The translations under genes and the position numbers were made by a program. Shown here piece after piece: positions 1 to 64,000 of a DNA stretch of 64,000 nt. Every line of letters starts with the position of its first letter. Within the stretch, counting starts at the first letter, position 1. The notes below the pieces were generated by a model, which was not told the DNA's origin, did not search any database, and saw only the letters and a list, made by a program, of their open reading frames with translations. This stretch comes from Tepidibacter aestuarii (GTDB taxonomy: Bacteria > Bacillota > Clostridia > Peptostreptococcales > Peptostreptococcaceae), in contig NZ_OW235315.1 of NCBI RefSeq assembly GCF_934924865.1, positions 1 to 64,000 of the forward strand, written 5' to 3'.

Positions 1-90
1 AAGTTAATAGAAGATGCAGTAGATAAAAATAATATTAAACATAGTAATGTAAGATTTCTTTTAAATGTCAACACTATCACCTTTTCCTAA
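1..90 (+). CDS. C-terminal end of a gene cut by the window edge (unknown)
   Basis: An open frame runs from the first base to a TAA at 88-90 and gives 29 residues ending NVNTITFS. It is rich in charged residues like a normal protein tail, but it is too short to assign to a family. It may be a chance open frame, because no terminator follows it. Confidence 0.25.
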   Translation, partial: KLIEDAVDKNNIKHSNVRFLLNVNTITFS

Positions 91-181
91 TAAAGTATTA
101 TATATATAAGACAATATAGATTACGAAAAAGTTTCAAATTTTAGAGCAAAATTATAGTTGATAATTATTTTCAAAAAGGTA

Positions 182-210
182 TTTACAATAGAAACTAAGT
201 AGTGTATAAT
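182..210 (+). promoter_or_regulatory. sigma-A type promoter of the rpsD transcript
   Basis: TTTACA at 182-187 and TATAAT at 205-210 are separated by 17 bases, a near-consensus vegetative promoter. A transcript starting near 217 would carry a leader of about 195 nt before the S4 gene. Confidence 0.6.
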
Positions 211-216
211 TTAAAT

Positions 217-412
217 GAAAATGAAAATTGATATCAATAAAACTGCGCATTATTGATACATATACATTATCTGTATATTCATGCCATTGTTTTACACTCT
301 TGGGCTAACAGTCTCTCTTGGTCTGCACACTAAGAGAGGCTGTTTTTGTGAAAGTCAAACGAAATATTATCGCGGCTGCAAAGATAATTAAAAATATATG
401 GAGGGAAAGTTT
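217..412 (+). promoter_or_regulatory. structured 5' leader of rpsD with internal terminator-like hairpin
   Basis: Three hairpins can be read in the leader. TATCAATAA (232-240) pairs with TTATTGATA (250-258). An 11-bp stem, 309-319 with 332-342, is followed by five T (343-347) and looks like an intrinsic terminator. A stem near 366-390 (ATTATC with GATAAT) lies just before the ribosome binding site. S4 regulates its own synthesis through an mRNA leader in Bacillus and relatives. That this leader works by attenuation is inferred from the terminator placed between promoter and gene. Confidence 0.5.
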
Positions 413-1009
413 ATGGCAAAAGATAGAAGACCAAGATTTAAACTATGTAGAAGATTTGGAGTCAATATATATGGGCATCCGAAAGCTATGAATCGTCAAG
501 ATGGTGATATTAGGAAAAAGAAAATGTCTGACTATGGACTACAACTTAACGAAAAACAAAAGTTAAAAGCTTATTATGGAGTTTTAGAAAAGCAGTTTTT
601 AAGATATGTTAAGAAAGCTGTAAAATCTCCGGAATTAACAGGTACAGCATTAGCTCAAATGTTAGAATGTAGACTTGATAATATGGTATATAGAATGGGA
701 TTTGCATCGTCTATTAGACAAGCAAGACAAATGGTAACTCACAGACATATACTAGTTAATGGAGAACGAGTGGATAGACCTTCTTATGAGGTAGCTCTAG
801 GGGATGTTATAACTCTTAAAGAAAAATCTAGAAAAAATGAGATGTTTGTAGAGACTTTTAATAACTTCAATAGCTTCCAACTAGATTATATAGAAATAGA
901 TAAAAATAATTTTAGTGGAAAGCTTACAAAAATACCTGCTAGAGAAAATATACCGATAGAGGTAAGTGACCATCTTGTTGTTGAGTTCTATTCTAAGGTA
1001 AAGTCTTAA
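413..1009 (+). CDS. rpsD: 30S ribosomal protein S4, zinc-free (C-minus) stand-alone type
   Basis: S4 binds 16S rRNA early in assembly of the small subunit. The 198-residue product has the S4 N-terminal domain followed by an S4 RNA-binding domain at about residues 88-150 ([17 protein letters not shown], then [16 protein letters not shown]). Only one cysteine (Cys12) remains in the N-terminal region, so this is the zinc-free form and not the four-cysteine form. The start at 413 follows GGAGGG (400-405) by 7 bases; an in-frame ATG at 398 overlaps that site and is unlikely. The gene is monocistronic and not in the alpha operon with rpsM, rpsK and rpoA. Many clostridia carry an additional lone S4, so it may be a paralogue. 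Confidence 0.93.
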
Positions 1010-1042
1010 AGCATAAGCTATCTTTAGAATTATATAAAAGAG

Positions 1043-1110
1043 AAATAGATATTAAGGTTAAAAATTACTGCATTGAGCAATAATATTAACTGATGATATC
1101 TATTTTTTTT
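1043..1110 (+). terminator. intrinsic terminator after rpsD
   Basis: AAATAGATAT (1043-1052) pairs with ATATCTATTT (1096-1105). An inner GTTAA/TTAAC stem lies between them and a T run follows. Confidence 0.6.
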
Positions 1111-1265
1111 TGCCAATAAAAATCATAATATTTTTAAAAATGTTGTATAGATAAAAATAAATTTGTTGTATATAATAAGTATAGCGAGTATTTTAGAGAA
1201 TAAGCATGTATATTAAAGATTATTTAGACTGAGCTTGCTATATTAGTATATAGAGGAGAAGATCG

Positions 1266-2174
1266 ATGGAAGGCTGGATTATTTACAGTGAGAATGAAAC
1301 AGAAATTGTTTCAGAAAGAAATGAAGTTAATAGATTTGTTGAAGAGGCTGAGGAGGAAGGAATTCACCTTAGAGTATTAAAACCAGAACAAATAGATTTA
1401 TTTGTAACTAGTCAAAATAGGAAGAGTATATTGGTTGATGGAGAGGTCACAACATTACCAGATTTTGTACTTCCTAGAATGGGAGCTGGAACTACGTATT
1501 TTGCTTTAGCAGTTATTAGACATTTAGAGAGACTTGGAGTACCGTGTATAAATTCATCTCACGCTATAGAAATCGTAAAGGATAAGTTATATACACAACA
1601 GATATTAGCTGAGAATAATTTTCCTGTTCCAAAAACTATGTTGGCTAAGTTTCCAATAAATATTGATTTAATAGAAAAGAATATTGGATTTCCAGCTGTT
1701 ATAAAAACATTATCAGGAACTCAAGGAAAAGGTGTGTTTTTAGCTAACACAAAATCTTCTTTTAAGGATTTAATGCAATTAATCGAGATAACTAATTCTA
1801 AGTTGAATATAATAATTCAAGAATTTGTAAAAGACAGTTATGGAAGAGATTTGAGAGTATTAATAGTAGGAGGACGTGCTATTGCATGTATGGAAAGAAC
1901 AGCTGCGTCTGAAGGATTTAAAGCTAATTTCTCTGATGGAGGAATTGTAAAAGAATATGAATTAACTCCTGAAATTGAATGGTTATCGACAGAAGCGTGC
2001 AAAGTTACTGGTCTTGAGATAGCAGGGGTAGATTTATTGTTTGATGGTGACCATTATAAAATCTGTGAAATAAATTCATCTCCTGGATTTAGAGGAATTG
2101 AATCGTGTTGTGATATAAATGTTGCTAAAGAGATATTCAAGTACTTAAAAATAAGATTTGGTATATACAGTTAA
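1266..2174 (+). CDS. RimK-like ATP-grasp ligase
   Basis: ATP-grasp ligases of the RimK family join an amino acid or peptide amino group to an acyl-phosphate made with ATP; RimK itself adds glutamates to ribosomal protein S6. The 302 residues show a preATP-grasp domain (about 1-95), then the ATP-grasp fold: KDKLYTQQILAENNFPVPKT, FPAVIKTLSGTQGKGV (nucleotide loop), RDLRVLIVGG, and the metal-binding end ICEINSSPGFRGIE. The start follows GAGGAG. A GNAT acetyltransferase gene follows after 25 bases and is probably co-transcribed. The acceptor substrate is unknown; lysine/glutamate carrier-protein ligases (LysX type) are an alternative. Confidence 0.75.
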   Translation: MEGWIIYSENETEIVSERNEVNRFVEEAEEEGIHLRVLKPEQIDLFVTSQNRKSILVDGEVTTLPDFVLPRMGAGTTYFALAVIRHLERLGVPCINSSHAIEIVKDKLYTQQILAENNFPVPKTMLAKFPINIDLIEKNIGFPAVIKTLSGTQGKGVFLANTKSSFKDLMQLIEITNSKLNIIIQEFVKDSYGRDLRVLIVGGRAIACMERTAASEGFKANFSDGGIVKEYELTPEIEWLSTEACKVTGLEIAGVDLLFDGDHYKICEINSSPGFRGIESCCDINVAKEIFKYLKIRFGIYS

Positions 2175-2199
2175 GACTATTTTATTTGAGGAGACTAGT

Positions 2200-2700
2200 A
2201 TGATAAATGTACATGAAATAAATAATTTTAATTCATTATGTGAGACATATAATAAAGATGAACTGACTATCAAAATAGCTGATTTGGTAAATGCTAATAT
2301 GTTATATGAAAATAAAGGAAATACTTATTCAAAAGATGAAATGCAAGGTTTGGGCAAAAATAAAACTGCTGAGTCTATTAAAGAATTAATAGATAGAGCG
2401 TATTTAGTTTATTTAACTAATGAAAAAAATGAAATCATAGGATGTGGAATGGTTATTAAACAAGATAATCTATATTTTGCAAAAACTCTTCATATAAGAC
2501 ATGATTATAGAGGATTTGGATATGCTCAAAAAATATGTGATTTACGTGAGAACTTTCTTAGAAGCATAGGAGAAAAGGAAATTTATATAGAGTCTTTAAA
2601 ATATCCTAAAACTATAGAGTTCCATAAAAAAAGAGGATTTAAAGAGTGTCCGAACTATAGAGAATTAAAATACACTATACTTATGAAAAAGGATTTATAG
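2200..2700 (+). CDS. GNAT family N-acetyltransferase
   Basis: Transfers an acetyl group from acetyl-CoA to an amine. The 166-residue product carries the GNAT acetyl-CoA loop HIRHDYRGFGYAQKI (about residues 97-111) and the typical C-terminal IEFHKKRGF strand-helix. The ATG at 2200 follows GAGGAG (2188-2193) by 6 bases, so longer in-frame starts that overlap the upstream gene were not used. It sits directly after the RimK-like ligase, which suggests both act on one substrate or pathway. The substrate is not evident. Confidence 0.75.
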   Translation: MINVHEINNFNSLCETYNKDELTIKIADLVNANMLYENKGNTYSKDEMQGLGKNKTAESIKELIDRAYLVYLTNEKNEIIGCGMVIKQDNLYFAKTLHIRHDYRGFGYAQKICDLRENFLRSIGEKEIYIESLKYPKTIEFHKKRGFKECPNYRELKYTILMKKDL

Positions 2701-2703
2701 AAG

Positions 2704-2744
2704 AATAGGTTGATATTAATTATATTGATATCAACCTATTTTTG
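2704..2744 (+). terminator. intrinsic terminator after the ligase/acetyltransferase pair
   Basis: A perfect 13-bp stem (2704-2716 with 2728-2740) ends in a T run. Confidence 0.85.
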
Positions 2745-2757
2745 TATATAAAAAATG

Positions 2758-2779
2758 TTTACCATATCTATTTGGTAAA
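2758..2779 (+). promoter_or_regulatory. candidate operator before the B3/B4-domain gene
   Basis: TTTACC (2758-2763), a 10-base spacer and GGTAAA (2774-2779) form an inverted repeat about 45 bases ahead of the next start codon. This size suits a dimeric repressor, but no cognate regulator is evident. Confidence 0.3.
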
Positions 2780-2824
2780 ATTTGTGTTATCATATTAAAA
2801 AATAACAAACTAGGGGGATTTGTT

Positions 2825-3529
2825 ATGAAATTTAAAGTTTATAAAGAGGTATTCGATAAGATTCCTGATGTATGCTTTGGAGTTGTAGTAGCATATAATG
2901 TAAACAATAAGGTGGGGAATTCTGATATTGAAAAAACTTTAAGACACGAAATGGATGACTTAAAAATAAGGCTTGATGGATGTAATATAAAGGAATACGA
3001 AAGTATAATTCCTTATAGAAATGCATTTAAGAACATAGGAATTAATCCTAACAAGTATATGAGCTCTATAGAAGCAATGACGAAGAGGGTATCAAAGGGG
3101 AGCAAGCTACCATTTATAAATCCAGTAGTAGATTTAGTAAACTCATTGTCTTTAAAATACATACTTCCTATGGGGGCACATGATATGGATGATTTAAAAG
3201 AGGAAATAACAGTTAGGTTATCAAAAGAAGGAGATACGTTTATTCCTCTTGGATGTAATGAAGTAGAAACTGTAGAAGCTGGGGAATTAGTATATTCAGA
3301 TAGAGAGAGAATAAGAACCCGTAGATGGATATGGAGACAAAGTGCTAGAGGAAGTATAACTAAGGATAGTAAGAATATATTTTTCCCTATAGATGGATTT
3401 GAGTCTAAGAATAAGAAAACTGTAGTAAATGCTATGAATGAACTAGAAGAACTTTTGGTCAAGTATTTTGATTGTGAGACTAAGAAATTTTTTGTTGATA
3501 AAGATAATAGAGAGGTAGATATATATTAA
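2825..3529 (+). CDS. B3/B4 tRNA-binding domain protein (PheT-like editing domain)
   Basis: The 234 residues match the free-standing B3/B4 domain, related to the editing module in the beta chain of phenylalanyl-tRNA synthetase. Recognisable parts are PYRNAFKNIGINPNKYMSS, KGSKLPFINPVVDLVN (about 93-108) and PMGAHDMDDL (about 117-126). The family is thought to act on mischarged tRNA or related aminoacyl substrates in the cytoplasm; the precise reaction is unproven. The start follows GGGGGA. The gene is flanked by strong terminators and is monocistronic. Confidence 0.75.
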   Translation: MKFKVYKEVFDKIPDVCFGVVVAYNVNNKVGNSDIEKTLRHEMDDLKIRLDGCNIKEYESIIPYRNAFKNIGINPNKYMSSIEAMTKRVSKGSKLPFINPVVDLVNSLSLKYILPMGAHDMDDLKEEITVRLSKEGDTFIPLGCNEVETVEAGELVYSDRERIRTRRWIWRQSARGSITKDSKNIFFPIDGFESKNKKTVVNAMNELEELLVKYFDCETKKFFVDKDNREVDIY

Positions 3530-3542
3530 GGTAGTTGAACGA

Positions 3543-3596
3543 AAAATGACGTGTATTGAAATATAATAATTATTTCAATACACGTCATTTTTAAAT
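3543..3596 (+). terminator. intrinsic terminator, long perfect stem
   Basis: A 21-bp perfect stem (3543-3563 with 3571-3591) with a 7-base loop follows the B3/B4-domain gene. Both arms end in A/T tracts, so it could also stop transcription arriving on the other strand. Confidence 0.85.
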
Positions 3597-3706
3597 TTAA
3601 CTTCTTATGAGTTATTAATAAATATAGCGAGAAATTTCGTAGTGTAAACCTAATCAAGTACTTTGCATATTATATGAATACAGTGAAATATTTAAGGGGG
3701 GATATA

Positions 3707-4975
3707 ATGTATTTTAATCCTATGTTTTTTCCTCAGTATATGAGAAAAAATAATAAAAAGAGTTATATACTGGATTTTGAAAAGGGAGATGTAAATGGAA
3801 ATAAAGTGGTGGATAATGTATATCTAATAGGAGATAAGCCTTATGGAGATGGTAGTCCATTTAGAGATAATATACGAATAAAGATAGTAGATGGAAAAAC
3901 AGGTCGCCAATATATAATTCCACTTAAAGAGAATGCAGGGTATAATCCAACTATATTCTTAGGAGATTTTACGAATGATGGAGTAGATAATATTTTTGTA
4001 GCTATAGATTCTGGGGGAAGTGGAGGATATGCTTTTTATTATATATACTCGTTTTTAGATAATAAACCTAATATGATATTTGATTTTGAAAAATTCAATA
4101 AGGATAATCAATATGAGGTAAATTATATGGATTATTATGAGGCAGAAATTATAGAAGAAAGTGATAAAGAAAGGTATATAATAAATCTTGAATATAAGGG
4201 AGAAAAATATTTATCTGAGATATATAATGAAGATGGAACATTGAAGGAGAGTATTAGCGGATGGGTAAATCCTCTTGGAAGATTATATCCAATAGATTTT
4301 AATAGAAATGGGGTATATGAGTTATATGCTGAGCAGAGAATAGCTGGAAGATATAATGCAGATGGACTTGGGTATGTTCAAACATCTCTTAAGTGGAATG
4401 GGAGTAGTTTCTCACCGTTTTTCCAAACTGTTGGAATTTTTGGATCAGAAAAAGAAGATGAAGATAAGATGGTTTGTGGATCAGATTTTTCAGATGTAAA
4501 ATATATTTACTCTGAAAATATCAAAGATGAAAAGCTTGAAAAAGCTATTATAGATTTATATGAACTAGAAGCATCAGATAATACTAGATACTACTACAAT
4601 AGAATAGATTTTGATTCTGATGGAGTTGCTGAAGTATTTGTATATATAGTAGGATCTGCTACATGTGGAAGCGGAGGATGTAGTGCAGCTATTTTCAAAG
4701 AGTTGAATGGCGAATATGAGATTGTTTCACAATTTACATTAGTAAATACACCTGTAGTAGTAAGTGATACAAAGACTAATGGATATAATGATTTGATAAT
4801 GAATGTATCGGGAGGAGGAATTAAACCATTTTGTGCTGTTATGAAGTATGATGGGACTACTTATCCTCAAAATCCATCAATACAGCCTAAGTTAGAGGCA
4901 GGAACTAAAGTTACGGGGATAGGAATAATAAGTGATGAAATAACTCCAAATACAGGAATACCAATAGGGTTTTGA
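3707..4975 (+). CDS. VCBS/FG-GAP-like repeat protein, function unknown
   Basis: 422 residues with recurring acidic calcium-loop-like units: GDVNGNKVVDN, GDFTNDGVDN, DFNRNGVYEL and DFDSDGVAEV. These resemble the blades of FG-GAP/VCBS beta-propeller proteins. There is no signal peptide or membrane segment; the N terminus is MYFNPMFFPQYMRKNNKK. The start at 3707 is preceded by GGGGGG with proper spacing, whereas the in-frame ATG at 3674 has no good site. A cytoplasmic or mother-cell (spore surface) location is an inference from the missing signal peptide. The stop codon lies inside the terminator stem. Confidence 0.6.
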   Translation: MYFNPMFFPQYMRKNNKKSYILDFEKGDVNGNKVVDNVYLIGDKPYGDGSPFRDNIRIKIVDGKTGRQYIIPLKENAGYNPTIFLGDFTNDGVDNIFVAIDSGGSGGYAFYYIYSFLDNKPNMIFDFEKFNKDNQYEVNYMDYYEAEIIEESDKERYIINLEYKGEKYLSEIYNEDGTLKESISGWVNPLGRLYPIDFNRNGVYELYAEQRIAGRYNADGLGYVQTSLKWNGSSFSPFFQTVGIFGSEKEDEDKMVCGSDFSDVKYIYSENIKDEKLEKAIIDLYELEASDNTRYYYNRIDFDSDGVAEVFVYIVGSATCGSGGCSAAIFKELNGEYEIVSQFTLVNTPVVVSDTKTNGYNDLIMNVSGGGIKPFCAVMKYDGTTYPQNPSIQPKLEAGTKVTGIGIISDEITPNTGIPIGF

Positions 4976-4995
4976 TATCAAAACCCTATCTTTTT
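4964..4995 (+). terminator. intrinsic terminator overlapping the stop codon
   Basis: ATAGGGTTTTGAT pairs with ATCAAAACCCTAT (4964-4989) and T5 follows. The TGA stop of the upstream gene is within the hairpin. Confidence 0.85.
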
Positions 4996-5160
4996 ATATT
5001 TTAATACAGGAACATCAGGTTTTATGACAATATATACACCTCCATTAATATTAATTCTATAAACTATATGATTTAACAGCATAATCTATACTTACATTAA
5101 CGATTTATGATATTCATCATAAAAAATGGGTATCATATGAATAAAAAGGAGGGGTTTTTT

Positions 5161-5523
5161 ATGGATAGGAAGAAATTGCAAGATGAATTTAAAGAAGAGA
5201 TAGGTTTTATACCACCAGGCGTTATGGTATCTCAGAGTTTTGGAGAAAGCTTTCAGGAGATAATATCGAGCTATCATCATGAGATTTGGCGTGATGGAGT
5301 GATACCTCTTAAGTATAGATATTTAATTGCACTTGCAACATCTGTGTTTGAAGAAAATGAAACTAGAGGAAAACTAGAAATGAACAAAGCAATTAAGTAC
5401 GGTGCAACAAAAGAAGAGATATTAGAAGTATTAAAGCAACAAGTTTGGATGAAGGGTGCTCCTACTTTAGTAAAAATAGCTCCTCTTATAAAATATATGG
5501 ATAGTAAATTTGAAAATAAATAG
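5161..5523 (+). CDS. carboxymuconolactone decarboxylase (AhpD-like) family protein
   Basis: A 120-residue all-helical CMD-family protein: RYLIALATSVFEENETRGK (about 55-74) and AIKYGATKEEILEVLKQQ (about 81-98). The CxxC pair that makes AhpD members redox-active is absent (no cysteine at all), so a peroxidase-reductant role is unlikely. The ATG at 5161 follows AAGGAGGGG. Monocistronic between terminators; the substrate is unknown. Confidence 0.7.
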   Translation: MDRKKLQDEFKEEIGFIPPGVMVSQSFGESFQEIISSYHHEIWRDGVIPLKYRYLIALATSVFEENETRGKLEMNKAIKYGATKEEILEVLKQQVWMKGAPTLVKIAPLIKYMDSKFENK

Positions 5524-5545
5524 TATAAATAAAATATTTTTTAAC

Positions 5546-5578
5546 AAAACGGTCACTTTTGTGACTGTTTTATTTTTT
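5546..5578 (+). terminator. intrinsic terminator
   Basis: AAAACGGTCAC (5546-5556) pairs with GTGACTGTTTT (5561-5571) around TTTT, then a T run. Confidence 0.85.
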
Positions 5579-5669
5579 AAGTATAATAATCAGGCTATAT
5601 CAATTGAAAACATAAAAATGTTTTGTTATAATTACTAAAGCTTATAATAACAAATTGGAGGTACTTACA

Positions 5670-6017
5670 ATGGAAATCAAAAGATATGAAGGCACGGGAA
5701 GAATGAGTAGAGCGGTTGTACATAATGGAACTATTTACTTATGCGGACAAACTTGTTCAGATAAAGAAGGGGTAAAAGAGCAAACTAAGGTTGTTCTTGA
5801 AAAAATAGAAGATTTATTAAATAAATATGGATCAGACAAAAGACATATACTATCTGCTACTATATACTTAAAAGATATGTCTATGTTCCAAGAAATGAAT
5901 GAAGTATGGGATAACTGGGTTGAAGATGGATTTGAGCCTGCAAGAGCGTGTGTTGAAGCTAAGATGGCTAGAGAATCTTTATTAGTTGAAATCTCAATTG
6001 TAGCTGCTGTTAAATAA
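5670..6017 (+). CDS. RidA family (YjgF/YER057c/UK114) enamine/imine deaminase-like protein
   Basis: RidA proteins hydrolyse reactive enamine/imine intermediates formed by PLP enzymes. The 115 residues show the family pattern: VHNGTIYLCGQT near the start, a central ATIYLKDM strand, and the C-terminal signature PARACVEAKMARESLLVEI, whose first arginine is the substrate carboxylate-binding position. The ATG at 5670 follows GGAGG (5656-5660). The gene stands alone between terminators, so context does not tell the subclass (RidA or Rid2-7). Confidence 0.8.
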   Translation: MEIKRYEGTGRMSRAVVHNGTIYLCGQTCSDKEGVKEQTKVVLEKIEDLLNKYGSDKRHILSATIYLKDMSMFQEMNEVWDNWVEDGFEPARACVEAKMARESLLVEISIVAAVK

Positions 6018-6020
6018 ATA

Positions 6021-6060
6021 AAAAATCTCCTATAGTGTAAATTGCTATAGGAGATTTTTT
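6021..6060 (+). terminator. intrinsic terminator after the RidA gene
   Basis: A 12-bp stem, AATCTCCTATAG with CTATAGGAGATT, is followed by T6. Confidence 0.9.
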
Positions 6061-6223
6061 GTTTAAATTGTCGATGTTATTAAATTTTAATATTAAGGCT
6101 ATAAATAAAATCTTTAATAGCTTCAGATAAATATTATAATACATAAAACTTAAAAAAATATTAAATAATTCTTAAATTTATAATAAATATAAATTATAAT
6201 AAACTTAGGAAAGGAGTAGTCAT

Positions 6224-6919
6224 ATGAATATAAATATTTTAGTTGTAGAAGATGAAGAAGATATAAGGAATCTATTATCTGTCAATTTATCTAATAAAGG
6301 ATATAACATAATTGAAGCTTCAAATGGAATAGAGGCCTTAGAGCTATTTTATAAAAATGATATTGATTTGATAATTATAGATGTTATGATGCCCATTATG
6401 GATGGGTTTAAGACTGTTTCTAAAATAAGGACAACGAGCAAAGTTCCTATAATATTTTTGACAGCAAGAGATGATGAAACTGATAAAGTTCTAGGATTTG
6501 GTTTAGGTGCCGATGATTATGTAGTAAAGCCTTTTAGCATACCGGAGGTAATTTCTAGAGTACAAGCTCATCTTAGAAGATATATAGAATATGGTGTAAA
6601 TAATTCTAATAAAGCAATTACCAATGGTAGTATAAGTATAGATACTGAAAATTACATAGCTAGAAAGAATAATATAGATATAGATTTAAATCCTAAGGAA
6701 TTAAAGATATTATCACTTTTCATGGAAAATGTAGGACGTATATATACTAAAAAACAGATATATGAAAATGTGTGGGAAGATATATATCATGGAGATGATA
6801 ATACTATAATGGTTCATATAAGTCATATAAGAGAAAAGATAGAGGATGATCCCAAAAAGCCTAAGTACATAAAAACAATAAGGGGAATTGGTTATAGAAT
6901 GGAAAAAAATTATGATTAA
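6224..6919 (+). CDS. OmpR/PhoB family response regulator
   Basis: 231 residues: receiver domain (about 1-118) with the acidic pair ED at 9-10, phosphoacceptor Asp53 in LIIIDVMMP and the conserved KPF, then a winged-helix DNA-binding domain (about 130-228) ending KYIKTIRGIGYRMEK. It binds DNA when phosphorylated by its partner kinase, whose gene overlaps the end of this one by 8 bases. The start follows GGAAAGGAG. The target genes cannot be read from the sequence; the GH18 gene just downstream is a possible target by proximity only. Confidence 0.88.
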   Translation: MNINILVVEDEEDIRNLLSVNLSNKGYNIIEASNGIEALELFYKNDIDLIIIDVMMPIMDGFKTVSKIRTTSKVPIIFLTARDDETDKVLGFGLGADDYVVKPFSIPEVISRVQAHLRRYIEYGVNNSNKAITNGSISIDTENYIARKNNIDIDLNPKELKILSLFMENVGRIYTKKQIYENVWEDIYHGDDNTIMVHISHIREKIEDDPKKPKYIKTIRGIGYRMEKNYD

Positions 6920-8333
6920 TATACCTAACCCTTTTAGAAAAATAAACATATCTACAAAGCTATTTTTAAATTATTTGCTTTTATTCATAATACTTGTATT
7001 CATATTGATTTTAAGCTTTGCTGGATGTATGGTTTATATAGAAAAACAAGATATGGGAACTATAGATGACGTAGATATGGTTAGTCTTTATGAGAACATA
7101 CATAAGTACGGTATGGATAGAGCGTGTGAAAGAGAAGGAATAAAAGATAATTCATATATTGAATTATTAGACGAAAATCTAAAAGTAATAGATCAGTATA
7201 ACAGTAGACATTCAAAGGGGTATACATATGAGCAAAAAGAATTCAATAAAATAATAATATCTAATTATTATTACTATCAATATTCAGATGATCTGAATGA
7301 AAAATCAAATAGCTTTAATATTTACTATTCTAAAGAAACGGGAAACATTTTATTGGCATCTGTTCCAAATCAGGAGATTAAATTCATACAAAAGGTATTT
7401 AAAGTTACATTTATAATATTTGTATTAGTTCTATTAATATTTATACTTATATATGCTAAATGGACATCTATAAGTTTAGTAAGGCCTATTAAATCTTTGG
7501 TTAAAGGTGTTGATAAGATAAGCAAAGGTCATTATGACACCAGAATCAAGATAAAAGATAAGAATGAATTAGGTATTTTGAAGGATTCTATAAATAATAT
7601 GAGTAAAAAGATACAAGAGGAAATATTTCTTAGGGAAAAAGCAGAGAAGAATAGAAAGAGATTGATACTTGATATATCTCATGACTTAAAAACCCCCCTT
7701 ACTAATATAATTGGTTATTCTGAAACTATATATTATGATACAGAATTAGATGAATCTACTAAAAATAAATATCTAAACATAATAATTTCTAATAGCAAAA
7801 AAGCAAATAATCTTATAAATGATTTGTTTGAATTGTCAAAAATAGATAGTGATGATAATAAAATAGAATTAGAAAGACAGGATATATGTGAATTTATCAG
7901 AACATTACTTATAGACTATGTTTTTGAAATAGAAGAAAATAATATGTATTATGAGTTTGATATTCCTGAGTATAAGATAATGTGTGATATATCTGATAAG
8001 TATTTGCAAAGAGCAATTGGCAATTTAATAGTTAACAGCATAAAATATAGTGGTAAAAAATGTACTCTTAAAATCAAAATTACAAAAGAAGAAAATAACG
8101 TTATTATAAATATTGAAGATAATGGTATAGGAATAAAGAGTGATTCTATTAAAGATATATTTGAACCATTTGTAAGAACTGATTCTTCTAGAAATTCAAA
8201 AACTGGAGGAACTGGTCTTGGACTTACTATAACAAGGGCAATAATAAAAAAACATAGGGGAGATGTATATTTAGACCCATATGTTGATAAAGGTTGTAGA
8301 TTTATAATAAATATTCCTATAAGCAAAATTTAA
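6912..8333 (+). CDS. membrane sensor histidine kinase
   Basis: About 473 residues: membrane segment 1 (about 18-43), an extracellular sensor region of about 120 residues with no recognised fold, membrane segment 2 (about 164-183), HAMP linker, HisKA with LDISHDLKTPLTN (His257), and HATPase with NLIVNSIKYS, EDNGIGI and GTGLGLTI. It phosphorylates the upstream regulator. The ATG at 6912 overlaps the regulator stop; a TTG at 6888 is also open but has a ribosome site touching it. The stimulus is unknown. Confidence 0.85.
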   Translation: MINIPNPFRKINISTKLFLNYLLLFIILVFILILSFAGCMVYIEKQDMGTIDDVDMVSLYENIHKYGMDRACEREGIKDNSYIELLDENLKVIDQYNSRHSKGYTYEQKEFNKIIISNYYYYQYSDDLNEKSNSFNIYYSKETGNILLASVPNQEIKFIQKVFKVTFIIFVLVLLIFILIYAKWTSISLVRPIKSLVKGVDKISKGHYDTRIKIKDKNELGILKDSINNMSKKIQEEIFLREKAEKNRKRLILDISHDLKTPLTNIIGYSETIYYDTELDESTKNKYLNIIISNSKKANNLINDLFELSKIDSDDNKIELERQDICEFIRTLLIDYVFEIEENNMYYEFDIPEYKIMCDISDKYLQRAIGNLIVNSIKYSGKKCTLKIKITKEENNVIINIEDNGIGIKSDSIKDIFEPFVRTDSSRNSKTGGTGLGLTITRAIIKKHRGDVYLDPYVDKGCRFIINIPISKI

Positions 8334-8338
8334 GAAAG

Positions 8339-8384
8339 CTATTCCTAAGTAGAAAGTAATTTTTGCGCTAGGGATAGTTTTTTT
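8339..8384 (+). terminator. intrinsic terminator after the two-component pair
   Basis: CTATTCCTA (8339-8347) pairs with TAGGGATAG (8369-8377), then T7. Confidence 0.7.
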
Positions 8385-8487
8385 ATTGAAAAATTTGTAT
8401 TAACATACACTACTTACCTGTTGAATGTATGTATATTTAATAGGTACTATATATAGTAAAGGCATTATTTTTAATAGGGGGTATGTT

Positions 8488-10038
8488 ATGAAGTTGAGAT
8501 TTATAACTAATATTATAGTACTTATTTGTATATTGGCTATGGGGTGTCAATATACAGCTTATGGACAAAGAATAAATACAGGATATATATATTTCGGAGA
8601 TAAGTATAAGTATGAAGACGCAGTAAATAATACGAACAATTCTCTAGATACTGTTTATCCTAGTTATTTCGATATAGATCAAGATGGAAATCTAAAAATA
8701 ACTGAAACTTTGGATGAAGATTTCATAAATGATATGCATGGTCGAGGAATAAAAGTGGTTCCTTTCATTAGTAATCATTGGGATAGGGACCTTGGAAGGA
8801 AGGGTCTTGCTAATAGAGATAATTTAGTTAACCAAATTGTAGAAGCTATTGAAAAATATGATTTAGATGGAGTTAACATAGACATAGAGAATGTTACTGA
8901 CGCAGATAGAGATGCGTATACTGATTTTGTAAAAATGTTGAGCGAAACTATAGATAGTTATAAAGAAATTTCAGTAGCAGTTGCTGCAAATCCGAATGGA
9001 TGGACTTATGGATGGCATGGCTCTTATGATTATGAAAAGCTAGCTCTTTATAGTGATTATATATTTTTGATGGCATATGATGAAAGTTATATAGGAGGTC
9101 CTGAGGGTCCTGTTGCTAGCATACAATTTGTTGAAAATTCAATAACAGAGCTTCTTAAGTATGTTGATAATGATAAGGTTATACTTGGAATACCATTCTA
9201 TGGAAGGTATTGGAAGGTAGGAGATTCTTATGGCGGATATGGAGCTAGCTTAAATAGAATAGAAGAAACTATAAGTAAATACCCATCTGATGTTGTATTT
9301 GATAATATCTCAAAATCTGTTAAAGCTACTGTATATAAAGATGATGGGACTTATATATATTGGTATGAAAATGAAGAGTCTATAATAGAAAAGATAAAGC
9401 TTGTAGAAAAGTATGACTTAAAAGGAAGTGGAAGCTGGAGTTTAGGTCAGGAAGATAAAAGTATTTGGAATTATTACTCAAGATGGCTAGAGGGTGAGTA
9501 TTTAGTTGATATATATGACCATTGGGCTAGTGATAGTATATACAGTATGATAGATAATGAAATAATGAATGGAGTCTCAAATATGTATTTTGCGCCTAAT
9601 GATAATCTAACAAGAGCTCAAGCTGCTGTTATACTAACAAGACTTCTTGGAATAGATGAGGAATATATAACTTCTGACAGTTTTGATGATGTATCAAAGA
9701 ATTATTGGGCATATAACGAGATAGAGTTAGCTAAGAAATATGGACTTATTAATGGAAAAGAAGAAAATAAATTCTATCCGAATGATCCTATAACAAGAGA
9801 AGAAATGGCAACTATGCTAAGTAGACTTATAAAAGACGATTATAGTGATGATAATATTGAATTTAATGATGTAAATGATGATATGTGGTCTTCTGATTAT
9901 ATAAATAAAATGAGTAGTATGAATATATTAAAAGGTTATGAAGACGACATGTTTTATCCAAATAGAAATTTAACTAGGGCAGAGATGGCTACTATAGTTG
10001 ATAGGATATTAAAATATAATATAAAGTATAAAAAATAG
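8488..10038 (+). CDS. secreted GH18 glycosidase with three S-layer homology domains
   Basis: 516 residues. The N terminus is an export signal (about 1-26): SPase I cleavage near AYG is possible, and LAMGC (Cys20) is a non-canonical lipobox. The GH18 barrel (about 30-330) has the catalytic signature DGVNIDIE with Glu134 as the acid, the form common in YaaH/SleL-like enzymes acting on peptidoglycan amino sugars. Three SLH domains follow (about 337-385, 396-445, 455-505), each with a wall-binding motif: LTRAQ, ITREE, LTRAE. SLH domains attach to pyruvylated wall polymer, so the enzyme should sit on the cell surface. Start chosen at 8488 after AGGGGG. Cell-wall remodelling is likely; a chitinase role is less likely. 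Confidence 0.85.
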   Translation: MKLRFITNIIVLICILAMGCQYTAYGQRINTGYIYFGDKYKYEDAVNNTNNSLDTVYPSYFDIDQDGNLKITETLDEDFINDMHGRGIKVVPFISNHWDRDLGRKGLANRDNLVNQIVEAIEKYDLDGVNIDIENVTDADRDAYTDFVKMLSETIDSYKEISVAVAANPNGWTYGWHGSYDYEKLALYSDYIFLMAYDESYIGGPEGPVASIQFVENSITELLKYVDNDKVILGIPFYGRYWKVGDSYGGYGASLNRIEETISKYPSDVVFDNISKSVKATVYKDDGTYIYWYENEESIIEKIKLVEKYDLKGSGSWSLGQEDKSIWNYYSRWLEGEYLVDIYDHWASDSIYSMIDNEIMNGVSNMYFAPNDNLTRAQAAVILTRLLGIDEEYITSDSFDDVSKNYWAYNEIELAKKYGLINGKEENKFYPNDPITREEMATMLSRLIKDDYSDDNIEFNDVNDDMWSSDYINKMSSMNILKGYEDDMFYPNRNLTRAEMATIVDRILKYNIKYKK

Positions 10039-10068
10039 GAGCTGTGATTTCACAGCTCTTATTTTTTA
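10034..10068. terminator. intrinsic terminator between convergent genes
   Basis: AATAGGAGCTGTG pairs with CACAGCTCTTATT (10034-10056). T runs are present on both sides, so it can serve the GH18 gene and probably cotJC from the other strand. Confidence 0.8.
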
Positions 10069-10094
10069 CTCTATAGGAAACTATATGATTTTCA

Positions 10095-10206
10095 AATTGT
10101 GGATAGCATTGATGAAGAACTATACTTACAATTATTTTTGAGCAACGGAGCCCGTAGGATCGTTGGCGACATGAGTCAGTGCGTAGCGACTAGACGAATT
10201 TTTTAT
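10095..10206 (+). repeat. dispersed structured repeat A, copy 1
   Basis: The 3' part (10162-10202) is identical over 41 bases to 58942-58982 and closely matches the reverse complement of 32052-32124. It contains two potential hairpins, AACG...CGTT near 10144-10164 and AGTGC-GTA-GC.ACT near 10177-10191, and ends GACGAATTTT. It lies between the GH18 gene and cotJC with no open frame. No terminal inverted repeats or transposase are visible. Confidence 0.75.
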
Positions 10207-10208
10207 AC

Positions 10209-10781
10209 CTAATATACTTTTTTACAGTCATTAAAGTCATATACATCCATTAAAGCTTCGCCAAATCTTTGATAGTGTACAACTTCTCTTTCTCTTAAGA
10301 ATCTAAGAGCATCTATTATATCAGGATCATCTGTAAGATTAATAAGGTGCTCATATGTTGTACGAGCTTTTTGTTCAGCAGCCATATCGTTGTGTAAATC
10401 TGTTATAGGATCTCCTAAAATTCCTATATAAGATGCAGTCCATGGCACACCACTTGCATCACAAGGAAATACTGCATGGTTATGTTGTGTATATTGAGAG
10501 CCAAGACCAGCAGCTTTTAACTCTTCAGGGGTAGCATCTTTTAATAATTGATATACCATAGAAGCTATCATTTCTGCATGACCAAGTTCTTCACTTCCTA
10601 TATCTGTAAGAAGAGCTTTTGCCTTATTAGTTGGCATAGTATATCTTTGATTAAGGTAAGTCATAGCAGCACTTAATTCACCATCTGGTCCACCTAGTTG
10701 AGTTATTATATATTTTGCCATTTCTATATTTTTACTCTTTATGTTTACAGGATACTGTAATTTCTTTTCATAAATCCACAT
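10209..10781 (-). CDS. cotJC: spore coat protein CotJC, manganese-catalase family
   Basis: 190 residues of the Mn-catalase fold. Probable metal ligands are GELSAAM (Glu35), EELGHAEM (Glu and His), AAEQKAR (Glu) and EREVVHYQRF (Glu and His), so the di-manganese site looks complete. In Bacillus the CotJ proteins are part of the inner coat, and clostridial CotJC homologues (CotCB type) are coat-located catalases. It is the last gene of cotJA-cotJB-cotJC on this strand, 13 bases after cotJB, and has a GGGGG-type ribosome site. Expression in the mother cell during sporulation is expected from the family. Confidence 0.92.
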   Translation of the reverse strand: MWIYEKKLQYPVNIKSKNIEMAKYIITQLGGPDGELSAAMTYLNQRYTMPTNKAKALLTDIGSEELGHAEMIASMVYQLLKDATPEELKAAGLGSQYTQHNHAVFPCDASGVPWTASYIGILGDPITDLHNDMAAEQKARTTYEHLINLTDDPDIIDALRFLREREVVHYQRFGEALMDVYDFNDCKKVY

Positions 10782-10794
10782 AAGTTAATCCCCC

Positions 10795-11052
10795 TTATTG
10801 ATATTCCCATGGCCACGGATCATTTAGCCAGTTAAATGGATATTTAGCTAATGAAAATCCAAAATTAGTAAGTGGACCATATCTAGCTTCATATAGTTTT
10901 CTTAGTTTATAGGCTTCAGTTGCAAGCATATTAAAGTCCATTAAAGCTTTTTGATCTCTAGGGTGAGTATCTAAGTATAGATTAAGATCAAGACAAGCAA
11001 ATTCTACTTCTTGGATTTTAGTTAATAAATCATTTCTAGACATATCTTCCAT
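10795..11052 (-). CDS. cotJB: spore coat protein CotJB
   Basis: An 85-residue helical protein with the CotJB pattern: LLTKIQEVEFACLDLNLYLD, then DFNMLATEAYKLRKLYEARY and the aromatic tail FNWLNDPWPWEYQ. It partners CotJA and CotJC in the coat; no catalytic role is known. A strong AGGAGGA site precedes the start. A second in-frame ATG three codons later (MSRND) is possible. Confidence 0.9.
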   Translation of the reverse strand: MEDMSRNDLLTKIQEVEFACLDLNLYLDTHPRDQKALMDFNMLATEAYKLRKLYEARYGPLTNFGFSLAKYPFNWLNDPWPWEYQ

Positions 11053-11101
11053 AAATATTTCCTCCTAACTGATTTCTTTTCTTAATTAATTTCAAAGAAA
11101 T

Positions 11102-11242
11102 CTATTTTTTACACTTTTTATTAGATCCTTTTTTATATGGTTTATAAAGTTCAGGAAAAATAGTTCCTTTTTTAAATCCTTTGCTTAAAGGATACATACA
11201 CATATATTTTTGTATAGATACATATGGTCTTGCAAGTTTCAT
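11102..11242 (-). CDS. cotJA: spore coat associated protein CotJA
   Basis: 46 residues with the CotJA signature GTIFPELYKPY and a lysine-rich tail (KKGSNKKCKK). The start at 11242 follows AAGGAGG. A longer in-frame start at 11296 would add an arginine/leucine-rich stretch unlike the family and would place this ribosome site inside the gene. First gene of the coat operon. Shorter than many CotJA proteins. Confidence 0.8.
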   Translation of the reverse strand: MKLARPYVSIQKYMCMYPLSKGFKKGTIFPELYKPYKKGSNKKCKK

Positions 11243-11314
11243 GTTTATTAACCTCCTTAGGAATGTCCTTAATATCAGTTTATAAAATACACTCAAAAAA
11301 GGTTCTTACATATT

Positions 11315-11356
11315 AAAAAAGAGATATCTCAAAAAGCTTTGAGATATCTCTTTTTT
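11315..11356 (-). terminator. intrinsic terminator after the ferritin gene
   Basis: AAAAAAGAGATATCTCAAA pairs with TTTGAGATATCTCTTTTTT across a short loop. It separates ferritin from cotJA on the minus strand. Confidence 0.85.
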
Positions 11357-11365
11357 AATAATCTA

Positions 11366-11878
11366 TTATGCATCAAGTGGTATTGGATTAAATACTCTTT
11401 GACCTAGTTCTTGATCTATCATTAAAAGACCAGCTGGATTATTGTTCATAAGTCTTAACTTCTTAACAATCTTTTCAACTGATTCTTCTTCTTCTGCTTG
11501 CTCTGTTATAAACCATTGGATAAAAGCTGTAGTTGTGTGATCTCTTTCTTCTAAAGCTATATCCATTAAATTGTGTATAGATTTAGTTATTCCCTTTTCG
11601 TGAGCAAGAGCTAACTCGAATACTTCAAGAGCAGATTCAAAATCATTCTTTGGTTTTGCTAAAGCTTCAAGCTCTACGGATCCTCCTAATCGTCCTATGA
11701 AGTTGAATATTTTATAAGCGTGAGCTTGTTCTTCTTGAGCTTGGACATGGAAAAAATTAGAAAATCCATCTAAGTTTTGATCTGAACAGTAAGCCTCCAT
11801 AGCTATATACAGATATTGTGAATAAAATTCTTTTTGAAGCTGAGCATTAAGTGCATCTATTACTCTCTTATTACCCAT
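11366..11878 (-). CDS. ftnA: ferritin, non-haem iron storage protein
   Basis: 170 residues. Ferritin ligands are visible: Glu17 in QLQKEFYSQYLY, the EEQAH motif (about 49-53), and AQEEE-type acidic residues in FITEQAEEEES (about 125-135). Ferritins form 24-subunit cages that oxidise and store iron in the cytoplasm. It is monocistronic, with a GGAGG-like site before the start and a terminator after. Its position beside the Mn-catalase-type coat operon may reflect a shared oxidative-stress theme, but they are separate transcripts. Confidence 0.9.
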   Translation of the reverse strand: MGNKRVIDALNAQLQKEFYSQYLYIAMEAYCSDQNLDGFSNFFHVQAQEEQAHAYKIFNFIGRLGGSVELEALAKPKNDFESALEVFELALAHEKGITKSIHNLMDIALEERDHTTTAFIQWFITEQAEEEESVEKIVKKLRLMNNNPAGLLMIDQELGQRVFNPIPLDA

Positions 11879-12026
11879 AAAAAATACCTCCCTTTAAAAT
11901 ATATTCTCTAATAATTTAACCTTGAAAAATTAATATATTCAATATTAATTATATATGAAAATATATACACATAATAGTTATATTTTAAACTCTTAAAAAA
12001 TAAGAATATAAAAATAGACAAAATTA

Positions 12027-12055
12027 TTGCAATTATGGTTAAAGTTGTATATTAT
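12027..12055 (+). promoter_or_regulatory. candidate sigma-A promoter of the unknown gene-cstA operon
   Basis: TTGCAA (12027-12032) and TATTAT (12050-12055) are separated by 17 bases. Confidence 0.45.
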
Positions 12056-12073
12056 ATTCTATAATATAAGCAT

Positions 12074-12586
12074 ATGTATATGGGAGGAGGAGCAATAATA
12101 ACTATTTCACATTTAAAAAAAGCCATGGCGCCAAACTTTAATATAAATGAAGAATATAAATTAGGAAAATTTGATTTCGACTTTATGGGAGAATTTATAT
12201 TAAAAAATGAGAAATATTTTTTTAGCAAGAAGAATGTAGTATGGGGATATGAGAATAGAGAATATGTTCTTGTTAAAAAAATAGAGACAATAAATAAAGA
12301 TGATGTATATGACATACAAACGATAGCTGAAAATGCCATGGATAAGTTTGTAAATCTGACAGAAAACCACATGTCAACACACATAACTATATTTATTGAA
12401 AGCTCTTATATAGACGAAAACATTAAAAATTATATTGAAAATATATCTATCAAAAAAAGTTATATGTGGGGAATAAAAGGATGGAGTGATATCAGAGTTA
12501 TAGTATTTGACTACATCAACAGAGATTTTATATTCAACAAATCATCAAAAGAAATAATAAACTTTTATAAGGGGGTATTAGAATGA
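12074..12586 (+). CDS. unknown protein translationally coupled to cstA
   Basis: No family recognised. Up to 170 residues, soluble, no signal or membrane segment. The middle has MWGIKGWSDIRVIVFDYINRDF, which looks like a structured alpha/beta domain. The start is unclear: the best ribosome site, GGGAGGAGG, lies at about 12081-12090, inside the frame. Initiation is therefore either at the ATG codons at 12074/12080 with no good upstream site, at a non-standard ATA or ATT codon at 12095-12104, or at ATG 12125. The stop overlaps the cstA start (ATGA), so the two are made together. A role in control or function of the carrier is inferred from this coupling only. Confidence 0.6.
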   Translation: MYMGGGAIITISHLKKAMAPNFNINEEYKLGKFDFDFMGEFILKNEKYFFSKKNVVWGYENREYVLVKKIETINKDDVYDIQTIAENAMDKFVNLTENHMSTHITIFIESSYIDENIKNYIENISIKKSYMWGIKGWSDIRVIVFDYINRDFIFNKSSKEIINFYKGVLE

Positions 12587-14196
12587 ATTCATTAACGCTT
12601 TTAATAGTAGGAGGAATAATACTTCTGATAGGATATATCTCTTATGGAGGATATCTTGTTAAAAAATGGGGAGTAAATGATAAAAATGTAACTCCAGCTC
12701 ATACTAAAAATGATGGCGTAGACTATATGCCAGCTAAAACACCAGTATTATTAGGACATCACTTTGCGTCAATAGCAGGAGCAGGCCCTATTGTTGGACC
12801 GATTCAGGCAGCAATATTTGGATGGATTCCAGTAACTCTTTGGATATTGATAGGTGGAATATTCTTTGGCGGAGTTCAAGACTTTGGCTCATTATTTGCA
12901 TCTATAAGACATGATGGTAAATCTATAGGTGAAATAATAGAAGCTAATATAGGAAGAAAGGGTAAAAAATTATTTGCAATATTTGCATGGCTTACACTTC
13001 TTCTAGTAATAGCAGCATTTACTAATATAGTTGCTGCAACATTTGCTTCAACACCTCAAGCGGCATCATCTTCATTATTATTTATATTACTTGCAATAGT
13101 ATTTGGATTTTTAGTATATAGAAAAGGTGTACCTCTAGGAATCGGTAGTGTAATAGGGGTAATATTCTTAATGGTATGTATGTATCTTGGTATGAAATTC
13201 CCTATTTCATTAAGTAAAGAAACATGGATAATAATACTTTTAGGTTATATATTTATAGCATCTGTAACACCTGTATGGATACTTTTACAACCAAGAGATT
13301 ATTTAAATTCATTCTTATTATATGCAATGATTATAGGAGCAGTACTAGGTATTGTTATAACTAAGCCTGTAATTCAAATGAGTGGATATACTGGATTTAA
13401 TGTAGGTGGAAATTATTTATTCCCAATATTATTTGTAACAGTAGCTTGTGGTGCTATATCAGGATTTCATTCTTTAGTTGGATCTGGAACATCATCAAAG
13501 CAATTAGATAAAGAATCAGATGCTAAAAAGATTGGTTATGGTGGAATGCTAATAGAATCACTACTTGCAATAATTGCTATAATTACAGCAACTTATTTAG
13601 GTGCAGATAAATTAAAAGAACTATTATCTCAAGGTGGTCCTATAAATGTATTTGCAGATGGTATAGCAAACTTTATGAATTCATTTGGAATTCCATTTGA
13701 ACTTGGAAAATCATTTACAGCCTTATCAATATCAGCATTTGCTTTAACTAGTCTTGATACATCAACAAGACTTGCAAGATTTATATTCCAAGAGTATTTT
13801 GATTCTAAAGAAGGAACTAGCACAGTTTTAACTAATAGATATGTATCAACAGGTATAACTGTTGCATTTGGAGGAACATTAGCATTTATGGGATATAGTG
13901 TTATATGGCCAATATTTGGTTCAGCAAACCAACTTCTCGCAGCACTAGCTTTACTTGCAATAGCAGCTTGGCTTGCAAATACAGGTAAATCTAATAAGAT
14001 GATTTTAGGACCTATGGTATTCATGTTTGCAGTTACTATAACAGCCCTAATACTTCTTATAAAGACTAATATAGCAACAGGAAAATTTATAATAGTAATA
14101 TTTGCAGTATTACTACTAGCGCTTTCACTAGTGCTTCTTGCACAATCATATGATGTATTATCAGGAAAGAAAATAAAATCAACTAAAAAAGCTTAA
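12583..14196 (+). CDS. cstA: CstA family carbon starvation protein, probable pyruvate or peptide carrier
   Basis: 537 residues with about 14-16 membrane helices and the CstA signatures: GHHFASIAGAGPIVGP (about 59-74), GGVQDFGSLFASIRHDGKS, and SGFHSLVGSGTSSKQL (about 300). The CstA/BtsT family includes proton-coupled pyruvate transporters and proteins linked to peptide use during starvation. The 4-base overlap with the upstream gene shows coupling, and a terminator follows. It is shorter than the about 700-residue E. coli CstA, as is usual in Firmicutes. The substrate is not fixed by the sequence. Confidence 0.85.
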   Translation: MNSLTLLIVGGIILLIGYISYGGYLVKKWGVNDKNVTPAHTKNDGVDYMPAKTPVLLGHHFASIAGAGPIVGPIQAAIFGWIPVTLWILIGGIFFGGVQDFGSLFASIRHDGKSIGEIIEANIGRKGKKLFAIFAWLTLLLVIAAFTNIVAATFASTPQAASSSLLFILLAIVFGFLVYRKGVPLGIGSVIGVIFLMVCMYLGMKFPISLSKETWIIILLGYIFIASVTPVWILLQPRDYLNSFLLYAMIIGAVLGIVITKPVIQMSGYTGFNVGGNYLFPILFVTVACGAISGFHSLVGSGTSSKQLDKESDAKKIGYGGMLIESLLAIIAIITATYLGADKLKELLSQGGPINVFADGIANFMNSFGIPFELGKSFTALSISAFALTSLDTSTRLARFIFQEYFDSKEGTSTVLTNRYVSTGITVAFGGTLAFMGYSVIWPIFGSANQLLAALALLAIAAWLANTGKSNKMILGPMVFMFAVTITALILLIKTNIATGKFIIVIFAVLLLALSLVLLAQSYDVLSGKKIKSTKKA

Positions 14197-14202
14197 TATA
14201 AA

Positions 14203-14234
14203 AAAAGTCTCTCTTAAATTTAAGAGAGACTTTT
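14203..14234 (+). terminator. intrinsic terminator after cstA
   Basis: AAAAGTCTCTCTTAAA pairs with TTTAAGAGAGACTTTT, a 16-bp uninterrupted palindrome ending in T. Confidence 0.9.
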
Positions 14235-14309
14235 ACTTTTGGTTGAAAACGGATATTATATTAGATATAATAATTTAATTGAAGATAAACACTAGGAGGT
14301 CAAAATTAA

Positions 14310-15185
14310 ATGATGCTACTTGCAAATGAATGGGAAAATTATGAATTAATAGATACTGGAGATGGAGAAAAATTAGAAAGATGGGGAGAATATGTATTAA
14401 GAAGACCAGATCCTCAAATAATATGGCCGCTTCAAGATGAATGGTCATTATGGAAAAACCCTCACGGACATTACCACAGAAGCAGTAGAGGTGGAGGAGA
14501 ATGGGAATATAAAAAGAAAATGCCTGAGAAATGGACTATAAAATACAAGGATTTATCTTTTTACATAAAACCGACAGGCTTTAAACATACAGGATTATTC
14601 CCAGAACAAGCTGCTAACTGGGATTGGATAATAAACAAGATACAAAAAGCTAATAGACCGATAAGAGTTCTTAACTTATTTGCATATACAGGTGGAGCTA
14701 CAGTTGCATCAGCTTATGGAGGAGCTGCTGAGGTCTGTCACGTAGATGCTGCAAAGGGAATGGTTAACTGGGCTAAAGAAAATGTTCAATTATCTGGACT
14801 TGGTGATAGAAAAGTAAGATTTATAGTAGATGATGTATTTAAATTTGTTCAAAGAGAAATAAGAAGAGGAAGAAAATACGATGCTATAATAATGGATCCT
14901 CCATCTTATGGAAGAGGACCTGGAGGAGAAGTTTGGAAGATAGAAGAAAAGTTATGTGAATTTATACAGCTTTGTATGAACGTATTATCAGATGATCCAC
15001 TATTCTTACTTGTAAACTCATATACATCAGGTTTTTCGCCAGTAGTTATAGAGAACATATTAAGATCATCTATAGGACAAAAATATGATGGAAAAATAAC
15101 ATCTGGAGAAATAGGAATACCTGTAACTAAAACGGGATATGTTCTTCCATGCGGAATATTAGGAAGATGGGAGTCATCAAAATAA
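14310..15185 (+). CDS. class I SAM-dependent methyltransferase, RlmI-related
   Basis: 291 residues. The SAM-binding motif is VLNLFAYTGGATVASA (about 118-133), followed by the acidic loop HVDAAKGMVNWAKEN and the catalytic motif IMDPPSYGRGPGG (DPPSY, about 195), typical of the RlmI/RlmK group that methylates cytosine or guanine in 23S rRNA. No PUA domain precedes it, unlike full RlmI. The next gene, an RluA-type pseudouridine synthase, overlaps the stop codon by one base, so both belong to one RNA-modification operon. The target base is unknown. Start follows TAGGAGG; ATG codons at 14310 and 14313 are both possible. Confidence 0.8.
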   Translation: MMLLANEWENYELIDTGDGEKLERWGEYVLRRPDPQIIWPLQDEWSLWKNPHGHYHRSSRGGGEWEYKKKMPEKWTIKYKDLSFYIKPTGFKHTGLFPEQAANWDWIINKIQKANRPIRVLNLFAYTGGATVASAYGGAAEVCHVDAAKGMVNWAKENVQLSGLGDRKVRFIVDDVFKFVQREIRRGRKYDAIIMDPPSYGRGPGGEVWKIEEKLCEFIQLCMNVLSDDPLFLLVNSYTSGFSPVVIENILRSSIGQKYDGKITSGEIGIPVTKTGYVLPCGILGRWESSK

Positions 15186-15853
15186 TGAATCCAATATATG
15201 AAGATAACCATATAATAGTAGCTAAAAAAGAAGTAAATATATTATCACAAGCTGATAATACTAATGATAAAGATATGCTATCTATTATAAAAGGGTATAT
15301 AAAAGAGAAGTACAATAAGCCTGGAAATGTATATTTAGGACTTGTACATAGGCTTGATAGACCTGTTGGAGGTTGTATGGTGTTTGCAAAAACATCAAAA
15401 GCGGCATCCAGACTTTCAGAGCAAGTCAGAAATAGAAGTTTTAAAAAGACGTACTTAGCTGTAATAAGAGGAGCTTTAGAGGGAATAGATGGAACATTAA
15501 AAGATTATTTATACAAAGACACTAAGACTAATATGTCTAGTGTGGTACGTAAGAATTTTAAAGGAGCTAAAGAGGCTATTCTTGATTATGAAGTTCTAGC
15601 CCATGAGAATAACTTAAGCTTAGTAAAAATAAAATTAAAAACAGGAAGACCGCATCAAATAAGAGTGCAATTTGCAAGTAGAGGAAATGCCTTATATGGA
15701 GATCAAAGATATGGTGTAGATGTTAATAAACATGGACAGCAAATTGCACTTTGGTCTTATGAAATAGGAATAACTCATCCAACACTTAAAGAAGATATGA
15801 GATTTACTTGTATGCCACCTGATGAGTATCCTTGGAACTTGTTTAATATATAG
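15185..15853 (+). CDS. RluA family RNA pseudouridine synthase
   Basis: 222 residues with the RluA catalytic motif LVHRLDRPVGGCMVFAKT (catalytic Asp at about 56) and the substrate loop KLKTGRPHQIRVQFAS (about 150-165). It isomerises uridine to pseudouridine in rRNA or tRNA. No N-terminal S4 domain is present, so it is the short form. The ATG at 15185 shares its A with the TAA of the methyltransferase gene, a coupled arrangement. The exact target is unknown. Confidence 0.87.
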   Translation: MNPIYEDNHIIVAKKEVNILSQADNTNDKDMLSIIKGYIKEKYNKPGNVYLGLVHRLDRPVGGCMVFAKTSKAASRLSEQVRNRSFKKTYLAVIRGALEGIDGTLKDYLYKDTKTNMSSVVRKNFKGAKEAILDYEVLAHENNLSLVKIKLKTGRPHQIRVQFASRGNALYGDQRYGVDVNKHGQQIALWSYEIGITHPTLKEDMRFTCMPPDEYPWNLFNI

Positions 15854-15895
15854 ATTAAGTAATATATTTATAGAACTCAAGTAGATGTTAATCGG

Positions 15896-16096
15896 AAAAT
15901 GAAGGTTATTGAAATAACGCTATTTAGTTAATATTTTTATAAAACTAAGACTACATCTTATTAAATATCTTAAAACTTCTTAAACTCCCTTTGGTCAGAC
16001 AAAGAAGTTTTTTAAAAGATATTTAAACGATGTAGCCTAAGTTTTATTGAAAAATATTAATGAAAAATAGCTAACATTTCAATAACCTTCATTTTT
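15896..16096. repeat. 200-bp imperfect palindrome (foldback element)
   Basis: The arms (about 15896-15993 and 16000-16096) are reverse complements with short bulges. Matching blocks include AATGAAGGTTATTGAAAT with ATTTCAATAACCTTCATT, TAATATTTTT with AAAAATATTA, and ACATC with GATGT. The tip is CTTTG-GTCAGA-CAAAG inside an AAACTTCTT/AAGAAGTTT stem. No open frame is present. The intergenic stretch 15854-16202 holds nothing else that I can identify. The tip could stop transcription after the pseudouridine synthase gene. Confidence 0.8.
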
Positions 16097-16202
16097 AAGT
16101 TTAGTGATCAACCTTAGGCATATTCAATAAAGGATATAATTGAAAAAGTACGATTGTTTTCATAACGTAAATTTGTAATATAAAAATACTTTATAATATT
16201 GT

Positions 16203-16538
16203 TTATTCAAAAAGGAACCAAACCCTTTTAATCAGACTATCTTCAATCTCATATATTGCCACTGCTTTTACTATTTCATCTACATTTAATTCAGTTACAT
16301 ATTCATGATCAATTACTTTATTACCAATTACCATACGATTTACAAGTTCTGCATGCACTTTTAAAATCTCAAATCTTTCATAATACTTTTCCCTTAATAG
16401 TTCTTTTCCTTCAAGTATAACAGAGTTATCAATAAGATTATAAACAGTAATATCATCATGATATGTAGACATAAATCCTTCTAAATTATGCTTATTATAA
16501 AAATCTAATTGCATTTGTACTATTTCTTGAGGATTCAT
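16203..16538 (-). CDS. SnoaL/NTF2-like fold protein
   Basis: 111 residues beginning MNPQEIVQMQLDFYNKHNLEGF, with a DDITVYNLID strand: the pattern of SnoaL-like nuclear-transport-factor-2-fold proteins that bind small molecules. It is divergent from an HxlR regulator gene with 143 bases between start codons, so it is probably the regulator's target. The ligand or reaction is unknown. GGAGAGATC precedes the start. Confidence 0.7.
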   Translation of the reverse strand: MNPQEIVQMQLDFYNKHNLEGFMSTYHDDITVYNLIDNSVILEGKELLREKYYERFEILKVHAELVNRMVIGNKVIDHEYVTELNVDEIVKAVAIYEIEDSLIKRVWFLFE

Positions 16539-16681
16539 TATAGATCTCTCCTTTTTCTTAAAATAAATATATCACTTATTCGATTGTAGTTTTATGGTAC
16601 AATAATATAATTAATCTATATTTTTTACAAGTACAAACTTTTATGATAGATAGTATTAAAAAACATACTATGGAGGTAAAC

Positions 16682-17023
16682 ATGGAAATTCGAGAAAAAC
16701 TATTAAAATCACTCAATTGCCCAACTACTCTAGCTCAAAATTTAATCGCTGGGAAATGGAAAATATTAATAATGTGGCATTTGAGAAATGAGGTAAAAAG
16801 ATTTAATGAATTACAAAAAGATATGCCAGAGATAAAACAAGCCTATCTTACAAAACAATTGAGAGAACTTGAACAAGATGAGCTTATTCACAGAGAAGTA
16901 TATAAAGTAGTTCCTCCGAAAGTCGAATACTCTTTAACACCAATTGGCGAAAAATTATTACCTGTTTTAGTTGAGCTTAGAAAATGGGGTATGGAATACA
17001 TGGATTACATTAATAATAAGTGA
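16682..17023 (+). CDS. HxlR family transcriptional regulator
   Basis: 113 residues with a winged-helix HxlR domain: CPTTLAQNLIAGKWKILIMW (about 13-32), MPEIKQAYLTKQLRELEQD, and VEYSLTPIGEKLLPVL. The N-terminal cysteine (Cys13) is at the position that senses electrophiles or oxidants in several HxlR proteins. The ATG at 16682 follows TGGAGG; the in-frame ATG at 16643 does not have such a site. Divergent arrangement suggests control of the SnoaL-like gene and itself. Confidence 0.85.
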   Translation: MEIREKLLKSLNCPTTLAQNLIAGKWKILIMWHLRNEVKRFNELQKDMPEIKQAYLTKQLRELEQDELIHREVYKVVPPKVEYSLTPIGEKLLPVLVELRKWGMEYMDYINNK

Positions 17024-17051
17024 TGTTTATAATTATCTTTATTTTTAGCGA

Positions 17052-17095
17052 AAAATAAATCTCTTTTGATTTTAAATCAAAAGAGATTTATAAAA
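17052..17095. terminator. bidirectional intrinsic terminator
   Basis: ATAAATCTCTTTTGATTT pairs with AAATCAAAAGAGATTTAT between two convergent genes. The T tract is better on the minus strand. Confidence 0.75.
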
Positions 17096-17166
17096 AATTA
17101 CCTATATTTCTATATTAAATGAAATTTATATATTGACTTAAATAATATAATCCGTTAGGATTTTTT

Positions 17167-18426
17167 TTATTTAGCTAAAGCTTTCATTTCTTCTTTTTGT
17201 TTTAAATTCTCTATTATAACAGCACAAGAAGCATCTCCTGTTACATTTACTGCCGTTCTTAACATATCAAATATTCTATCTAACCCGAATAAAAGTGGAA
17301 GTCCTTCTACTGGTATATTAGCAGCAAGTAAAACTGCAACAACTAATAAAGATGGACCAGGTACACCAGCTTGTCCTATAGAACCAACTGTTGCTGTAAG
17401 TATTATAGCAATATATGATGCCATAGTAAGTTCAATTCCAAAGTATTGAGCAAAGAATACCGCTACAAGAGCGTAGTATATAGAGTTACCATCCATATTT
17501 ATAGTAGCTCCAAGTGGAAGTACGAAAGAAGTTACCTCCTTAGATACTCCAAGCTCATCTTCACAAGTCTCTGTAGTTATAGGTAGAGTTCCCATAGAAG
17601 AAGCTGAAGAAAAAGCTACTGAAAAAGGCTTCATAACCTTTTTTATAAATACAGATGGAGAAATCTTAGAAAGTATTCCGACCATTGTAGGATAAAAGAC
17701 AAACGTATGAATAGCAAGAGCTACTATATAAACTCCGAATAACTTAAATATAGGTTTTAAAGAATCGAATCCAAATGTAGCTATTGAATAAACCATAAGA
17801 GCAAATACTCCAACTGGAGCAAATAATAATACTTTATTTATAACCCAAATAAGCGCTTCTGTTATACAATCAAAAACTTTTAATATAAATTTCTTTTTTT
17901 CATAATCAAGACTAGATATACCAAATCCTAAGAATAAGCTAAAAAATAGTATTTGAAGCATATTTCCATCTACAAGTGCTTTTATAGGATTAGTTGGTAT
18001 TATTCCTTTGATAGTTTCCCAAAAACCAGGTAAATCTCCTTTATCAGCATATTCATTAGAGAACATTGATGTTATGGAGTTATCAACCCCTACTCCAGGT
18101 TGAGTTAAATTACCTATTATTAAAGCAAGTACAACTGCAAATGCTGTTGTAAACATATAGTAAGCAAATGTAGCTCCTCCTATTTTACCAGCAGATTTAG
18201 TGTTTCCAATAGATGCTGCACCTGATATTATAGATGTTGCAACTAAAGGTATAACTACCATTTTAAGAAGCTGCATAAATATATCTCCTAGGTTAGAACA
18301 AATATTTGATGCAAAAAACATTCCGATATTAGTCCTATAGATAAAATATCCAACTATTATTCCAAGTATCATAGAAATAATTATCATTAGTCCTAAGTTT
18401 TCAGATAAAGATTTAGATTTTTTCAT
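17167..18426 (-). CDS. dicarboxylate/amino acid:cation symporter (DAACS family)
   Basis: 419 residues with the GltP/DctA architecture: about eight membrane helices, the serine-rich hairpin FSSASSMGTLPITTE (about 270-284), the NMDGN cation-binding motif in PLGATINMDGNSIYYALV (about 305-322), and the second hairpin GQAGVPGPSLLV. It imports glutamate, aspartate or C4-dicarboxylates with sodium ions or protons. The substrate choice is not resolvable here. The gene is monocistronic; GDT1 lies upstream beyond a terminator. Start follows AAGGAG. Confidence 0.88.
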   Translation of the reverse strand: MKKSKSLSENLGLMIIISMILGIIVGYFIYRTNIGMFFASNICSNLGDIFMQLLKMVVIPLVATSIISGAASIGNTKSAGKIGGATFAYYMFTTAFAVVLALIIGNLTQPGVGVDNSITSMFSNEYADKGDLPGFWETIKGIIPTNPIKALVDGNMLQILFFSLFLGFGISSLDYEKKKFILKVFDCITEALIWVINKVLLFAPVGVFALMVYSIATFGFDSLKPIFKLFGVYIVALAIHTFVFYPTMVGILSKISPSVFIKKVMKPFSVAFSSASSMGTLPITTETCEDELGVSKEVTSFVLPLGATINMDGNSIYYALVAVFFAQYFGIELTMASYIAIILTATVGSIGQAGVPGPSLLVVAVLLAANIPVEGLPLLFGLDRIFDMLRTAVNVTGDASCAVIIENLKQKEEMKALAK

Positions 18427-18574
18427 AAAAATTTCTCCTTTTCAAGTTCATTAGTATAAATAGAATTATTACAATTATCGCGATTAACTTTTTTAAGTAT
18501 AGCATAACTTAAACTTAATTTAAATAAGAAAAAAATAAAAAATATTAATTTAATTAAGGAAAAGAGCTTTAAAT

Positions 18575-18610
18575 ATAAAAAATAAGATGCAAGAATGCAT
18601 CTTATTTTTT
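18575..18610 (-). terminator. intrinsic terminator after the GDT1-like gene
   Basis: AAAAAATAAGATGCA pairs with TGCATCTTATTTTTT around a 4-5 base loop. T tracts are present on both strands. Confidence 0.8.
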
Positions 18611-19497
18611 TAATCCTTATTCTTTTTATAACAATTATGAATTTTTTCATAAAGATTCACATTCATATACTTTAAACTTTCTAGATACTTTATAACACTT
18701 CCTAGATAAGGAACATTCTCGCCTAAATATTCTTTTTCTATCTCAACTCTTTCTTGATTTATTGGACAGGATTCTACGTGGCCTTTTCCGCAGTTTCTAC
18801 ATTTAGTTAAAACTAGTGCAAGTTTTTCTTCGTAATATCTATCTTTTTGTATTATATTTAATCTAAAAATAAGAAGTATCAACAATATAAGTATTATAAA
18901 ATAGCAAACTATATTCAGTGGTGTTACATAGATAGCTGGAATATATGTATATAAACCAACTGTACCGAAGAACATAAATACAAAAGCAGCTATTATTTTC
19001 GTAGTAACTTCAGGAATTTTTTTACCAAGCAATTTTCCAACAAGTATACCTAGACCACCAGTTACAATCATACCAGTTACAGTTCCTAATAAAACTAGTA
19101 AAGGGAATTTAGAGTTTGCCCCAAGCGTCATAGCAGTAAGCTGAGTTTTGTCTCCAAGCTCTCCAATAAAAAAAGCAAATGCTACAGTTAGTATAGGTCC
19201 GTACTTAGAATTTATATCATCATCTTCATTACCTTCAATATCAATTCTTAAAGACCATAGACCAAAGAATATAAATAACAAAGATGCAAACAGCTGAACC
19301 TGTTCTAGTGGAACCAATTTACTTATATAACTACCAAGAGCTATAGCTAGTCCATGATTTAAAAAAGCGCCTATAAAAATACCAACAAGAACATACAATG
19401 GTTTAAATTTTGATGCAAATGCAAGAGCTAGAAGTTGAGTTTTATCTCCCATTTCAGCTAATGTTATTAAAACAAAAGCTTTAATAAATTCGTTCAA
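18610..19497 (-). CDS. GDT1/TMEM165 (UPF0016) family transporter, probable manganese/calcium exporter
   Basis: 295 residues with two copies of the family motif: EMGDKTQ (15-21) and ELGDKTQ (113-119), each in a three-helix half. Homologues such as MneA and TMEM165 move Mn2+ or Ca2+ across membranes. An unusual cytoplasmic tail of about 90 residues follows the last helix and has CRNCGKGHVESC, a possible metal-binding cysteine cluster not found in short GDT1 proteins. No yybP-ykoY manganese riboswitch pattern was seen upstream; a palindromic repeat lies there instead. Start follows AGGAGG. Confidence 0.82.
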   Translation of the reverse strand: MNEFIKAFVLITLAEMGDKTQLLALAFASKFKPLYVLVGIFIGAFLNHGLAIALGSYISKLVPLEQVQLFASLLFIFFGLWSLRIDIEGNEDDDINSKYGPILTVAFAFFIGELGDKTQLTAMTLGANSKFPLLVLLGTVTGMIVTGGLGILVGKLLGKKIPEVTTKIIAAFVFMFFGTVGLYTYIPAIYVTPLNIVCYFIILILLILLIFRLNIIQKDRYYEEKLALVLTKCRNCGKGHVESCPINQERVEIEKEYLGENVPYLGSVIKYLESLKYMNVNLYEKIHNCYKKNKD

Positions 19498-19545
19498 AAA
19501 AATTCCTCCTTAGTAAACGTGTAAATGTATAATATAATAGTCTAT

Positions 19546-19592
19546 TATAAAGCAAAACTTAATTCAGATGGAGTTTTTACGCCAACTGAATA
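19546..19592. repeat. palindromic repeat B, short copy
   Basis: 42 of 46 bases match 58724-58771. Both contain a hairpin, ATTCAG..TGG pairing with CCA.CTGAAT around TTTTTA. This copy lies in the divergent region upstream of the GDT1-like gene. No second hairpin follows here. Confidence 0.65.
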
Positions 19593-19673
19593 TCTCTATT
19601 ATTATATTCTATAAATAAATATATACAACCTTTTCTTATAAACAATAAATTATAATATATTGGAGTGATATAC

Positions 19674-20369
19674 ATGAATTATTATACAGGATTTTTTATA
19701 GATAAGCCTATAGGAAATAATATATTTTCTCACAAAGAGAGAACACAAAAGAGTATATACGTTGCACCATTAAAAAATGGAACATTAGATGACGTTAAAA
19801 TAGGGAATAATATAGCATTTTGTGAAATTGAATTTGATAAAGAAATAAAGAACGAAGGTCTTGAAAATTTTATTAAATACGACTTTAATGAAAAAGATAT
19901 ATATATATTTGATAATCATAATCATGCATTTTATTTTTGGGTAAAATCATTAAAAAATAAAAAATTTAAAAAAGGGATAAAGCTAATTCATATAGACCAA
20001 CATAAAGATATGAGAGAGCCTGAAGAATATATAAACAATATAGATAGTATGGAAGAAGTCTTTAATTACACTAACTTTAAACTTAATGTTGGAAATTTTA
20101 TAAAACCCGCATTGAATATAGGAATATTTTCTGAGGTATTTATAATGGACAGTTTAAGTAGTTTTAGTGAAAAAATAGATGAGGAAATAGTTCTGGATAT
20201 AGATTTAGATATATTTTCTAAAGATATGGAATACATAGACTACGATTTAAAAATATCTAAAATAAGAGAACTAATTAATAAATCAAATGTAATAACTATA
20301 GCTACAAGTCCATTTTTTATAAATCAAGAATATGCAATAAATGTATTAAAGGATATATTCAAAATTTGA
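19674..20369 (+). CDS. UPF0489 family protein (arginase/deacetylase-like fold)
   Basis: 231 residues with the UPF0489 motifs FDNHNHAFYFW (about 75-85), HIDQHKDM (about 104-111) and LDIDLDIF (about 172-179). The HxDxHxD-like and DxDxD patterns resemble the metal sites of arginase and histone deacetylase folds, so a metal-dependent hydrolase is plausible, but no member has a firm assigned reaction known to me. The ATG at 19674 follows TGGAG by 8 bases. Followed after 66 bases by the SEC-C protein gene. Confidence 0.7.
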   Translation: MNYYTGFFIDKPIGNNIFSHKERTQKSIYVAPLKNGTLDDVKIGNNIAFCEIEFDKEIKNEGLENFIKYDFNEKDIYIFDNHNHAFYFWVKSLKNKKFKKGIKLIHIDQHKDMREPEEYINNIDSMEEVFNYTNFKLNVGNFIKPALNIGIFSEVFIMDSLSSFSEKIDEEIVLDIDLDIFSKDMEYIDYDLKISKIRELINKSNVITIATSPFFINQEYAINVLKDIFKI

Positions 20370-20435
20370 TTGAAATTAAAAATATATTTGATATAATTAA
20401 TATTTAGGTGATTTATTAATTAAGGAGGAAGAATT

Positions 20436-20933
20436 ATGAGTTTATTCGAAAAATGGCAGCAATTAGCTGAGAATCATACAAGTGAGCAAGAGGAAGTTAA
20501 GTTTTGGGAAGAATACTTAAAATCAGAAGCTGGAGTATACGATAAGATTTTAAATAATAAAACTGATGTAATAAAAGGACAAGTTTGTGATCTGGCTAAA
20601 GAATATGAAATTAATGAAGAATACTTCATAGGATTTTTAGATGGAATTAGCGAGAGCACAAAAAATGAAATTAAATTAGAAGATTTAGAGTCAGACAGTG
20701 AAGTAACTGTAGAAATAGATTTTGAAAAACTATACTATAACATGAATGTAGTAGAAGCTCATTGGCTATATAACCTAGAGGGATGGAATAATATATTAAC
20801 TGAAGAAAAAAGAAAAGAAATACAAAAAAAGTACAAGTCTTCTAAGACTGTAGTTAAAGAGCAAAAAATAGGAAGAAATGATGCGTGTCCATGTAACAGT
20901 GGTAAGAAATACAAGAAATGTTGTGGAAAATAA
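20436..20933 (+). CDS. SEC-C zinc-binding motif protein
   Basis: 165 residues: an acidic helical domain of unknown role (about 1-140), then the C-terminal SEC-C motif [20 protein letters not shown] with Cys151, Cys153, Cys162 and Cys163, as at the end of SecA. The motif binds zinc and in SecA contacts SecB and ribosomes. This is not SecA, and the function of such small SEC-C proteins is unsettled. Strong AAGGAGGA site. Confidence 0.8.
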
Positions 20934-20960
20934 GCCTAATATTTAGGCTTATTTTTTTTA
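20928..20960 (+). terminator. intrinsic terminator between convergent genes
   Basis: AAATAAGCCTAA pairs with TTAGGCTTATTT, followed by T8. It overlaps the SEC-C stop and the diguanylate cyclase stop on the opposite strand. Confidence 0.8.
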
Positions 20961-21997
20961 TCTGCATACATTTTCTTATCTATAACTTTAAAAACATCGT
21001 CTAGGCATACGTTTTCGCTAAAGGTAATTTCTTGCATACCTGCTCCAAATGAAATAACATCTTTTAAAGCTTCTCTTATTTCGTCTATTCTAATTTGAGC
21101 TGTATCTAAATCTATATCCTTTAGAAGGATTAAAAATTCATCTCCTCCACATCGTGCAAATAAATCATCTTTTCGTATAAATTCTCTAACTGTATCTGAA
21201 AATATCTTTAATATATTATTTCCTTCATGATGCCCAAAGGTATCATTTATATATTTAAAGTTGTTCAGATCTATAAGTATTAAAACACATTTACAGTTAT
21301 TACTTATTTCATTAAATTTTTCTTTAAAGCACCTTATATTCATAGTTTTTGTCAAATAGTCATAATTCGCATTAGTATTTAATTTATGTAAGAGGTTTAT
21401 CATTTTTAATGATTTTTCTATTTCTGATTTTATAAAGTATGAAAGCTTTAAATCATGTTTTGAAAAAACATTGCGTGATTCTGATGAATCTATATTTATC
21501 ATACCTGAAAATTTATCATCAACATGAATTGGAATGGATAAAGTTGCTTTTATATCTAATGCATTCATGTTGATCAATGAATTGTATTTATTAGAATCTA
21601 GATAAACATTATTGTATTGTTGTGGATTACGTATTATATACGGTTTTTCTAATTTTGATTTTCCATAATGATACAGTTCTTCCATTTCGAAAGATACATT
21701 CTTTAGTTGTTTAAAATCATAACCTATTACACCTTTATATTCTATAACATTCTTGCGTTTGTTATATAATAAAAAAGAAGCTTTTGAGCCCTTTTTAATT
21801 ATTTTTAATAACTCTTCTAATATTAATGTATATATATCCTCTATATTATCTGAGGAGAGAATATTTTCACTTATATCATAAATGGAATTATTGATTTTAT
21901 GAATTTTTTTTAATATAGACAACAGCTTTATTTTTTTATATATTACAATAAATGCTGAATTGACTAAAAAAAGTATAAATAAGAATTTTATAATCAT
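20936..21997 (-). CDS. GAF-GGDEF diguanylate cyclase
   Basis: 353 residues: one N-terminal membrane helix (about 1-20), a GAF sensor domain (about 45-185, with ATLSIPIHVDDKFSGMINID), and a GGDEF domain with the intact active site GGDEF at 284-288. The product-inhibition RxxD motif (RKDD) lies five residues before it, so the enzyme should make cyclic di-GMP from two GTP and be feedback-inhibited. The start at 21997 follows AAAGGTGG; the longer start at 22015 would put this site inside the gene. Signal unknown. Confidence 0.88.
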   Translation of the reverse strand: MIIKFLFILFLVNSAFIVIYKKIKLLSILKKIHKINNSIYDISENILSSDNIEDIYTLILEELLKIIKKGSKASFLLYNKRKNVIEYKGVIGYDFKQLKNVSFEMEELYHYGKSKLEKPYIIRNPQQYNNVYLDSNKYNSLINMNALDIKATLSIPIHVDDKFSGMINIDSSESRNVFSKHDLKLSYFIKSEIEKSLKMINLLHKLNTNANYDYLTKTMNIRCFKEKFNEISNNCKCVLILIDLNNFKYINDTFGHHEGNNILKIFSDTVREFIRKDDLFARCGGDEFLILLKDIDLDTAQIRIDEIREALKDVISFGAGMQEITFSENVCLDDVFKVIDKKMYADKKNKPKY

Positions 21998-22173
21998 TTT
22001 ATTCCACCTTTTCAAATAAATAGTTCTTTAGAACTATTTTAACATATTTTGCTATAAATTGTTTGATATAAATTATTTTTCGTATTTTATAATTTCGCAA
22101 TTCGATTCAAAATAATACAAAAAAATGTTAATATATATATATATTGATAAAATATACAACTAGGGGGAATATT

Positions 22174-22332
22174 ATGTACAAATTAAAGTTTATTGGGGAT
22201 GATGATTTGACCATTAAAGAGTTTGAAACAAAACAAGAATTAGATTCTTATATGAATCTAAACAATATAAAAAAAATTTGGCATCAAGTAGAAGAAATAA
22301 AAAGGGTTATACCCAATTTAAAAGATGATTAG
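22174..22332 (+). CDS. small acidic protein before the chemoreceptor gene
   Basis: 52 residues ([17 protein letters not shown] and on). No family recognised. The start follows AACTAGGGGGA, a strong site at proper spacing, which supports a real gene. It ends 11 bases before the methyl-accepting protein start, so the two are probably co-transcribed. A functional link is inferred only from position. Confidence 0.6.
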
Positions 22333-22343
22333 GGAAAAGGAGA

Positions 22344-24371
22344 ATGAAGATGTTTAATAAATTATTAAAATTTGATACTATACGATTTAAAATACTTACA
22401 ATTCCGTTAATAATTATGTTTATGATAATAACTACTATATCTTTTATAAATATAAACATCTCAAAAACAAGGCTGATAGACCAGATGGAGATCGATGGAA
22501 TTAATCTGGCAAATCAAATATTTAATCAAATTCAGAACAATGATGAATGTATAGAAATTATAAACGAGAGCATAGAAGATGACATAAGAAATATAGGTAG
22601 TTTTTTATCAGATGATTATTCAGCTATAAATAATGATTACTTAATTAATATAGCAAATACATTTAACGTAGATGAGATAAATGTTACAGATTCTAATGGT
22701 GATATAATTTATTCTAATCTTGAAAGTAGTATGGGAGCTCATTTTGGGGAGGATCATATATCATCTTCAGTTCAGTATGAGAATGAAGATGAGCTTATGG
22801 AAAACATAAGAAAATCAAGGGAAACTGATAATTATTACAAATATGGATATATAAAAGTACCTAATGGTGGTATGATACAGGTAGGTATACTTGCAAACAA
22901 AGTAGAAGGTCTAAAAAAAAGCCTTAGCATACAAAGCTTATTAGATGAACTTGCTGTAGAAGAGAATATAGAATCAGTATTTTTAGTAGGTAAGGATCAT
23001 ATCATAACAAATTCTTCTAAAAAAGAAGAAATAGGAACTGCAATAGAAAGTGAAAAATCCAAAAATGCCATAGATAAACAAGAGATTTATTCAGGTAAGT
23101 ATTATGATGATGATTTAAATAGATATGTATATGATATATTGGTACCTATGTACAAAGATGATATTAACGTAGGATCTTTAAATGTAGCTATTTCTATGGA
23201 TAATGTCAACAAGGCTGTATCTTCAAATATAAAGATGTCTATAATTATAGGCATATTAGCATTTACAATATCATCTATGATACTTTATACTATTTCGAAC
23301 AATATATTAAATGTTGTAAAAAATCTTGTTGATTCATCTCAAAGAGTAGCTAGAGGAGAGCTTATATATGATATAGATGTAAAGGCGAGTGACGAAACTG
23401 GGATACTATGTAATAACTTTAAGAATATGATAAATAGTCTTAAAACAATAGTAGACAATGTTAAAGTTCAAGCATCTGGTACAGATGATATGTCTAACCA
23501 ATTGACTTGTATATCGAAGGAAATGGCTTTAGGTATTGAAAGTATAGTATTATCTATACAAAATATAGCTGATGGAACAACGTCTCAGTCATGTGGTCTT
23601 GATAACATGAATGAAATACTTAATAATTTTACATACAAGCTTACGTGTATAATAGATGATATAAAGGATGTTGATTCTAATTCAAAAGAGATAAGCGCAA
23701 CTATAAGTGGTAGTAGTGAAAATATAGAAAAGGTTATATCGTCAGTTGAGAATGTTATAATAGTATTCCAAGAATTAATAGAGAAAATAACTATAGTTGG
23801 TCAAGACATAAATGAAATAAATAAAATAACTTCATTGATAAATCAAATAGCAGATCAGACTAATTTATTAGCACTTAATGCTTCTATTGAAGCTGCTAGA
23901 GCAGGAGAGCAGGGCAGAGGGTTTGCAGTAGTAGCTGATGAGATAAGAAAACTTGCAGAGCAAACTAAATATTCATCTCAAAATATAAATGAATTAATAC
24001 AAACAATATCAATTGCAACTGAAAGTATGATAGAGACTAGCGCAACAGTTAATACTGAGCTTTCAAACCAAAAAACAGATATAGATATAGCTATGGGTTC
24101 ATTTAATAAAACTATTTTAGGTATAAATGATATAATACCTAAAATAGATGAAATAAACACATCGGCTACAAGTCTTAATGATGAAAAAAATGTTATACTA
24201 AAAAAAATAGAAGAAGCATCTTCTATTGCACAAGAAATATCAGCATCAACGCAGGAAATATCAGCATCATCACAGCAAATGAGCGAGTCTGTAACACAGA
24301 TATCATCTACTGCTAGTGATTTAACTGACATGACTAAGAATATGAGTAATTATATAAATGAATTTAAATAA
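22344..24371 (+). CDS. methyl-accepting chemotaxis protein
   Basis: 675 residues: membrane helix 1 (about 15-37), an extracellular double-Cache-like sensor (about 40-290; [16 protein letters not shown] and a second repeat), membrane helix 2 (about 295-318), HAMP (about 320-370), and a coiled-coil signalling domain. The conserved hairpin tip reads [21 protein letters not shown]. It relays ligand binding to CheA/CheW. The ligand is unknown. GAAAAGGAG precedes the start. Confidence 0.92.
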
Positions 24372-24391
24372 AAAAATTCGTCTAGTTGCTA
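24371..24391 (-). repeat. fragment of dispersed repeat A (3' end only)
   Basis: The reverse complement reads TAGCAACTAGACGAATTTTT and matches the last part of repeat A copies 1 and 3 with one difference. It begins at the chemoreceptor stop codon. Confidence 0.5.
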
Positions 24392-24392
24392 A

Positions 24393-24427
24393 TAAAAAAG
24401 GCTGTATCGTTTGATACAGCCTTTTTT
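24393..24427. terminator. bidirectional intrinsic terminator
   Basis: AAAAAAGGCTGTATC pairs with GATACAGCCTTTTTT around GTTT, between the convergent chemoreceptor and psuG genes. Confidence 0.9.
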
Positions 24428-24429
24428 TA

Positions 24430-25350
24430 CTATTTATCAAGTTTAGAAAGTTCTACAGCAAGCTTTGCTCCAACTTTTGCATTATTGTAAACTAATTCTA
24501 TATTTGAATCTAAGCTCTTTCCAGCAGTTATTGCTTTAACTTTTCCAAGCAAGAAAGGAGTTGATTCTTTTCCTCTTATTCCTTTTTCATCAGCTTCTTT
24601 TAAAGCATCTTCTATAGCATTATTTATAGTATCGTAATCCATCTCAAACTCTTCTGGTATAGGATTTGATACTACAACTCCTCCGTTTAAGCTTAAGTCC
24701 CACTTAGATTTTAAAGCCACAGCTAATTCTGCTGAACTATCTACTTTATAATCTACATTGAATCCACTTTTTCTAGTATAGAATGCTGGGAATTCTTGAG
24801 TTTTGTAACCTACAACTGGAACACCATTAGTCTCTAGGTATTCTAGAGTTAAACCTATATCTAGGATTGATTTGCATCCAGCACATACTACTGCAACGTT
24901 AGTGTGTGCAAGTTCTTGAAGGTCTGCGGAGATATCGAATGTTTGTTGTGCACCTCTGTGTACTCCGCCAATTCCACCTGTTGCAAATACCTTTATTCCA
25001 GCAAGTGCAGCTATTATCATAGTAGATGCAACAGTTGTTGCTCCGTCTAGTTTTTTAGCTACTATAAAAGGTAAATCTCTTCTACTAGCCTTTAATACAG
25101 AATCACTTTTACCTAGGTATTCAAGCTCTTCACTATTAAGACCAACTTTTAATTCACCATTAAGTATTGCTATTGTAGCAGGGATAGCTCCATTTTCTCT
25201 TATTATAGATTCAACTGTTTTAGCCATCTCTATATTTTGAGGGTAAGGCATACCATGAGATATTATAGTAGACTCAAGAGCTACTACTGGAGTTCCTTCT
25301 TCTAAAGCTTTTTTTACTTCTGGATTTATTTTTAAATATTTTTCTAACAT
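24430..25350 (-). CDS. psuG: pseudouridine-5'-phosphate glycosidase
   Basis: 306 residues, full length for the family. It splits pseudouridine 5'-phosphate into uracil and ribose 5-phosphate. Typical segments are VALESTIISHGMPYPQN (about 23-39), the nucleotide region FATGGIGGVHRGAQQTFDIS (about 121-140), and VVCAGCKSILDIGLTLEYLE. The reading frame overlaps the end of psuK by 7 bases, giving a two-gene pseudouridine salvage operon. AAGGGAGATG site. Confidence 0.95.
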   Translation of the reverse strand: MLEKYLKINPEVKKALEEGTPVVALESTIISHGMPYPQNIEMAKTVESIIRENGAIPATIAILNGELKVGLNSEELEYLGKSDSVLKASRRDLPFIVAKKLDGATTVASTMIIAALAGIKVFATGGIGGVHRGAQQTFDISADLQELAHTNVAVVCAGCKSILDIGLTLEYLETNGVPVVGYKTQEFPAFYTRKSGFNVDYKVDSSAELAVALKSKWDLSLNGGVVVSNPIPEEFEMDYDTINNAIEDALKEADEKGIRGKESTPFLLGKVKAITAGKSLDSNIELVYNNAKVGAKLAVELSKLDK

Positions 25351-26450
25351 AATTTCATCTCCCTTAAAGTTTTTTCTATATTTTGAATTGACATATTTGG
25401 ATTTATTGTATTCTTATGAGATAGTGCAAGTATAGATGCGCTCATAGCGAATTTAGCACTATAATCTAAATCGTATTGGTTGATATGGCTATATACAAGA
25501 CCTGCTATAAATGCATCACCCGCACCTGTAGCATTAACTACATTTACCTTTGGGTTTTTTATAATACTAGATTCTTGCCCATCTGAGCAAAATACCCCTT
25601 CTTTACCAAGGCTAATAAATACTCTTTTAACGCCTTGATCTAAGAAATATCTAGCACATTTATCAAGATCTTGTTCTGTATTGATTTTTATACCTGAAAG
25701 TGATTCGGCTTCATATTTATTAGGTTTTATAGTATGGAACATTCCTATAAGATCCTTGACCTTTTTACTTTTTTGGGTTGAAACTGTATCTAGGAAAAAA
25801 TCTACTTCTTTAAAGTTTGATAATAGATACTCAATTACGTCTTTTGGCATATTGGTATCTATAACACCTACTTTAGAATTCTTTATTATACGAGATTTTT
25901 GTTTTATAAAGTCTATGGTTATTTTATCGAATATATCCATAGAAGCTATAGCTACCTTCATATCACCACTCTCATCTAATATAGATAAATAAGTTGATGT
26001 TGCATAATCAGTAGATCTTAAACAATTTTCCATATCAATTCCAACTAAATTACTTTCTTTTAATATTTTTTCCCCATATATATCTTTACCAAGAGCTGAT
26101 ATTAATTTTGTATCTATATCCATCTTCACAAGATTCTCTGCTATATTACGACCTACTCCGCCTAGAGATATCTTCATTTGACCTGGATTTGAATCGTTCA
26201 AAATTAAGTTTTCAGTTGGGAAACCTTGAAGGTCTATATTAGCTCCTCCTATTACTGTTACATAGTCTTCATCTTTTAATATATAGCCTTTTCCTTTTAT
26301 ATAACCTTTTTTACTTAGGTTGGTTATATGGACAGCTACAGAAGATCTAGTTATTCCAAAATAATCAGCAATTTCTTGTTGAGATATTAATGGATTATTT
26401 CTTATAAATTCTAAAATTTCTTTTTCTCTACTAGTCAAATTAATCACCAA
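25344..26450 (-). CDS. psuK: pseudouridine kinase (PfkB family) with N-terminal helix-turn-helix
   Basis: 368 residues: a winged HTH (about 1-55, LTSREKEILEFIRNNPLISQ, then SSVAVHITNLSKKGYI) fused to a PfkB sugar-kinase domain with GGANIDLQGFP near 68 and the C-terminal catalytic motif NATGAGDAFIAGL (base Asp in GAGD). It phosphorylates pseudouridine for PsuG. The HTH may let the enzyme sense substrate and control its own operon. The first codons are TTG (26450) or GTG (26447), with no clear ribosome site and no ATG upstream, so the start is uncertain. Confidence 0.88.
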   Translation of the reverse strand: MVINLTSREKEILEFIRNNPLISQQEIADYFGITRSSVAVHITNLSKKGYIKGKGYILKDEDYVTVIGGANIDLQGFPTENLILNDSNPGQMKISLGGVGRNIAENLVKMDIDTKLISALGKDIYGEKILKESNLVGIDMENCLRSTDYATSTYLSILDESGDMKVAIASMDIFDKITIDFIKQKSRIIKNSKVGVIDTNMPKDVIEYLLSNFKEVDFFLDTVSTQKSKKVKDLIGMFHTIKPNKYEAESLSGIKINTEQDLDKCARYFLDQGVKRVFISLGKEGVFCSDGQESSIIKNPKVNVVNATGAGDAFIAGLVYSHINQYDLDYSAKFAMSASILALSHKNTINPNMSIQNIEKTLREMKLC

Positions 26451-26540
26451 GCTTCTGTTTAGATTATAAACTTTTGTTTATGAAAAGTATAACATACTAT
26501 TTTTATTTTTTCAATAATAAATTTAAGTATACTTATATAC

Positions 26541-26572
26541 AAAAAGACTTCTCTTTTCGAGAAGTCTTTTGT
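26541..26572 (-). terminator. intrinsic terminator after the YfcC carrier gene
   Basis: AAAAGACTTCTC pairs with GAGAAGTCTTTT. It separates the carrier gene from psuK on the minus strand. Confidence 0.85.
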
Positions 26573-26575
26573 TAG

Positions 26576-27979
26576 TTATATAACAGCACTTATACCAAGT
26601 ATTGCCATGATCATAACTACTACTACAACCATGAATTTCAAAACAAATTTAAGCCAAGTATTATAAGGAACTCTCGCTATTGCAAGACCACCCATAACAA
26701 CTGCGCTTGTAGGAGTTAATAAGTTAACTGTACCAGATGCAGATTGATACGCTGTTATAACTAAATCTCTTGAAACGCCAGCAAAGTCACCAAGAGGAGC
26801 CATTATAGGCATTGAAAGTGTAGCAAGTCCTGATGTTGAAGGTATTAAGAATGACATAGGTATATAGAATAAATAAGTAAGAACGGCAAATACAGATGAA
26901 CCTAGACCTGACAAAGCCTCTTCTCCTAAACTTAATACTGTATCTGTCATGTTACCAGCGTTCATAACTACTGTTATACCACGAGATAGCCCAACTATCA
27001 GTGCAACGCCTAAAAGGTCTCTGGCACCAGCTACGAATGACGAGATCAATTCATCTTCATCCATACCATAAATAAGACCTATTACTATAGAGGATACCAA
27101 GAATAAAGATGTTAACTCTCCAAACCACCATCCCCAAGTAGGTACTGCAGTTATATTTATATCAGAGAAGGGTATAACACCGTATATCATTATAGCAAAA
27201 GTTAAAGAGAATAAAGCAAGAACAAGCTTTCTTTTACTGTTGAGTTCTGGAAAATCACTTTCGTTATCTTGAGCTAAAAAATGTTTTTTGTTGTCTTCGT
27301 ACATATTGTAAACTAGAGATTTTGAAGGGTCAGCTTTAACCTTAGCGGCATATCTCATTACGTATATTATTGCAACGATCTCCCCTATAACTAGAATAAA
27401 TAATCTAAGGCCAATACCAGTACCCAAAGATATACCGGCAAAACCAGATGCTATACCTGTTGCGAATGGGTTTACGGTAGAACCTAAAACTCCCATTCCA
27501 GCTCCTAAGAGTATTACTCCAACAGCAGTCAATGTATCATACCCAGCAGCTATGAATACTGGGATAAGAAGCGGATAAAATGCTATGGTTTCCTCAGCCA
27601 TACCAAAGCTTGTTCCCCCAAGTCCAAATAGTATCATCAAAAATGGAATCATTATTTTTTCTCTACCCTGTAGTTTATGAACTACTCGAGCTATACCAGC
27701 ATCTATAGCACCTGTCTTCATTACGACACCTAAAAATCCTCCTATTACGATGACAAATAAAGCTACATCTACAGCTCCGTAAAAACCGTTAATAGGTGCT
27801 AATGCGACATCTGTTAGACCCTGTGGTGTTGGATCCACTAAGTGATATGAACCTGGTATTGGAGTGTTTTCTGCGGTATAGTCATATTTACCGGCAGGAA
27901 CAATCCAAGTTAAGATTGCTACAAATATTATTATTGCAAACAATATTGTGTAAGCGCTTGGCATTTTAAATTTCTTCAT
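26576..27979 (-). CDS. YfcC/DcuC-type membrane carrier
   Basis: 467 residues, about 12 membrane helices, starting MKKFKMPSAYTILFAIIIF, followed by WIVPAGKYDY and GGTSFGMAEETIAFYPLLIP (about 122-141), the YfcC family hallmarks. The family is annotated as C4-dicarboxylate or basic amino acid/peptide carriers. It follows a PepV-like dipeptidase gene by 30 bases on the same strand and is divergent from the arginine deiminase genes, so import of an amino acid or dipeptide feeding arginine metabolism is a reasonable inference. Specificity is not proven. AAGGAGG site. Confidence 0.82.
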   Translation of the reverse strand: MKKFKMPSAYTILFAIIIFVAILTWIVPAGKYDYTAENTPIPGSYHLVDPTPQGLTDVALAPINGFYGAVDVALFVIVIGGFLGVVMKTGAIDAGIARVVHKLQGREKIMIPFLMILFGLGGTSFGMAEETIAFYPLLIPVFIAAGYDTLTAVGVILLGAGMGVLGSTVNPFATGIASGFAGISLGTGIGLRLFILVIGEIVAIIYVMRYAAKVKADPSKSLVYNMYEDNKKHFLAQDNESDFPELNSKRKLVLALFSLTFAIMIYGVIPFSDINITAVPTWGWWFGELTSLFLVSSIVIGLIYGMDEDELISSFVAGARDLLGVALIVGLSRGITVVMNAGNMTDTVLSLGEEALSGLGSSVFAVLTYLFYIPMSFLIPSTSGLATLSMPIMAPLGDFAGVSRDLVITAYQSASGTVNLLTPTSAVVMGGLAIARVPYNTWLKFVLKFMVVVVVMIMAILGISAVI

Positions 27980-28009
27980 AGAGATACCTCCTTGTAGTCA
28001 AAGTATTTG

Positions 28010-29344
28010 CTATTTTGTTAATTCATATACTGCTTTAGCGTATATTTTAGTAGATTTAAGTAAATCGTCTATTTCTATATATTCATTAGCTTGATGCTCA
28101 ACCTTAGGCTTGTTAGGAAATACAGCTCCAAATGCTACACAATTGTCTATAGCTCTTGCATAAGTAGCTCCACCTGAAGATAGAGGCGTAGAATCAAGTC
28201 CTGTTTCTTCTTCATAAACTTTCTGCAGAGTTTTAATTAAAAAGTGGTCTGCTGGAACGTATATTGACTTTAAATAATCGTATTCTTCATATTCTAAGTT
28301 ATACTGAGCTAGTTTTTCTTTTAAAGAATTTACTACCATATCCTTTTCAACAGTAACTGGAATTCTTATATCAAGCCCTATTTGTTCAGTATTTTCATCT
28401 ATATTTATTTTTCCTACGTTTAATGTAAGTTTTCCTGAAGCTTCATCATTACAGTTAGGAATGATATTATCGCCGTTATAAGTTTCGCCTATTACATTTG
28501 CTATAAACTCTATTGATTTAGATTTTATTCCTATATTATTTAAGGCTATACACAGTCTAGAAATGGCATTTATTCCGTAGTGAGGATTACAAGCATGAGA
28601 GGCCTTTCCTATAACAGTTAATGAATTTGAATCAGACATATATTCAAAATGTAATCTATCAAGCTCTTTAGATAGCTTGTCTAAATTATCGCTAAAATAA
28701 GTTATTCTATCAGGAACAGCGTTGTATGCATTTCCACCATTTAATTTTATATTAGATAAATTTTTACATTTTATATTGGCTTGTAATAATCCCTTTTCTG
28801 CATTTATCATAGGGAATACAGAATCGGGTGTGAATCCATAAGACGGGATTTCTTCGTTTTCAACATATTTAGAAATTCCACCCCAAAGATTTTCTTCATC
28901 TGTACCGAATATAAATCGTATTCTTTTATTGAACTTTACATCTAGATTCATAAGTGCTTTAACTGCATATATGGCTGCTATTGTAGGACCTTTATCATCT
29001 TGAGTTCCTCTGCCGTATAACTTATTATCTTCGATTACTGCTCCATAAGGATCATGCTTCCAATCGTTTGCTTCTCCTTCGGGTACAACGTCAAGATGCC
29101 CAAGTATACCTATCATTTCATCTCCTTCACCTATTTCTGCATATCCATAATAGCCATCTTTATAATAAGTTTTAAATCCTAAAGATTCACATAAATCTAA
29201 AGTTTTTCTCAGTGCATTATCTATATTTTCTCCAAATGGAAATTTATCTGTTTTATCAGATATTACACTAGGGATTCTTACTATTTCTTGTATAGATTTG
29301 ATTAAATCATCTTTAATATTTTCAACGCTTAAATCTATGTTCAT
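28010..29344 (-). CDS. M20 family dipeptidase, PepV/Sapep-like
   Basis: 444 residues. Zinc-site motifs of M20 peptidases are present: GHLDVVPEGEANDW (His, Asp), YGRGTQDDKGPTI (bridging Asp), GTDEENLWGGISKY (catalytic Glu-Glu), and a lid domain with SHACNPHYGINA. It cleaves dipeptides with a free N terminus in the cytoplasm. The start at 29344 follows AAAGGAG; the ATG at 29353 lies within that site. Co-oriented with the YfcC carrier gene, which may import its substrate. Confidence 0.87.
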   Translation of the reverse strand: MNIDLSVENIKDDLIKSIQEIVRIPSVISDKTDKFPFGENIDNALRKTLDLCESLGFKTYYKDGYYGYAEIGEGDEMIGILGHLDVVPEGEANDWKHDPYGAVIEDNKLYGRGTQDDKGPTIAAIYAVKALMNLDVKFNKRIRFIFGTDEENLWGGISKYVENEEIPSYGFTPDSVFPMINAEKGLLQANIKCKNLSNIKLNGGNAYNAVPDRITYFSDNLDKLSKELDRLHFEYMSDSNSLTVIGKASHACNPHYGINAISRLCIALNNIGIKSKSIEFIANVIGETYNGDNIIPNCNDEASGKLTLNVGKINIDENTEQIGLDIRIPVTVEKDMVVNSLKEKLAQYNLEYEEYDYLKSIYVPADHFLIKTLQKVYEEETGLDSTPLSSGGATYARAIDNCVAFGAVFPNKPKVEHQANEYIEIDDLLKSTKIYAKAVYELTK

Positions 29345-29620
29345 AAAAATCATCTCCTTTTATTATAATTTATACTGTAAATTTTAAAAGATAGGCTTTT
29401 GATATGATTTTGTTCATTTATACAGATTTATATACTTAAAATGGGATGCCATTAATAATAGTATATAAATTTTATTATGTTAAATCAAATACAAAGTTTA
29501 AATTTGGAAAATATAATGGGAAAATATACATTTTGGTTGAAAATTTATATAATTCCAAAAGAAATTAATGTAGAAAAATGTCGTTATAAAAAGATGAAGA
29601 AAGATAAATAACAAACGTAA

Positions 29621-29640
29621 TCGACAAATAAATATGTCGA
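29621..29640. promoter_or_regulatory. candidate operator upstream of arcA
   Basis: TCGACA (29621-29626), an 8-base spacer and TGTCGA (29635-29640) make an inverted repeat about 57 bases before the arcA -35 box. It does not match the CRP/FNR-type ArcR half-sites TGTGA/TCACA. Confidence 0.4.
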
Positions 29641-29696
29641 ATTATAAAGAAAAATTAAAAACAAAAATTGAAAGGAAAAAATAATAAAAAAAATAA

Positions 29697-29726
29697 TTGA
29701 CATTACCAACCAATGGAAACTATACT
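29697..29726 (+). promoter_or_regulatory. sigma-A promoter of arcA
   Basis: TTGACA (29697-29702) and TATACT (29721-29726), spaced 18 bases. Confidence 0.65.
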
Positions 29727-29787
29727 AAAAACATACATATAATTTATGTTTTATGTACCAAAATTTAGATCAGGAAGGGGAAAGGGG

Positions 29788-31026
29788 ATGTCAAAAGAAA
29801 ATATTCTGAATGTATATTCTGAGATTGGAAAGTTAAAAAAAGTTCTTTTACATAGACCTGGTAAAGAAATCGAAAATTTAACTCCTGACTTAATGGATAG
29901 ATTGCTATTTGATGATATTCCATATTTAAAGGTTGCAAGGCAGGAGCATGATGCATTTGCAAAGATACTAAAATCAAATGATGTTGAGGTACTCTATTTG
30001 GAGGATTTGGCAGCTGAAGCTATAAAGGATTTCGGAATAAAAGAGGCTTTCGTAGATGAATTTATAAATGAAGCAAATATAGATAGTATTAAAAAAAGAG
30101 AACTTGTTAAAGAGTATATTTTAGGTTTTTCAAATGAAAGAAATATGGTGGATAAGATGATGGAGGGCATTAGAAAAGAAGAAATAAGAGATTATAAAAA
30201 AACTTCATTGACAGATATTATAGATTCTAATTATCCATTTATAGTTGATCCTATGCCTAATTTATATTTTACAAGAGATCCATTTGCAACTATTGGGCAA
30301 GGAATATCTTTGAATCATATGAGAACAGTAACGAGAAATAGAGAGACTTTGTTTGCCAAGTATATATTTAAATATCATCCTGAATACAAAGATAAAAACA
30401 TACCTATATGGTTTGATAGAGATAATAAGACGTCTATAGAAGGTGGAGATGAACTTGTACTAAGTGATAAGGTTATAGCTATTGGTATATCTGAAAGAAC
30501 AGATGCCTATTCTATAGAGTCTATAGCTAAAAATATATTTGAAAAGAATGAAAAGTTTGAAGTAGTCCTTGCTTTTGATATACCGAAAAGAAGAGCTTTT
30601 ATGCATCTTGATACTGTATTTACAATGGTAGACTACAATAAATTTACTATACATCCTGAAATAGAAGGTCCTTTAACTGTATATTCAATAGCTAGAGGAA
30701 ATAAAGATTTAAAACTGGATATTAAAAAAGAAACTATGTGTCTTAGCGATATTCTAAAAAAATACTTAGAGATTGATGAGGTTACTTTAATAAGATGTGG
30801 CGCAGGAAATATTATAGATGCAGGAAGAGAGCAATGGAATGATGGATCTAATACTTTAGCAATTGCTCCTGGAGAAGTAATAGTTTACTCTAGAAATCAT
30901 GTTACTAATAGGTTGCTTGAGGAAAATGGAATTAAAATCCATTGTATGCCATCTTCAGAATTATCAAGAGGTAGAGGTGGTCCAAGATGTATGTCTATGC
31001 CACTAGTTAGAGAAAACTTAAAATAA
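29788..31026 (+). CDS. arcA: arginine deiminase
   Basis: 412 residues. Converts arginine to citrulline and ammonia. Seen: [15 protein letters not shown] near the start, the [10 protein letters not shown] active-site strand (about 162-171), the [10 protein letters not shown] motif with catalytic acid residues, the [10 protein letters not shown] strand (catalytic His), and the terminal [13 protein letters not shown] with nucleophile Cys401. The ATG at 29788 follows AGGGGA; the in-frame ATG at 29746 lacks a site. First of the catabolic set arcA-argF-arcC that yields ATP from arginine. Confidence 0.97.
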
Positions 31027-31060
31027 TGATAAAAAAATTATAAATTAGGAGGTTTTTCAG

Positions 31061-32053
31061 ATGCCAGTAAATTTAAAAGGAAGAAACTTTATAACATTAA
31101 AGGATTTTACACCAGATGAAATAAGGTATATGTTGGATCTATCTATGGATTTAAAAAATAAGAAGAGAGCAGGAATAAAGGGAGATTTATTAGAAGGAAA
31201 AAACATCGTTTTATTATTTGAAAAAACATCTACTAGAACTAGATGTGCATTTGAGGTTGCTGGTTTTGATGAAGGTGCTAATGTAACGTTTTTAACAAAT
31301 TCTCAAATGGGCAAAAAAGAATCTATCGAGGATACAGCTAAGGTTTTGGGAAGGTACTATGATGGAATTGAGTTTAGAGGATTTAAACAAGAAACTGTTG
31401 ATTGTCTAGCAGAACATGCAGGGGTTAGTGTGTGGAATGGACTTACTGATTTATACCATCCAACTCAGATACTTGCAGATTTTTTAACTGTAAAAGAGCA
31501 TGTAAATAAAAGATTTAATAAAATTAAGTTTGTATATGTTGGAGATGCTAGAAATAACATGGGTAACTCACTTATGATAGGTGCTGCTAAAATGGGAATG
31601 GAGTTTGTTGCGCTTGCACCGAAAGAACTATGGCCTTCTAAAGAGCTAGTAGATGAAATGAATGAGGTTGCTAAAGAAACAGGAGCTGTAATTAAGCTTA
31701 GTGAAAATGTTGATGATGTTAAAGGTGCAGATGTAATTTATACAGATGTTTGGGTGTCTATGGGAGAAGAAGATCAGTTTGAAGAGAGAATAAAATTATT
31801 AACTCCTTATCAGGTTAATATGGATATGATAAGAAAAACTGAAAATGATGATGTTATATTTCTTCATTGTCTGCCTTCATTCCATGATGAGAACACTTTA
31901 GTTGGTAAAGAAATATATGAAAAATTTGGACTTAAGTCGATGGAGGTTACAGACGAAGTATTTAGATCTAAGTACTCTAAGGTATTTGATGAGGCTGAGA
32001 ATAGAATGCATACTATAAAAGCTGTTATGGTCGCAACTATAGGTAATCTATAA
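31061..32053 (+). CDS. argF: ornithine carbamoyltransferase, probably catabolic
   Basis: 330 residues. Carbamoyl-phosphate binding motif STRTR (57-61), HPTQ in [12 protein letters not shown], ornithine-site DVWVSMG, and the catalytic HCLPSFHD loop (about 268-275). Between arcA and arcC it should work in the phosphorolysis direction (citrulline plus phosphate to ornithine and carbamoyl phosphate). The symbol arcB is equally suitable. It starts 35 bases after arcA with a TAGGAGG site. Its stop is followed at once by a copy of repeat A. Confidence 0.95.
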
Positions 32054-32165
32054 AATTCGCTTTATGCTACGCATAGCTCATGTCGCCAACGAGTCCTACG
32101 GGCTCCGTTGCTCAAAATAGTTGATAATATAGTTTTTTTATCAATGTAATTTGCAGATTAAAAAG
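32052..32165 (-). repeat. dispersed structured repeat A, copy 2
   Basis: On the minus strand it reads from about 32165 to 32052 and parallels copies 1 and 3. The shared end of the element lies at 32052-32117, and a less conserved part (CATTGATAAAAAAACTATA) continues to about 32165. The second hairpin here is TATGC-GTA-GCATA, whereas copies 1 and 3 have AGTGC-GTA-GC.ACT. It begins at the argF stop codon and splits the arc operon. Confidence 0.7.
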
Positions 32166-32203
32166 CATATAATTCCTATACAATAAAAAGGGAGGCTCTG
32201 TTT

Positions 32204-33139
32204 ATGAGTAACAGGATAGTTGTTGCACTTGGAGGAAATGCTCTTGGAAAAAATCCTAAAGAACAATTAGAATTAGTTAAAGAAACAGCAAAGCCTATAG
32301 TTGATTTGATACAGGAAGGAAATAATGTAATTGTAGCTCATGGTAATGGTCCACAGGTTGGGATGATAAATTTGGCTATGGAGGTATCTTCAAAGTCAGA
32401 TGCTAATACTCCTGAAATGCCTTTTCCTGAGTGTGGTGCTATGAGTCAAGGGTATATAGGATACCATCTTCAAAATGCGATCAGAGAAGAGTTTTTGAAT
32501 AGAAATATGAAAATTCCTGTATCTACAGTAATAACTCAGGTTATAGTAGATAAAGATGATAGCGCATTTACTAATCCTACTAAGCCTATAGGAGCTTTTT
32601 ATACTGAAGAAGAGGCTAAAAAACTTGAAGAAGAAAAAGGATATGATATGAAAGAAGATGCAGGAAGAGGGTATAGAAGAGTAGTTCCATCCCCAATACC
32701 TGTAGATATTGCAGAAAAAGAAACAGTTAAAACATTAGTTGATAATGGGCATGTAGTTATAACTGTTGGAGGAGGAGGGATACCTGTTATAGAGGATAAT
32801 AATTCTTTAATAGGGGTACCTGCTGTTATAGATAAAGATTTTGCGAGTGAAAAAATAGCCGAGATTTTAAATGCTGATTATCTTATAATTCTTACGGCTG
32901 TAGAAAAGGTTTCTATAAACTTTGGTAAGGAGAATGAACAAGCCTTAGGCAAACTAAATATTGATGATGCATATAAGTATATTGATGAGGGTCATTTTGC
33001 ACCAGGGTCTATGCTTCCTAAGGTTAGAGCTGCGATAAAGTTTGCGGAGTCTAAGAATGGAAGGAAGTCTCTTATAACATCGCTTGAAAAAGCAGTTGAT
33101 GGAATACAAGGCAAAACAGGTACGTTAATTGTAAAATAA
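32204..33139 (+). CDS. arcC: carbamate kinase
   Basis: 311 residues. Makes ATP from carbamoyl phosphate and ADP, the energy step of the arginine deiminase route. Seen: ALGGNALGKNPKEQLE (about 8-23), VAHGNGPQVGMINLAMEV (about 46-63), GYRRVVPSPIPVDI, and GGGGIPVIEDN (about 190-200). AAGGGAGG site. It is separated from argF by 150 bases holding repeat A. Confidence 0.96.
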   Translation: MSNRIVVALGGNALGKNPKEQLELVKETAKPIVDLIQEGNNVIVAHGNGPQVGMINLAMEVSSKSDANTPEMPFPECGAMSQGYIGYHLQNAIREEFLNRNMKIPVSTVITQVIVDKDDSAFTNPTKPIGAFYTEEEAKKLEEEKGYDMKEDAGRGYRRVVPSPIPVDIAEKETVKTLVDNGHVVITVGGGGIPVIEDNNSLIGVPAVIDKDFASEKIAEILNADYLIILTAVEKVSINFGKENEQALGKLNIDDAYKYIDEGHFAPGSMLPKVRAAIKFAESKNGRKSLITSLEKAVDGIQGKTGTLIVK

Positions 33140-33169
33140 AATTATGGTTTTCTAATATAATTAAATCTC

Positions 33170-33202
33170 AATGTTTCCCATACAGGGGAACATTATTTTT
33201 TT
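33170..33202 (+). terminator. intrinsic terminator of the arc operon
   Basis: AATGTTTCCC (33170-33179) pairs with GGGGAACATT (33185-33194), then A and T7. Confidence 0.85.
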
Positions 33203-33216
33203 GCAAACATAAAATA
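33190..33216 (+). promoter_or_regulatory. candidate sigma-K promoter of yabG
   Basis: AC (33190-33191), 16 bases, then CATAAAATA (33208-33216) fits the sigma-K pattern AC-N(16-17)-CATANNNTA. yabG is expressed late in the mother cell in Bacillus. The -35 part overlaps the preceding terminator. Confidence 0.4.
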
Positions 33217-33245
33217 TATTAATCCCACTAGGCAGGAGGAATAAG

Positions 33246-34079
33246 ATGAAGATAGGAGATTTAGTTGTTAGAAAATCACATGGAAAAGATGTTTTATTTA
33301 GAATAACAGATATTGCAGAAAGTAAAAACAAGAAGAAACAAGTTATTTTAAAGGGGATAGATTTTAGGCTTATGGCTGATTCATCTATAGAAGACTTAGA
33401 AATGGTAGGTCAAGAAGATTTTAGACAATATGTTTTTAATAGACAGATAGAAAGTTTGCTAACACGAGCTGTGAAGAATAGAAGTGATAAACAAAAAAAG
33501 AATTACAGAAATGGTTTTGGAAGACCTGGAAAAGTACTTCATCTAGATGGTGATGGTGAATATTTAAAAATATGCTTAGAGGCTTATAAAAAGCTAGACA
33601 TTGAAGCTGTAGGCAAGGTGGTTGCGGAAGCAGACCAACATAAAGTAGTGGGAGAGCTTTTAAAAGAATATTCACCAGACATATTGGTTATTACAGGTCA
33701 TGACTCTATAATAAATGCGAATCATGATATTAGAGATTTAAATAATTATAGAAATTCTAGAAATTTTATAAAGGCAGTTTTGGAAGCTAGAAAATATGAA
33801 AATGCCATGGATGAACTTGTTATTTTTGCAGGAGCGTGTCAATCAAATTATGAGGCTATATTAAATGCAGGAGCAAATTTTGCAAGTTCTCCTAGTAGAA
33901 TATTAATACATTGCTTAGATCCTGTTTTAATAGTAGAAAAAATAGCTTATGCAAGGATTGATAAAGTAATGCATCTTGAAGAAGTTTTTCAAAATACTAT
34001 AACTGGAATAAAAGGTGTAGGTGGTTTTGAGACAAGAGGAAAGTATAGGTCTGGATTGCCTAAATCTCTATATGAATAG
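33246..34079 (+). CDS. yabG: sporulation-specific protease YabG
   Basis: 277 residues matching YabG (peptidase family U57) along its length: MKIGDLVVRKSHGKDVLFRI, GFGRPGKVLHLDGDGEYL (about 93-110), PDILVITGHDSI, and FAGACQSNYEAILNAGANFASSP (about 196-218) with a conserved Cys in GACQ. In Bacillus YabG trims coat proteins; in C. difficile it processes CspBA and SipL-associated proteins. AGGAGGA site; a candidate sigma-K promoter precedes. Followed after 10 bases by a SpoIID-amidase gene. Confidence 0.93.
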   Translation: MKIGDLVVRKSHGKDVLFRITDIAESKNKKKQVILKGIDFRLMADSSIEDLEMVGQEDFRQYVFNRQIESLLTRAVKNRSDKQKKNYRNGFGRPGKVLHLDGDGEYLKICLEAYKKLDIEAVGKVVAEADQHKVVGELLKEYSPDILVITGHDSIINANHDIRDLNNYRNSRNFIKAVLEARKYENAMDELVIFAGACQSNYEAILNAGANFASSPSRILIHCLDPVLIVEKIAYARIDKVMHLEEVFQNTITGIKGVGGFETRGKYRSGLPKSLYE

Positions 34080-34089
34080 AGGTGGTACT

Positions 34090-35385
34090 ATGGATAGAAA
34101 ATTTAGAAATCTTATAGCATACAAAGTATCTAAAAACATTCCTCAAGAATTCCACATACAGGCTATAATGTGTCAAGCTATTATAGAGAGAACAAATATA
34201 TTCAGAAATATATTAGATGGAAATTTTAAAAAAGAAGAAGTTAATACAGAGGATATATACGATAAGGCACTTGAAGCTGTTGATAATACAATGAATTTAG
34301 TTATAATGTTTAATGATTCTCCAATTTGTGCATATTACCACGTGTGCTGTGGTGGGAGCACAGAAAATAGTGAGTATTTATTAAATACAAAAATAGATTA
34401 TCTACGAGGGATTACTTGTAAAGAATGTATGTTAAATAAAGAATTAGAGAATATAGTGGATGTTGATTTAGAAGACCTTGAATCAATATTTGGATATAAT
34501 ATATCTCAAAATTTCATGAATGAATATTCTATAGATAATGTGTTGAAAATTTTAGAAAAAACTCGTGGAAATAGAATAGAGAATATACTAGTTTTTAATA
34601 AAGAGGTTAAAGGTAGTGTATTCAGTGAAAACTTAAATTTAGATTCTTCTAGAGTTGGATTTAGACCTATAAAAATAAGATTTTATACAAAAGGGATAGG
34701 CCATGGATTAGGACTTTGCCAATATGGAGCCAATGAAAAAGCAAAAAATAACTGGAACTATGAAAAAATTTTAAACCATTACTATACAAATATTATATTA
34801 TCTGAGTTGGATGATTTTAATTTAGATTTACCTCTTAAAAATAAAAAAATATTTATAGATGCTGGTCATGGAGGAGAGGACACAGGTTATACTAATGACT
34901 CTCTAACAGAAAAAGAAATTTCACTAAAAGTAACATTAAAGATAAAAGAAAAGTTAGAAAAAATAGGTGCTTGTGTATATCTATCCAGATTAACTGATGA
35001 ATATATATCTTTAGATAAAAGAGTAGACATGATTAAAAAATCTAATTCTGATTTCTTGATCAGTATACATTTAAATAAATCCAAATTTGAAGGAGTAAGT
35101 GGAGCAGAAGCTATATATTACTGGGGAGATGTAAATGGAGAATTAATAGGAAAAAATATACTAAGTAACTTAAAAAAGAACATGAATATAAAGAATAGAG
35201 GAGTAAATGAAGGTAGTATATATATACTAAAAGAAAGTGGTTGTAATGGGGTATATTGTGAACTAGGATATATATCTAACCCCTTAGAATCAGAACTATT
35301 TGCTGATGATAAGTTTATTGATAGTATAGCTGAGAATATAGTGTATAGTATACTTGAATATTATGAGAATAATGTATTGACATAA
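34090..35385 (+). CDS. SpoIID-like domain fused to N-acetylmuramoyl-L-alanine amidase (Amidase_3)
   Basis: 431 residues. The N-terminal SpoIID domain (about 10-235) has IQAIMCQAIIERTN, YYHVCCGGSTENSEYL and GIGHGLGLCQYGANEKAK. The C-terminal Amidase_3 domain (about 253-428) has the zinc ligands in FIDAGHGGEDTG (His), LTEKEISLKV (Glu) and ISIHLN (His), and the catalytic Glu in YCELGYISNP. Both halves look intact. No signal peptide or membrane helix is present, unlike SpoIID itself, so how it meets peptidoglycan is unclear; mother-cell release or non-classical export is possible. The start at 34090 follows GAGGTGG. It sits in a sporulation block, so a role in engulfment, cortex or mother-cell lysis is inferred. 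Confidence 0.85.
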   Translation: MDRKFRNLIAYKVSKNIPQEFHIQAIMCQAIIERTNIFRNILDGNFKKEEVNTEDIYDKALEAVDNTMNLVIMFNDSPICAYYHVCCGGSTENSEYLLNTKIDYLRGITCKECMLNKELENIVDVDLEDLESIFGYNISQNFMNEYSIDNVLKILEKTRGNRIENILVFNKEVKGSVFSENLNLDSSRVGFRPIKIRFYTKGIGHGLGLCQYGANEKAKNNWNYEKILNHYYTNIILSELDDFNLDLPLKNKKIFIDAGHGGEDTGYTNDSLTEKEISLKVTLKIKEKLEKIGACVYLSRLTDEYISLDKRVDMIKKSNSDFLISIHLNKSKFEGVSGAEAIYYWGDVNGELIGKNILSNLKKNMNIKNRGVNEGSIYILKESGCNGVYCELGYISNPLESELFADDKFIDSIAENIVYSILEYYENNVLT

Positions 35386-35419
35386 AACACGAAAATAGAT
35401 AAAATATAATTTTATATAT

Positions 35420-35448
35420 TTGACATCAACGTTTAAATGTGATATTAT
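35420..35448 (+). promoter_or_regulatory. sigma-A promoter of veg
   Basis: TTGACA (35420-35425) and TATTAT (35443-35448), spaced 17. The Bacillus veg gene also has a strong vegetative promoter. Confidence 0.75.
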
Positions 35449-35479
35449 GTAAACATACCATGGAGAAGAAGGTGATTTT

Positions 35480-35737
35480 TTGGCTACTAAACACACTTTG
35501 GATCAGATAAGAAAAGATATAGAAAAACATGTCGGAAAGAACGTAGTTCTAAGAGCTAATAAAGGCAGAAAAAAGATGATCGTTAGAAAAGGGATCTTAG
35601 AAAATACGTACCCTAGTATATTTGTTGTGAAAATAGATGATAGTAATTGTACTAGAGTATCTTATAGTTATTCGGATGTATTGACATCTACTGTTAAACT
35701 CCAAATTTGCACAAGTGAAAATATGAGTGTATCTTAA
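35480..35737 (+). CDS. veg: Veg protein
   Basis: 85 residues of the Veg family: LDQIRKDIEKHVGKNVVLRA near the N terminus, KGRKKMIVRKGILENTYPSI in the middle (Veg box), then the TRVSYSYSDVLTSTVKL end. An SH3-like small protein linked to biofilm matrix control in B. subtilis. The start is TTG, 7 bases after GAAGGTG. Downstream of yabG, as in Bacillus. Confidence 0.92.
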   Translation: MATKHTLDQIRKDIEKHVGKNVVLRANKGRKKMIVRKGILENTYPSIFVVKIDDSNCTRVSYSYSDVLTSTVKLQICTSENMSVS

Positions 35738-35768
35738 TTCCATCTAAAATAGATGGAATTTTTTTTGC
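35736..35768 (+). terminator. intrinsic terminator after veg
   Basis: AATTCCATCT pairs with AGATGGAATT around AAAAT, then T8. It overlaps the veg stop. Confidence 0.9.
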
Positions 35769-35827
35769 TTTAGTTAAATATAATAATAATGTGATATTTG
35801 TATATATTTAACTAGGGGGGATAAAGA

Positions 35828-37378
35828 ATGGATTTAATAAAAGATGTAATGAAGATAGACAACAGAAGTGATTTTGGAAGGTTTCAAACTTTTTTAGAAT
35901 CTGAAATTTTAGTACCTGATACAAAGAATGATGTTTTTGAAATAGTAAAGACAGAAGCGTACATATCTTTAAAGAAGGAAGAATTAATGCAAGGAAAAAT
36001 AATACTAAGAGGAGATTTGAACTATAACACTATTTATATAACTCAAGATAAACAGGTTACAAATTTAAGTGGAAAAATAGATATAAACGAAGCAATAGAA
36101 AAAGAAGATATTTCATCAGATATGAAGAGTATATTGGTTAGCAATATAGAGCATATAGATTGCAGCATAATAAATGAAAGAAAGATAAAACTAGGATGTT
36201 TAGTAAATATCACAGGTAGTTTATTTTCAAGGGAAAAAGTAGATATAATAAGAGATATAGCTGGGATCGATGATATACAAACTAGTAAAAAAGAAATATA
36301 CTATGATGACGTAATAGGAATTGAAAAATCAGAGGCAGTAGTAAAAGAAATAATAAATCTTGGAGAGAATGAAGATGTTAGTTCTGTATTGTCATTAAAT
36401 CCAAAGGTATTGTTAAAGGAAACTAGACTATCAGATAACAAGGTTATATTAGGAGGAGTAGTTGAACTCAACCCTATTGTTTTAAATAAAGAAGGAGAAA
36501 TGAGCAAATTAAGATCTAATTCTGTAGAGTTCACACAGTTTATAGAAGTAGCTGGAGTCATGCAGGGAATGAAAGAAGATTCGTATATGAATTTAATAGA
36601 CTTTAAATTTAATTTAAAAGATGATGATTCAGGAAGAGCTAATCTACTAGAAATAGATGCAACTGTTAGTACAAAGGTTAAAATATCAGAGAATGTAGTA
36701 AAAGAAACTCTTCAAGATGCTTATTGCCCATATAAAGATTTAAAACTTGAAGATAAGAGTTTTAATTTAAATAAAATAGTTAATTTTGGTGAAGACGATT
36801 TTATAATAAATGAGGTTATACAAAATGATAAAGACGACATAGAAATCAAAGAAATATTGAATGTAGATTCAAAGTTATTTATAACAGATAATTTTATTAT
36901 AGAAGAAAAGATGAATATAGAAGGTATAATTCATGTTGATATACTATATACTCCTGTTGAGGGCTTAAGACCTGTATATAGCATGAGTGAGGAAATACCA
37001 TTTAAACAATCTCTAGATTTAAGCAATATCAATGATAGCATGAAGCCATATTCAAACATAGATGTAGATAGTATAAATTGTAGTGTACAAAAAAATGAAG
37101 TTGAATTAAAGATAAAAGGAAAAACTAAATTCGAAGTCGTAGAAGATTTAAAGAGTTCATTTGTAATAAATGGAGAAATTATAGGAGATATAGATTCTTC
37201 ATCAAGACCTAGTATAACTATATATATAGCCAAAGAAAATGACACTCTTTGGGATGTAGCAAAAAGATATAATACAACAGCATTAGAAATAGCTCAAACT
37301 AATGATATGAATGAAGAAGATTCCTTAAAAGAAGGTCAATATTTAATAATAGAAAAGAAAGTAACACTAGATATATAA
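35828..37378 (+). CDS. sipL: DUF3794/LysM protein, SipL-like spore coat morphogenesis factor
   Basis: 516 residues: repeated DUF3794 modules (about 20-450, each beta-rich, with acidic ends such as LLKETRLSDNKVILGGVVEL) and a C-terminal LysM domain (about 462-508, IYIAKENDTLWDVAKRYNTT). This is the architecture of SipL of C. difficile, which binds the coat ATPase SpoIVA through its LysM. No signal peptide, as expected for a mother-cell coat protein. Position between veg and ispE matches the C. difficile order. Strong AGGGGGG site. Another DUF3794-LysM paralogue cannot be excluded. Confidence 0.85.
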   Translation: MDLIKDVMKIDNRSDFGRFQTFLESEILVPDTKNDVFEIVKTEAYISLKKEELMQGKIILRGDLNYNTIYITQDKQVTNLSGKIDINEAIEKEDISSDMKSILVSNIEHIDCSIINERKIKLGCLVNITGSLFSREKVDIIRDIAGIDDIQTSKKEIYYDDVIGIEKSEAVVKEIINLGENEDVSSVLSLNPKVLLKETRLSDNKVILGGVVELNPIVLNKEGEMSKLRSNSVEFTQFIEVAGVMQGMKEDSYMNLIDFKFNLKDDDSGRANLLEIDATVSTKVKISENVVKETLQDAYCPYKDLKLEDKSFNLNKIVNFGEDDFIINEVIQNDKDDIEIKEILNVDSKLFITDNFIIEEKMNIEGIIHVDILYTPVEGLRPVYSMSEEIPFKQSLDLSNINDSMKPYSNIDVDSINCSVQKNEVELKIKGKTKFEVVEDLKSSFVINGEIIGDIDSSSRPSITIYIAKENDTLWDVAKRYNTTALEIAQTNDMNEEDSLKEGQYLIIEKKVTLDI

Positions 37379-37391
37379 AAGATATATAAAG

Positions 37392-37430
37392 AAAAAAGTC
37401 TCAATATCATTTCGATATTGAGACTTTTTA
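37392..37430 (+). terminator. intrinsic terminator after sipL
   Basis: AAAAAGTCTCAATATC pairs with GATATTGAGACTTTTT around a 5-base loop. Confidence 0.9.
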
Positions 37431-37588
37431 GATTTATTCGAAAGCTAAAAGTTCTAAATTTTCATTCTTTTAAGGCTAAAGATAAGAACTTAACAGATTC
37501 TAAATTAAGTTTCACTTTATATAAATTTAAATATAGTATAATATATTGTATAATGAGAGAAGTATGTTTTTATAGCTAAAGAAATTAT

Positions 37589-37626
37589 AACATGAGCTAT
37601 GCTATAGAATAAAACGAATTTTTTAT
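37589..37626 (+). repeat. degenerate copy of dispersed repeat A
   Basis: ACATGAGCTATGCTATAG, followed by AATAAAACGAATTTTTTA, parallels the last 40 bases of copy 2 (ACATGAGCTATGCGTAGC, then ATAAAGCGAATTTT). The second hairpin survives as CTAT-GC-ATAG and the first is missing. It ends about 20 bases before ispE, close to its ribosome site. Confidence 0.45.
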
Positions 37627-37645
37627 ATTAATTTAGGAGGAAGGT

Positions 37646-38521
37646 ATGAAAAGCTTGGATTTAAAATGTAGAGCGAAAATAAATTTATCTATAGATGTGC
37701 TTGGAAAAAGAGAAGATAACTATCATTTAGTAGAAATGATTATGCAAACTATAGATTTATATGATAATGTAAATATAGAAGAGATAGAAAGTGGAATAAT
37801 TATAGAGAGTAATAATGAACATGTTCCAACTGACTCTAGTAATATAGCTTATAAGGCTGCTGACTTGATAAAGAGAGAATTCAGTATAGACAAAGGTTTA
37901 AAAATAACAATAAATAAGAATATACCTGTAGCGGCTGGATTAGCGGGAGGAAGTACGAACGCTGCTGCCGTTTTGGTTGGACTTAATAAGTTATGGGGTT
38001 TAAATTTGACTCAAGAACAACTTATGAAACTTGGGTTAAGGCTTGGAGCAGATGTACCATTTTGCATATTAGGAGGAGCTGCAATAGCTAAAGGGATAGG
38101 AGAAGAATTGACTAGAATAAAAGATCTAGGAAATGTTAAAATACTTATATGTAAGCCAGATATATTGGTCTCTACAAAATGGGTGTATCAAAACTTAAAT
38201 ATAAATAAGGTAGCTAAAAGACCTAACATAAAAAATATATTAAACAATCTTCAGGAAAACGATGTACAAGCTTTAGCTTGTAATATGGTTAACGTACTTG
38301 AAAGTGTAACTGAAAATAAATATACACAAATAAAAGAAATAAAGAAAAAAATGATTGAACACAATGCTTTAGGATCTATGATGAGTGGAAGTGGACCAAC
38401 AGTATTTGGAATATTCAATAATTTGGATTGTGCACAAAAAGCGAAGGAAGAATTACAACAAGTATACAAGCAAACATATTTAGTGAATACTTATAAGGGA
38501 GGAATTGAAATTGAAGGATAA
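37646..38521 (+). CDS. ispE: 4-diphosphocytidyl-2-C-methyl-D-erythritol kinase
   Basis: 291 residues, GHMP kinase. ATP-dependent step of the non-mevalonate isoprenoid pathway. Seen: RAKINLSIDVLGKREDNYH (about 8-26, catalytic Lys10 region), the ATP loop IPVAAGLAGGSTNAAAVL (about 93-110), GLRLGADVPFCILGGAA with the catalytic Asp (about 131-147), and GSMMSGSGPTVFGIF near the end. Overlaps the following GntR gene by 11 bases. TAGGAGGA site. Confidence 0.95.
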   Translation: MKSLDLKCRAKINLSIDVLGKREDNYHLVEMIMQTIDLYDNVNIEEIESGIIIESNNEHVPTDSSNIAYKAADLIKREFSIDKGLKITINKNIPVAAGLAGGSTNAAAVLVGLNKLWGLNLTQEQLMKLGLRLGADVPFCILGGAAIAKGIGEELTRIKDLGNVKILICKPDILVSTKWVYQNLNINKVAKRPNIKNILNNLQENDVQALACNMVNVLESVTENKYTQIKEIKKKMIEHNALGSMMSGSGPTVFGIFNNLDCAQKAKEELQQVYKQTYLVNTYKGGIEIEG

Positions 38522-39197
38522 CTTAGAAAAATTAAAGTTAGAAAATTATAAACCTTTGAGGGAGATAGTATTTGAATACCTAAGAGAATCAATATTAAAA
38601 GGAAAATTAGAACCTGCACAAAGACTTATGGAGGTTCAATTAGCTGAACAGTTAGGGGTTAGTAGAACACCAGTAAGAGAAGCTATTAGAAAATTAGAAT
38701 TAGAAGGATTAGTAGTTATGCTTCCTAGAAAAGGAGCATATGTTGCAGATGTATCATTAAAAGATATAATAGAAGTTTTAGAAATAAGAGCAGCATTAGA
38801 AGGACTTGCAGCATCTGTAGCAGCTGAGAGAATGTCTGATGAAGACTTAGAAAAATTAGAACTTATATCTTATCAGTTTAAGAAAAGCTTAGAAAATGGT
38901 GATATAGATATGATGGTCAAAAAGGATATAGAACTACATGACCTTATATTCAATTCAACGAATAATCAAAAACTTATTCAAATAAATAACTCTTTAAGAG
39001 AACAGGTATATAGATTTAGAGTAACATATATATCTGATCATGATACTTCTAAGAACTTAGTTAAGGAACATGAAGATATAATACAGGCTATATGTAATAG
39101 AGATTCTAAAGGTGCTATGCAAAAATCTACTGAACATATGGAAAATGCTCAAAACTTTATAATAGAGAAGTCTAGAAGAAATAATTCTGAAAAATAA
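38511..39197 (+). CDS. GntR family regulator, FadR/FCD subfamily
   Basis: 228 residues: winged-helix domain (about 15-75; EQLGVSRTPVREAIRKLELE is the recognition helix) and an all-helical FCD ligand-binding domain (about 85-215) with the metal-ligand pattern Asp/His (ELHDLIF, KEHEDII, STEHME). It binds DNA as a dimer and is released by an organic acid-type ligand. The start is a TTG at 38511, 8 bases after GGGAGG; another TTG at 38505 is too close to it. Coupled to ispE, as in C. difficile. Targets unknown. Confidence 0.87.
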   Translation: MKDNLEKLKLENYKPLREIVFEYLRESILKGKLEPAQRLMEVQLAEQLGVSRTPVREAIRKLELEGLVVMLPRKGAYVADVSLKDIIEVLEIRAALEGLAASVAAERMSDEDLEKLELISYQFKKSLENGDIDMMVKKDIELHDLIFNSTNNQKLIQINNSLREQVYRFRVTYISDHDTSKNLVKEHEDIIQAICNRDSKGAMQKSTEHMENAQNFIIEKSRRNNSEK

Positions 39198-39232
39198 AAG
39201 TCCTAAAATTTTAGGACTTTTATTTTTTTTTT
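39196..39232 (+). terminator. intrinsic terminator after the GntR gene
   Basis: AAAAGTCCTAAAA pairs with TTTTAGGACTTTT, then T10. Confidence 0.9.
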
Positions 39233-39332
39233 ATGTATTTAAATTCGGTTTTGGGAAAAATTATATATAGACATACTAGATTGTATAGAAGTTTATATCT
39301 GAATTAAGTTTGGCTTTATAGGAGTTGATACG

Positions 39333-39503
39333 ATGTATGAGAGTAGCTTGTTTTTAATAGTCGGCATATATATGTTGGTATGGGACTGTAATATTTTGAA
39401 GAAAAAGAAGTTAAATAAAGAATTCAATATAGCTAAATTCATAGGAAGCGCCTATATTGTAGTATCTTTTGCATATTTTATATATTACGTAAATAGGAGG
39501 TGA
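39333..39503 (+). CDS. small two-helix membrane protein leading the ger operon
   Basis: 56 residues: hydrophobic helix 1 (about 5-17, LFLIVGIYMLVW), a lysine-rich loop (KKKKLNKEF), and helix 2 (about 36-52). The start follows TAGGAGTTG at good spacing. The final codons AGG AGG TGA form the ribosome site of the germination gene that starts 5 bases later, so it is translationally coupled to it. Small proteins of this kind accompany some clostridial ger operons; I know of no proven function. Confidence 0.65.
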   Translation: MYESSLFLIVGIYMLVWDCNILKKKKLNKEFNIAKFIGSAYIVVSFAYFIYYVNRR

Positions 39504-39507
39504 GAAT

Positions 39508-41037
39508 ATGCAAGTAAAAAAAGAAGAATATAAGCTTGAACATAAGTTAGATATTATAAATGAAAGATTTAAAGATTGTGATGACCTAGTTATAAGAGAA
39601 TTTGATGTTGGTGTTGAGAATGGTTGTAAAATGGCTCTTGTTTACATAGATGGATTGACAGATAAGGCACTTATAAGTGAATTTGCTTTAAATAATTTGA
39701 TAGTTGCATCTAGATTAGCTATGCCTAATGATATAAAGAATAATATAAAAGATTTAATACAGAAAAAAACTATAGCAATAACCGAGATAAAAGAAATTAA
39801 GGAAATGGAAGAATGTATTAAGAATATACTCGTAGGAGAAACGCTTTTATTTATAGATAATGTTGAGGAATCCATAGTATTATCTTCAAGAGGGTGGCCA
39901 ACTCGTTCAGTATCAGAGCCCCAATCTGAGGTTGTTATAAGAGGTCCTAGAGATGGATTTACTGAGACACTGAAAGTTAACACATCCTTAGTAAGAAGAA
40001 GAATAAGGGATACGAATTTTAAAATAAAAAATCTGTCATTAGGAGAAAGGTCAAAAACTGATGTAGCTTTACTGTATATAGAAGATATAGTTAACAATAC
40101 AGTTTTGGAAGAAGTTAAAAAAAGAGTAGATGAAATAGATATAGATATGATTCAAGAAAGTGGAGATGTAGAGCAGTTAATAGAAGATAATTGTTATTCT
40201 TTATTTCCTCAAATACAGTATACAGAAAGACCTGACGTAATAGCATCATCTTTATATGAAGGTAGAGTTGCAATATTATTAGATAACACACCTTTTGCTC
40301 TTATAGTTCCGGTTACACTAACTACGTTCTTACAATCTCCTGATGATTATTATGAAAGATGGATAATATCAACCCTTGTAAGGTTTATAAGATTGATGGC
40401 TACAGGATTTTCTTTGTTTTTACCATCACTATATATAGCGATAACTTCTTATCATCCAGATATGTTACCAACAGACCTTGCTTTATACCTTGCAGCAACA
40501 AGACAAGGAGTACCATTTCCGGCATTTACAGAGGCATTTATAATGGAAATTACATTGGAATTATTAAGGGAAGCTGGAGCAAGGCTTCCAAAGGCTATAG
40601 GATCTACAATAGGTATTGTAGGAGGTCTTGTAATAGGTCAAGCTGCAGTTCAAGCTGGTATAGTCAGTCCTCTTATGGTAATAATAGTCGCTATAACTGC
40701 AATATCTTCTTTTGCAACACCTAGTTACAATATGGCGATAGGATTTAGAATGCTTAGATTCATATTAATGCTTTTGGCATCCATATTAGGTCTTTATGGA
40801 ATAATATTAGGATTTTTAGTTATGCTAATAAATTTAGCTAATTTAAGAAGTTTTGGAATTCCTTATTTAGAGCCGTTATGCTCTATGGGAGAAAATTTCA
40901 AAGATCTTAAAGATACGATTATAAGAGCTCCTATGGCATCTATGCATTCAAGACCTAAAATGTATACAAAAAGAAATACAAATAGATTAGATGATAAAAG
41001 AAAAGAGATACTTGGGGAGGATGATATTAAAAAATGA
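39508..41037 (+). CDS. gerA: spore germination receptor A subunit (GerA family)
   Basis: 509 residues: a soluble N-terminal region (about 1-290, with TRSVSEPQSEVVIRGPRDGFTE cut short here as EPQSEVVIRGPRDGF at about 146-160), then about five membrane helices (about 300-475) with TRQGVPFPAFTEAFIMEI at 331-348. Together with the B and C subunits it forms the nutrient-responsive receptor in the inner spore membrane. The start follows AGGAGGTG. The gene overlaps gerB by 4 bases. Confidence 0.93.
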   Translation: MQVKKEEYKLEHKLDIINERFKDCDDLVIREFDVGVENGCKMALVYIDGLTDKALISEFALNNLIVASRLAMPNDIKNNIKDLIQKKTIAITEIKEIKEMEECIKNILVGETLLFIDNVEESIVLSSRGWPTRSVSEPQSEVVIRGPRDGFTETLKVNTSLVRRRIRDTNFKIKNLSLGERSKTDVALLYIEDIVNNTVLEEVKKRVDEIDIDMIQESGDVEQLIEDNCYSLFPQIQYTERPDVIASSLYEGRVAILLDNTPFALIVPVTLTTFLQSPDDYYERWIISTLVRFIRLMATGFSLFLPSLYIAITSYHPDMLPTDLALYLAATRQGVPFPAFTEAFIMEITLELLREAGARLPKAIGSTIGIVGGLVIGQAAVQAGIVSPLMVIIVAITAISSFATPSYNMAIGFRMLRFILMLLASILGLYGIILGFLVMLINLANLRSFGIPYLEPLCSMGENFKDLKDTIIRAPMASMHSRPKMYTKRNTNRLDDKRKEILGEDDIKK

Positions 41038-42134
41038 TTTCAACTAAAGAAAAAATAAGTACATCGCAAATGATAACACTTTTGATGAGTACAATGCTAG
41101 GTGTAGGTATATTATCTTTACCAAGAAACTTATCAGATAAAGTCAAAGGATCAGGGTTTATAGTTGTAATAATAGCAACCCTTGTATGTATTTTCTTTGG
41201 ATATTGTATATATAAAGTGGTATATAGATTTCAAAATAAAAGTCTTATGCAGATAAGTTCAGATATTTTGACTAAGCCGATTGCATACTTAATATGCATT
41301 ATATATATATTATACTATTTGATAAATATAGGTATGGTAGTCCGTATATTTGGAGAAGTTGTAAAAATGTATATGTTAAAGAAAACCCCTATAGAGGTGA
41401 TAATACTATCTATGTTATTTGTATGTGCTTACGGTTCTAGAAAAGGAATAGAAGGTATAGCTAGGATATCCCAGATAATATTTTTCTTAATGATGCTACC
41501 TATAATATTTATATTTTTATTTTCACTTCAGAGTGCTGATTTTAGTAATTTAATGCCTATTTTTAATGTTAACTTATCTCAGATATTTCCATCTGTATTC
41601 TTGACTACTTTTTCATTCTCAGGATTTGAGACTATGCTTATACTTGGCATTTTTATGAAAGATCCTAAGGATGGCTTTAAGATACAGTGGATATCATCAG
41701 CTATTGTAGGAATTGCATCTGTATTCTTTGTAGTAATAAGCATGGCTGTATTTGGTCAAACTGAAACTTCACATTTAATGTGGCCTACATTGACCATTGT
41801 AAAAGTCATAGATATACCAGGAGCATTTTTAGAAAATCTAGATGCATTAATAATGGGAGCCTGGACGTTAAATATATTTATAACAATATGCGTATTTCTT
41901 TTCTCTCAATCGTTAATATTTGGAGATATGTTTAATTGCAAAGAAATAAGTTACTTTAATTATGCTGTGCTCCCAATTGCATATTTATTAGCTTTATATC
42001 CTGCTAATTTAGCACATGTATACGATTTATTGAGCAATAAATATACAATTGGATTACAAGTAATAGTTATTGCAGCTATTCCTTTTATACTATTTTTATT
42101 TTCTAGATTTAGTAAGAAGGTGAAAAAAGCATGA
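41034..42134 (+). CDS. gerB: spore germination receptor B subunit (GerAB/ArcD/ProY permease family)
   Basis: 366 residues, ten membrane helices, an APC-superfamily fold with the first helix break LLMSTMLGVGILSLPRNLSD. In germination receptors this subunit binds the nutrient germinant, usually an amino acid. It overlaps both neighbours by 4 bases (ATGA). The germinant cannot be read from the sequence. Confidence 0.93.
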   Translation: MISTKEKISTSQMITLLMSTMLGVGILSLPRNLSDKVKGSGFIVVIIATLVCIFFGYCIYKVVYRFQNKSLMQISSDILTKPIAYLICIIYILYYLINIGMVVRIFGEVVKMYMLKKTPIEVIILSMLFVCAYGSRKGIEGIARISQIIFFLMMLPIIFIFLFSLQSADFSNLMPIFNVNLSQIFPSVFLTTFSFSGFETMLILGIFMKDPKDGFKIQWISSAIVGIASVFFVVISMAVFGQTETSHLMWPTLTIVKVIDIPGAFLENLDALIMGAWTLNIFITICVFLFSQSLIFGDMFNCKEISYFNYAVLPIAYLLALYPANLAHVYDLLSNKYTIGLQVIVIAAIPFILFLFSRFSKKVKKA

Positions 42135-43279
42135 AACAAAAATATACGATTTTAATTCTAACAATTATTATAAGCACATTACTTACAGGTTGTTGGGATA
42201 AGGTTGAAATAAACAATAGAGGATTTGTAATAGGGCTTGGAATAGATAAATTAAAAGAAGAAGAAAAGAAAGAAGAATTAGATAAAATAAAAGTATCGTT
42301 TAAAATACCTAATGTAGCCCTCCTTGGAACAAAACAAACACCCACCAAGGAAGCGTCTTTTTATTGGGAAGCTCAAGGAGAGTCGTTTAATACTACAATA
42401 AATAAGATAGAATCAAAGTCTCCATTTGACTTAGAACTATCTCACAACAAGATAATAATACTAGGAAAAGAAATAGTTCAAGATAAAAGATTATTCAAGC
42501 AGATACTTGATGGAATAGATAGAAATAAACGTTTTTCAAGAAAAATGTTCATATTAGTATCAGAAGAAACTGCTTCAGATATTATAGCTATTAAACCCAA
42601 TGAACAACCCATTGTAGGAGTATATTATTCAAACATATTACGTTCTGCAGTAAATAATGGGACAGTAATAGATGGAACTTTGAATAAGGTAATAAAGGAA
42701 ATACACGAAAATAAAAGTACTGTATTTCCTCTTACTACTAAAACTGATAATAATAAGAGAATAGAACTCGTTGGCGGAATTGTAGTAAAGGATTATGTGT
42801 TTAAAGAAGAATTGAATGCGCGAGAATGCAGATTTTTGAATATGATAAATCAAGATAATTACAATATAATGGATATACATGTTACCTATAAAGATGTACC
42901 AGTTGCTTACAAAATAACTAGTAACAAAAGTGAAACAAAGGTAACTGAAAAAGATAATAATTTAGTACTAGATATATATATAGATACTGAAGGTGATATA
43001 ACTCAGCATGAAATTGGAATTAAGGGGCTTGTAGCTAATGATAAAGGTATACGTGAAGTAGAAAAATTATGTGAGAATAAGATAAAAGAAAATGTGAATA
43101 AGTTAATATCTAAATTACAAAAAGATAGTCTAGATGTTATACATGTAAAAGATACATTGTATAAATACAATCAACCTTTATATAAAAAAGTTAATGAAGA
43201 TTTTGATCAGTACTTCAAAAATATGAAAGTTAATGTACATGTAAATAGTAAAATTAGAAGAATAGGTATAGTAAGGTAA
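42131..43279 (+). CDS. gerC: spore germination receptor C subunit, Ger(x)C lipoprotein
   Basis: 382 residues. Signal peptide with lipobox LTGC (lipidated Cys21), followed by the family start WDKVEINNRGFVIGLGID. The mature protein lies on the outer face of the inner spore membrane as part of the receptor. The A, B and C genes overlap in order, giving one complete tripartite receptor; no fourth (D) subunit gene was seen. Confidence 0.93.
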   Translation: MKQKYTILILTIIISTLLTGCWDKVEINNRGFVIGLGIDKLKEEEKKEELDKIKVSFKIPNVALLGTKQTPTKEASFYWEAQGESFNTTINKIESKSPFDLELSHNKIIILGKEIVQDKRLFKQILDGIDRNKRFSRKMFILVSEETASDIIAIKPNEQPIVGVYYSNILRSAVNNGTVIDGTLNKVIKEIHENKSTVFPLTTKTDNNKRIELVGGIVVKDYVFKEELNARECRFLNMINQDNYNIMDIHVTYKDVPVAYKITSNKSETKVTEKDNNLVLDIYIDTEGDITQHEIGIKGLVANDKGIREVEKLCENKIKENVNKLISKLQKDSLDVIHVKDTLYKYNQPLYKKVNEDFDQYFKNMKVNVHVNSKIRRIGIVR

Positions 43280-43333
43280 AAAAAGGACAAAATAAAGATA
43301 TAAAATAAATTAATTAATTCGGGGGGATAAATT

Positions 43334-43975
43334 ATGAGAAAAGTTTTAATTGCATTTTTTATAGCTTTATTTTGTTTTATGAGTACTATATCTTACTTAA
43401 ATGATGTTTATGCAAACAGAGACAATTATAAAGAAAAGCTGATAAGATTCCATGTTATAGCAAATAGTGATTCTCAAAATGATCAAGAGTTAAAATTAAA
43501 GGTTAGAGATAAAATAATAGAATTTTTATCTCCAAAATTAGAAAAATCAGAAAGTATTGAAGAAACTAAAAATATTATCACGGAAAATATTCAAAATATA
43601 CAGAAAATAGCTTCGGATGAAATAAAAGAAAATGAAAAAGAGTATAAAGTAACAGCTAGCTTAGATTATTCAAATTTTCCTACAAAGAAATATTCTAATA
43701 TAGTATTACCTGCTGGTGAATATAAAGCATTAAAGGTTGTAATAGGAGAAGGTAAAGGGAAAAACTGGTGGTGCGTGATGTTCCCGCCACTATGTTTTGT
43801 AGATATAAATCATGGAATAACAGACAATAAAACTGAGAAAAATTTAAAAAAAGTTCTTACAGAAGAAGAATATAAAATGATATTAGTTGACAATAAAGAG
43901 GTTAAATTAAAATTTAAAATAGTAGAGATATTAGAAAAAATAAAAAATAAGAATATTAAATTACATTTAAGTTAA
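43334..43975 (+). CDS. spoIIR: stage II sporulation protein R
   Basis: 213 residues. N-terminal membrane/secretion segment (about 5-25), then the SpoIIR core KLIRFHVIANSDSQNDQELKL (about 36-56, given here in part: RFHVIANSDSQNDQ) and WWCVMFPPLCFVD (about 148-160). It is made in the forespore and triggers processing of pro-sigma-E in the mother cell. Start follows GGGGGG. The gene has probably its own forespore promoter, not resolved here. Confidence 0.93.
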   Translation: MRKVLIAFFIALFCFMSTISYLNDVYANRDNYKEKLIRFHVIANSDSQNDQELKLKVRDKIIEFLSPKLEKSESIEETKNIITENIQNIQKIASDEIKENEKEYKVTASLDYSNFPTKKYSNIVLPAGEYKALKVVIGEGKGKNWWCVMFPPLCFVDINHGITDNKTEKNLKKVLTEEEYKMILVDNKEVKLKFKIVEILEKIKNKNIKLHLS

Positions 43976-43997
43976 GAAACAATAGGAGTGATTTATT

Positions 43998-44681
43998 TTG
44001 AAAAAAATACTATTATTAGTTTCAATGTGTTCTATATTAATATTATCGTGTGTAGTATTTTATGTAGATGATTATATAGTATATGGTCAAGCTAATATAT
44101 TTTGGGGCTCAAAAGGCGATGATGTTAAAGCGGTTCAAACAAAACTTAAAAACTGGGGTTATTATAATGGTCCTATAGATGGTGTATATGGATATAAAAC
44201 CTATGAATCTATAAAGAAATTTCAAAAAAAGAATAATTTAAAACAAGATGGTATAGTTGGAAATGAAACTAAAAAAGCACTTGGAATACAAACTCAAACT
44301 AAAAAAGTAGCAACATCTAGAAATGATGAGATATACCTTCTATCTCAGGCTATAACAGGAGAAGCAAGAGGTGAGCCTTATATAGGGCAAGTGAGTGTAG
44401 GGGCGGTTATATTAAATAGAACTAAAGATTCTAGATTTCCGCATTCAATAGCTGGAGTTGTATATCAACCAGGCGCTTTTACTGCAGTTGATGATGGTCA
44501 AATAAATATGAAGCCAACAGAATCTTGTATACAAGCTGCAAATGATGCTATTAATGGATGGGATCCTACAGGTGGAGCTGTGTACTATTGGAACCCTGCA
44601 ACAGCTACAAGTAAATGGATATGGAAATTAAAACCTATATATAAAGTAGGTAAGCATTGGTTTGCAAAAGAAACTTACTAG
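43998..44681 (+). CDS. sleB: spore cortex-lytic enzyme SleB
   Basis: 227 residues: signal segment (about 1-25), a peptidoglycan-binding domain (about 38-95; GDDVKAVQTKLKNWGYYNGP) and a Hydrolase_2/SleB lytic transglycosylase domain (about 108-227; AITGEARGEPYIGQVSVGAV, whose Glu is catalytic). It cuts muramic-lactam cortex during germination. The start is TTG, 7 bases after AGGAGTG. ypeB follows in the usual order. Confidence 0.93.
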   Translation: MKKILLLVSMCSILILSCVVFYVDDYIVYGQANIFWGSKGDDVKAVQTKLKNWGYYNGPIDGVYGYKTYESIKKFQKKNNLKQDGIVGNETKKALGIQTQTKKVATSRNDEIYLLSQAITGEARGEPYIGQVSVGAVILNRTKDSRFPHSIAGVVYQPGAFTAVDDGQINMKPTESCIQAANDAINGWDPTGGAVYYWNPATATSKWIWKLKPIYKVGKHWFAKETY

Positions 44682-44695
44682 AAAGAAGTGATATT

Positions 44696-46021
44696 TTGAA
44701 TTTGAATAAAAAAACAAATATCTTATTGGGTTTACTTGCAATAAGTTTGATATGGGGAATCACCCAGTATTCACAAAGAATAGCGTATAAGAGAAGTTTA
44801 AATGCTCAATACCAAAGAATGTTTTACGATGTTATAGGTAATGTAGAGACTATACAATCAGATTTGTCTAAGGTAAATGTAAGTAATTCTACAAAGCAAA
44901 ACATAATACTTCTTACAGATATAATGAGTCAATCTTATTCAGCTCAAGATAAAATGGCTCAGCTTCCTCTTAATCATAAATCTATTGGAAAAACTGAAAA
45001 ATTTTTGACCCAGCTAGGAGATTATACTATAACATTAGCTAAAGAAACTTTAGATGATAAACATTTAAATGACAAGGAAAGAAAAAAGATATCAGAACTT
45101 CAAAAAAGTGCTGAATACTTATCAAAAGAATTAGGAAAAGTACAGAGTGAAATAGCTAAAGATAAAGTTCAGTTTACAGATGTTGCATCAAAAGCAAATA
45201 AAAAAATGAAAAAGTCAAATGCAAATGTAATGGCAACGAGTATGATAAGAATAGAGGAAAGAATGGGTGAAACACCAGAACTTATCTATGATGGTCCATT
45301 TTCAGAGCATATTGGAAATATAAAGCCTAGACTTAAAGGAGATAAAATAGATAAAGATAAAGCTAAAGAAATAGCTTTGAATTTTCTTAAATATAAAAAA
45401 ATAACAGATTTAACTTATGATGGAAGAATAAAAAATAATTCTATTCCAGGATATATGTTTAATAGTGAAAATGTAAGTCTATCTGTGAGTGAGACTGCTG
45501 GAAAAATAGTATGGATGGTGGATACAAGACAAATAGGACAGCCTTCTATAGATAAGAAAAAAGCACTTGAGTTAGCTAAAAAGTTTTTGAAAGAGAGTGA
45601 ATATAAGGATATGGTTCCTACTTATTCTCTTACTAATAATGGAGCTACAACGTTTAATTTTTGCTCTAAAAAAGAAGATGTTACTATATATCCAGATTTA
45701 ATCAAGGTAAAGGTTGCTCTTGATAATGGAGAGGTAGTAGGGCTTGAATCACAAGGATATTTAATTAGTCACTATGATAGAAAAATAAGAAAACCAGAGG
45801 TTACACCTAAAGATGCTAGTCAAAATATAATAGATGGAGCAAAGATATTAAAGAATAAATTAAGTATTATACCTAGTGAAGGGAAAAAAGAAAAACTTTG
45901 TTATGAATTTAAAGTCGAATATAAAGGAAGAAATTTCTTAATATATGTAGATGCTATAACAGGTAAGCAGCAAAAAATATTTGAATTAATAAAAAATCCA
46001 GATGGCACATTAGCCATGTAA
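44696..46021 (+). CDS. ypeB: germination protein YpeB
   Basis: 441 residues: N-terminal membrane anchor (about 8-24), a helical domain (about 35-190) and YPEB/PepSY-type beta domains (about 215-430; KAKEIALNFLKY, then GKIVWMVDT, ALELAKKFLKES). It stabilises SleB in the dormant spore and is needed for its function. The start is TTG (44696) after AAGAAGTG; another TTG is at 44702. Paired with sleB, 14 bases apart. A terminator follows. Confidence 0.9.
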   Translation: MNLNKKTNILLGLLAISLIWGITQYSQRIAYKRSLNAQYQRMFYDVIGNVETIQSDLSKVNVSNSTKQNIILLTDIMSQSYSAQDKMAQLPLNHKSIGKTEKFLTQLGDYTITLAKETLDDKHLNDKERKKISELQKSAEYLSKELGKVQSEIAKDKVQFTDVASKANKKMKKSNANVMATSMIRIEERMGETPELIYDGPFSEHIGNIKPRLKGDKIDKDKAKEIALNFLKYKKITDLTYDGRIKNNSIPGYMFNSENVSLSVSETAGKIVWMVDTRQIGQPSIDKKKALELAKKFLKESEYKDMVPTYSLTNNGATTFNFCSKKEDVTIYPDLIKVKVALDNGEVVGLESQGYLISHYDRKIRKPEVTPKDASQNIIDGAKILKNKLSIIPSEGKKEKLCYEFKVEYKGRNFLIYVDAITGKQQKIFELIKNPDGTLAM

Positions 46022-46023
46022 TA

Positions 46024-46056
46024 TATAAAGAAGCTTATTGCTTCTTTATTTTTTTG
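46024..46056 (+). terminator. intrinsic terminator after ypeB
   Basis: ATAAAGAAGC pairs with GCTTCTTTAT around a 5-base loop, then T6. Confidence 0.88.
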
Positions 46057-46134
46057 TTAAAATAAAATATAATCAAAAAGGTAGTATATAGCATATAATT
46101 ATAAATAACATATATTTAGAAAGAAGGTGCTATT

Positions 46135-47223
46135 ATGCAAAAAATTAATATAGCTTTGATATTTGGAGGAAAATCTGGGGAACATGAGGTTTCTTTATCG
46201 TCTGTTTCTTCTATTTATAAATATATAAACAAAGAAAAGTATAATATATATACAATAGGTATAACTAAAGATGGAAACTGGCTTTATTATGAAGGCGATG
46301 TAGAAAAAATAAAGGATGGAAGCTGGGAAAAAGAGGCTAAAAAAAATGCAAAAATAAATTTGATACCAACTTTGAACCAAAAGGTAGGTATAGAATTTGA
46401 GGATAATACATTCAAAAAAATAGACGTATTATTTCCAGTTCTACATGGACCATATGGAGAAGATGGATCCATTCAAGGATTATTTGAAATAAGCAATATA
46501 GCGTATGTTGGATGTAATGTACTGGCATCTAGTGTTGGAATGGATAAATTGGTTTGTAAAAAAGTCTTTGAACAAGAAAATATACCACAAGTTAAATATA
46601 CTTATACTACAAGATGGGAATTTAATAATGATGAAGAAGGACAATTAAAATCAATAGAAAGTATACTTCCGTACCCTATATTTATTAAACCTGCAAACTT
46701 AGGATCTAGTGTTGGAATATCAAAGGCTAAAAATAAAGAAGAGTTGATAAAAGGAATAAAAGAAGCTTTAGAATACGATAGAAGAGTAGTATTAGAAGAA
46801 GGTGTAAATGCAAAAGAGATAGAAGTATCTGTTTTAGGAAATGAAGAAATAAAAGCTTCAGTTGCTGGAGAAATAATACCTGCTAAAGAGTTTTATGATT
46901 ATGAAGCTAAGTATTTGAATGAATCATCAAAACTTATAATACCTGCAAAAATAGAAGAAAGCATAAGTGAAAAAATTAGAAAAATGGCTATAAAGGCATT
47001 TAAATCAATTGACGGGTGTGGGCTTTCAAGAGTAGATTTCTTTGTAGAGAAAGAAACGAACAATATATATATAAATGAACTAAATACTATGCCTGGATTC
47101 ACTAATATAAGTATGTATCCTAAGCTATGGGAAAATACAGGGATTTCATATGATAAGCTAATAGATGAACTTATAAACTTAGCCTTAAAAAGACATGAGC
47201 AAAAATTAGCTAGTAAGGTTTAA
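46135..47223 (+). CDS. ddl: D-alanine--D-alanine ligase
   Basis: 362 residues, ATP-grasp. Joins two D-alanines for the peptidoglycan stem. Seen: FGGKSGEHEVSLSS (about 10-23), FPVLHGPYGEDGSIQGLFE (about 98-116), FIKPANLGSSVGISKAK (about 183-199), and the C-terminal YINELNTMPGFTNISMYP (metal binding and second alanine site). No van-type lactate signature was evident. The DUF1934 gene follows after 14 bases. Confidence 0.95.
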   Translation: MQKINIALIFGGKSGEHEVSLSSVSSIYKYINKEKYNIYTIGITKDGNWLYYEGDVEKIKDGSWEKEAKKNAKINLIPTLNQKVGIEFEDNTFKKIDVLFPVLHGPYGEDGSIQGLFEISNIAYVGCNVLASSVGMDKLVCKKVFEQENIPQVKYTYTTRWEFNNDEEGQLKSIESILPYPIFIKPANLGSSVGISKAKNKEELIKGIKEALEYDRRVVLEEGVNAKEIEVSVLGNEEIKASVAGEIIPAKEFYDYEAKYLNESSKLIIPAKIEESISEKIRKMAIKAFKSIDGCGLSRVDFFVEKETNNIYINELNTMPGFTNISMYPKLWENTGISYDKLIDELINLALKRHEQKLASKV

Positions 47224-47237
47224 ATGAGGAGGAATAA

Positions 47238-47660
47238 ATGGGAGAGAATGTTTTAATAAAAATAAATACTGTTCAAATGGATTTCAAAGGTAATAAAGAT
47301 GATATGGAATTAATAACAGAGGGTAAGATATATTTAAAAAATAATGCTACTTATGTGGTATATGAAGAATCTGAAATATCAGGTATGAAAGGTACTACTA
47401 GTAGATTGAAAATAACTGAAGATTGTATAATTATGAAAAAAATGGGTAGAAATAATTCTGAATTAGTTTTTGAAGTAGGGAAAAGATATAAAACATTATA
47501 TAGAACACCCCATGGTAGTTTACCTATGGAAATTGTAACTAAAAAAATAGAAATAAATAAAATAGATTTATATAAAAATATAGAGATAACAATAGAGTAT
47601 GATTTAAATATAACTGGCCTATTTGAAGGTAAAAACTCTATAAATATAAAAATAAATTAG
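47238..47660 (+). CDS. DUF1934 (YwiB-like) beta-barrel protein
   Basis: 140 residues, mainly beta strands, calycin-like; NNATYVVYEESEISGMKGT and LYRTPHGSLPMEI (about 92-104) are DUF1934 marks. Function unknown in the family. It is in one transcript with ddl (AGGAGGA site). A terminator follows. Confidence 0.8.
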   Translation: MGENVLIKINTVQMDFKGNKDDMELITEGKIYLKNNATYVVYEESEISGMKGTTSRLKITEDCIIMKKMGRNNSELVFEVGKRYKTLYRTPHGSLPMEIVTKKIEINKIDLYKNIEITIEYDLNITGLFEGKNSINIKIN

Positions 47661-47671
47661 AAAGTCATAGA

Positions 47672-47721
47672 AAAAACGGTAAAAAGTAGTTAAATTTACA
47701 CTACCTTTTATCGTTTTTATT
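47672..47721 (+). terminator. intrinsic terminator after the DUF1934 gene
   Basis: AAAACGGTAAAAAGTAGT pairs with ACTACCTTTTATCGTTTT with small bulges, followed by T-rich sequence. Confidence 0.75.
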
Positions 47722-47779
47722 TGTTATTATAATTATGAATAAATATGACAAAAAACTTATCGTTATAGAGGTGGTTCAT

Positions 47780-48478
47780 TTGAAATCTGATGAAAATAAA
47801 ATGGCAATTTCTATTATTTTAACTATATTAATGGTTGGATTGGTAACTACATCATCTTTTGTTTTATTTTTACAATTTAAAGATGATGAAAAATTAATGG
47901 ATATATTAAATAGTTTGGGAATAATAAAAAGTATGGATAAAGAATTAAAAGAAGAAATTGAAGAATTTCCATATATATCTGTTATATCTAATTCAGACAA
48001 AAATAAAATTGATAATTTAGATCATAATGAAAGATTGATGTATTACAAAATAAAAAAGCATTCTCAGCTTGAAGCTGATGAGATACAGGCAATACTAGAT
48101 CTTATGAAAGAATCAACATTTAGATACGATTATTACATATCTGCAATGAAAACAGAGGATTATTTGAATTTGATATCGGATGAATATATACACTCTATAC
48201 TTCCGGATGAATATAAACAATTAATAAATAAAAATACACAAGGAAAATCGTATGAATATAAAGAAGTATATACAAATGGAATTTATTTTTATTACTTAAC
48301 GAATACATATGAAGATGATTACAAAATGATATTTAATGATTATAATATGGGTTATTTTGAGACTAAGGAGTATTATAGAAGGAACAACAGTTTTAATAGC
48401 AAATTCTATATTCAATGTATGAATAATATAGATTTGTATAAGGATATTAATAGATACTATATAAAAGGCATAAAATAA
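47780..48478 (+). CDS. single-pass membrane protein, function unknown
   Basis: 232 residues from a TTG start 6 bases after GAGGTGG. One membrane helix (about 9-32), then a charged, tyrosine-rich region that would face outward. No family recognised. It lies between ddl-ywiB and tilS, starts after a terminator and ends 12 bases before tilS, so the two are probably co-transcribed. The in-frame ATG at 47735 has no ribosome site. Confidence 0.6.
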   Translation: MKSDENKMAISIILTILMVGLVTTSSFVLFLQFKDDEKLMDILNSLGIIKSMDKELKEEIEEFPYISVISNSDKNKIDNLDHNERLMYYKIKKHSQLEADEIQAILDLMKESTFRYDYYISAMKTEDYLNLISDEYIHSILPDEYKQLINKNTQGKSYEYKEVYTNGIYFYYLTNTYEDDYKMIFNDYNMGYFETKEYYRRNNSFNSKFYIQCMNNIDLYKDINRYYIKGIK

Positions 48479-48490
48479 GAGGGATATATA

Positions 48491-49885
48491 ATGATTATAA
48501 ATAAAGTGAGAGAAACAATTAAAAAGCATAATTTAGTCAATGATGGGGATAAAATAATATTAGGGGTTTCCGGAGGACCGGACTCTATATGTATGCTTCA
48601 TATATTGAACTACTTAAAAGATGAATTTAATATAAAGATATATGCAGCTCATTTAAATCACAAAATAAGAGGAATTGAAGCTCAAAAGGATGCTATGTAT
48701 GTAGCGAAGATATGTGATATTATGAGGGTTCCATGTTTTATAAGAGCAATAGATGTTCCAGCTTATTGCAATGAAAACGGAGTTACATTAGAAGAAGGAG
48801 CTAGAATATTAAGATATAATATGTTCTTTGAAATAAAAGACAAAATATCTGCCGATAAGATAGCTATTGCTCACAATATAAATGATCAAGCAGAAACCGT
48901 TATTATGAGAATGATGAGAGGAACTGGGCTTCAAGGGTTGAAGGGAATACAGTACAAAAGAGAAGATGGAATTATAAGACCTCTATTGGATGTAGATAGA
49001 GAGGAGATAGAAGCGTATTGTGAGCAAAATAACTTAAGCCCTAGAATAGATCAAACTAATCTAGAAGAAATATATACTAGAAATAAAATAAGACTCAAGC
49101 TAATTCCTTATATGATTGAAAATTTTAATCCGAATTTAAAGGAATCTATAGCAAGAATGGCAAATTTACTAAAAGATGATGGCGACTTTATAATGGAACA
49201 GTCAAATAAATCATTTGATGAGATGTGTTCTAAAATATCTGACAATACTATATCTATGGATATAGAGAAATTTATAAATGCTCATAGAGCTTTAAAAAAT
49301 AGAATTATTAGAAAGTGCATTGATTATGTTTTAGGAAATATAAAAGGAATAGAGCAAAAACATATACAGGATGTAAATAATTTAATTAATTCACATAAAA
49401 ATAATAGCAGAATAGATTTACCTAAGGGAATATTGGTATATAAAAAGGGTGGACGTATAATATTCACAGATGAAGAAATGATAGAAGAAAAAATAAGTTA
49501 TGATTATATTATCCCTAAAAGTGGATATATAAAAATAAAGGAATCAAATACTATAGTAGAGAGTAAAATATTAAATATTGATGAATATGAAAAATCTAGC
49601 AATGATAAATATACCAAATTCTTCGATGCCGATAAGATCAAAGGAAGTTTGCACATAAGAAATAGAAGAAATGGTGACAAGATTAAATTACTAGGATTGG
49701 GGGGGAGTAAAAAGATAAAAGACTTATTTATAGATCTGAAAATACCTAAAGAAGAAAGAGACTTAGTTCCGATTCTATCGGATGAAAAAGGAATCATCTG
49801 GGTTATAGGACATAGAATGAGTGAAGACTATAAAATAGATTCAAATACTAAAAATGTTTTAAGAATAAGCTTTAAAGCTTTATAA
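48491..49885 (+). CDS. tilS: tRNA(Ile)-lysidine synthase
   Basis: 464 residues. Attaches lysine to C34 of the CAU-anticodon isoleucine tRNA, which is essential for AUA decoding. PP-loop SGGPDS at 27-32, AHNINDQAETVIMRMMRGTG (about 133-152), and a C-terminal tRNA-binding domain ending with KIKDLFIDLKIPKEERD. AUA codons are very frequent in this genome, so the enzyme matters here. ftsH follows after 108 bases; the usual hpt gene is not between them. Confidence 0.95.
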   Translation: MIINKVRETIKKHNLVNDGDKIILGVSGGPDSICMLHILNYLKDEFNIKIYAAHLNHKIRGIEAQKDAMYVAKICDIMRVPCFIRAIDVPAYCNENGVTLEEGARILRYNMFFEIKDKISADKIAIAHNINDQAETVIMRMMRGTGLQGLKGIQYKREDGIIRPLLDVDREEIEAYCEQNNLSPRIDQTNLEEIYTRNKIRLKLIPYMIENFNPNLKESIARMANLLKDDGDFIMEQSNKSFDEMCSKISDNTISMDIEKFINAHRALKNRIIRKCIDYVLGNIKGIEQKHIQDVNNLINSHKNNSRIDLPKGILVYKKGGRIIFTDEEMIEEKISYDYIIPKSGYIKIKESNTIVESKILNIDEYEKSSNDKYTKFFDADKIKGSLHIRNRRNGDKIKLLGLGGSKKIKDLFIDLKIPKEERDLVPILSDEKGIIWVIGHRMSEDYKIDSNTKNVLRISFKAL

Positions 49886-49993
49886 CCTCAATATCATTAC
49901 AAGTATAGTATATAACCTAGTTGTATTGTATTGGTGTTTTATTTATGATAGAATAAACTAAAATTATTGACCTGAGAGAAAGGAGGGCTCTAT

Positions 49994-51862
49994 TTGAAGA
50001 AATTATTTAAAGGAGCAACTTTTTATTTGCTTGTATTTATAATAATAGTTTCAATAGTCCAAACTCTTGGTAAACCTGCAAAGGGGATAGAAAATTTAGA
50101 TTTTTCTTTGGTTTATCAGGAATTAGTTAAAGAAAATATATCAGAGCTTACATTTACAGATGAGATAATTGAAGGAACAATAAAGACTACTAACACACAT
50201 TTTCGATCTTATGTACCTTACCCAGTAAGTAAAGACAATCTTTCAGATATTATTTTAAAACAAGTTACAGAAGGGAAGCTTGTGCTTGTAGGAAAACCAG
50301 AACCTCAAACACCTTGGTTCTTTGAAATACTACCATCTATATTTATGATACTTATATTTGTAGTATTTTGGTTTGTATTTATGCAGCAATCACAGGGTGG
50401 CGGAAGCCGTGTTATGAATTTTGGAAAGTCAAAAGCCAAACTTCATAAAGGAGATGAGAAAAATAAGGTTACATTTGACGATGTAGCTGGTCTTGAAGAA
50501 GAAAAAGAAGATCTTCAAGAAGTAGTAGATTTTCTTAAGAGCCCTAAAAGATATATAGACCTTGGAGCTAGAATACCTAAAGGAATATTAATGGTTGGAC
50601 CTCCTGGAACTGGTAAAACATATCTTTCAAGAGCTGTTGCAGGAGAGGCTGGAGTCCCATTTTTCAGTATAAGTGGTTCAGACTTTGTTGAGATGTTCGT
50701 AGGAGTAGGAGCATCTAGAGTTAGAGACCTATTTGAACAAGCCAAGAAAAATTCTCCATGTATTATATTTATAGATGAGATAGATGCTGTAGGTAGAAAA
50801 AGAGGAGCAGGCCTTGGTGGAGGTCATGATGAAAGAGAGCAAACTTTAAATCAACTTTTAGTTGAGATGGATGGATTTGGAGTTAATGAAGGTATAATAA
50901 TAATGGCAGCTACAAATAGACCAGATATACTAGATCCAGCTTTACTTAGACCAGGTAGATTCGATAGACAAGTACTTGTCGGAGCGCCTGATGTTAAAGG
51001 TAGAGAAGCTATACTTAAGGTTCATGCAAAAAATAAGCCTTTATCAGATGATGTTAATTTAAAGGTTTTAGCTAGAAGAACGCCTGGATTTACTCCAGCA
51101 GATATAGAAAATCTTATGAATGAAGCAGCTATACTAACTGCTAGAAAAAGAGAAAAGACTATAAAAATGGATACTATAGAAGAGTCTATCACTAAAGTTA
51201 TAGCTGGTCCTGCTAAAAAGACTAAGGTAATAAGTGAAAAAGAAAGAAAGCTAACAGCATACCATGAGGCTGGTCATGCAGTTGCAGCTCAACTTCTTCC
51301 TAATACAGATCCTGTACATCAGGTTACTATAATACCTAGAGGAAGAGCAGGAGGATTCACTATGCAGCTTCCAAAAGAAGATAAGTACTATGCTACTAAG
51401 ATGCAAATGCAAGAAAATCTTATAGTTCTTCTTGGAGGAAGAGTTGCAGAATATCTTGTTCTTGATGATATATCAACTGGAGCTCAAAATGATTTAGATA
51501 GAGTATCTCAAACAGCAAGAGCTATGGTTACAAGATATGGTATGAGTGAAAAATTAGGACCTATGACGTTTGGTGATAATTCTGATGAGGTATTCTTAGG
51601 AAGAGATTTCACATCAAAGAGAAATTATTCTGAGGAAGTAGCATCAGAAATAGATAGAGAAATAAGTGGAATAGTAGATGAAGCTTATAACAAGACTAAA
51701 AAGCTGTTAGACGATAATATAGATAGTCTGCATTATGTTGCTAAGTGTCTTTTAAAATACGAGACATTGGATGCAGAGCAGTTTAAACAAGCATTTAATA
51801 AAGAACTATCACTTGAAGACTATGATGAGATATCTGTTGATAAAGAAGATGATAATAAATAA
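49994..51862 (+). CDS. ftsH: ATP-dependent zinc metalloprotease FtsH
   Basis: 622 residues: membrane helices (about 8-26 and 108-130) around an extracytoplasmic loop, AAA domain with Walker A GPPGTGKT (202-209), Walker B IIFIDEID, second-region-of-homology [20 protein letters not shown] (20 residues), and the protease site HEAGH (about 426-430). Degrades membrane and regulatory proteins. The start is TTG, after AAAGGAGGG. A terminator follows. Confidence 0.96.
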
Positions 51863-51890
51863 GGTTGAGATTTCTCAACCTTATTTTTTT
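51857..51890 (+). terminator. intrinsic terminator after ftsH
   Basis: AATAAGGTTGAGA pairs with TCTCAACCTTATT, then T6. It overlaps the ftsH stop. Confidence 0.9.
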
Positions 51891-51959
51891 TACTTTATAG
51901 TAAATTACTACTGTATTAAGCGAATTTTTTGCAAAATATCTATAAATTTAATTTATAAG

Positions 51960-52252
51960 TAATAAAATTAATACATTTGTAATATATATTAATTAACAAA
52001 CTAAATAAATAGGAAATAGCCTATTAGCTATCATTGTGTAACTAGTATTCGATGGGATATATAAGTTATATTGTGAAGTATAGTTAAATCACGGCATAGT
52101 AAGGGAACTATGAACCTTTACTTTGCCGTGATTTTTTTTGTATCTAAGAAAATTATATGCATTTCAACTTGTGAACAATTTAAAGTAATAAAATGAATAG
52201 CTTGTACATAAAAATTAAACATAAATAAATAAAAAAAATAGGGGGGGGAAAA
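51960..52252 (+). promoter_or_regulatory. candidate regulatory leader or small RNA before the propionate genes
   Basis: The 390-base gap after ftsH holds no open frame. It can form AATAGG/CCTATT (52008-52025), a wide TAACT/AGTTA stem (52039-52068), and a GC-rich terminator at 52088-52139, 113 bases before the next gene. The layout fits an attenuated leader or a short independent RNA. No T-box, cobalamin, c-di-GMP, SAM or fluoride riboswitch core was recognised. A clear promoter was not found. Confidence 0.4.
52088..52139 (+). terminator. terminator hairpin upstream of the AspT-type gene
   Basis: ATCACGGCA (52088-52096) pairs with TGCCGTGAT (52124-52132), extended inside by AGTAA/TTACT, and followed by T8. 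It is distinct from the ftsH terminator 200 bases earlier. Confidence 0.8.
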
Positions 52253-53620
52253 ATGAAATTTGATTTTGTCAGCTTTATGATGAATCCATTTGTTCTTATG
52301 TTTGTAGCTGTTGTGACAGGGTTGCTATTTGGAAAAGTTAAATTTGGAAAGTTTAATTTTGGGGTCTCAGGGGCACTTTTTACAGGGTTGATAATAGGGT
52401 GGTGGATTTTAAGATTTGGCAAAAGTATAGGCGAAACGAGCAGTGCTTATAAAGCTGCTCAAAATATGATAGACTCAGGAGTTATTTCTAAAAATTTCTT
52501 CAGTTTATTTCTAATACTATTTGTTGCAGCTGTTGGTCTGTTGGCTGCAAAAGATATGGGGGCAGTTCTTAAAAAATATGGAATTAAGTTTGTTATATTA
52601 GGTTTTTTTATAACGAGTTTAGGTGCAGCTACAACATATGGAATGACTATTTGTGCTAATGAAGCTAATCCATATGAAATTTCTGGAGTATACACAGGAG
52701 CACTTACAAGCTCGCCTGGTCTTGCAGCTGCAATTGAAACTGCAAGAGGTCATGCAACAGAGAAAGTAAAAGAATTTGAAAATATGAGTATTGACGAGAG
52801 AAAAAAGTTTTTTAAAATATTAGACCCATCTGGAAATATCAATGAAACTAATACAGCTAAGCTTACAGATAAGCAAGGTGAAGAATTTATAAAAGCAGCA
52901 GAAGCTGGAATAGGCGTTGGTCATGCTATAGGATACCCATTTGGGGTTTTGATAGTTATATTAGCAGTTAATTTTTTTCCAAGAATTTTTAGAATAGACG
53001 TAAAAAAAGAACAAGAACTATTTAATAAGGAAATGAAAGAAGCTAGGGGTGATTCTGCTAAAGATATAGAAGAGAGTCCTTTTGATTTAGTAGCATTTAC
53101 TACAGCTTGTTTATTTGGATATTTTATAGGTCAAATAAAAATATATTTAGGACCTTTGGGATATTTTGGATTAGGATCTACTGGCGGGGTTTTAATAGGT
53201 TCGCTAACACTTGGTTATGTAGGTAAAATAGGTTCTTTAAATTTTAGAATGAGCAATAAAATTTTAGGTGTTATAAGACAGTTATCGCTTGCTTTTTTCT
53301 TAGCTATAGTTGGTTTAAGATATGGATTTAATGTTTTTGATACGATATTAGGATCAGGCGCTTATTTAGCTCTTGTAGGTACTGTTGTAGGTGCTGTAGC
53401 CATGATGGTGGGATTCTTTGTAGGAAGATATGTGCTTAAAATAAATTGGATTATGTTATCAGGAGCAATCTGTGGAGGAATGACATCTACTCCTGGTCTT
53501 GGAGCTGCTATAGATGCAGTAGGAAGCGATGACCCTGCAGCTGGGTATGGAGCTACGTATCCATTTGCACTACTTGGAATGGTTTTATTTACTATCATAC
53601 TTCATAGATTACCTATGTAG
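52253..53620 (+). CDS. AspT/YidE/YbjL-type exchanger, probable dicarboxylate carrier
   Basis: 455 residues with two homologous membrane halves, each with the family motif: TSSPGLAAAIETA (about 153-165) and TSTPGLGAAIDAV (about 409-421), separated by a cytoplasmic loop. The aspartate:alanine exchanger family moves anions across the membrane. As first gene before a complete succinate-to-propionate set, uptake of succinate or exchange with product is the natural inference. Substrate unproven. GGGGGGGG site. Confidence 0.78.
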   Translation: MKFDFVSFMMNPFVLMFVAVVTGLLFGKVKFGKFNFGVSGALFTGLIIGWWILRFGKSIGETSSAYKAAQNMIDSGVISKNFFSLFLILFVAAVGLLAAKDMGAVLKKYGIKFVILGFFITSLGAATTYGMTICANEANPYEISGVYTGALTSSPGLAAAIETARGHATEKVKEFENMSIDERKKFFKILDPSGNINETNTAKLTDKQGEEFIKAAEAGIGVGHAIGYPFGVLIVILAVNFFPRIFRIDVKKEQELFNKEMKEARGDSAKDIEESPFDLVAFTTACLFGYFIGQIKIYLGPLGYFGLGSTGGVLIGSLTLGYVGKIGSLNFRMSNKILGVIRQLSLAFFLAIVGLRYGFNVFDTILGSGAYLALVGTVVGAVAMMVGFFVGRYVLKINWIMLSGAICGGMTSTPGLGAAIDAVGSDDPAAGYGATYPFALLGMVLFTIILHRLPM

Positions 53621-53643
53621 ATTAAAATTACGAAGGAGGTGAA

Positions 53644-53662
53644 TAGCAGCCTTTGGCTGCTA
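53644..53662 (+). promoter_or_regulatory. hairpin between ribosome site and start codon
   Basis: TAGCAGCC (53644-53651) pairs with GGCTGCTA (53655-53662) around TTT. The AAGGAGGTG site lies immediately 5' and ATG (53668) 5 bases 3'. Folding would bring a site 26 bases away to working distance. Confidence 0.55.
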
Positions 53663-53667
53663 TTAAA

Positions 53668-53982
53668 ATGTCATCTAATAATATATTTATAACTGGGTAT
53701 GCAAAACTACCTGCTGGAATAACAGCACAAGAGCTATATACAGTGGTAGCTATAGGTCTTTTGATAAATAGAGAGAATGGAACTATTGTTGATTTAGACT
53801 GTACATTAGTAACATCAACTGCTAAAAGATTTGTAAGAGAAAATTTGGTTGGAAGAAAGATAACAAATTATGATGAGATAGAGTCTATATTCAATGAAAG
53901 GTATTATGGATGTGCAAAAAAAGCTTTATTATTTGCACTTAAAATATGCAATGAAAAATTTAATGAAATAAAAGCAAATTAA
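53668..53982 (+). CDS. DUF3870 family protein
   Basis: 104 residues: FITGYAKLPAGITAQELYTV, then DLDCTLVTSTAKRFVRENLVG with a conserved Asp-Cys, and YYGCAKKALLFALK. The DUF3870 family has no assigned reaction but often lies next to CoA-transferase and organic-acid genes, as here. The start is taken as ATG 53668 because a hairpin links it to the AAGGAGGTG site; a TTG at 53653, in the hairpin loop, is 15 bases nearer and cannot be ruled out. Confidence 0.75.
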   Translation: MSSNNIFITGYAKLPAGITAQELYTVVAIGLLINRENGTIVDLDCTLVTSTAKRFVRENLVGRKITNYDEIESIFNERYYGCAKKALLFALKICNEKFNEIKAN

Positions 53983-54006
53983 AGTTTATTTGGGGGGATA
54001 AGCATT

Positions 54007-55500
54007 ATGCAAAATAGATTAAGATGCAATCAGTTAAAAGGTAAGGTTATGAGCGCTGATGAAGCTGCCCAATTATTTGAGGATGGAATGATTGTGGGAA
54101 CGAGTGGATTTACACCTGCTGGCTATCCAAAAGCCGTTCCACTAGCACTTTCAAGAAGAAAAGATAAGGGAGATAAAATAGGGTTAACTATTATAACGGG
54201 TGCATCTGTTGGGGATGAGTTAGATGGAGAATTATCTAGAAAAGGGATAATGAAAAGAAGGTATCCTTATCAAACTAATAAAGACTCTAGAAACAAGATA
54301 AACAGTGGAGATGTACAGTATGCAGATATGCATCTTAGTAATGTACCTCAGTGGATAAAGTATGGTTATTTTGGAAATATAGATATAGCTCTTGTGGAAG
54401 CTGTTTCTATAACTGAAGATGGAAATATAATACCATCGACATCGATAGGAAATGCAAATGTATTCGTAGAAACTGCTGATAAGGTTATAGTTGAAATTAA
54501 CACTTCTCAGCCTTTAGATCTGGAAGGAGTACATGATATATATTCTACTAAGAATCCTCCTAATAGAGAGGCTATACCTATTGTAGAGGCAACTGATAGA
54601 ATTGGAACTCCTTATATTCCTTGTAAACCTGATAAGATAGCAGGAATAGTATTTACAGATATAAAGGACAAGACAAGAGAAGTGACTCCGATAGATGAAG
54701 TATCTAAGAAAATGGCTGAGAATCTTATAACATTTTTAAATGATGAAGTGGACAAAGGGAGACTTCCTAAGAATTTGTTACCTCTTCAATCTGGTGTTGG
54801 AAGTGTAGCAAATGCAGTTCTTGGTGGTCTTTGTGATTCTAAATTTGAAGATTTGGTAGTTTATTCAGAAGTATTGCAGGATTCTGTTTTAGACCTTATA
54901 GATAATAATAAGGTTAAATTTGCATCTGCAACATCGCTTACCGTATCACCTAAAAGACTGGATGATTTTTATAAGAAATTTTCAAATTATAAAGAAAAAG
55001 TAATTCTGAGACCTCAAGAAATAAGTAATAGTCCTGAGGTGGCTAGAAGACTAGGGGTAATTGCAATAAATACAGCTATAGAAGTTGATATATACGGAAA
55101 TGTAAATTCTACTAATATAATGGGAAGCAGAATGATGAATGGGATAGGAGGATCTGGTGATTTTGCTAGAAATGCTTATTTAACTATATTTACAACTGAA
55201 TCAATAGCTAAAAAAGGAGATATATCATCTATTGTTCCTATGGTTTCGCATTGCGATCATACGGAGCATGATGTTATGGTAATAGTTACTGAGCAAGGTG
55301 TTGCAGATTTAAGAGGGTTAAGTCCGGTTGAAAGAGCTAGACGCATAATAGATAATTGCGCCCATCCTGATTATAAGGATATGTTAAATGATTACTTAGA
55401 AAAAGCGCTGAATGGAAAATACAAGCATACACCTCATGTTATTTCTGAAGCACTTTCATGGCATGATAGATTTTTAAAAAATGGAAGTATGAAAATATAA
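54007..55500 (+). CDS. acetyl-CoA hydrolase/transferase family, probable propionyl-CoA:succinate CoA transferase
   Basis: 497 residues, Cat1-type. The catalytic glutamate is in VYSEVLQDSVL (about 291), and the oxyanion/glycine motif is GIGGSGDFARNAYL (about 381-394). It would pass CoA from propionyl-CoA to succinate, feeding the next genes and releasing propionate. Close relatives use acetate or butyrate, so the donor is inferred from the neighbouring pathway. GGGGGGA site; DUF3870 gene 24 bases before. Confidence 0.87.
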   Translation: MQNRLRCNQLKGKVMSADEAAQLFEDGMIVGTSGFTPAGYPKAVPLALSRRKDKGDKIGLTIITGASVGDELDGELSRKGIMKRRYPYQTNKDSRNKINSGDVQYADMHLSNVPQWIKYGYFGNIDIALVEAVSITEDGNIIPSTSIGNANVFVETADKVIVEINTSQPLDLEGVHDIYSTKNPPNREAIPIVEATDRIGTPYIPCKPDKIAGIVFTDIKDKTREVTPIDEVSKKMAENLITFLNDEVDKGRLPKNLLPLQSGVGSVANAVLGGLCDSKFEDLVVYSEVLQDSVLDLIDNNKVKFASATSLTVSPKRLDDFYKKFSNYKEKVILRPQEISNSPEVARRLGVIAINTAIEVDIYGNVNSTNIMGSRMMNGIGGSGDFARNAYLTIFTTESIAKKGDISSIVPMVSHCDHTEHDVMVIVTEQGVADLRGLSPVERARRIIDNCAHPDYKDMLNDYLEKALNGKYKHTPHVISEALSWHDRFLKNGSMKI

Positions 55501-55617
55501 TTATTTTAAGCAATTTTATTTGATAAAATTAAATTGTCTAAAGAGTTGAAAAATTACAACAAAACAAGAAGGATTTAGATAAAAAATGTAGAAAGTAAGT
55601 AAGTGAGTATGCAATTC

Positions 55618-55668
55618 AAATTTCATAAGTATACAATTATGAAATTTTAAAATCATAAACTTTCATAA
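55618..55668. promoter_or_regulatory. candidate operator upstream of the mutase genes
   Basis: AAATTTCATAA (55618-55628) and TTATGAAATTT (55637-55647) form a perfect 11-base inverted repeat with an 8-base spacer. A third half-site, TTTCATAA, is at 55661-55668. No T run follows, so it is not a terminator. It lies in the 191-base gap before the mutase gene, 24 bases from its start. Confidence 0.5.
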
Positions 55669-55691
55669 TTAAATATAAGGGGGCGAATTTA

Positions 55692-57359
55692 ATGAGTTGT
55701 AATGATAAGTTACAAAACTGCTTTAAAAAATGGGAAGAAGAAAAATTAGAGAAGACTTTATCACGATTTGGGGAAAGAAAATCTGAATTTTTATCAGGGT
55801 CAAATGAAGAAATAAAAAGACTTTATACACCAATGGATATAGAAGATGTTAATTATGATGATTTAGGATTTCCAGGTCAGTATCCTTTTACTAGAGGGGT
55901 ACAACCAACTATGTATAGGGGAAAACTTTGGACAATGAGAATGTATGCAGGTTTTGCAACGGCAGAAGAGTCAAACAAGAGATATAAATACTTAATAGAT
56001 CAAGGCTCTATGGGATTATCAGTTGCATTTGACCTACCTACTCAGATGGGATATGATTCAGATGATTCTATTTCTGAAGGTGAAGTTGGAAAAGTTGGAG
56101 TTGCAATAGATTCTCTTGAAGACATGGAAATATTATTTAATGGGATTCCTCTTGATAAGGTTTCAACTTCTATGACTATAAATGCACCAGCATCTGTTTT
56201 ATTAGCTATGTATATAGCGGTTGCACAAAAGCAAGGTGTTAGCATGGATAAGTTAAGAGGTACTATTCAAAATGATATACTTAAGGAATATGTTGCAAGG
56301 GGAACTTATATATTCCCAACAAAACCTTCTATGAGACTTATAACTAACATATTTGAATATTGCTCTAAAAATGTTCCTAAGTGGAATACAATAAGCATAT
56401 CTGGATATCACATAAGAGAAGCTGGATCTACTGCTATTCAGGAAGTAGCATTTACTCTATCTAATGGGATAGCTTATGTAAATGCAGCTATAGATGCAGG
56501 ACTAAACGTAGATGATTTTGCTCCGAGACTTTCATTCTTCTTTAATGCACATAACGATTTATTTGAAGAGATTGGTAAGTATAGAGCAGCAAGAAGACTT
56601 TGGGCTAAAATTATGAAGGAAAGATTTGGTGCTAAAAAAGAAAAATCATTGATGCTTAAATTCCATACTCAAACAGGCGGATCTACTCTTACTGCTCAAC
56701 AACCTGAAAACAACATAGTTCGTGTTGCTATTCAAACTCTTGCAGCCGTTATGGGAGGAACTCAGTCTCTTCATACTAATTCTAAAGATGAGGCGTTAGC
56801 TCTTCCTACTGAAGATTCTGTTAGAACAGCACTTAGAACTCAACAAATAGTAGCGCATGAAAGTGGAGTAGCAGATACTATAGACCCGCTTGCAGGTTCT
56901 TATTATGTTGAAAGCTTAACTAATAAAATAGAGAAAGAGGCTATGAAATTAATAGAAAAGATAGACACTCTTGGGGGATCTCCAAATGCTATAGATAAGG
57001 GATATATGCAGCAGGAGATAATGGAGAGTGCGTATAGATATCAAAAGGAAATAGAAAATGATGAAAGAGTAATAGTTGGTATGAATAAATTTAAAGTAGA
57101 AGAAGAAGCTCCAAAGGATCTTTTAAGAGTAGATCCTAGTGTTGGACAAAGAAAGTGTGAAAAATTAAAAGAATTAAAAAATAGAAGAGATAACGAGCTT
57201 GTTAAGAAAAATTTAGAGGATTTAAGAAATGCTTGTAAAGGTGATGAAAATTTAATGCCTTACATTCTGGATGCTGTTAATTCATATGCAACACTTGGAG
57301 AAGTATGTGGAGTTATGAGAGAAGAATTTGGCGAATATAAACAAAGTGTAATGATATAG
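55692..57359 (+). CDS. mcmA1: methylmalonyl-CoA mutase, catalytic (TIM-barrel) subunit
   Basis: 555 residues, the barrel half of a two-chain enzyme. It interconverts succinyl-CoA and (R)-methylmalonyl-CoA using adenosylcobalamin. The segment [20 protein letters not shown] holds Tyr85, and [12 protein letters not shown] holds Arg203. These match the Tyr/Arg pair that binds the methylmalonyl carboxylate, where isobutyryl-CoA mutases have Phe/Gln. The cobalamin domain is encoded by the next gene, 21 bases on. GGGGGCG site. Confidence 0.93.
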
Positions 57360-57380
57360 TATAAAGGGGGAGAAAATAAT

Positions 57381-57785
57381 ATGAGACCTATAAGAGTATT
57401 AGTTGCAAAGCCTGGACTTGATGGGCATGATAGAGGAGCAAAAGTTATAGCGAGAGCTTTTAGAGATGCTGGTATGGAGGTTATATACACAGGACTTAGA
57501 CAAACACCTGAACAGATTGTTCAAACTGCGATTCAAGAAGATGTTGATGTTGTTGCAATGAGTATCTTATCTGGTGCTCACAACCATCTTCTTCCAAAAG
57601 TTGTTAAACTTTTAAAAGAAGAAGAGGTTTATAATGATATGCTTGTTATTGGAGGTGGGGTTATTCCTGATGATGATATTCCATATCTTAAAGAAAATGG
57701 AATAGCAGAAGTATTTACTCCAGGAACACCTACTACTGTTACTATAGATTTTATAAAAGCAAATCTAAAAAAATCGATGGCTTAA
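57381..57785 (+). CDS. mcmA2: methylmalonyl-CoA mutase, cobalamin-binding subunit
   Basis: 134 residues, a B12-binding Rossmann domain: [12 protein letters not shown] has the DxHxxG motif with His16 as the lower cobalt ligand, [13 protein letters not shown] is the SxL loop, and [13 protein letters not shown] the GG region. It pairs with the barrel subunit. AAAGGGGGAG site. Confidence 0.94.
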
Positions 57786-57800
57786 TAAGGTTGTGAAAAT

Positions 57801-58733
57801 ATGGATCTAATAAAAAGTTTATTAGAAGGAAATAAGCGAGCTTGTGCTAGGCTTATTTCCATAATAGAAAACGAACAAGAAGGTTATTTTAATATATTAA
57901 AAGACATACATAAGAATACAAAAGGAGCTTATGTAATAGGCATAACAGGCCCTCCGGGAGCAGGAAAATCAACTTTAACTGATAAATTGGTAAAAAAACT
58001 TAGAGAACAGGAGCAAAAGGTTGGCATTATAGCAATAGACCCAACTAGCCCCTTCTCTAAGGGAGCTATACTTGGAGATAGAATAAGAATGAGTGATTTG
58101 AATTTAGATCCAGGAGTATTTATAAGGTCAATGGGAACTAGAGGTTATTTAGGAGGCTTATCCAAAGCTACTTATGGTGCAATAAAAGTTATGGACGCCT
58201 ATGGATGTGATTATATATTTGTTGAAACTGTAGGGGTTGGACAATCGGAGGTTGATATAGTTAAAACTGCTGATACTACAGTTATGGTTATGGTACCTGG
58301 TCTTGGAGATGATATACAAGCTATAAAAGCAGGAGTGATGGAAATTGGAGATGTATTTGTTGTAAATAAAGCAGATAAAGAAGGTGCTAAGAGAACTTCA
58401 CTTGAGATAGAGATGATGTTAGATTTTAAGAAGGATTGGGATTTTAGACCTCCTGTTACAATGGCTGTTGCAAATGATGGAAGTGGAGTAGATGAATTAC
58501 TTCAAAATATTATAAATCATAAAGATTATCAGGAAAAAAATGATGTGTTAAATAGAAAGGTGCTTCAGAGAAATAAATCTGAGATAAGAGAGATAATACA
58601 TAGAAAAATAGAAGATAAAATTCAAAATATACAAAATGAAAAAGAAGTTGAGGGTATGATAATCAAGACATTAAGTAAAGAAATTGATCCTTATACTGTG
58701 AGTGAAAAAATATTCAATAAGCTTATAAAGTGA
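57801..58733 (+). CDS. meaB: MeaB/ArgK-type G-protein chaperone of the mutase
   Basis: 310 residues. P-loop GPPGAGKST (50-58), the base-recognition NKADKEGAK (about 193-201), and FVETVGVGQSEVDIV (switch region). It uses GTP to load and protect adenosylcobalamin in the mutase. The TGA stop at 58731-58733 lies within the first bases of palindromic repeat B, so the last residues may have been set by that insertion. Confidence 0.93.
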   Translation: MDLIKSLLEGNKRACARLISIIENEQEGYFNILKDIHKNTKGAYVIGITGPPGAGKSTLTDKLVKKLREQEQKVGIIAIDPTSPFSKGAILGDRIRMSDLNLDPGVFIRSMGTRGYLGGLSKATYGAIKVMDAYGCDYIFVETVGVGQSEVDIVKTADTTVMVMVPGLGDDIQAIKAGVMEIGDVFVVNKADKEGAKRTSLEIEMMLDFKKDWDFRPPVTMAVANDGSGVDELLQNIINHKDYQEKNDVLNRKVLQRNKSEIREIIHRKIEDKIQNIQNEKEVEGMIIKTLSKEIDPYTVSEKIFNKLIK

Positions 58734-58866
58734 AACTTAATTCAGGTGGAGTTTTTACTCCAACTGAATTTCTAGCTGAACTAATCCAGAAGCTGTTAAG
58801 TTCTCATCTCCAGTTTTTAGAGGATGGAGTCTTAGAACTTTTAGCTTTCGGATAAAGTGAAACTTA
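58723..58866. repeat. palindromic repeat B, long copy
   Basis: Starts TATAAAGTGAAACTTAATT and repeats AAAGTGAAACTTA again at about 58854-58866, bracketing the element. Inside are the hairpin ATTCAGGTGGAG/CTCCAACTGAAT, AGCT...AGCT near 58773-58793, and AAGTTCT/AGAACTT (58797-58839). Such stacked hairpins resemble the ends of IS200/IS605-type elements, but no transposase or TnpB remains, so that is only one hypothesis. Confidence 0.6.
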
Positions 58867-58875
58867 GAATTTTTA

Positions 58876-58983
58876 TTTTGCTGATAACTTGTTAAGATAG
58901 CTACACTTGCAACTATTTTAAGCAACAAAGTCGTGAGACTTGTTGGCGACATGAGTCAGTGCGTAGCGACTAGACGAATTTTA
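58876..58983 (+). repeat. dispersed structured repeat A, copy 3
   Basis: 58942-58982 is identical to 10162-10202. In the first hairpin AACA(A)AGTC-GTGA-GACTTGTT replaces the AACG/CGTT form of copies 1 and 2, so both arms changed together. It lies directly upstream of the epimerase gene. Confidence 0.75.
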
Positions 58984-59004
58984 ATTAAAAAGGGGGATTT
59001 TAAT

Positions 59005-59415
59005 ATGAATATAAGTAGAGTTGATCATATAGGAATAGCTGTTAAAAATCTTGATGAGACTTTAAAATTTTATGAGGATGTTCTTGGAATAAAATGCCAT
59101 GGAACTGAGGTTGTTGAAGATCAAAAGGTTAAGGTTGCATTTTTACCTGTTGGAGATACCGAACTTGAACTTTTAGAATCTACTTCTGAAGATGGACCTA
59201 TAGCTAAGTTCATTGAAAAAAATGGTGGAAGAAATGGACTTCAGCATATAGCTGTAAGAGTCGATGATATAGAAAAGGCTATAGAAGAAGTTAAGGAAAA
59301 AGGATATAGAATGATAGATGAAAAGCCTAGATATGGAGCGGGCGGAGCAAAAATTGCATTTTGTCATCCTAAGAGTACTCATGGCATATTACTTGAACTA
59401 AGCCAAAGGGATTAG
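59005..59415 (+). CDS. mce: methylmalonyl-CoA epimerase
   Basis: 136 residues, vicinal-oxygen-chelate fold, two beta-alpha-beta3 units. [20 protein letters not shown] (metal His8), [11 protein letters not shown] (second His) and ILLELSQ (Glu). Converts (R)- to (S)-methylmalonyl-CoA so the decarboxylase can use it. The start at 59005 follows AAAGGGGGA; an upstream in-frame start would fall in repeat A. Confidence 0.94.
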
Positions 59416-59430
59416 AAGGGGGGAGCTAAA

Positions 59431-60975
59431 ATGTCACAAAATAAGCTAGATGTTCTTTTAGAAAAGAGAGCTAAGATAGAGCTTGGTGGAGGAGAAAAAA
59501 GAATACAAAAGCAACATGATTCTGGAAAGCTTACAGCAAGAGAAAGACTTAATATATTGTTTGATGAGGGTTCTTTTATTGAGTTAGATGCTTTTGTAAA
59601 ACATAGATGTAATCATTTTGGTATGGAAAAAGTAGATGCTCCTGGAGAAGGGGTTGTAACAGGATATGGTAAGGTAGAAGGTAGATTAGTTTATGCATTT
59701 GCTCAAGATTTTACTGTTTTAGGAGGATCTCTTGGAGAGATGCATGCTAAGAAAATGGAAAAGGTTATGGATATGGCTCTTAAAATGGGAGCACCTATAG
59801 TTGGTCTTAATGATTCTGGTGGAGCTAGAATTCAAGAGGGAGTAGATGCACTAGCTGGGTATGGAAAAGTATTTTATAAAAATACTATAGCTTCTGGTGT
59901 TGTTCCTCAAATATCTGCTATAATGGGACCTTGTGCAGGAGGAGCAGTGTATTCGCCAGCTCTTACTGACTTTATATTTATGGTTGATAAAACTAGCCAA
60001 ATGTTCATAACGGGGCCTCAAGTTATAAAAACTGTTACTGGAGAAGAAGTTAGTGCACAAGATCTTGGTGGAGCTATGACTCATAATGCTACTTCGGGAG
60101 TGGCACACTTTGTATCTAACTCTGATGAGGACTGCATAATGGGAATTAGAAAATTACTTAGCTTCTTACCTTCTAATAATTTAGAAAAAGCTCCCATATT
60201 GGATTGCAATGATATTAATGAAAAAATAGATATTCTAGACACTATAATGCCTGATAATTCAAATAAGCCGTATGATATGAAAGATATAATAACAAATATA
60301 GTTGATGATAATGATTTCTTTGAAGTTCAACCTTATTTTGCAAGAAATATACTTACGGGTTTTGCAAGAATTAATGGAGAATCTGTAGGAATAATAGCCA
60401 ATCAACCTACATATATGGCTGGATGTCTTGATATAAATGCATCTGATAAAGCTTCTAGATTTATCAGAACTTGTGATGCCTTTAATGTACCTATTTTGAA
60501 CTTTGTAGATGTTCCTGGATTCTTACCTGGTACGTCTCAAGAGTATGGTGGGGTTATTAGACATGGTGCTAAGATGCTTTATGCATATAGTGAAGCTACT
60601 GTTCCAAAGGTTACAATAATAACTAGAAAAGCTTATGGAGGATCTTATCTTGCTATGTGCTCTAAGGATTTAGGAGCTGATATTGTATATGCTTGGCCAA
60701 GTGCTGAAGTTGCAGTTATGGGACCAGATGGAGCAGCCAATATAATATTTAGAAAAGATATAAAAGCTTCTGATGACCCTGCGTCAGTTAGGGCTGAAAA
60801 GGTTAAGGAGTATAGAGAAGAATTTGCAAATCCTTATCAAGCAGCTCAAAGAGGTTTTGTAGATGATGTTATACAACCATCTTTAACTAGAATTAGACTT
60901 TGTGATGCTTTTGATGTTTTAAAATCTAAAAGAGAAAGCAGACCTCCTAAGAAACATGGAAATATTCCACTTTAA
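59431..60975 (+). CDS. mmdA: methylmalonyl-CoA decarboxylase alpha (carboxyltransferase) subunit
   Basis: 514 residues, crotonase-fold carboxyltransferase: [17 protein letters not shown], the oxyanion loops [16 protein letters not shown] and [16 protein letters not shown], and [27 protein letters not shown] near the end. It moves the carboxyl group from (S)-methylmalonyl-CoA to biotin. Propionyl-CoA carboxylase beta is a close relative; the linked delta, gamma and beta subunits show the sodium-pump form. AAGGGGGGAG site. Confidence 0.94.
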
Positions 60976-60992
60976 AATAAGAGGGTGAAACT

Positions 60993-61415
60993 ATGAATTT
61001 GACTAATTTATTAGATGTAATGAAAACTGATATAACGGCGCTTACAAAATCTGAACAATTGATTGCTAGTTTAGTTGTTACGCTGCTTTCTATGTGTATA
61101 GTATTTGTGGTTCTTATGGTTATAATGGCAGCTGTAAAAATAATGACAAAATCTAGCTCTAAACCTAAAAAAGAGAAAGAGCAAATAATTATAAAAGAAG
61201 ATACTAAACAAGATATAAAACAAGATCAAGATGATAAAGAGATAGTTGCAGTTATAAGTTCAGCTATAGCTTGTGCTTTAAATACGACTACTAATAATAT
61301 TGTTATTAGAAAAATAAAGAGAAGTGAAAATAGTGATAGTGCGTGGTCAAAACTTGGAAGAATAGAGCAAATGAGTTCAATGCTAGGGGGATATGAATAT
61401 GATAAAAAAATTTAA
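60993..61415 (+). CDS. mmdD: decarboxylase delta subunit (OadG-like)
   Basis: 140 residues: one membrane helix (about 24-46, LIASLVVTLLSMCIVFVVL), a lysine-rich cytoplasmic linker, and a conserved C-terminal segment (AVISSAIACAL, then SAWSKLGRIEQM). It anchors and assembles the pump complex at the membrane. It overlaps the next gene by 17 bases. AGAGGGTG site. Confidence 0.87.
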   Translation: MNLTNLLDVMKTDITALTKSEQLIASLVVTLLSMCIVFVVLMVIMAAVKIMTKSSSKPKKEKEQIIIKEDTKQDIKQDQDDKEIVAVISSAIACALNTTTNNIVIRKIKRSENSDSAWSKLGRIEQMSSMLGGYEYDKKI

Positions 61416-61812
61416 TGTTAAGGTAAATGGAGTTTCTTACGATGTTGAGGTAGAAGAAATAAAGGAAAGTGGTAATTCTTCAAAATCCAAAAAGTCATAT
61501 AATAATGAGGCTAAAGTGGTTGAGACAAAAGTAGAAAAAAATATTCCTGTAAAAGAAGAAGTTAAGCTAAATAAAAATATATCTAGCAACTCAAGTTCTA
61601 CTAATACAGTAAAAGCTCCTATGCCTGGAACTATAAATGAAATAAAGGTTAATAAGGGAGACAGTGTTACTAAGGGTCAAGTTCTTTTAATACTTGAAGC
61701 TATGAAGATGGAAAACGAGATAATGGCACCAGCAGATGGAATTATTGAAGATATTCATGTTACAAAAGGATCATCTGTAAGTGCGGGTGATATTATTATA
61801 GGTATTTCTTAA
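61399..61812 (+). CDS. mmdC: biotin carrier (gamma) subunit of methylmalonyl-CoA decarboxylase
   Basis: 137 residues: N-terminal part (1-20), a flexible Lys/Glu/Ser-rich linker (about 22-70), and a biotinyl domain with ILEAMKMENEI, whose Lys103 is the biotin site. It shuttles the carboxyl group between alpha and beta. The ATG at 61399 is 8 bases after GGGGG; one at 61393 is too close. Confidence 0.93.
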   Translation: MIKKFNVKVNGVSYDVEVEEIKESGNSSKSKKSYNNEAKVVETKVEKNIPVKEEVKLNKNISSNSSSTNTVKAPMPGTINEIKVNKGDSVTKGQVLLILEAMKMENEIMAPADGIIEDIHVTKGSSVSAGDIIIGIS

Positions 61813-61835
61813 AAAAGTAAGAAAGGGGATTACCC

Positions 61836-63065
61836 ATGGGAGAAGTTGTATTTAATTTCATACAAAGTACGGGTATATACAATGTTATCACAGACTTTGG
61901 AATGTACTATAAGCAGATAATAATGATTGGCGTAGGTTGCTTATTATTGTATCTAGCTATAAATAAAGGGTTTGAGCCTCTTTTATTGGTTCCAATAGCA
62001 TTTGGTATGATTCTTACGAATTTACCTTTATCAGATATTATGAGTCATCCTCAGACTCTTTTGAATATACATCCTATAGATACTAAAGAGGCAGCAATAC
62101 AGGCGCAACAGGGAATATGGGCTGTTGATATTAAGAATAAGTTTCCTGGAGGTCTTCTTCATTATCTATATCAAGGGGACGAACTTGGTATATTTCCACC
62201 TTTAATATTTATGGGGGTTGGAGCTATGACTGACTTTGGTCCGTTAATAGCCAATCCTAAAAGTTTGCTTCTAGGAGCTGCTGCACAGTTTGGAATATTT
62301 TTTACATTCATAGGAGCTATACTTTTTGGCTTTGATGCTCAAGCGGCATCATCAATAGGTATAATAGGAGGAGCAGATGGCCCAACTTCTATATATCTAG
62401 CTACAAAGTTAAAGCCGGAATTACTAGGACCAATAGCAGTTGCTGCTTATTCTTATATGGCATTAGTTCCTATAATTCAGCCACCTATTATGAGGGCTTT
62501 AACTAGTGAAGAAGAAAGAAATATCGTTATGGATCAGTTAAGACCAGTATCTAAAAAGGAAAAAATAATATTCCCTATAATGGTTACTATAATAGTTTCT
62601 TTAATATTGCCATCTGCTTCTACGTTAATAGGTATGTTAATGCTTGGGAATCTATTTAAAGAATGTGGAGTTACTGATAGATTGTCAAAGACTGCATCGA
62701 ATGAGCTTATGAATATAGTTACTATATTCTTAGGAATTTCAGTTGGGGCTACTGCAACTGGAGATGCTTTTTTAACTTGGCAGACATTTAAAATATTTGC
62801 ACTTGGAGTTATAGCTTTTAGTATAGGAACTGCAAGTGGTGTTATCTTAGCTAAGATAATGAATAAATTCTCTAAAGACCCTATAAATCCACTTATAGGA
62901 TCTGCTGGAGTGTCAGCAGTCCCTATGGCTGCAAGGGTTTCTAATAAGGTAGGACAACAAGAAAACCCAGGAAACTTCCTTTTGATGCACGCTATGGGAC
63001 CTAATGTTGCTGGAGTTATAGGTTCAGCTGTTGCAGCTGGGGTACTACTTAGTTTATTTGGTTAA
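61836..63065 (+). CDS. mmdB: sodium-pumping decarboxylase beta subunit
   Basis: 409 residues, about nine membrane helices, OadB/MmdB/GcdB family. [15 protein letters not shown] (about 178-192) holds the conserved Asp for Na+ transport, and [17 protein letters not shown] (about 299-315) is also a family mark. It decarboxylates carboxybiotin and exports Na+. GGGGATTACCC spacing to the start. Last gene of the set; a terminator follows. Confidence 0.95.
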
Positions 63066-63068
63066 TTT

Positions 63069-63102
63069 AAAAGGCTACTAACTTTTGTTGGTAGTCTTTT
63101 TA
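63069..63102 (+). terminator. intrinsic terminator of the propionate operon
   Basis: AAAAGGCTACTAAC pairs with TTGGTAGTCTTTT around TTTTG, then T5. Confidence 0.85.
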
Positions 63103-63133
63103 TATGGGGCCTTTCTAAACTGAGTTTCTTTTG

Positions 63134-63151
63134 GTATAGTTTTGTTATACT
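63134..63151 (+). promoter_or_regulatory. extended -10 promoter of birA with overlapping inverted repeat
   Basis: TGTTATACT (63143-63151) is an extended -10 (TGN-TATACT). GTATA (63134-63138) and TATAC (63146-63150) form an inverted repeat that covers it and could be an operator. No convincing -35 is present. Confidence 0.4.
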
Positions 63152-63175
63152 ATGTAAAATGAAAAGAGGGATTGT

Positions 63176-64000
63176 ATGAGAAGTGAGATAATAAAGATCC
63201 TATTAGAGAATAGAAATGAGTTTGTATCTGGAGAATATATATCTGAAAAGCTAGGTATAACAAGAAGTGCTGTAAGCAAACATATAAAGAATATAAAGAA
63301 TCAAGGTTATGAAATAGAGTCTATAACTAGAAAAGGACATAAGATAGTTGGGTGTCCTGATTTATTAAGCGGTGGTGTTATCAAGCATGATTTGAATACA
63401 AGGTTTATAGGCAAAGAAGTTATACACTTTGATACTATAGGATCAACTAATGATTATGCTAAAAAAGTTGCTTTAGAATCAAGTGATGGAACTATTATTG
63501 TTTCAGAAGAGCAGACAAGTGGAAGAGGAAGAAGGGGTAAAGAATGGCATTCTATTAAGGGTGATGGTATATGGGTAAGTATTATACTAAAGCCAGATAT
63601 ATACCCACATAATGCTCCTTTTATAACTCAAATAGCAGGAGCGAGTATTGTGAAAGCTCTTAGAAATCTCAAAATAGACGCGTCTATAAAGTGGCCTAAT
63701 GATATTATAGTAAATAATAAAAAAGTGAGTGGAATATTAACGGAACTTGGTGCAGAGATAGATAGAATAAATTATATAGTTCTTGGTATGGGAATGAATG
63801 TTAAAACTATGGATTTTCCTGGTGATATACAGAATATAGCAACTTCTATATTCAAAGAAGGTTACAATGTGAAAAGAATAGATATATTAAAGAATATATT
63901 AGAAGAATTTGAAAAATTATATTTAGATTATATACAAAAAAATGATAAGTCTAATTGTATAAAAATATGTAAAGAAAGTTCTGCTATATTAGGAAAGAAT
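63176..64000 (+). CDS. birA: bifunctional biotin-protein ligase/biotin operon repressor, 3' end missing
   Basis: 275 codons are visible and the frame is open at the window edge (family about 320-330). N-terminal winged helix (about 1-60; LGITRSAVSKHIKNI) and a biotin ligase domain with FDTIGSTNDYAKK (about 82-94), the biotinoyl-AMP loop SGRGRRGKEWHS (about 119-130) and IKWPNDIIVNNKKVSGIL (about 180-197). It biotinylates carrier proteins such as the MmdC subunit encoded 1.4 kb before, and can repress biotin genes. GAGGG site 6 bases before ATG. Confidence 0.93.
   Translation, partial: MRSEIIKILLENRNEFVSGEYISEKLGITRSAVSKHIKNIKNQGYEIESITRKGHKIVGCPDLLSGGVIKHDLNTRFIGKEVIHFDTIGSTNDYAKKVALESSDGTIIVSEEQTSGRGRRGKEWHSIKGDGIWVSIILKPDIYPHNAPFITQIAGASIVKALRNLKIDASIKWPNDIIVNNKKVSGILTELGAEIDRINYIVLGMGMNVKTMDFPGDIQNIATSIFKEGYNVKRIDILKNILEEFEKLYLDYIQKNDKSNCIKICKESSAILGKN

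Follow-up and report, generated by a model that had tools for sequence, protein, structure and literature searches.

A dispersed, gene-free repeat of Tepidibacter with two paired right-end hairpins, inserted behind T-runs and often behind terminators

Results and Discussion

Copies of the repeat in the Tepidibacter aestuarii window

The window analysed here, that is, the whole 64,000-nucleotide stretch of T. aestuarii DNA, contains five sites of one repeat: three copies, a degenerate copy and a 3' fragment. All five are at the places given in an earlier note, made from the letters alone, and their ends have since been corrected. On re-measuring all copies, the true element was found to span from the first base past a left T-run to the final T of a right T-run. 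Copy 1 (10068–10204, plus strand) starts with an A directly after the T-run of a Rho-independent terminator (GAGCTGTGATTTCACAGCTC plus T-run, 10039–10067, plus strand), which is its insertion target; another Tepidibacter genome, G003, has the same terminator without the insert. The right part of copy 1 carries two hairpins on the plus strand, H1 (GCAACGG...CGTTGGC, 10142–10167) and H2 (GTCAGTGC-GTA-GCGACTAGAC, with an unpaired A on the 3' arm, 10175–10195), and closes with a T-run at 10199–10204, also on the plus strand. Copy 2 (32052–32184, minus strand) runs counter to its neighbouring genes for ornithine carbamoyltransferase and carbamate kinase, the target being a T-run opposite the ribosome-binding site of the kinase gene; this site is empty in G003 and occupied by a copy in G001. 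Copy 3 (58875–58982, plus strand), shortened in its left part, has counterparts at the same place in G003 and G001 and lies directly upstream of a methylmalonyl-CoA epimerase gene and directly behind a repeat of a second family, family B.

The degenerate copy (37572–37624, plus strand) has suffered an internal deletion that joins about 25 nt of the left end to CATGAG...GAATTTTTT. The 3' fragment (24370–24393, minus strand) is a bare right-end remnant directly behind a terminator T-run; G002 has no remnant there and G001 has a longer one. A covariance model, R1, built from 27 copies that include copies 1, 2 and 3, recovers these three with E values of 3e-34 to 6e-27 and adds a single weak match in the window, a possible left-end fragment at 52136–52201 (plus strand; 22 bits, E 0.028). 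The sequence also bears out what the earlier note said of the variation among copies: copies 1 and 3 have 41 identical bases in common (GTTGGCGAC...GAATTTT), H1 switches from AACG/CGTT to AACA/TGTT in copy 3, and H2 varies between copies.

Family B (ATAAAGTGAAACTTAATTCAG...GGATAA, up to about 130 bp long here) is itself dispersed in the window, at 58723–58869, 37433–37507, 19545–19595 and 39297–39320. It too differs in presence between species, with extra copies in G003 at window positions 6202 and 33141 and in G002 at 46105.

Abundance in Tepidibacter genomes

A covariance-model search of the genome and its relatives, as had been proposed, revealed many further copies in four Tepidibacter genomes. 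Among the best 150 candidates per genome, R1 matches at E ≤ 0.1, partial copies included, number at least 135 in the source genome G000 (3,666,533 bases, chromosome C1 3,628,320), at least 148 in G001, at least 97 in G002 and at least 149 in G003; for G000, the 150 scored were the best 150 of 6807 first-look candidates. The repeat is a dispersed family of about 140 bp, without a gene, present at about 100 or more copies per Tepidibacter genome. With copy 1 as the query, blastn gave 42 matches at E ≤ 1 across G000, and 8 copies in 264 kb of this genome, which fits about 110 per genome. These blastn and model counts greatly exceed chance. The 10-mer GACGAATTTT from the right end is uninformative alone (7 matches with at most one mismatch against 5.1 expected). 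A strict-pattern scan of named genomes returned 26 stretches, 19 of them in Tepidibacter mesophilus; the other 7, in unrelated taxa, are without hairpin H1 and were taken as chance.

Longer variants of about 192 bp also occur, four in G000 (1322181, 1447299, 1484282 and 2853123, recognized by length only) and two in G001 (L110 and L060:3993-4185). In L110 and L060, the H1 module is present twice, joined via a TTTT stretch, suggesting that modules may recombine at T-runs.

Filled and empty sites and the insertion target

Copies differ in presence between sister species. G000 and G003 align collinearly across most of the stretch compared, mostly at about 85–93% identity; copies 1 and 2 of G000 are absent from G003, the G003 insertions B48000 (window position 39230), B266208 and B147211 are absent from G000, and so is a G001 insertion at window position 26532. 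In the three clearest cases (B266208, copy 1 and B48000), the element starts right after a T-run and the right flank resumes at the end of the empty-site T-run. At B266208, the empty site reads GGGCTATTTTTATACCC and the filled one GGGGCTATTTTTTTACTC...GCGAATTTTTATACTC; at copy 1, the corresponding sequences are CTCTTATTTTTTATTTTAATATA and CTCTTATTTTTTACTCTATAGG...GACGAATTTTTTATACCTAATATA. Junctions are less clean at copy 2, B147211 and the G001 copy, where the surrounding sequence has diverged, and some other G003/G000 pairs have a decayed or shortened copy at the same place rather than an empty site. The earlier note had raised the idea of a mobile miniature element, which copy number, empty sites and identical copies in relatives now support; it had overlooked the target, the end of T-runs that often belong to terminators.

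Calling terminators by an energy-and-distance rule, we found a terminator-like hairpin ahead of 46 of 96 copies, compared with 137 of 1226 control T-runs, defined as runs of at least five T followed by A in 264 kb (Fisher p 3e-17). The 96 copies comprise L013 and what is left of 104 matches after removal of 7 duplicates and 2 weak matches, and in 11 of them the rule could find no left T-run. Targets other than terminators include the T-runs opposite ribosome-binding sites entered by copy 2 and B147211. Several copies, in G000 and in relatives, sit directly behind the right end of another, as in the row of three at 3311153–3311577 of G000. Such tandem insertions indicate that the right end, with its hairpin and T-run, itself serves as a target. 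As for orientation, 50 of 58 listed copies in G000 lie along replication, as genes mostly do, so this bias is not separable from gene direction; the tally uses G000 alone, since the G003 list contains a site of another repeat (3708100).

Ends of the element

The earlier note saw no terminal repeats, and terminal inverted repeats are indeed absent, the left end reading ANNN-TATAGGAAA and the right end GACGAATTTT. Recent copies do not show a target duplication of fixed length, since the T-runs on the left and right differ in length and the next base is usually independent; two possible exceptions are L110 and L241, in which the same base (G and C, respectively) follows both T-runs, as would fit a short target duplication. 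Near-identical copies at 14 places in genome G055 are informative here (33 places were found, of which 10 unparsed, 4 duplicated and 5 misread at the left were left out). Their left T-run ranges from 3 to 8, while the right T-run is 7 in 11 places and 6 in 3, and the base after the right T-run is A in 12 of 14 and C in 2 of 14. The constant right and variable left T-run show that, in G055, the right T-run is part of the element and the left one part of the target.

The first 5 to 16 bases of the left end differ among otherwise identical copies (L200, L214 and L215). At least three short copies that keep left-end sequence are internal deletions (37572–37624 of the window, L058:2993-3101 and B106801), several others being undecidable.

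Pairing and folding of the right-end hairpins

In 78 aligned right ends and 18 pairs, with the out-of-register row L145 dropped, 1243 of 1404 cells are Watson–Crick, whereas shuffling the partners, which ignores relatedness, gives 1160 ± 5.3, and none of 500 shuffles reaches the observed value. Several pairs show changes on both sides, namely G-C/A-T in H1, G-C/C-G/A-T in H2 and T-A/C-G at the base of H2. H1 and H2 therefore show compensatory pairing, and this covariation sustains the earlier proposal of selection on structure. There are 16 G.T and 50 A.C cells, and 13 of each once four badly aligned pairs are removed; this equality at well-aligned pairs gives no sign of the wobble tolerance of RNA.

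Folding with DNA parameters places both H1 and H2 in the minimum-energy structure of copies 1 and 3; RNA parameters do so for copy 3 only. The DNA folding energy is not clearly beyond shuffles in seven of eight folds, the exception being L026 (z -3.1; its RNA z is -2.1). RNA folding z scores range from -2.13 to +0.11 for three whole elements and from -0.32 to +1.34 for five right-end modules. At the gathering score, neither the window nor 10 loci from relatives match Rfam, and only chance matches below that threshold were seen, at copy 1.

These results bear on the possibility that the repeat is a structured RNA or regulatory module kept for the benefit of the host and dispersed secondarily. 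The conserved hairpins with their compensatory changes would suit such a role, as would the position of some copies close upstream of a start codon with a ribosome-binding site (copy 3; L015, L018, L027 and L029). Against it stand the lack of an Rfam family and of a G.U excess, RNA folds that are mostly no more stable than shuffles, sites that differ between sister species and the decay of some orthologous copies. We consider a functional RNA highly improbable, and this part of the earlier reading is not supported.

Related forms in other genera

We surveyed 60 genomes, all inferred to belong to the Peptostreptococcaceae from the lineage given for Paraclostridium and the placement of Tepidibacter. 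R1 has a match at E ≤ 0.001 in 35 of them and at least three matches in 28, spanning 12 genera, so the repeat is abundant across a bacterial family. Outside Tepidibacter, sequences were read in 10 genomes from 7 genera, 25 of 28 loci being readable and 3, shifted by contig ends, being left out. Related forms of about 110–145 bp with the same core occur in these seven other genera of the family: the readable loci carry the core in closely similar form, GAGCAACGGA..TCGTTGGCGACATGA.. hairpin ..GAATTTTT, and, judged by eye, mostly lie behind a terminator-like hairpin. A long hairpin occupies the left part in five genera (g8, g9, g10, g12 and g15), and its two arms have changed in step, as in AAGGAAATTATA..TATAATTTCC and AAGGTATTATAA..TTATAATACC; in Tepidibacter the left hairpin is weak, and none is predicted there. 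H2 shrinks in relatives to as little as GC-GAA-GC and AC-GAA-GT. Hairpins with a GAA triloop of this type are very stable in single-stranded DNA.

In genome G071, a draft of 420 contigs and 94% completeness, two copies match each other at 115 of 115 bases. Plasmids of Paraclostridium bifermentans carry the relatives' forms (4, 4 and 7 records for the forms searched), and the Tepidibacter form has no match in the plasmid records searched. The phage records searched likewise gave no match to the element, and the 6 exact matches to its 17-base core in viral contigs are all without the flanking hairpin.

Candidate mobilizing enzymes

Y1 transposases do not track the element: they are matched in 16 of 28 genomes with at least three elements and in 14 of 32 others (p 0.44), and the element-rich genomes G001, G047, G057 and G071 have no Y1 match. 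No element was found by R1 (E ≤ 1) in 92,926 bases made up of 29 Y1 loci, each about 3 kb long, a search in which the model is less sensitive outside Tepidibacter. Pairing left with right ends over 826,755 bases brought up no autonomous copy; in the six end spacings above 260 bases, a right end had been paired with the left end of a neighbour that has its own right end. An autonomous partner with a Y1 TnpA and the same ends was likewise absent from the part searched. TnpB (PF07282) is absent from G000, and inspection revealed no A-rich guide beside a hairpin foot able to read the T-run. The sole Y1 match in G000 (L031, 2038209–2041352) is a broken RAYT-like frame of 118 aa, that is, of the REP-associated Y1 type, with no element near it.

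Six IS200-type elements of G004, G020 and G003 (L220–L225) meet their left flank in T-rich sequence that ends in TTG, and two or more of them lie directly behind terminators.

Mobilization by one particular IS200 element of the sister genomes (L066, L185 and L186) was also considered. Among the six IS200-type elements compared, L223 and L224 lie behind a terminator T-run and L222 behind a hairpin-like stretch, and the IS200 left end is similar to that of some element copies (TTTTATTGTAT..AGGAA). This likeness is not above chance, since 29% of 3083 control T-run sites score at least as high as the median element and 0.1% at least as high as the top one, 87 elements having been tested (the G003 form gives 33% and 0.2%). 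The right end of the IS200 element, compared in G003, G004 and G020, differs from that of the repeat, and many element-rich genomes are without any Y1 match. We regard this route as very unlikely.

Retroposition, in which a U-ended element RNA would be reverse-transcribed into T-runs in trans, either in a SINE-like manner or as a satellite of class C group II introns, draws on several observations. Intrinsic terminators are insertion sites for class C group II introns (PMC4424553), and the one group II intron with reverse transcriptase in G000 (L099, 1377917–1378537) sits immediately after the T-run of a terminator. An RNA ending in U could base-pair with the A-run across from the target T-run, and the variable first bases of L200, L214 and L215 and the bare 3' end behind a terminator at 24370–24393 would also fit. 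Reverse transcriptases (RVT_1), however, do not track the family either, being matched in 10 of 28 element genomes and 16 of 32 others (p 0.31). Six element-rich genomes, G004, G010, G047, G057, G059 and G071, have no match, including G071 with its identical copies, for which later loss or assembly gaps are possible. The only reverse transcriptase of G003 (L102, 1958020–1958616), beside a formylglycine-enzyme-like gene, looks, on inspection, like that of a diversity-generating retroelement. In addition, three or more short copies have lost internal sequence and are not truncated at the 5' end. On balance, retroposition appears unlikely. G055 shows the most recent-looking copies of any genome; its 7 Y1 matches and single reverse transcriptase match leave both enzymes as possibilities there.

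Ten genomes with at least three R1 matches have neither a Y1 nor a reverse transcriptase match (G011, G016, G042, G046, G047, G052, G057, G066, G068 and G071; of these, G047, G057 and G071 were read as sequence). This leaves room for another class of DNA recombinase (tyrosine, serine, DEDD or a family-wide host protein) that would join two hairpin-adjacent T-runs, and a crossover between the right T-run and the target T-run accounts for both junctions. No gene of this kind is linked to the ends in the 826,755 bases paired for ends, and we regard such a recombinase as rather doubtful.

Proposed mechanism

The family combines an orientation-specific left end and two small conserved right-end hairpins with the absence of a gene. 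We give about an even chance to its being a non-autonomous, strand-asymmetric family of mobile DNA, about 110–145 bp long, that inserts 3' of T-runs, preferentially those of Rho-independent terminators, and is moved as single-stranded DNA by an HUH/Y1-type enzyme acting in trans. Single-strand (HUH-like) transposition is favoured but unproven. It was chosen for the anatomy: the ends are asymmetric, the hairpins contain unpaired bases, insertion follows a short target and there is no regular duplication. TnpA of the IS200/IS605 family binds small subterminal hairpins and uses single-stranded circles (PMC6006769).

Under single-strand transposition, the element would move as folded DNA, and the endonuclease would cut after the T-run both at the right end of the element (hairpin, GAA and T-run) and at the target (terminator hairpin and T-run). 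The target T-run would then be joined to the 5' end of the element, mostly an A, and the right T-run to the base past the target T-run. The 3' end of the element, a hairpin with a T-run, resembles its target. The enzyme may have been lost in many genomes. Landing behind a terminator spares both that terminator and the gene ahead of it, a possible explanation for the high copy number.

The DNA folds of copies 1 and 3, which contain H1 and H2, the reduction of H2 in relatives to the GAA forms and the seven Y1 matches of G055 are in keeping with single-strand transposition by an HUH/Y1-type enzyme. Against it, no Y1 gene tracks the family, the Y1 loci searched are element-free, no guide was seen and G071 has no Y1 match yet holds identical copies; moreover, folding is mostly not beyond shuffles, and L110 and L241 fit a short target duplication. 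A bolder reading is that the family represents an undescribed class of mobile element whose 3' end mimics an intrinsic terminator, which uses terminators genome-wide as safe landing sites and which is moved by an unrecognized enzyme common in the Peptostreptococcaceae via single-stranded DNA or a U-ended RNA; we put this forward tentatively, as possible though not probable. With its preference for terminator T-runs, the family is a clean case in which a bacterial safe-harbour strategy can be tested, and identifying the mobilizer, which tracks neither enzyme class tested, might reveal a new mechanism of transposition or a tool for making insertions in clostridia.

Comparison with known systems

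Text searches of open-licence papers for the core sequence and for clostridial repeat terms showed no description of the family. The closest parallels are with miniature elements derived from IS200/IS605, also called palindrome-associated elements. Like the present family, these have no inverted terminal repeats, carry strand-specific hairpins near their ends and insert 3' of a short target without regular duplication, L110 and L241 being the exceptions here. Subterminal hairpins at both ends are a further likeness to IS200/IS605, matched here by H1 and H2 at the right end and by the long left hairpin of five other genera. Unlike those miniature elements, the present family has no linked tnpA that we found, no tnpB in G000 and no visible guide for the T-run; it has two side-by-side hairpins at its right end, and its target is a T-run instead of a tetra- or pentanucleotide.

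REP/REPIN sequences, with their TnpA-REP (RAYT), resemble the family in their many intergenic copies, small imperfect hairpins and possible single-strand mobilization. They differ in size, being 21–65 nt compared with an asymmetric unit of 140 bp here, and in target, here a T-run; G000 has only the broken RAYT-like frame L031, away from any element. Class C group II introns likewise insert in one fixed orientation immediately after intrinsic terminators, whereas the 140 bp element has no ribozyme domains and no reverse transcriptase, an enzyme whose genes do not track it. Classical MITEs and the pneumococcal BOX and RUP elements (PMC3049150) are likewise short, non-coding, dispersed and intergenic; the present family is set apart from them by having neither a terminal inverted repeat nor a regular target duplication. 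Small non-autonomous repeats are already known in bacteria, and the present anatomy and target, taken together, match none of the families tested.
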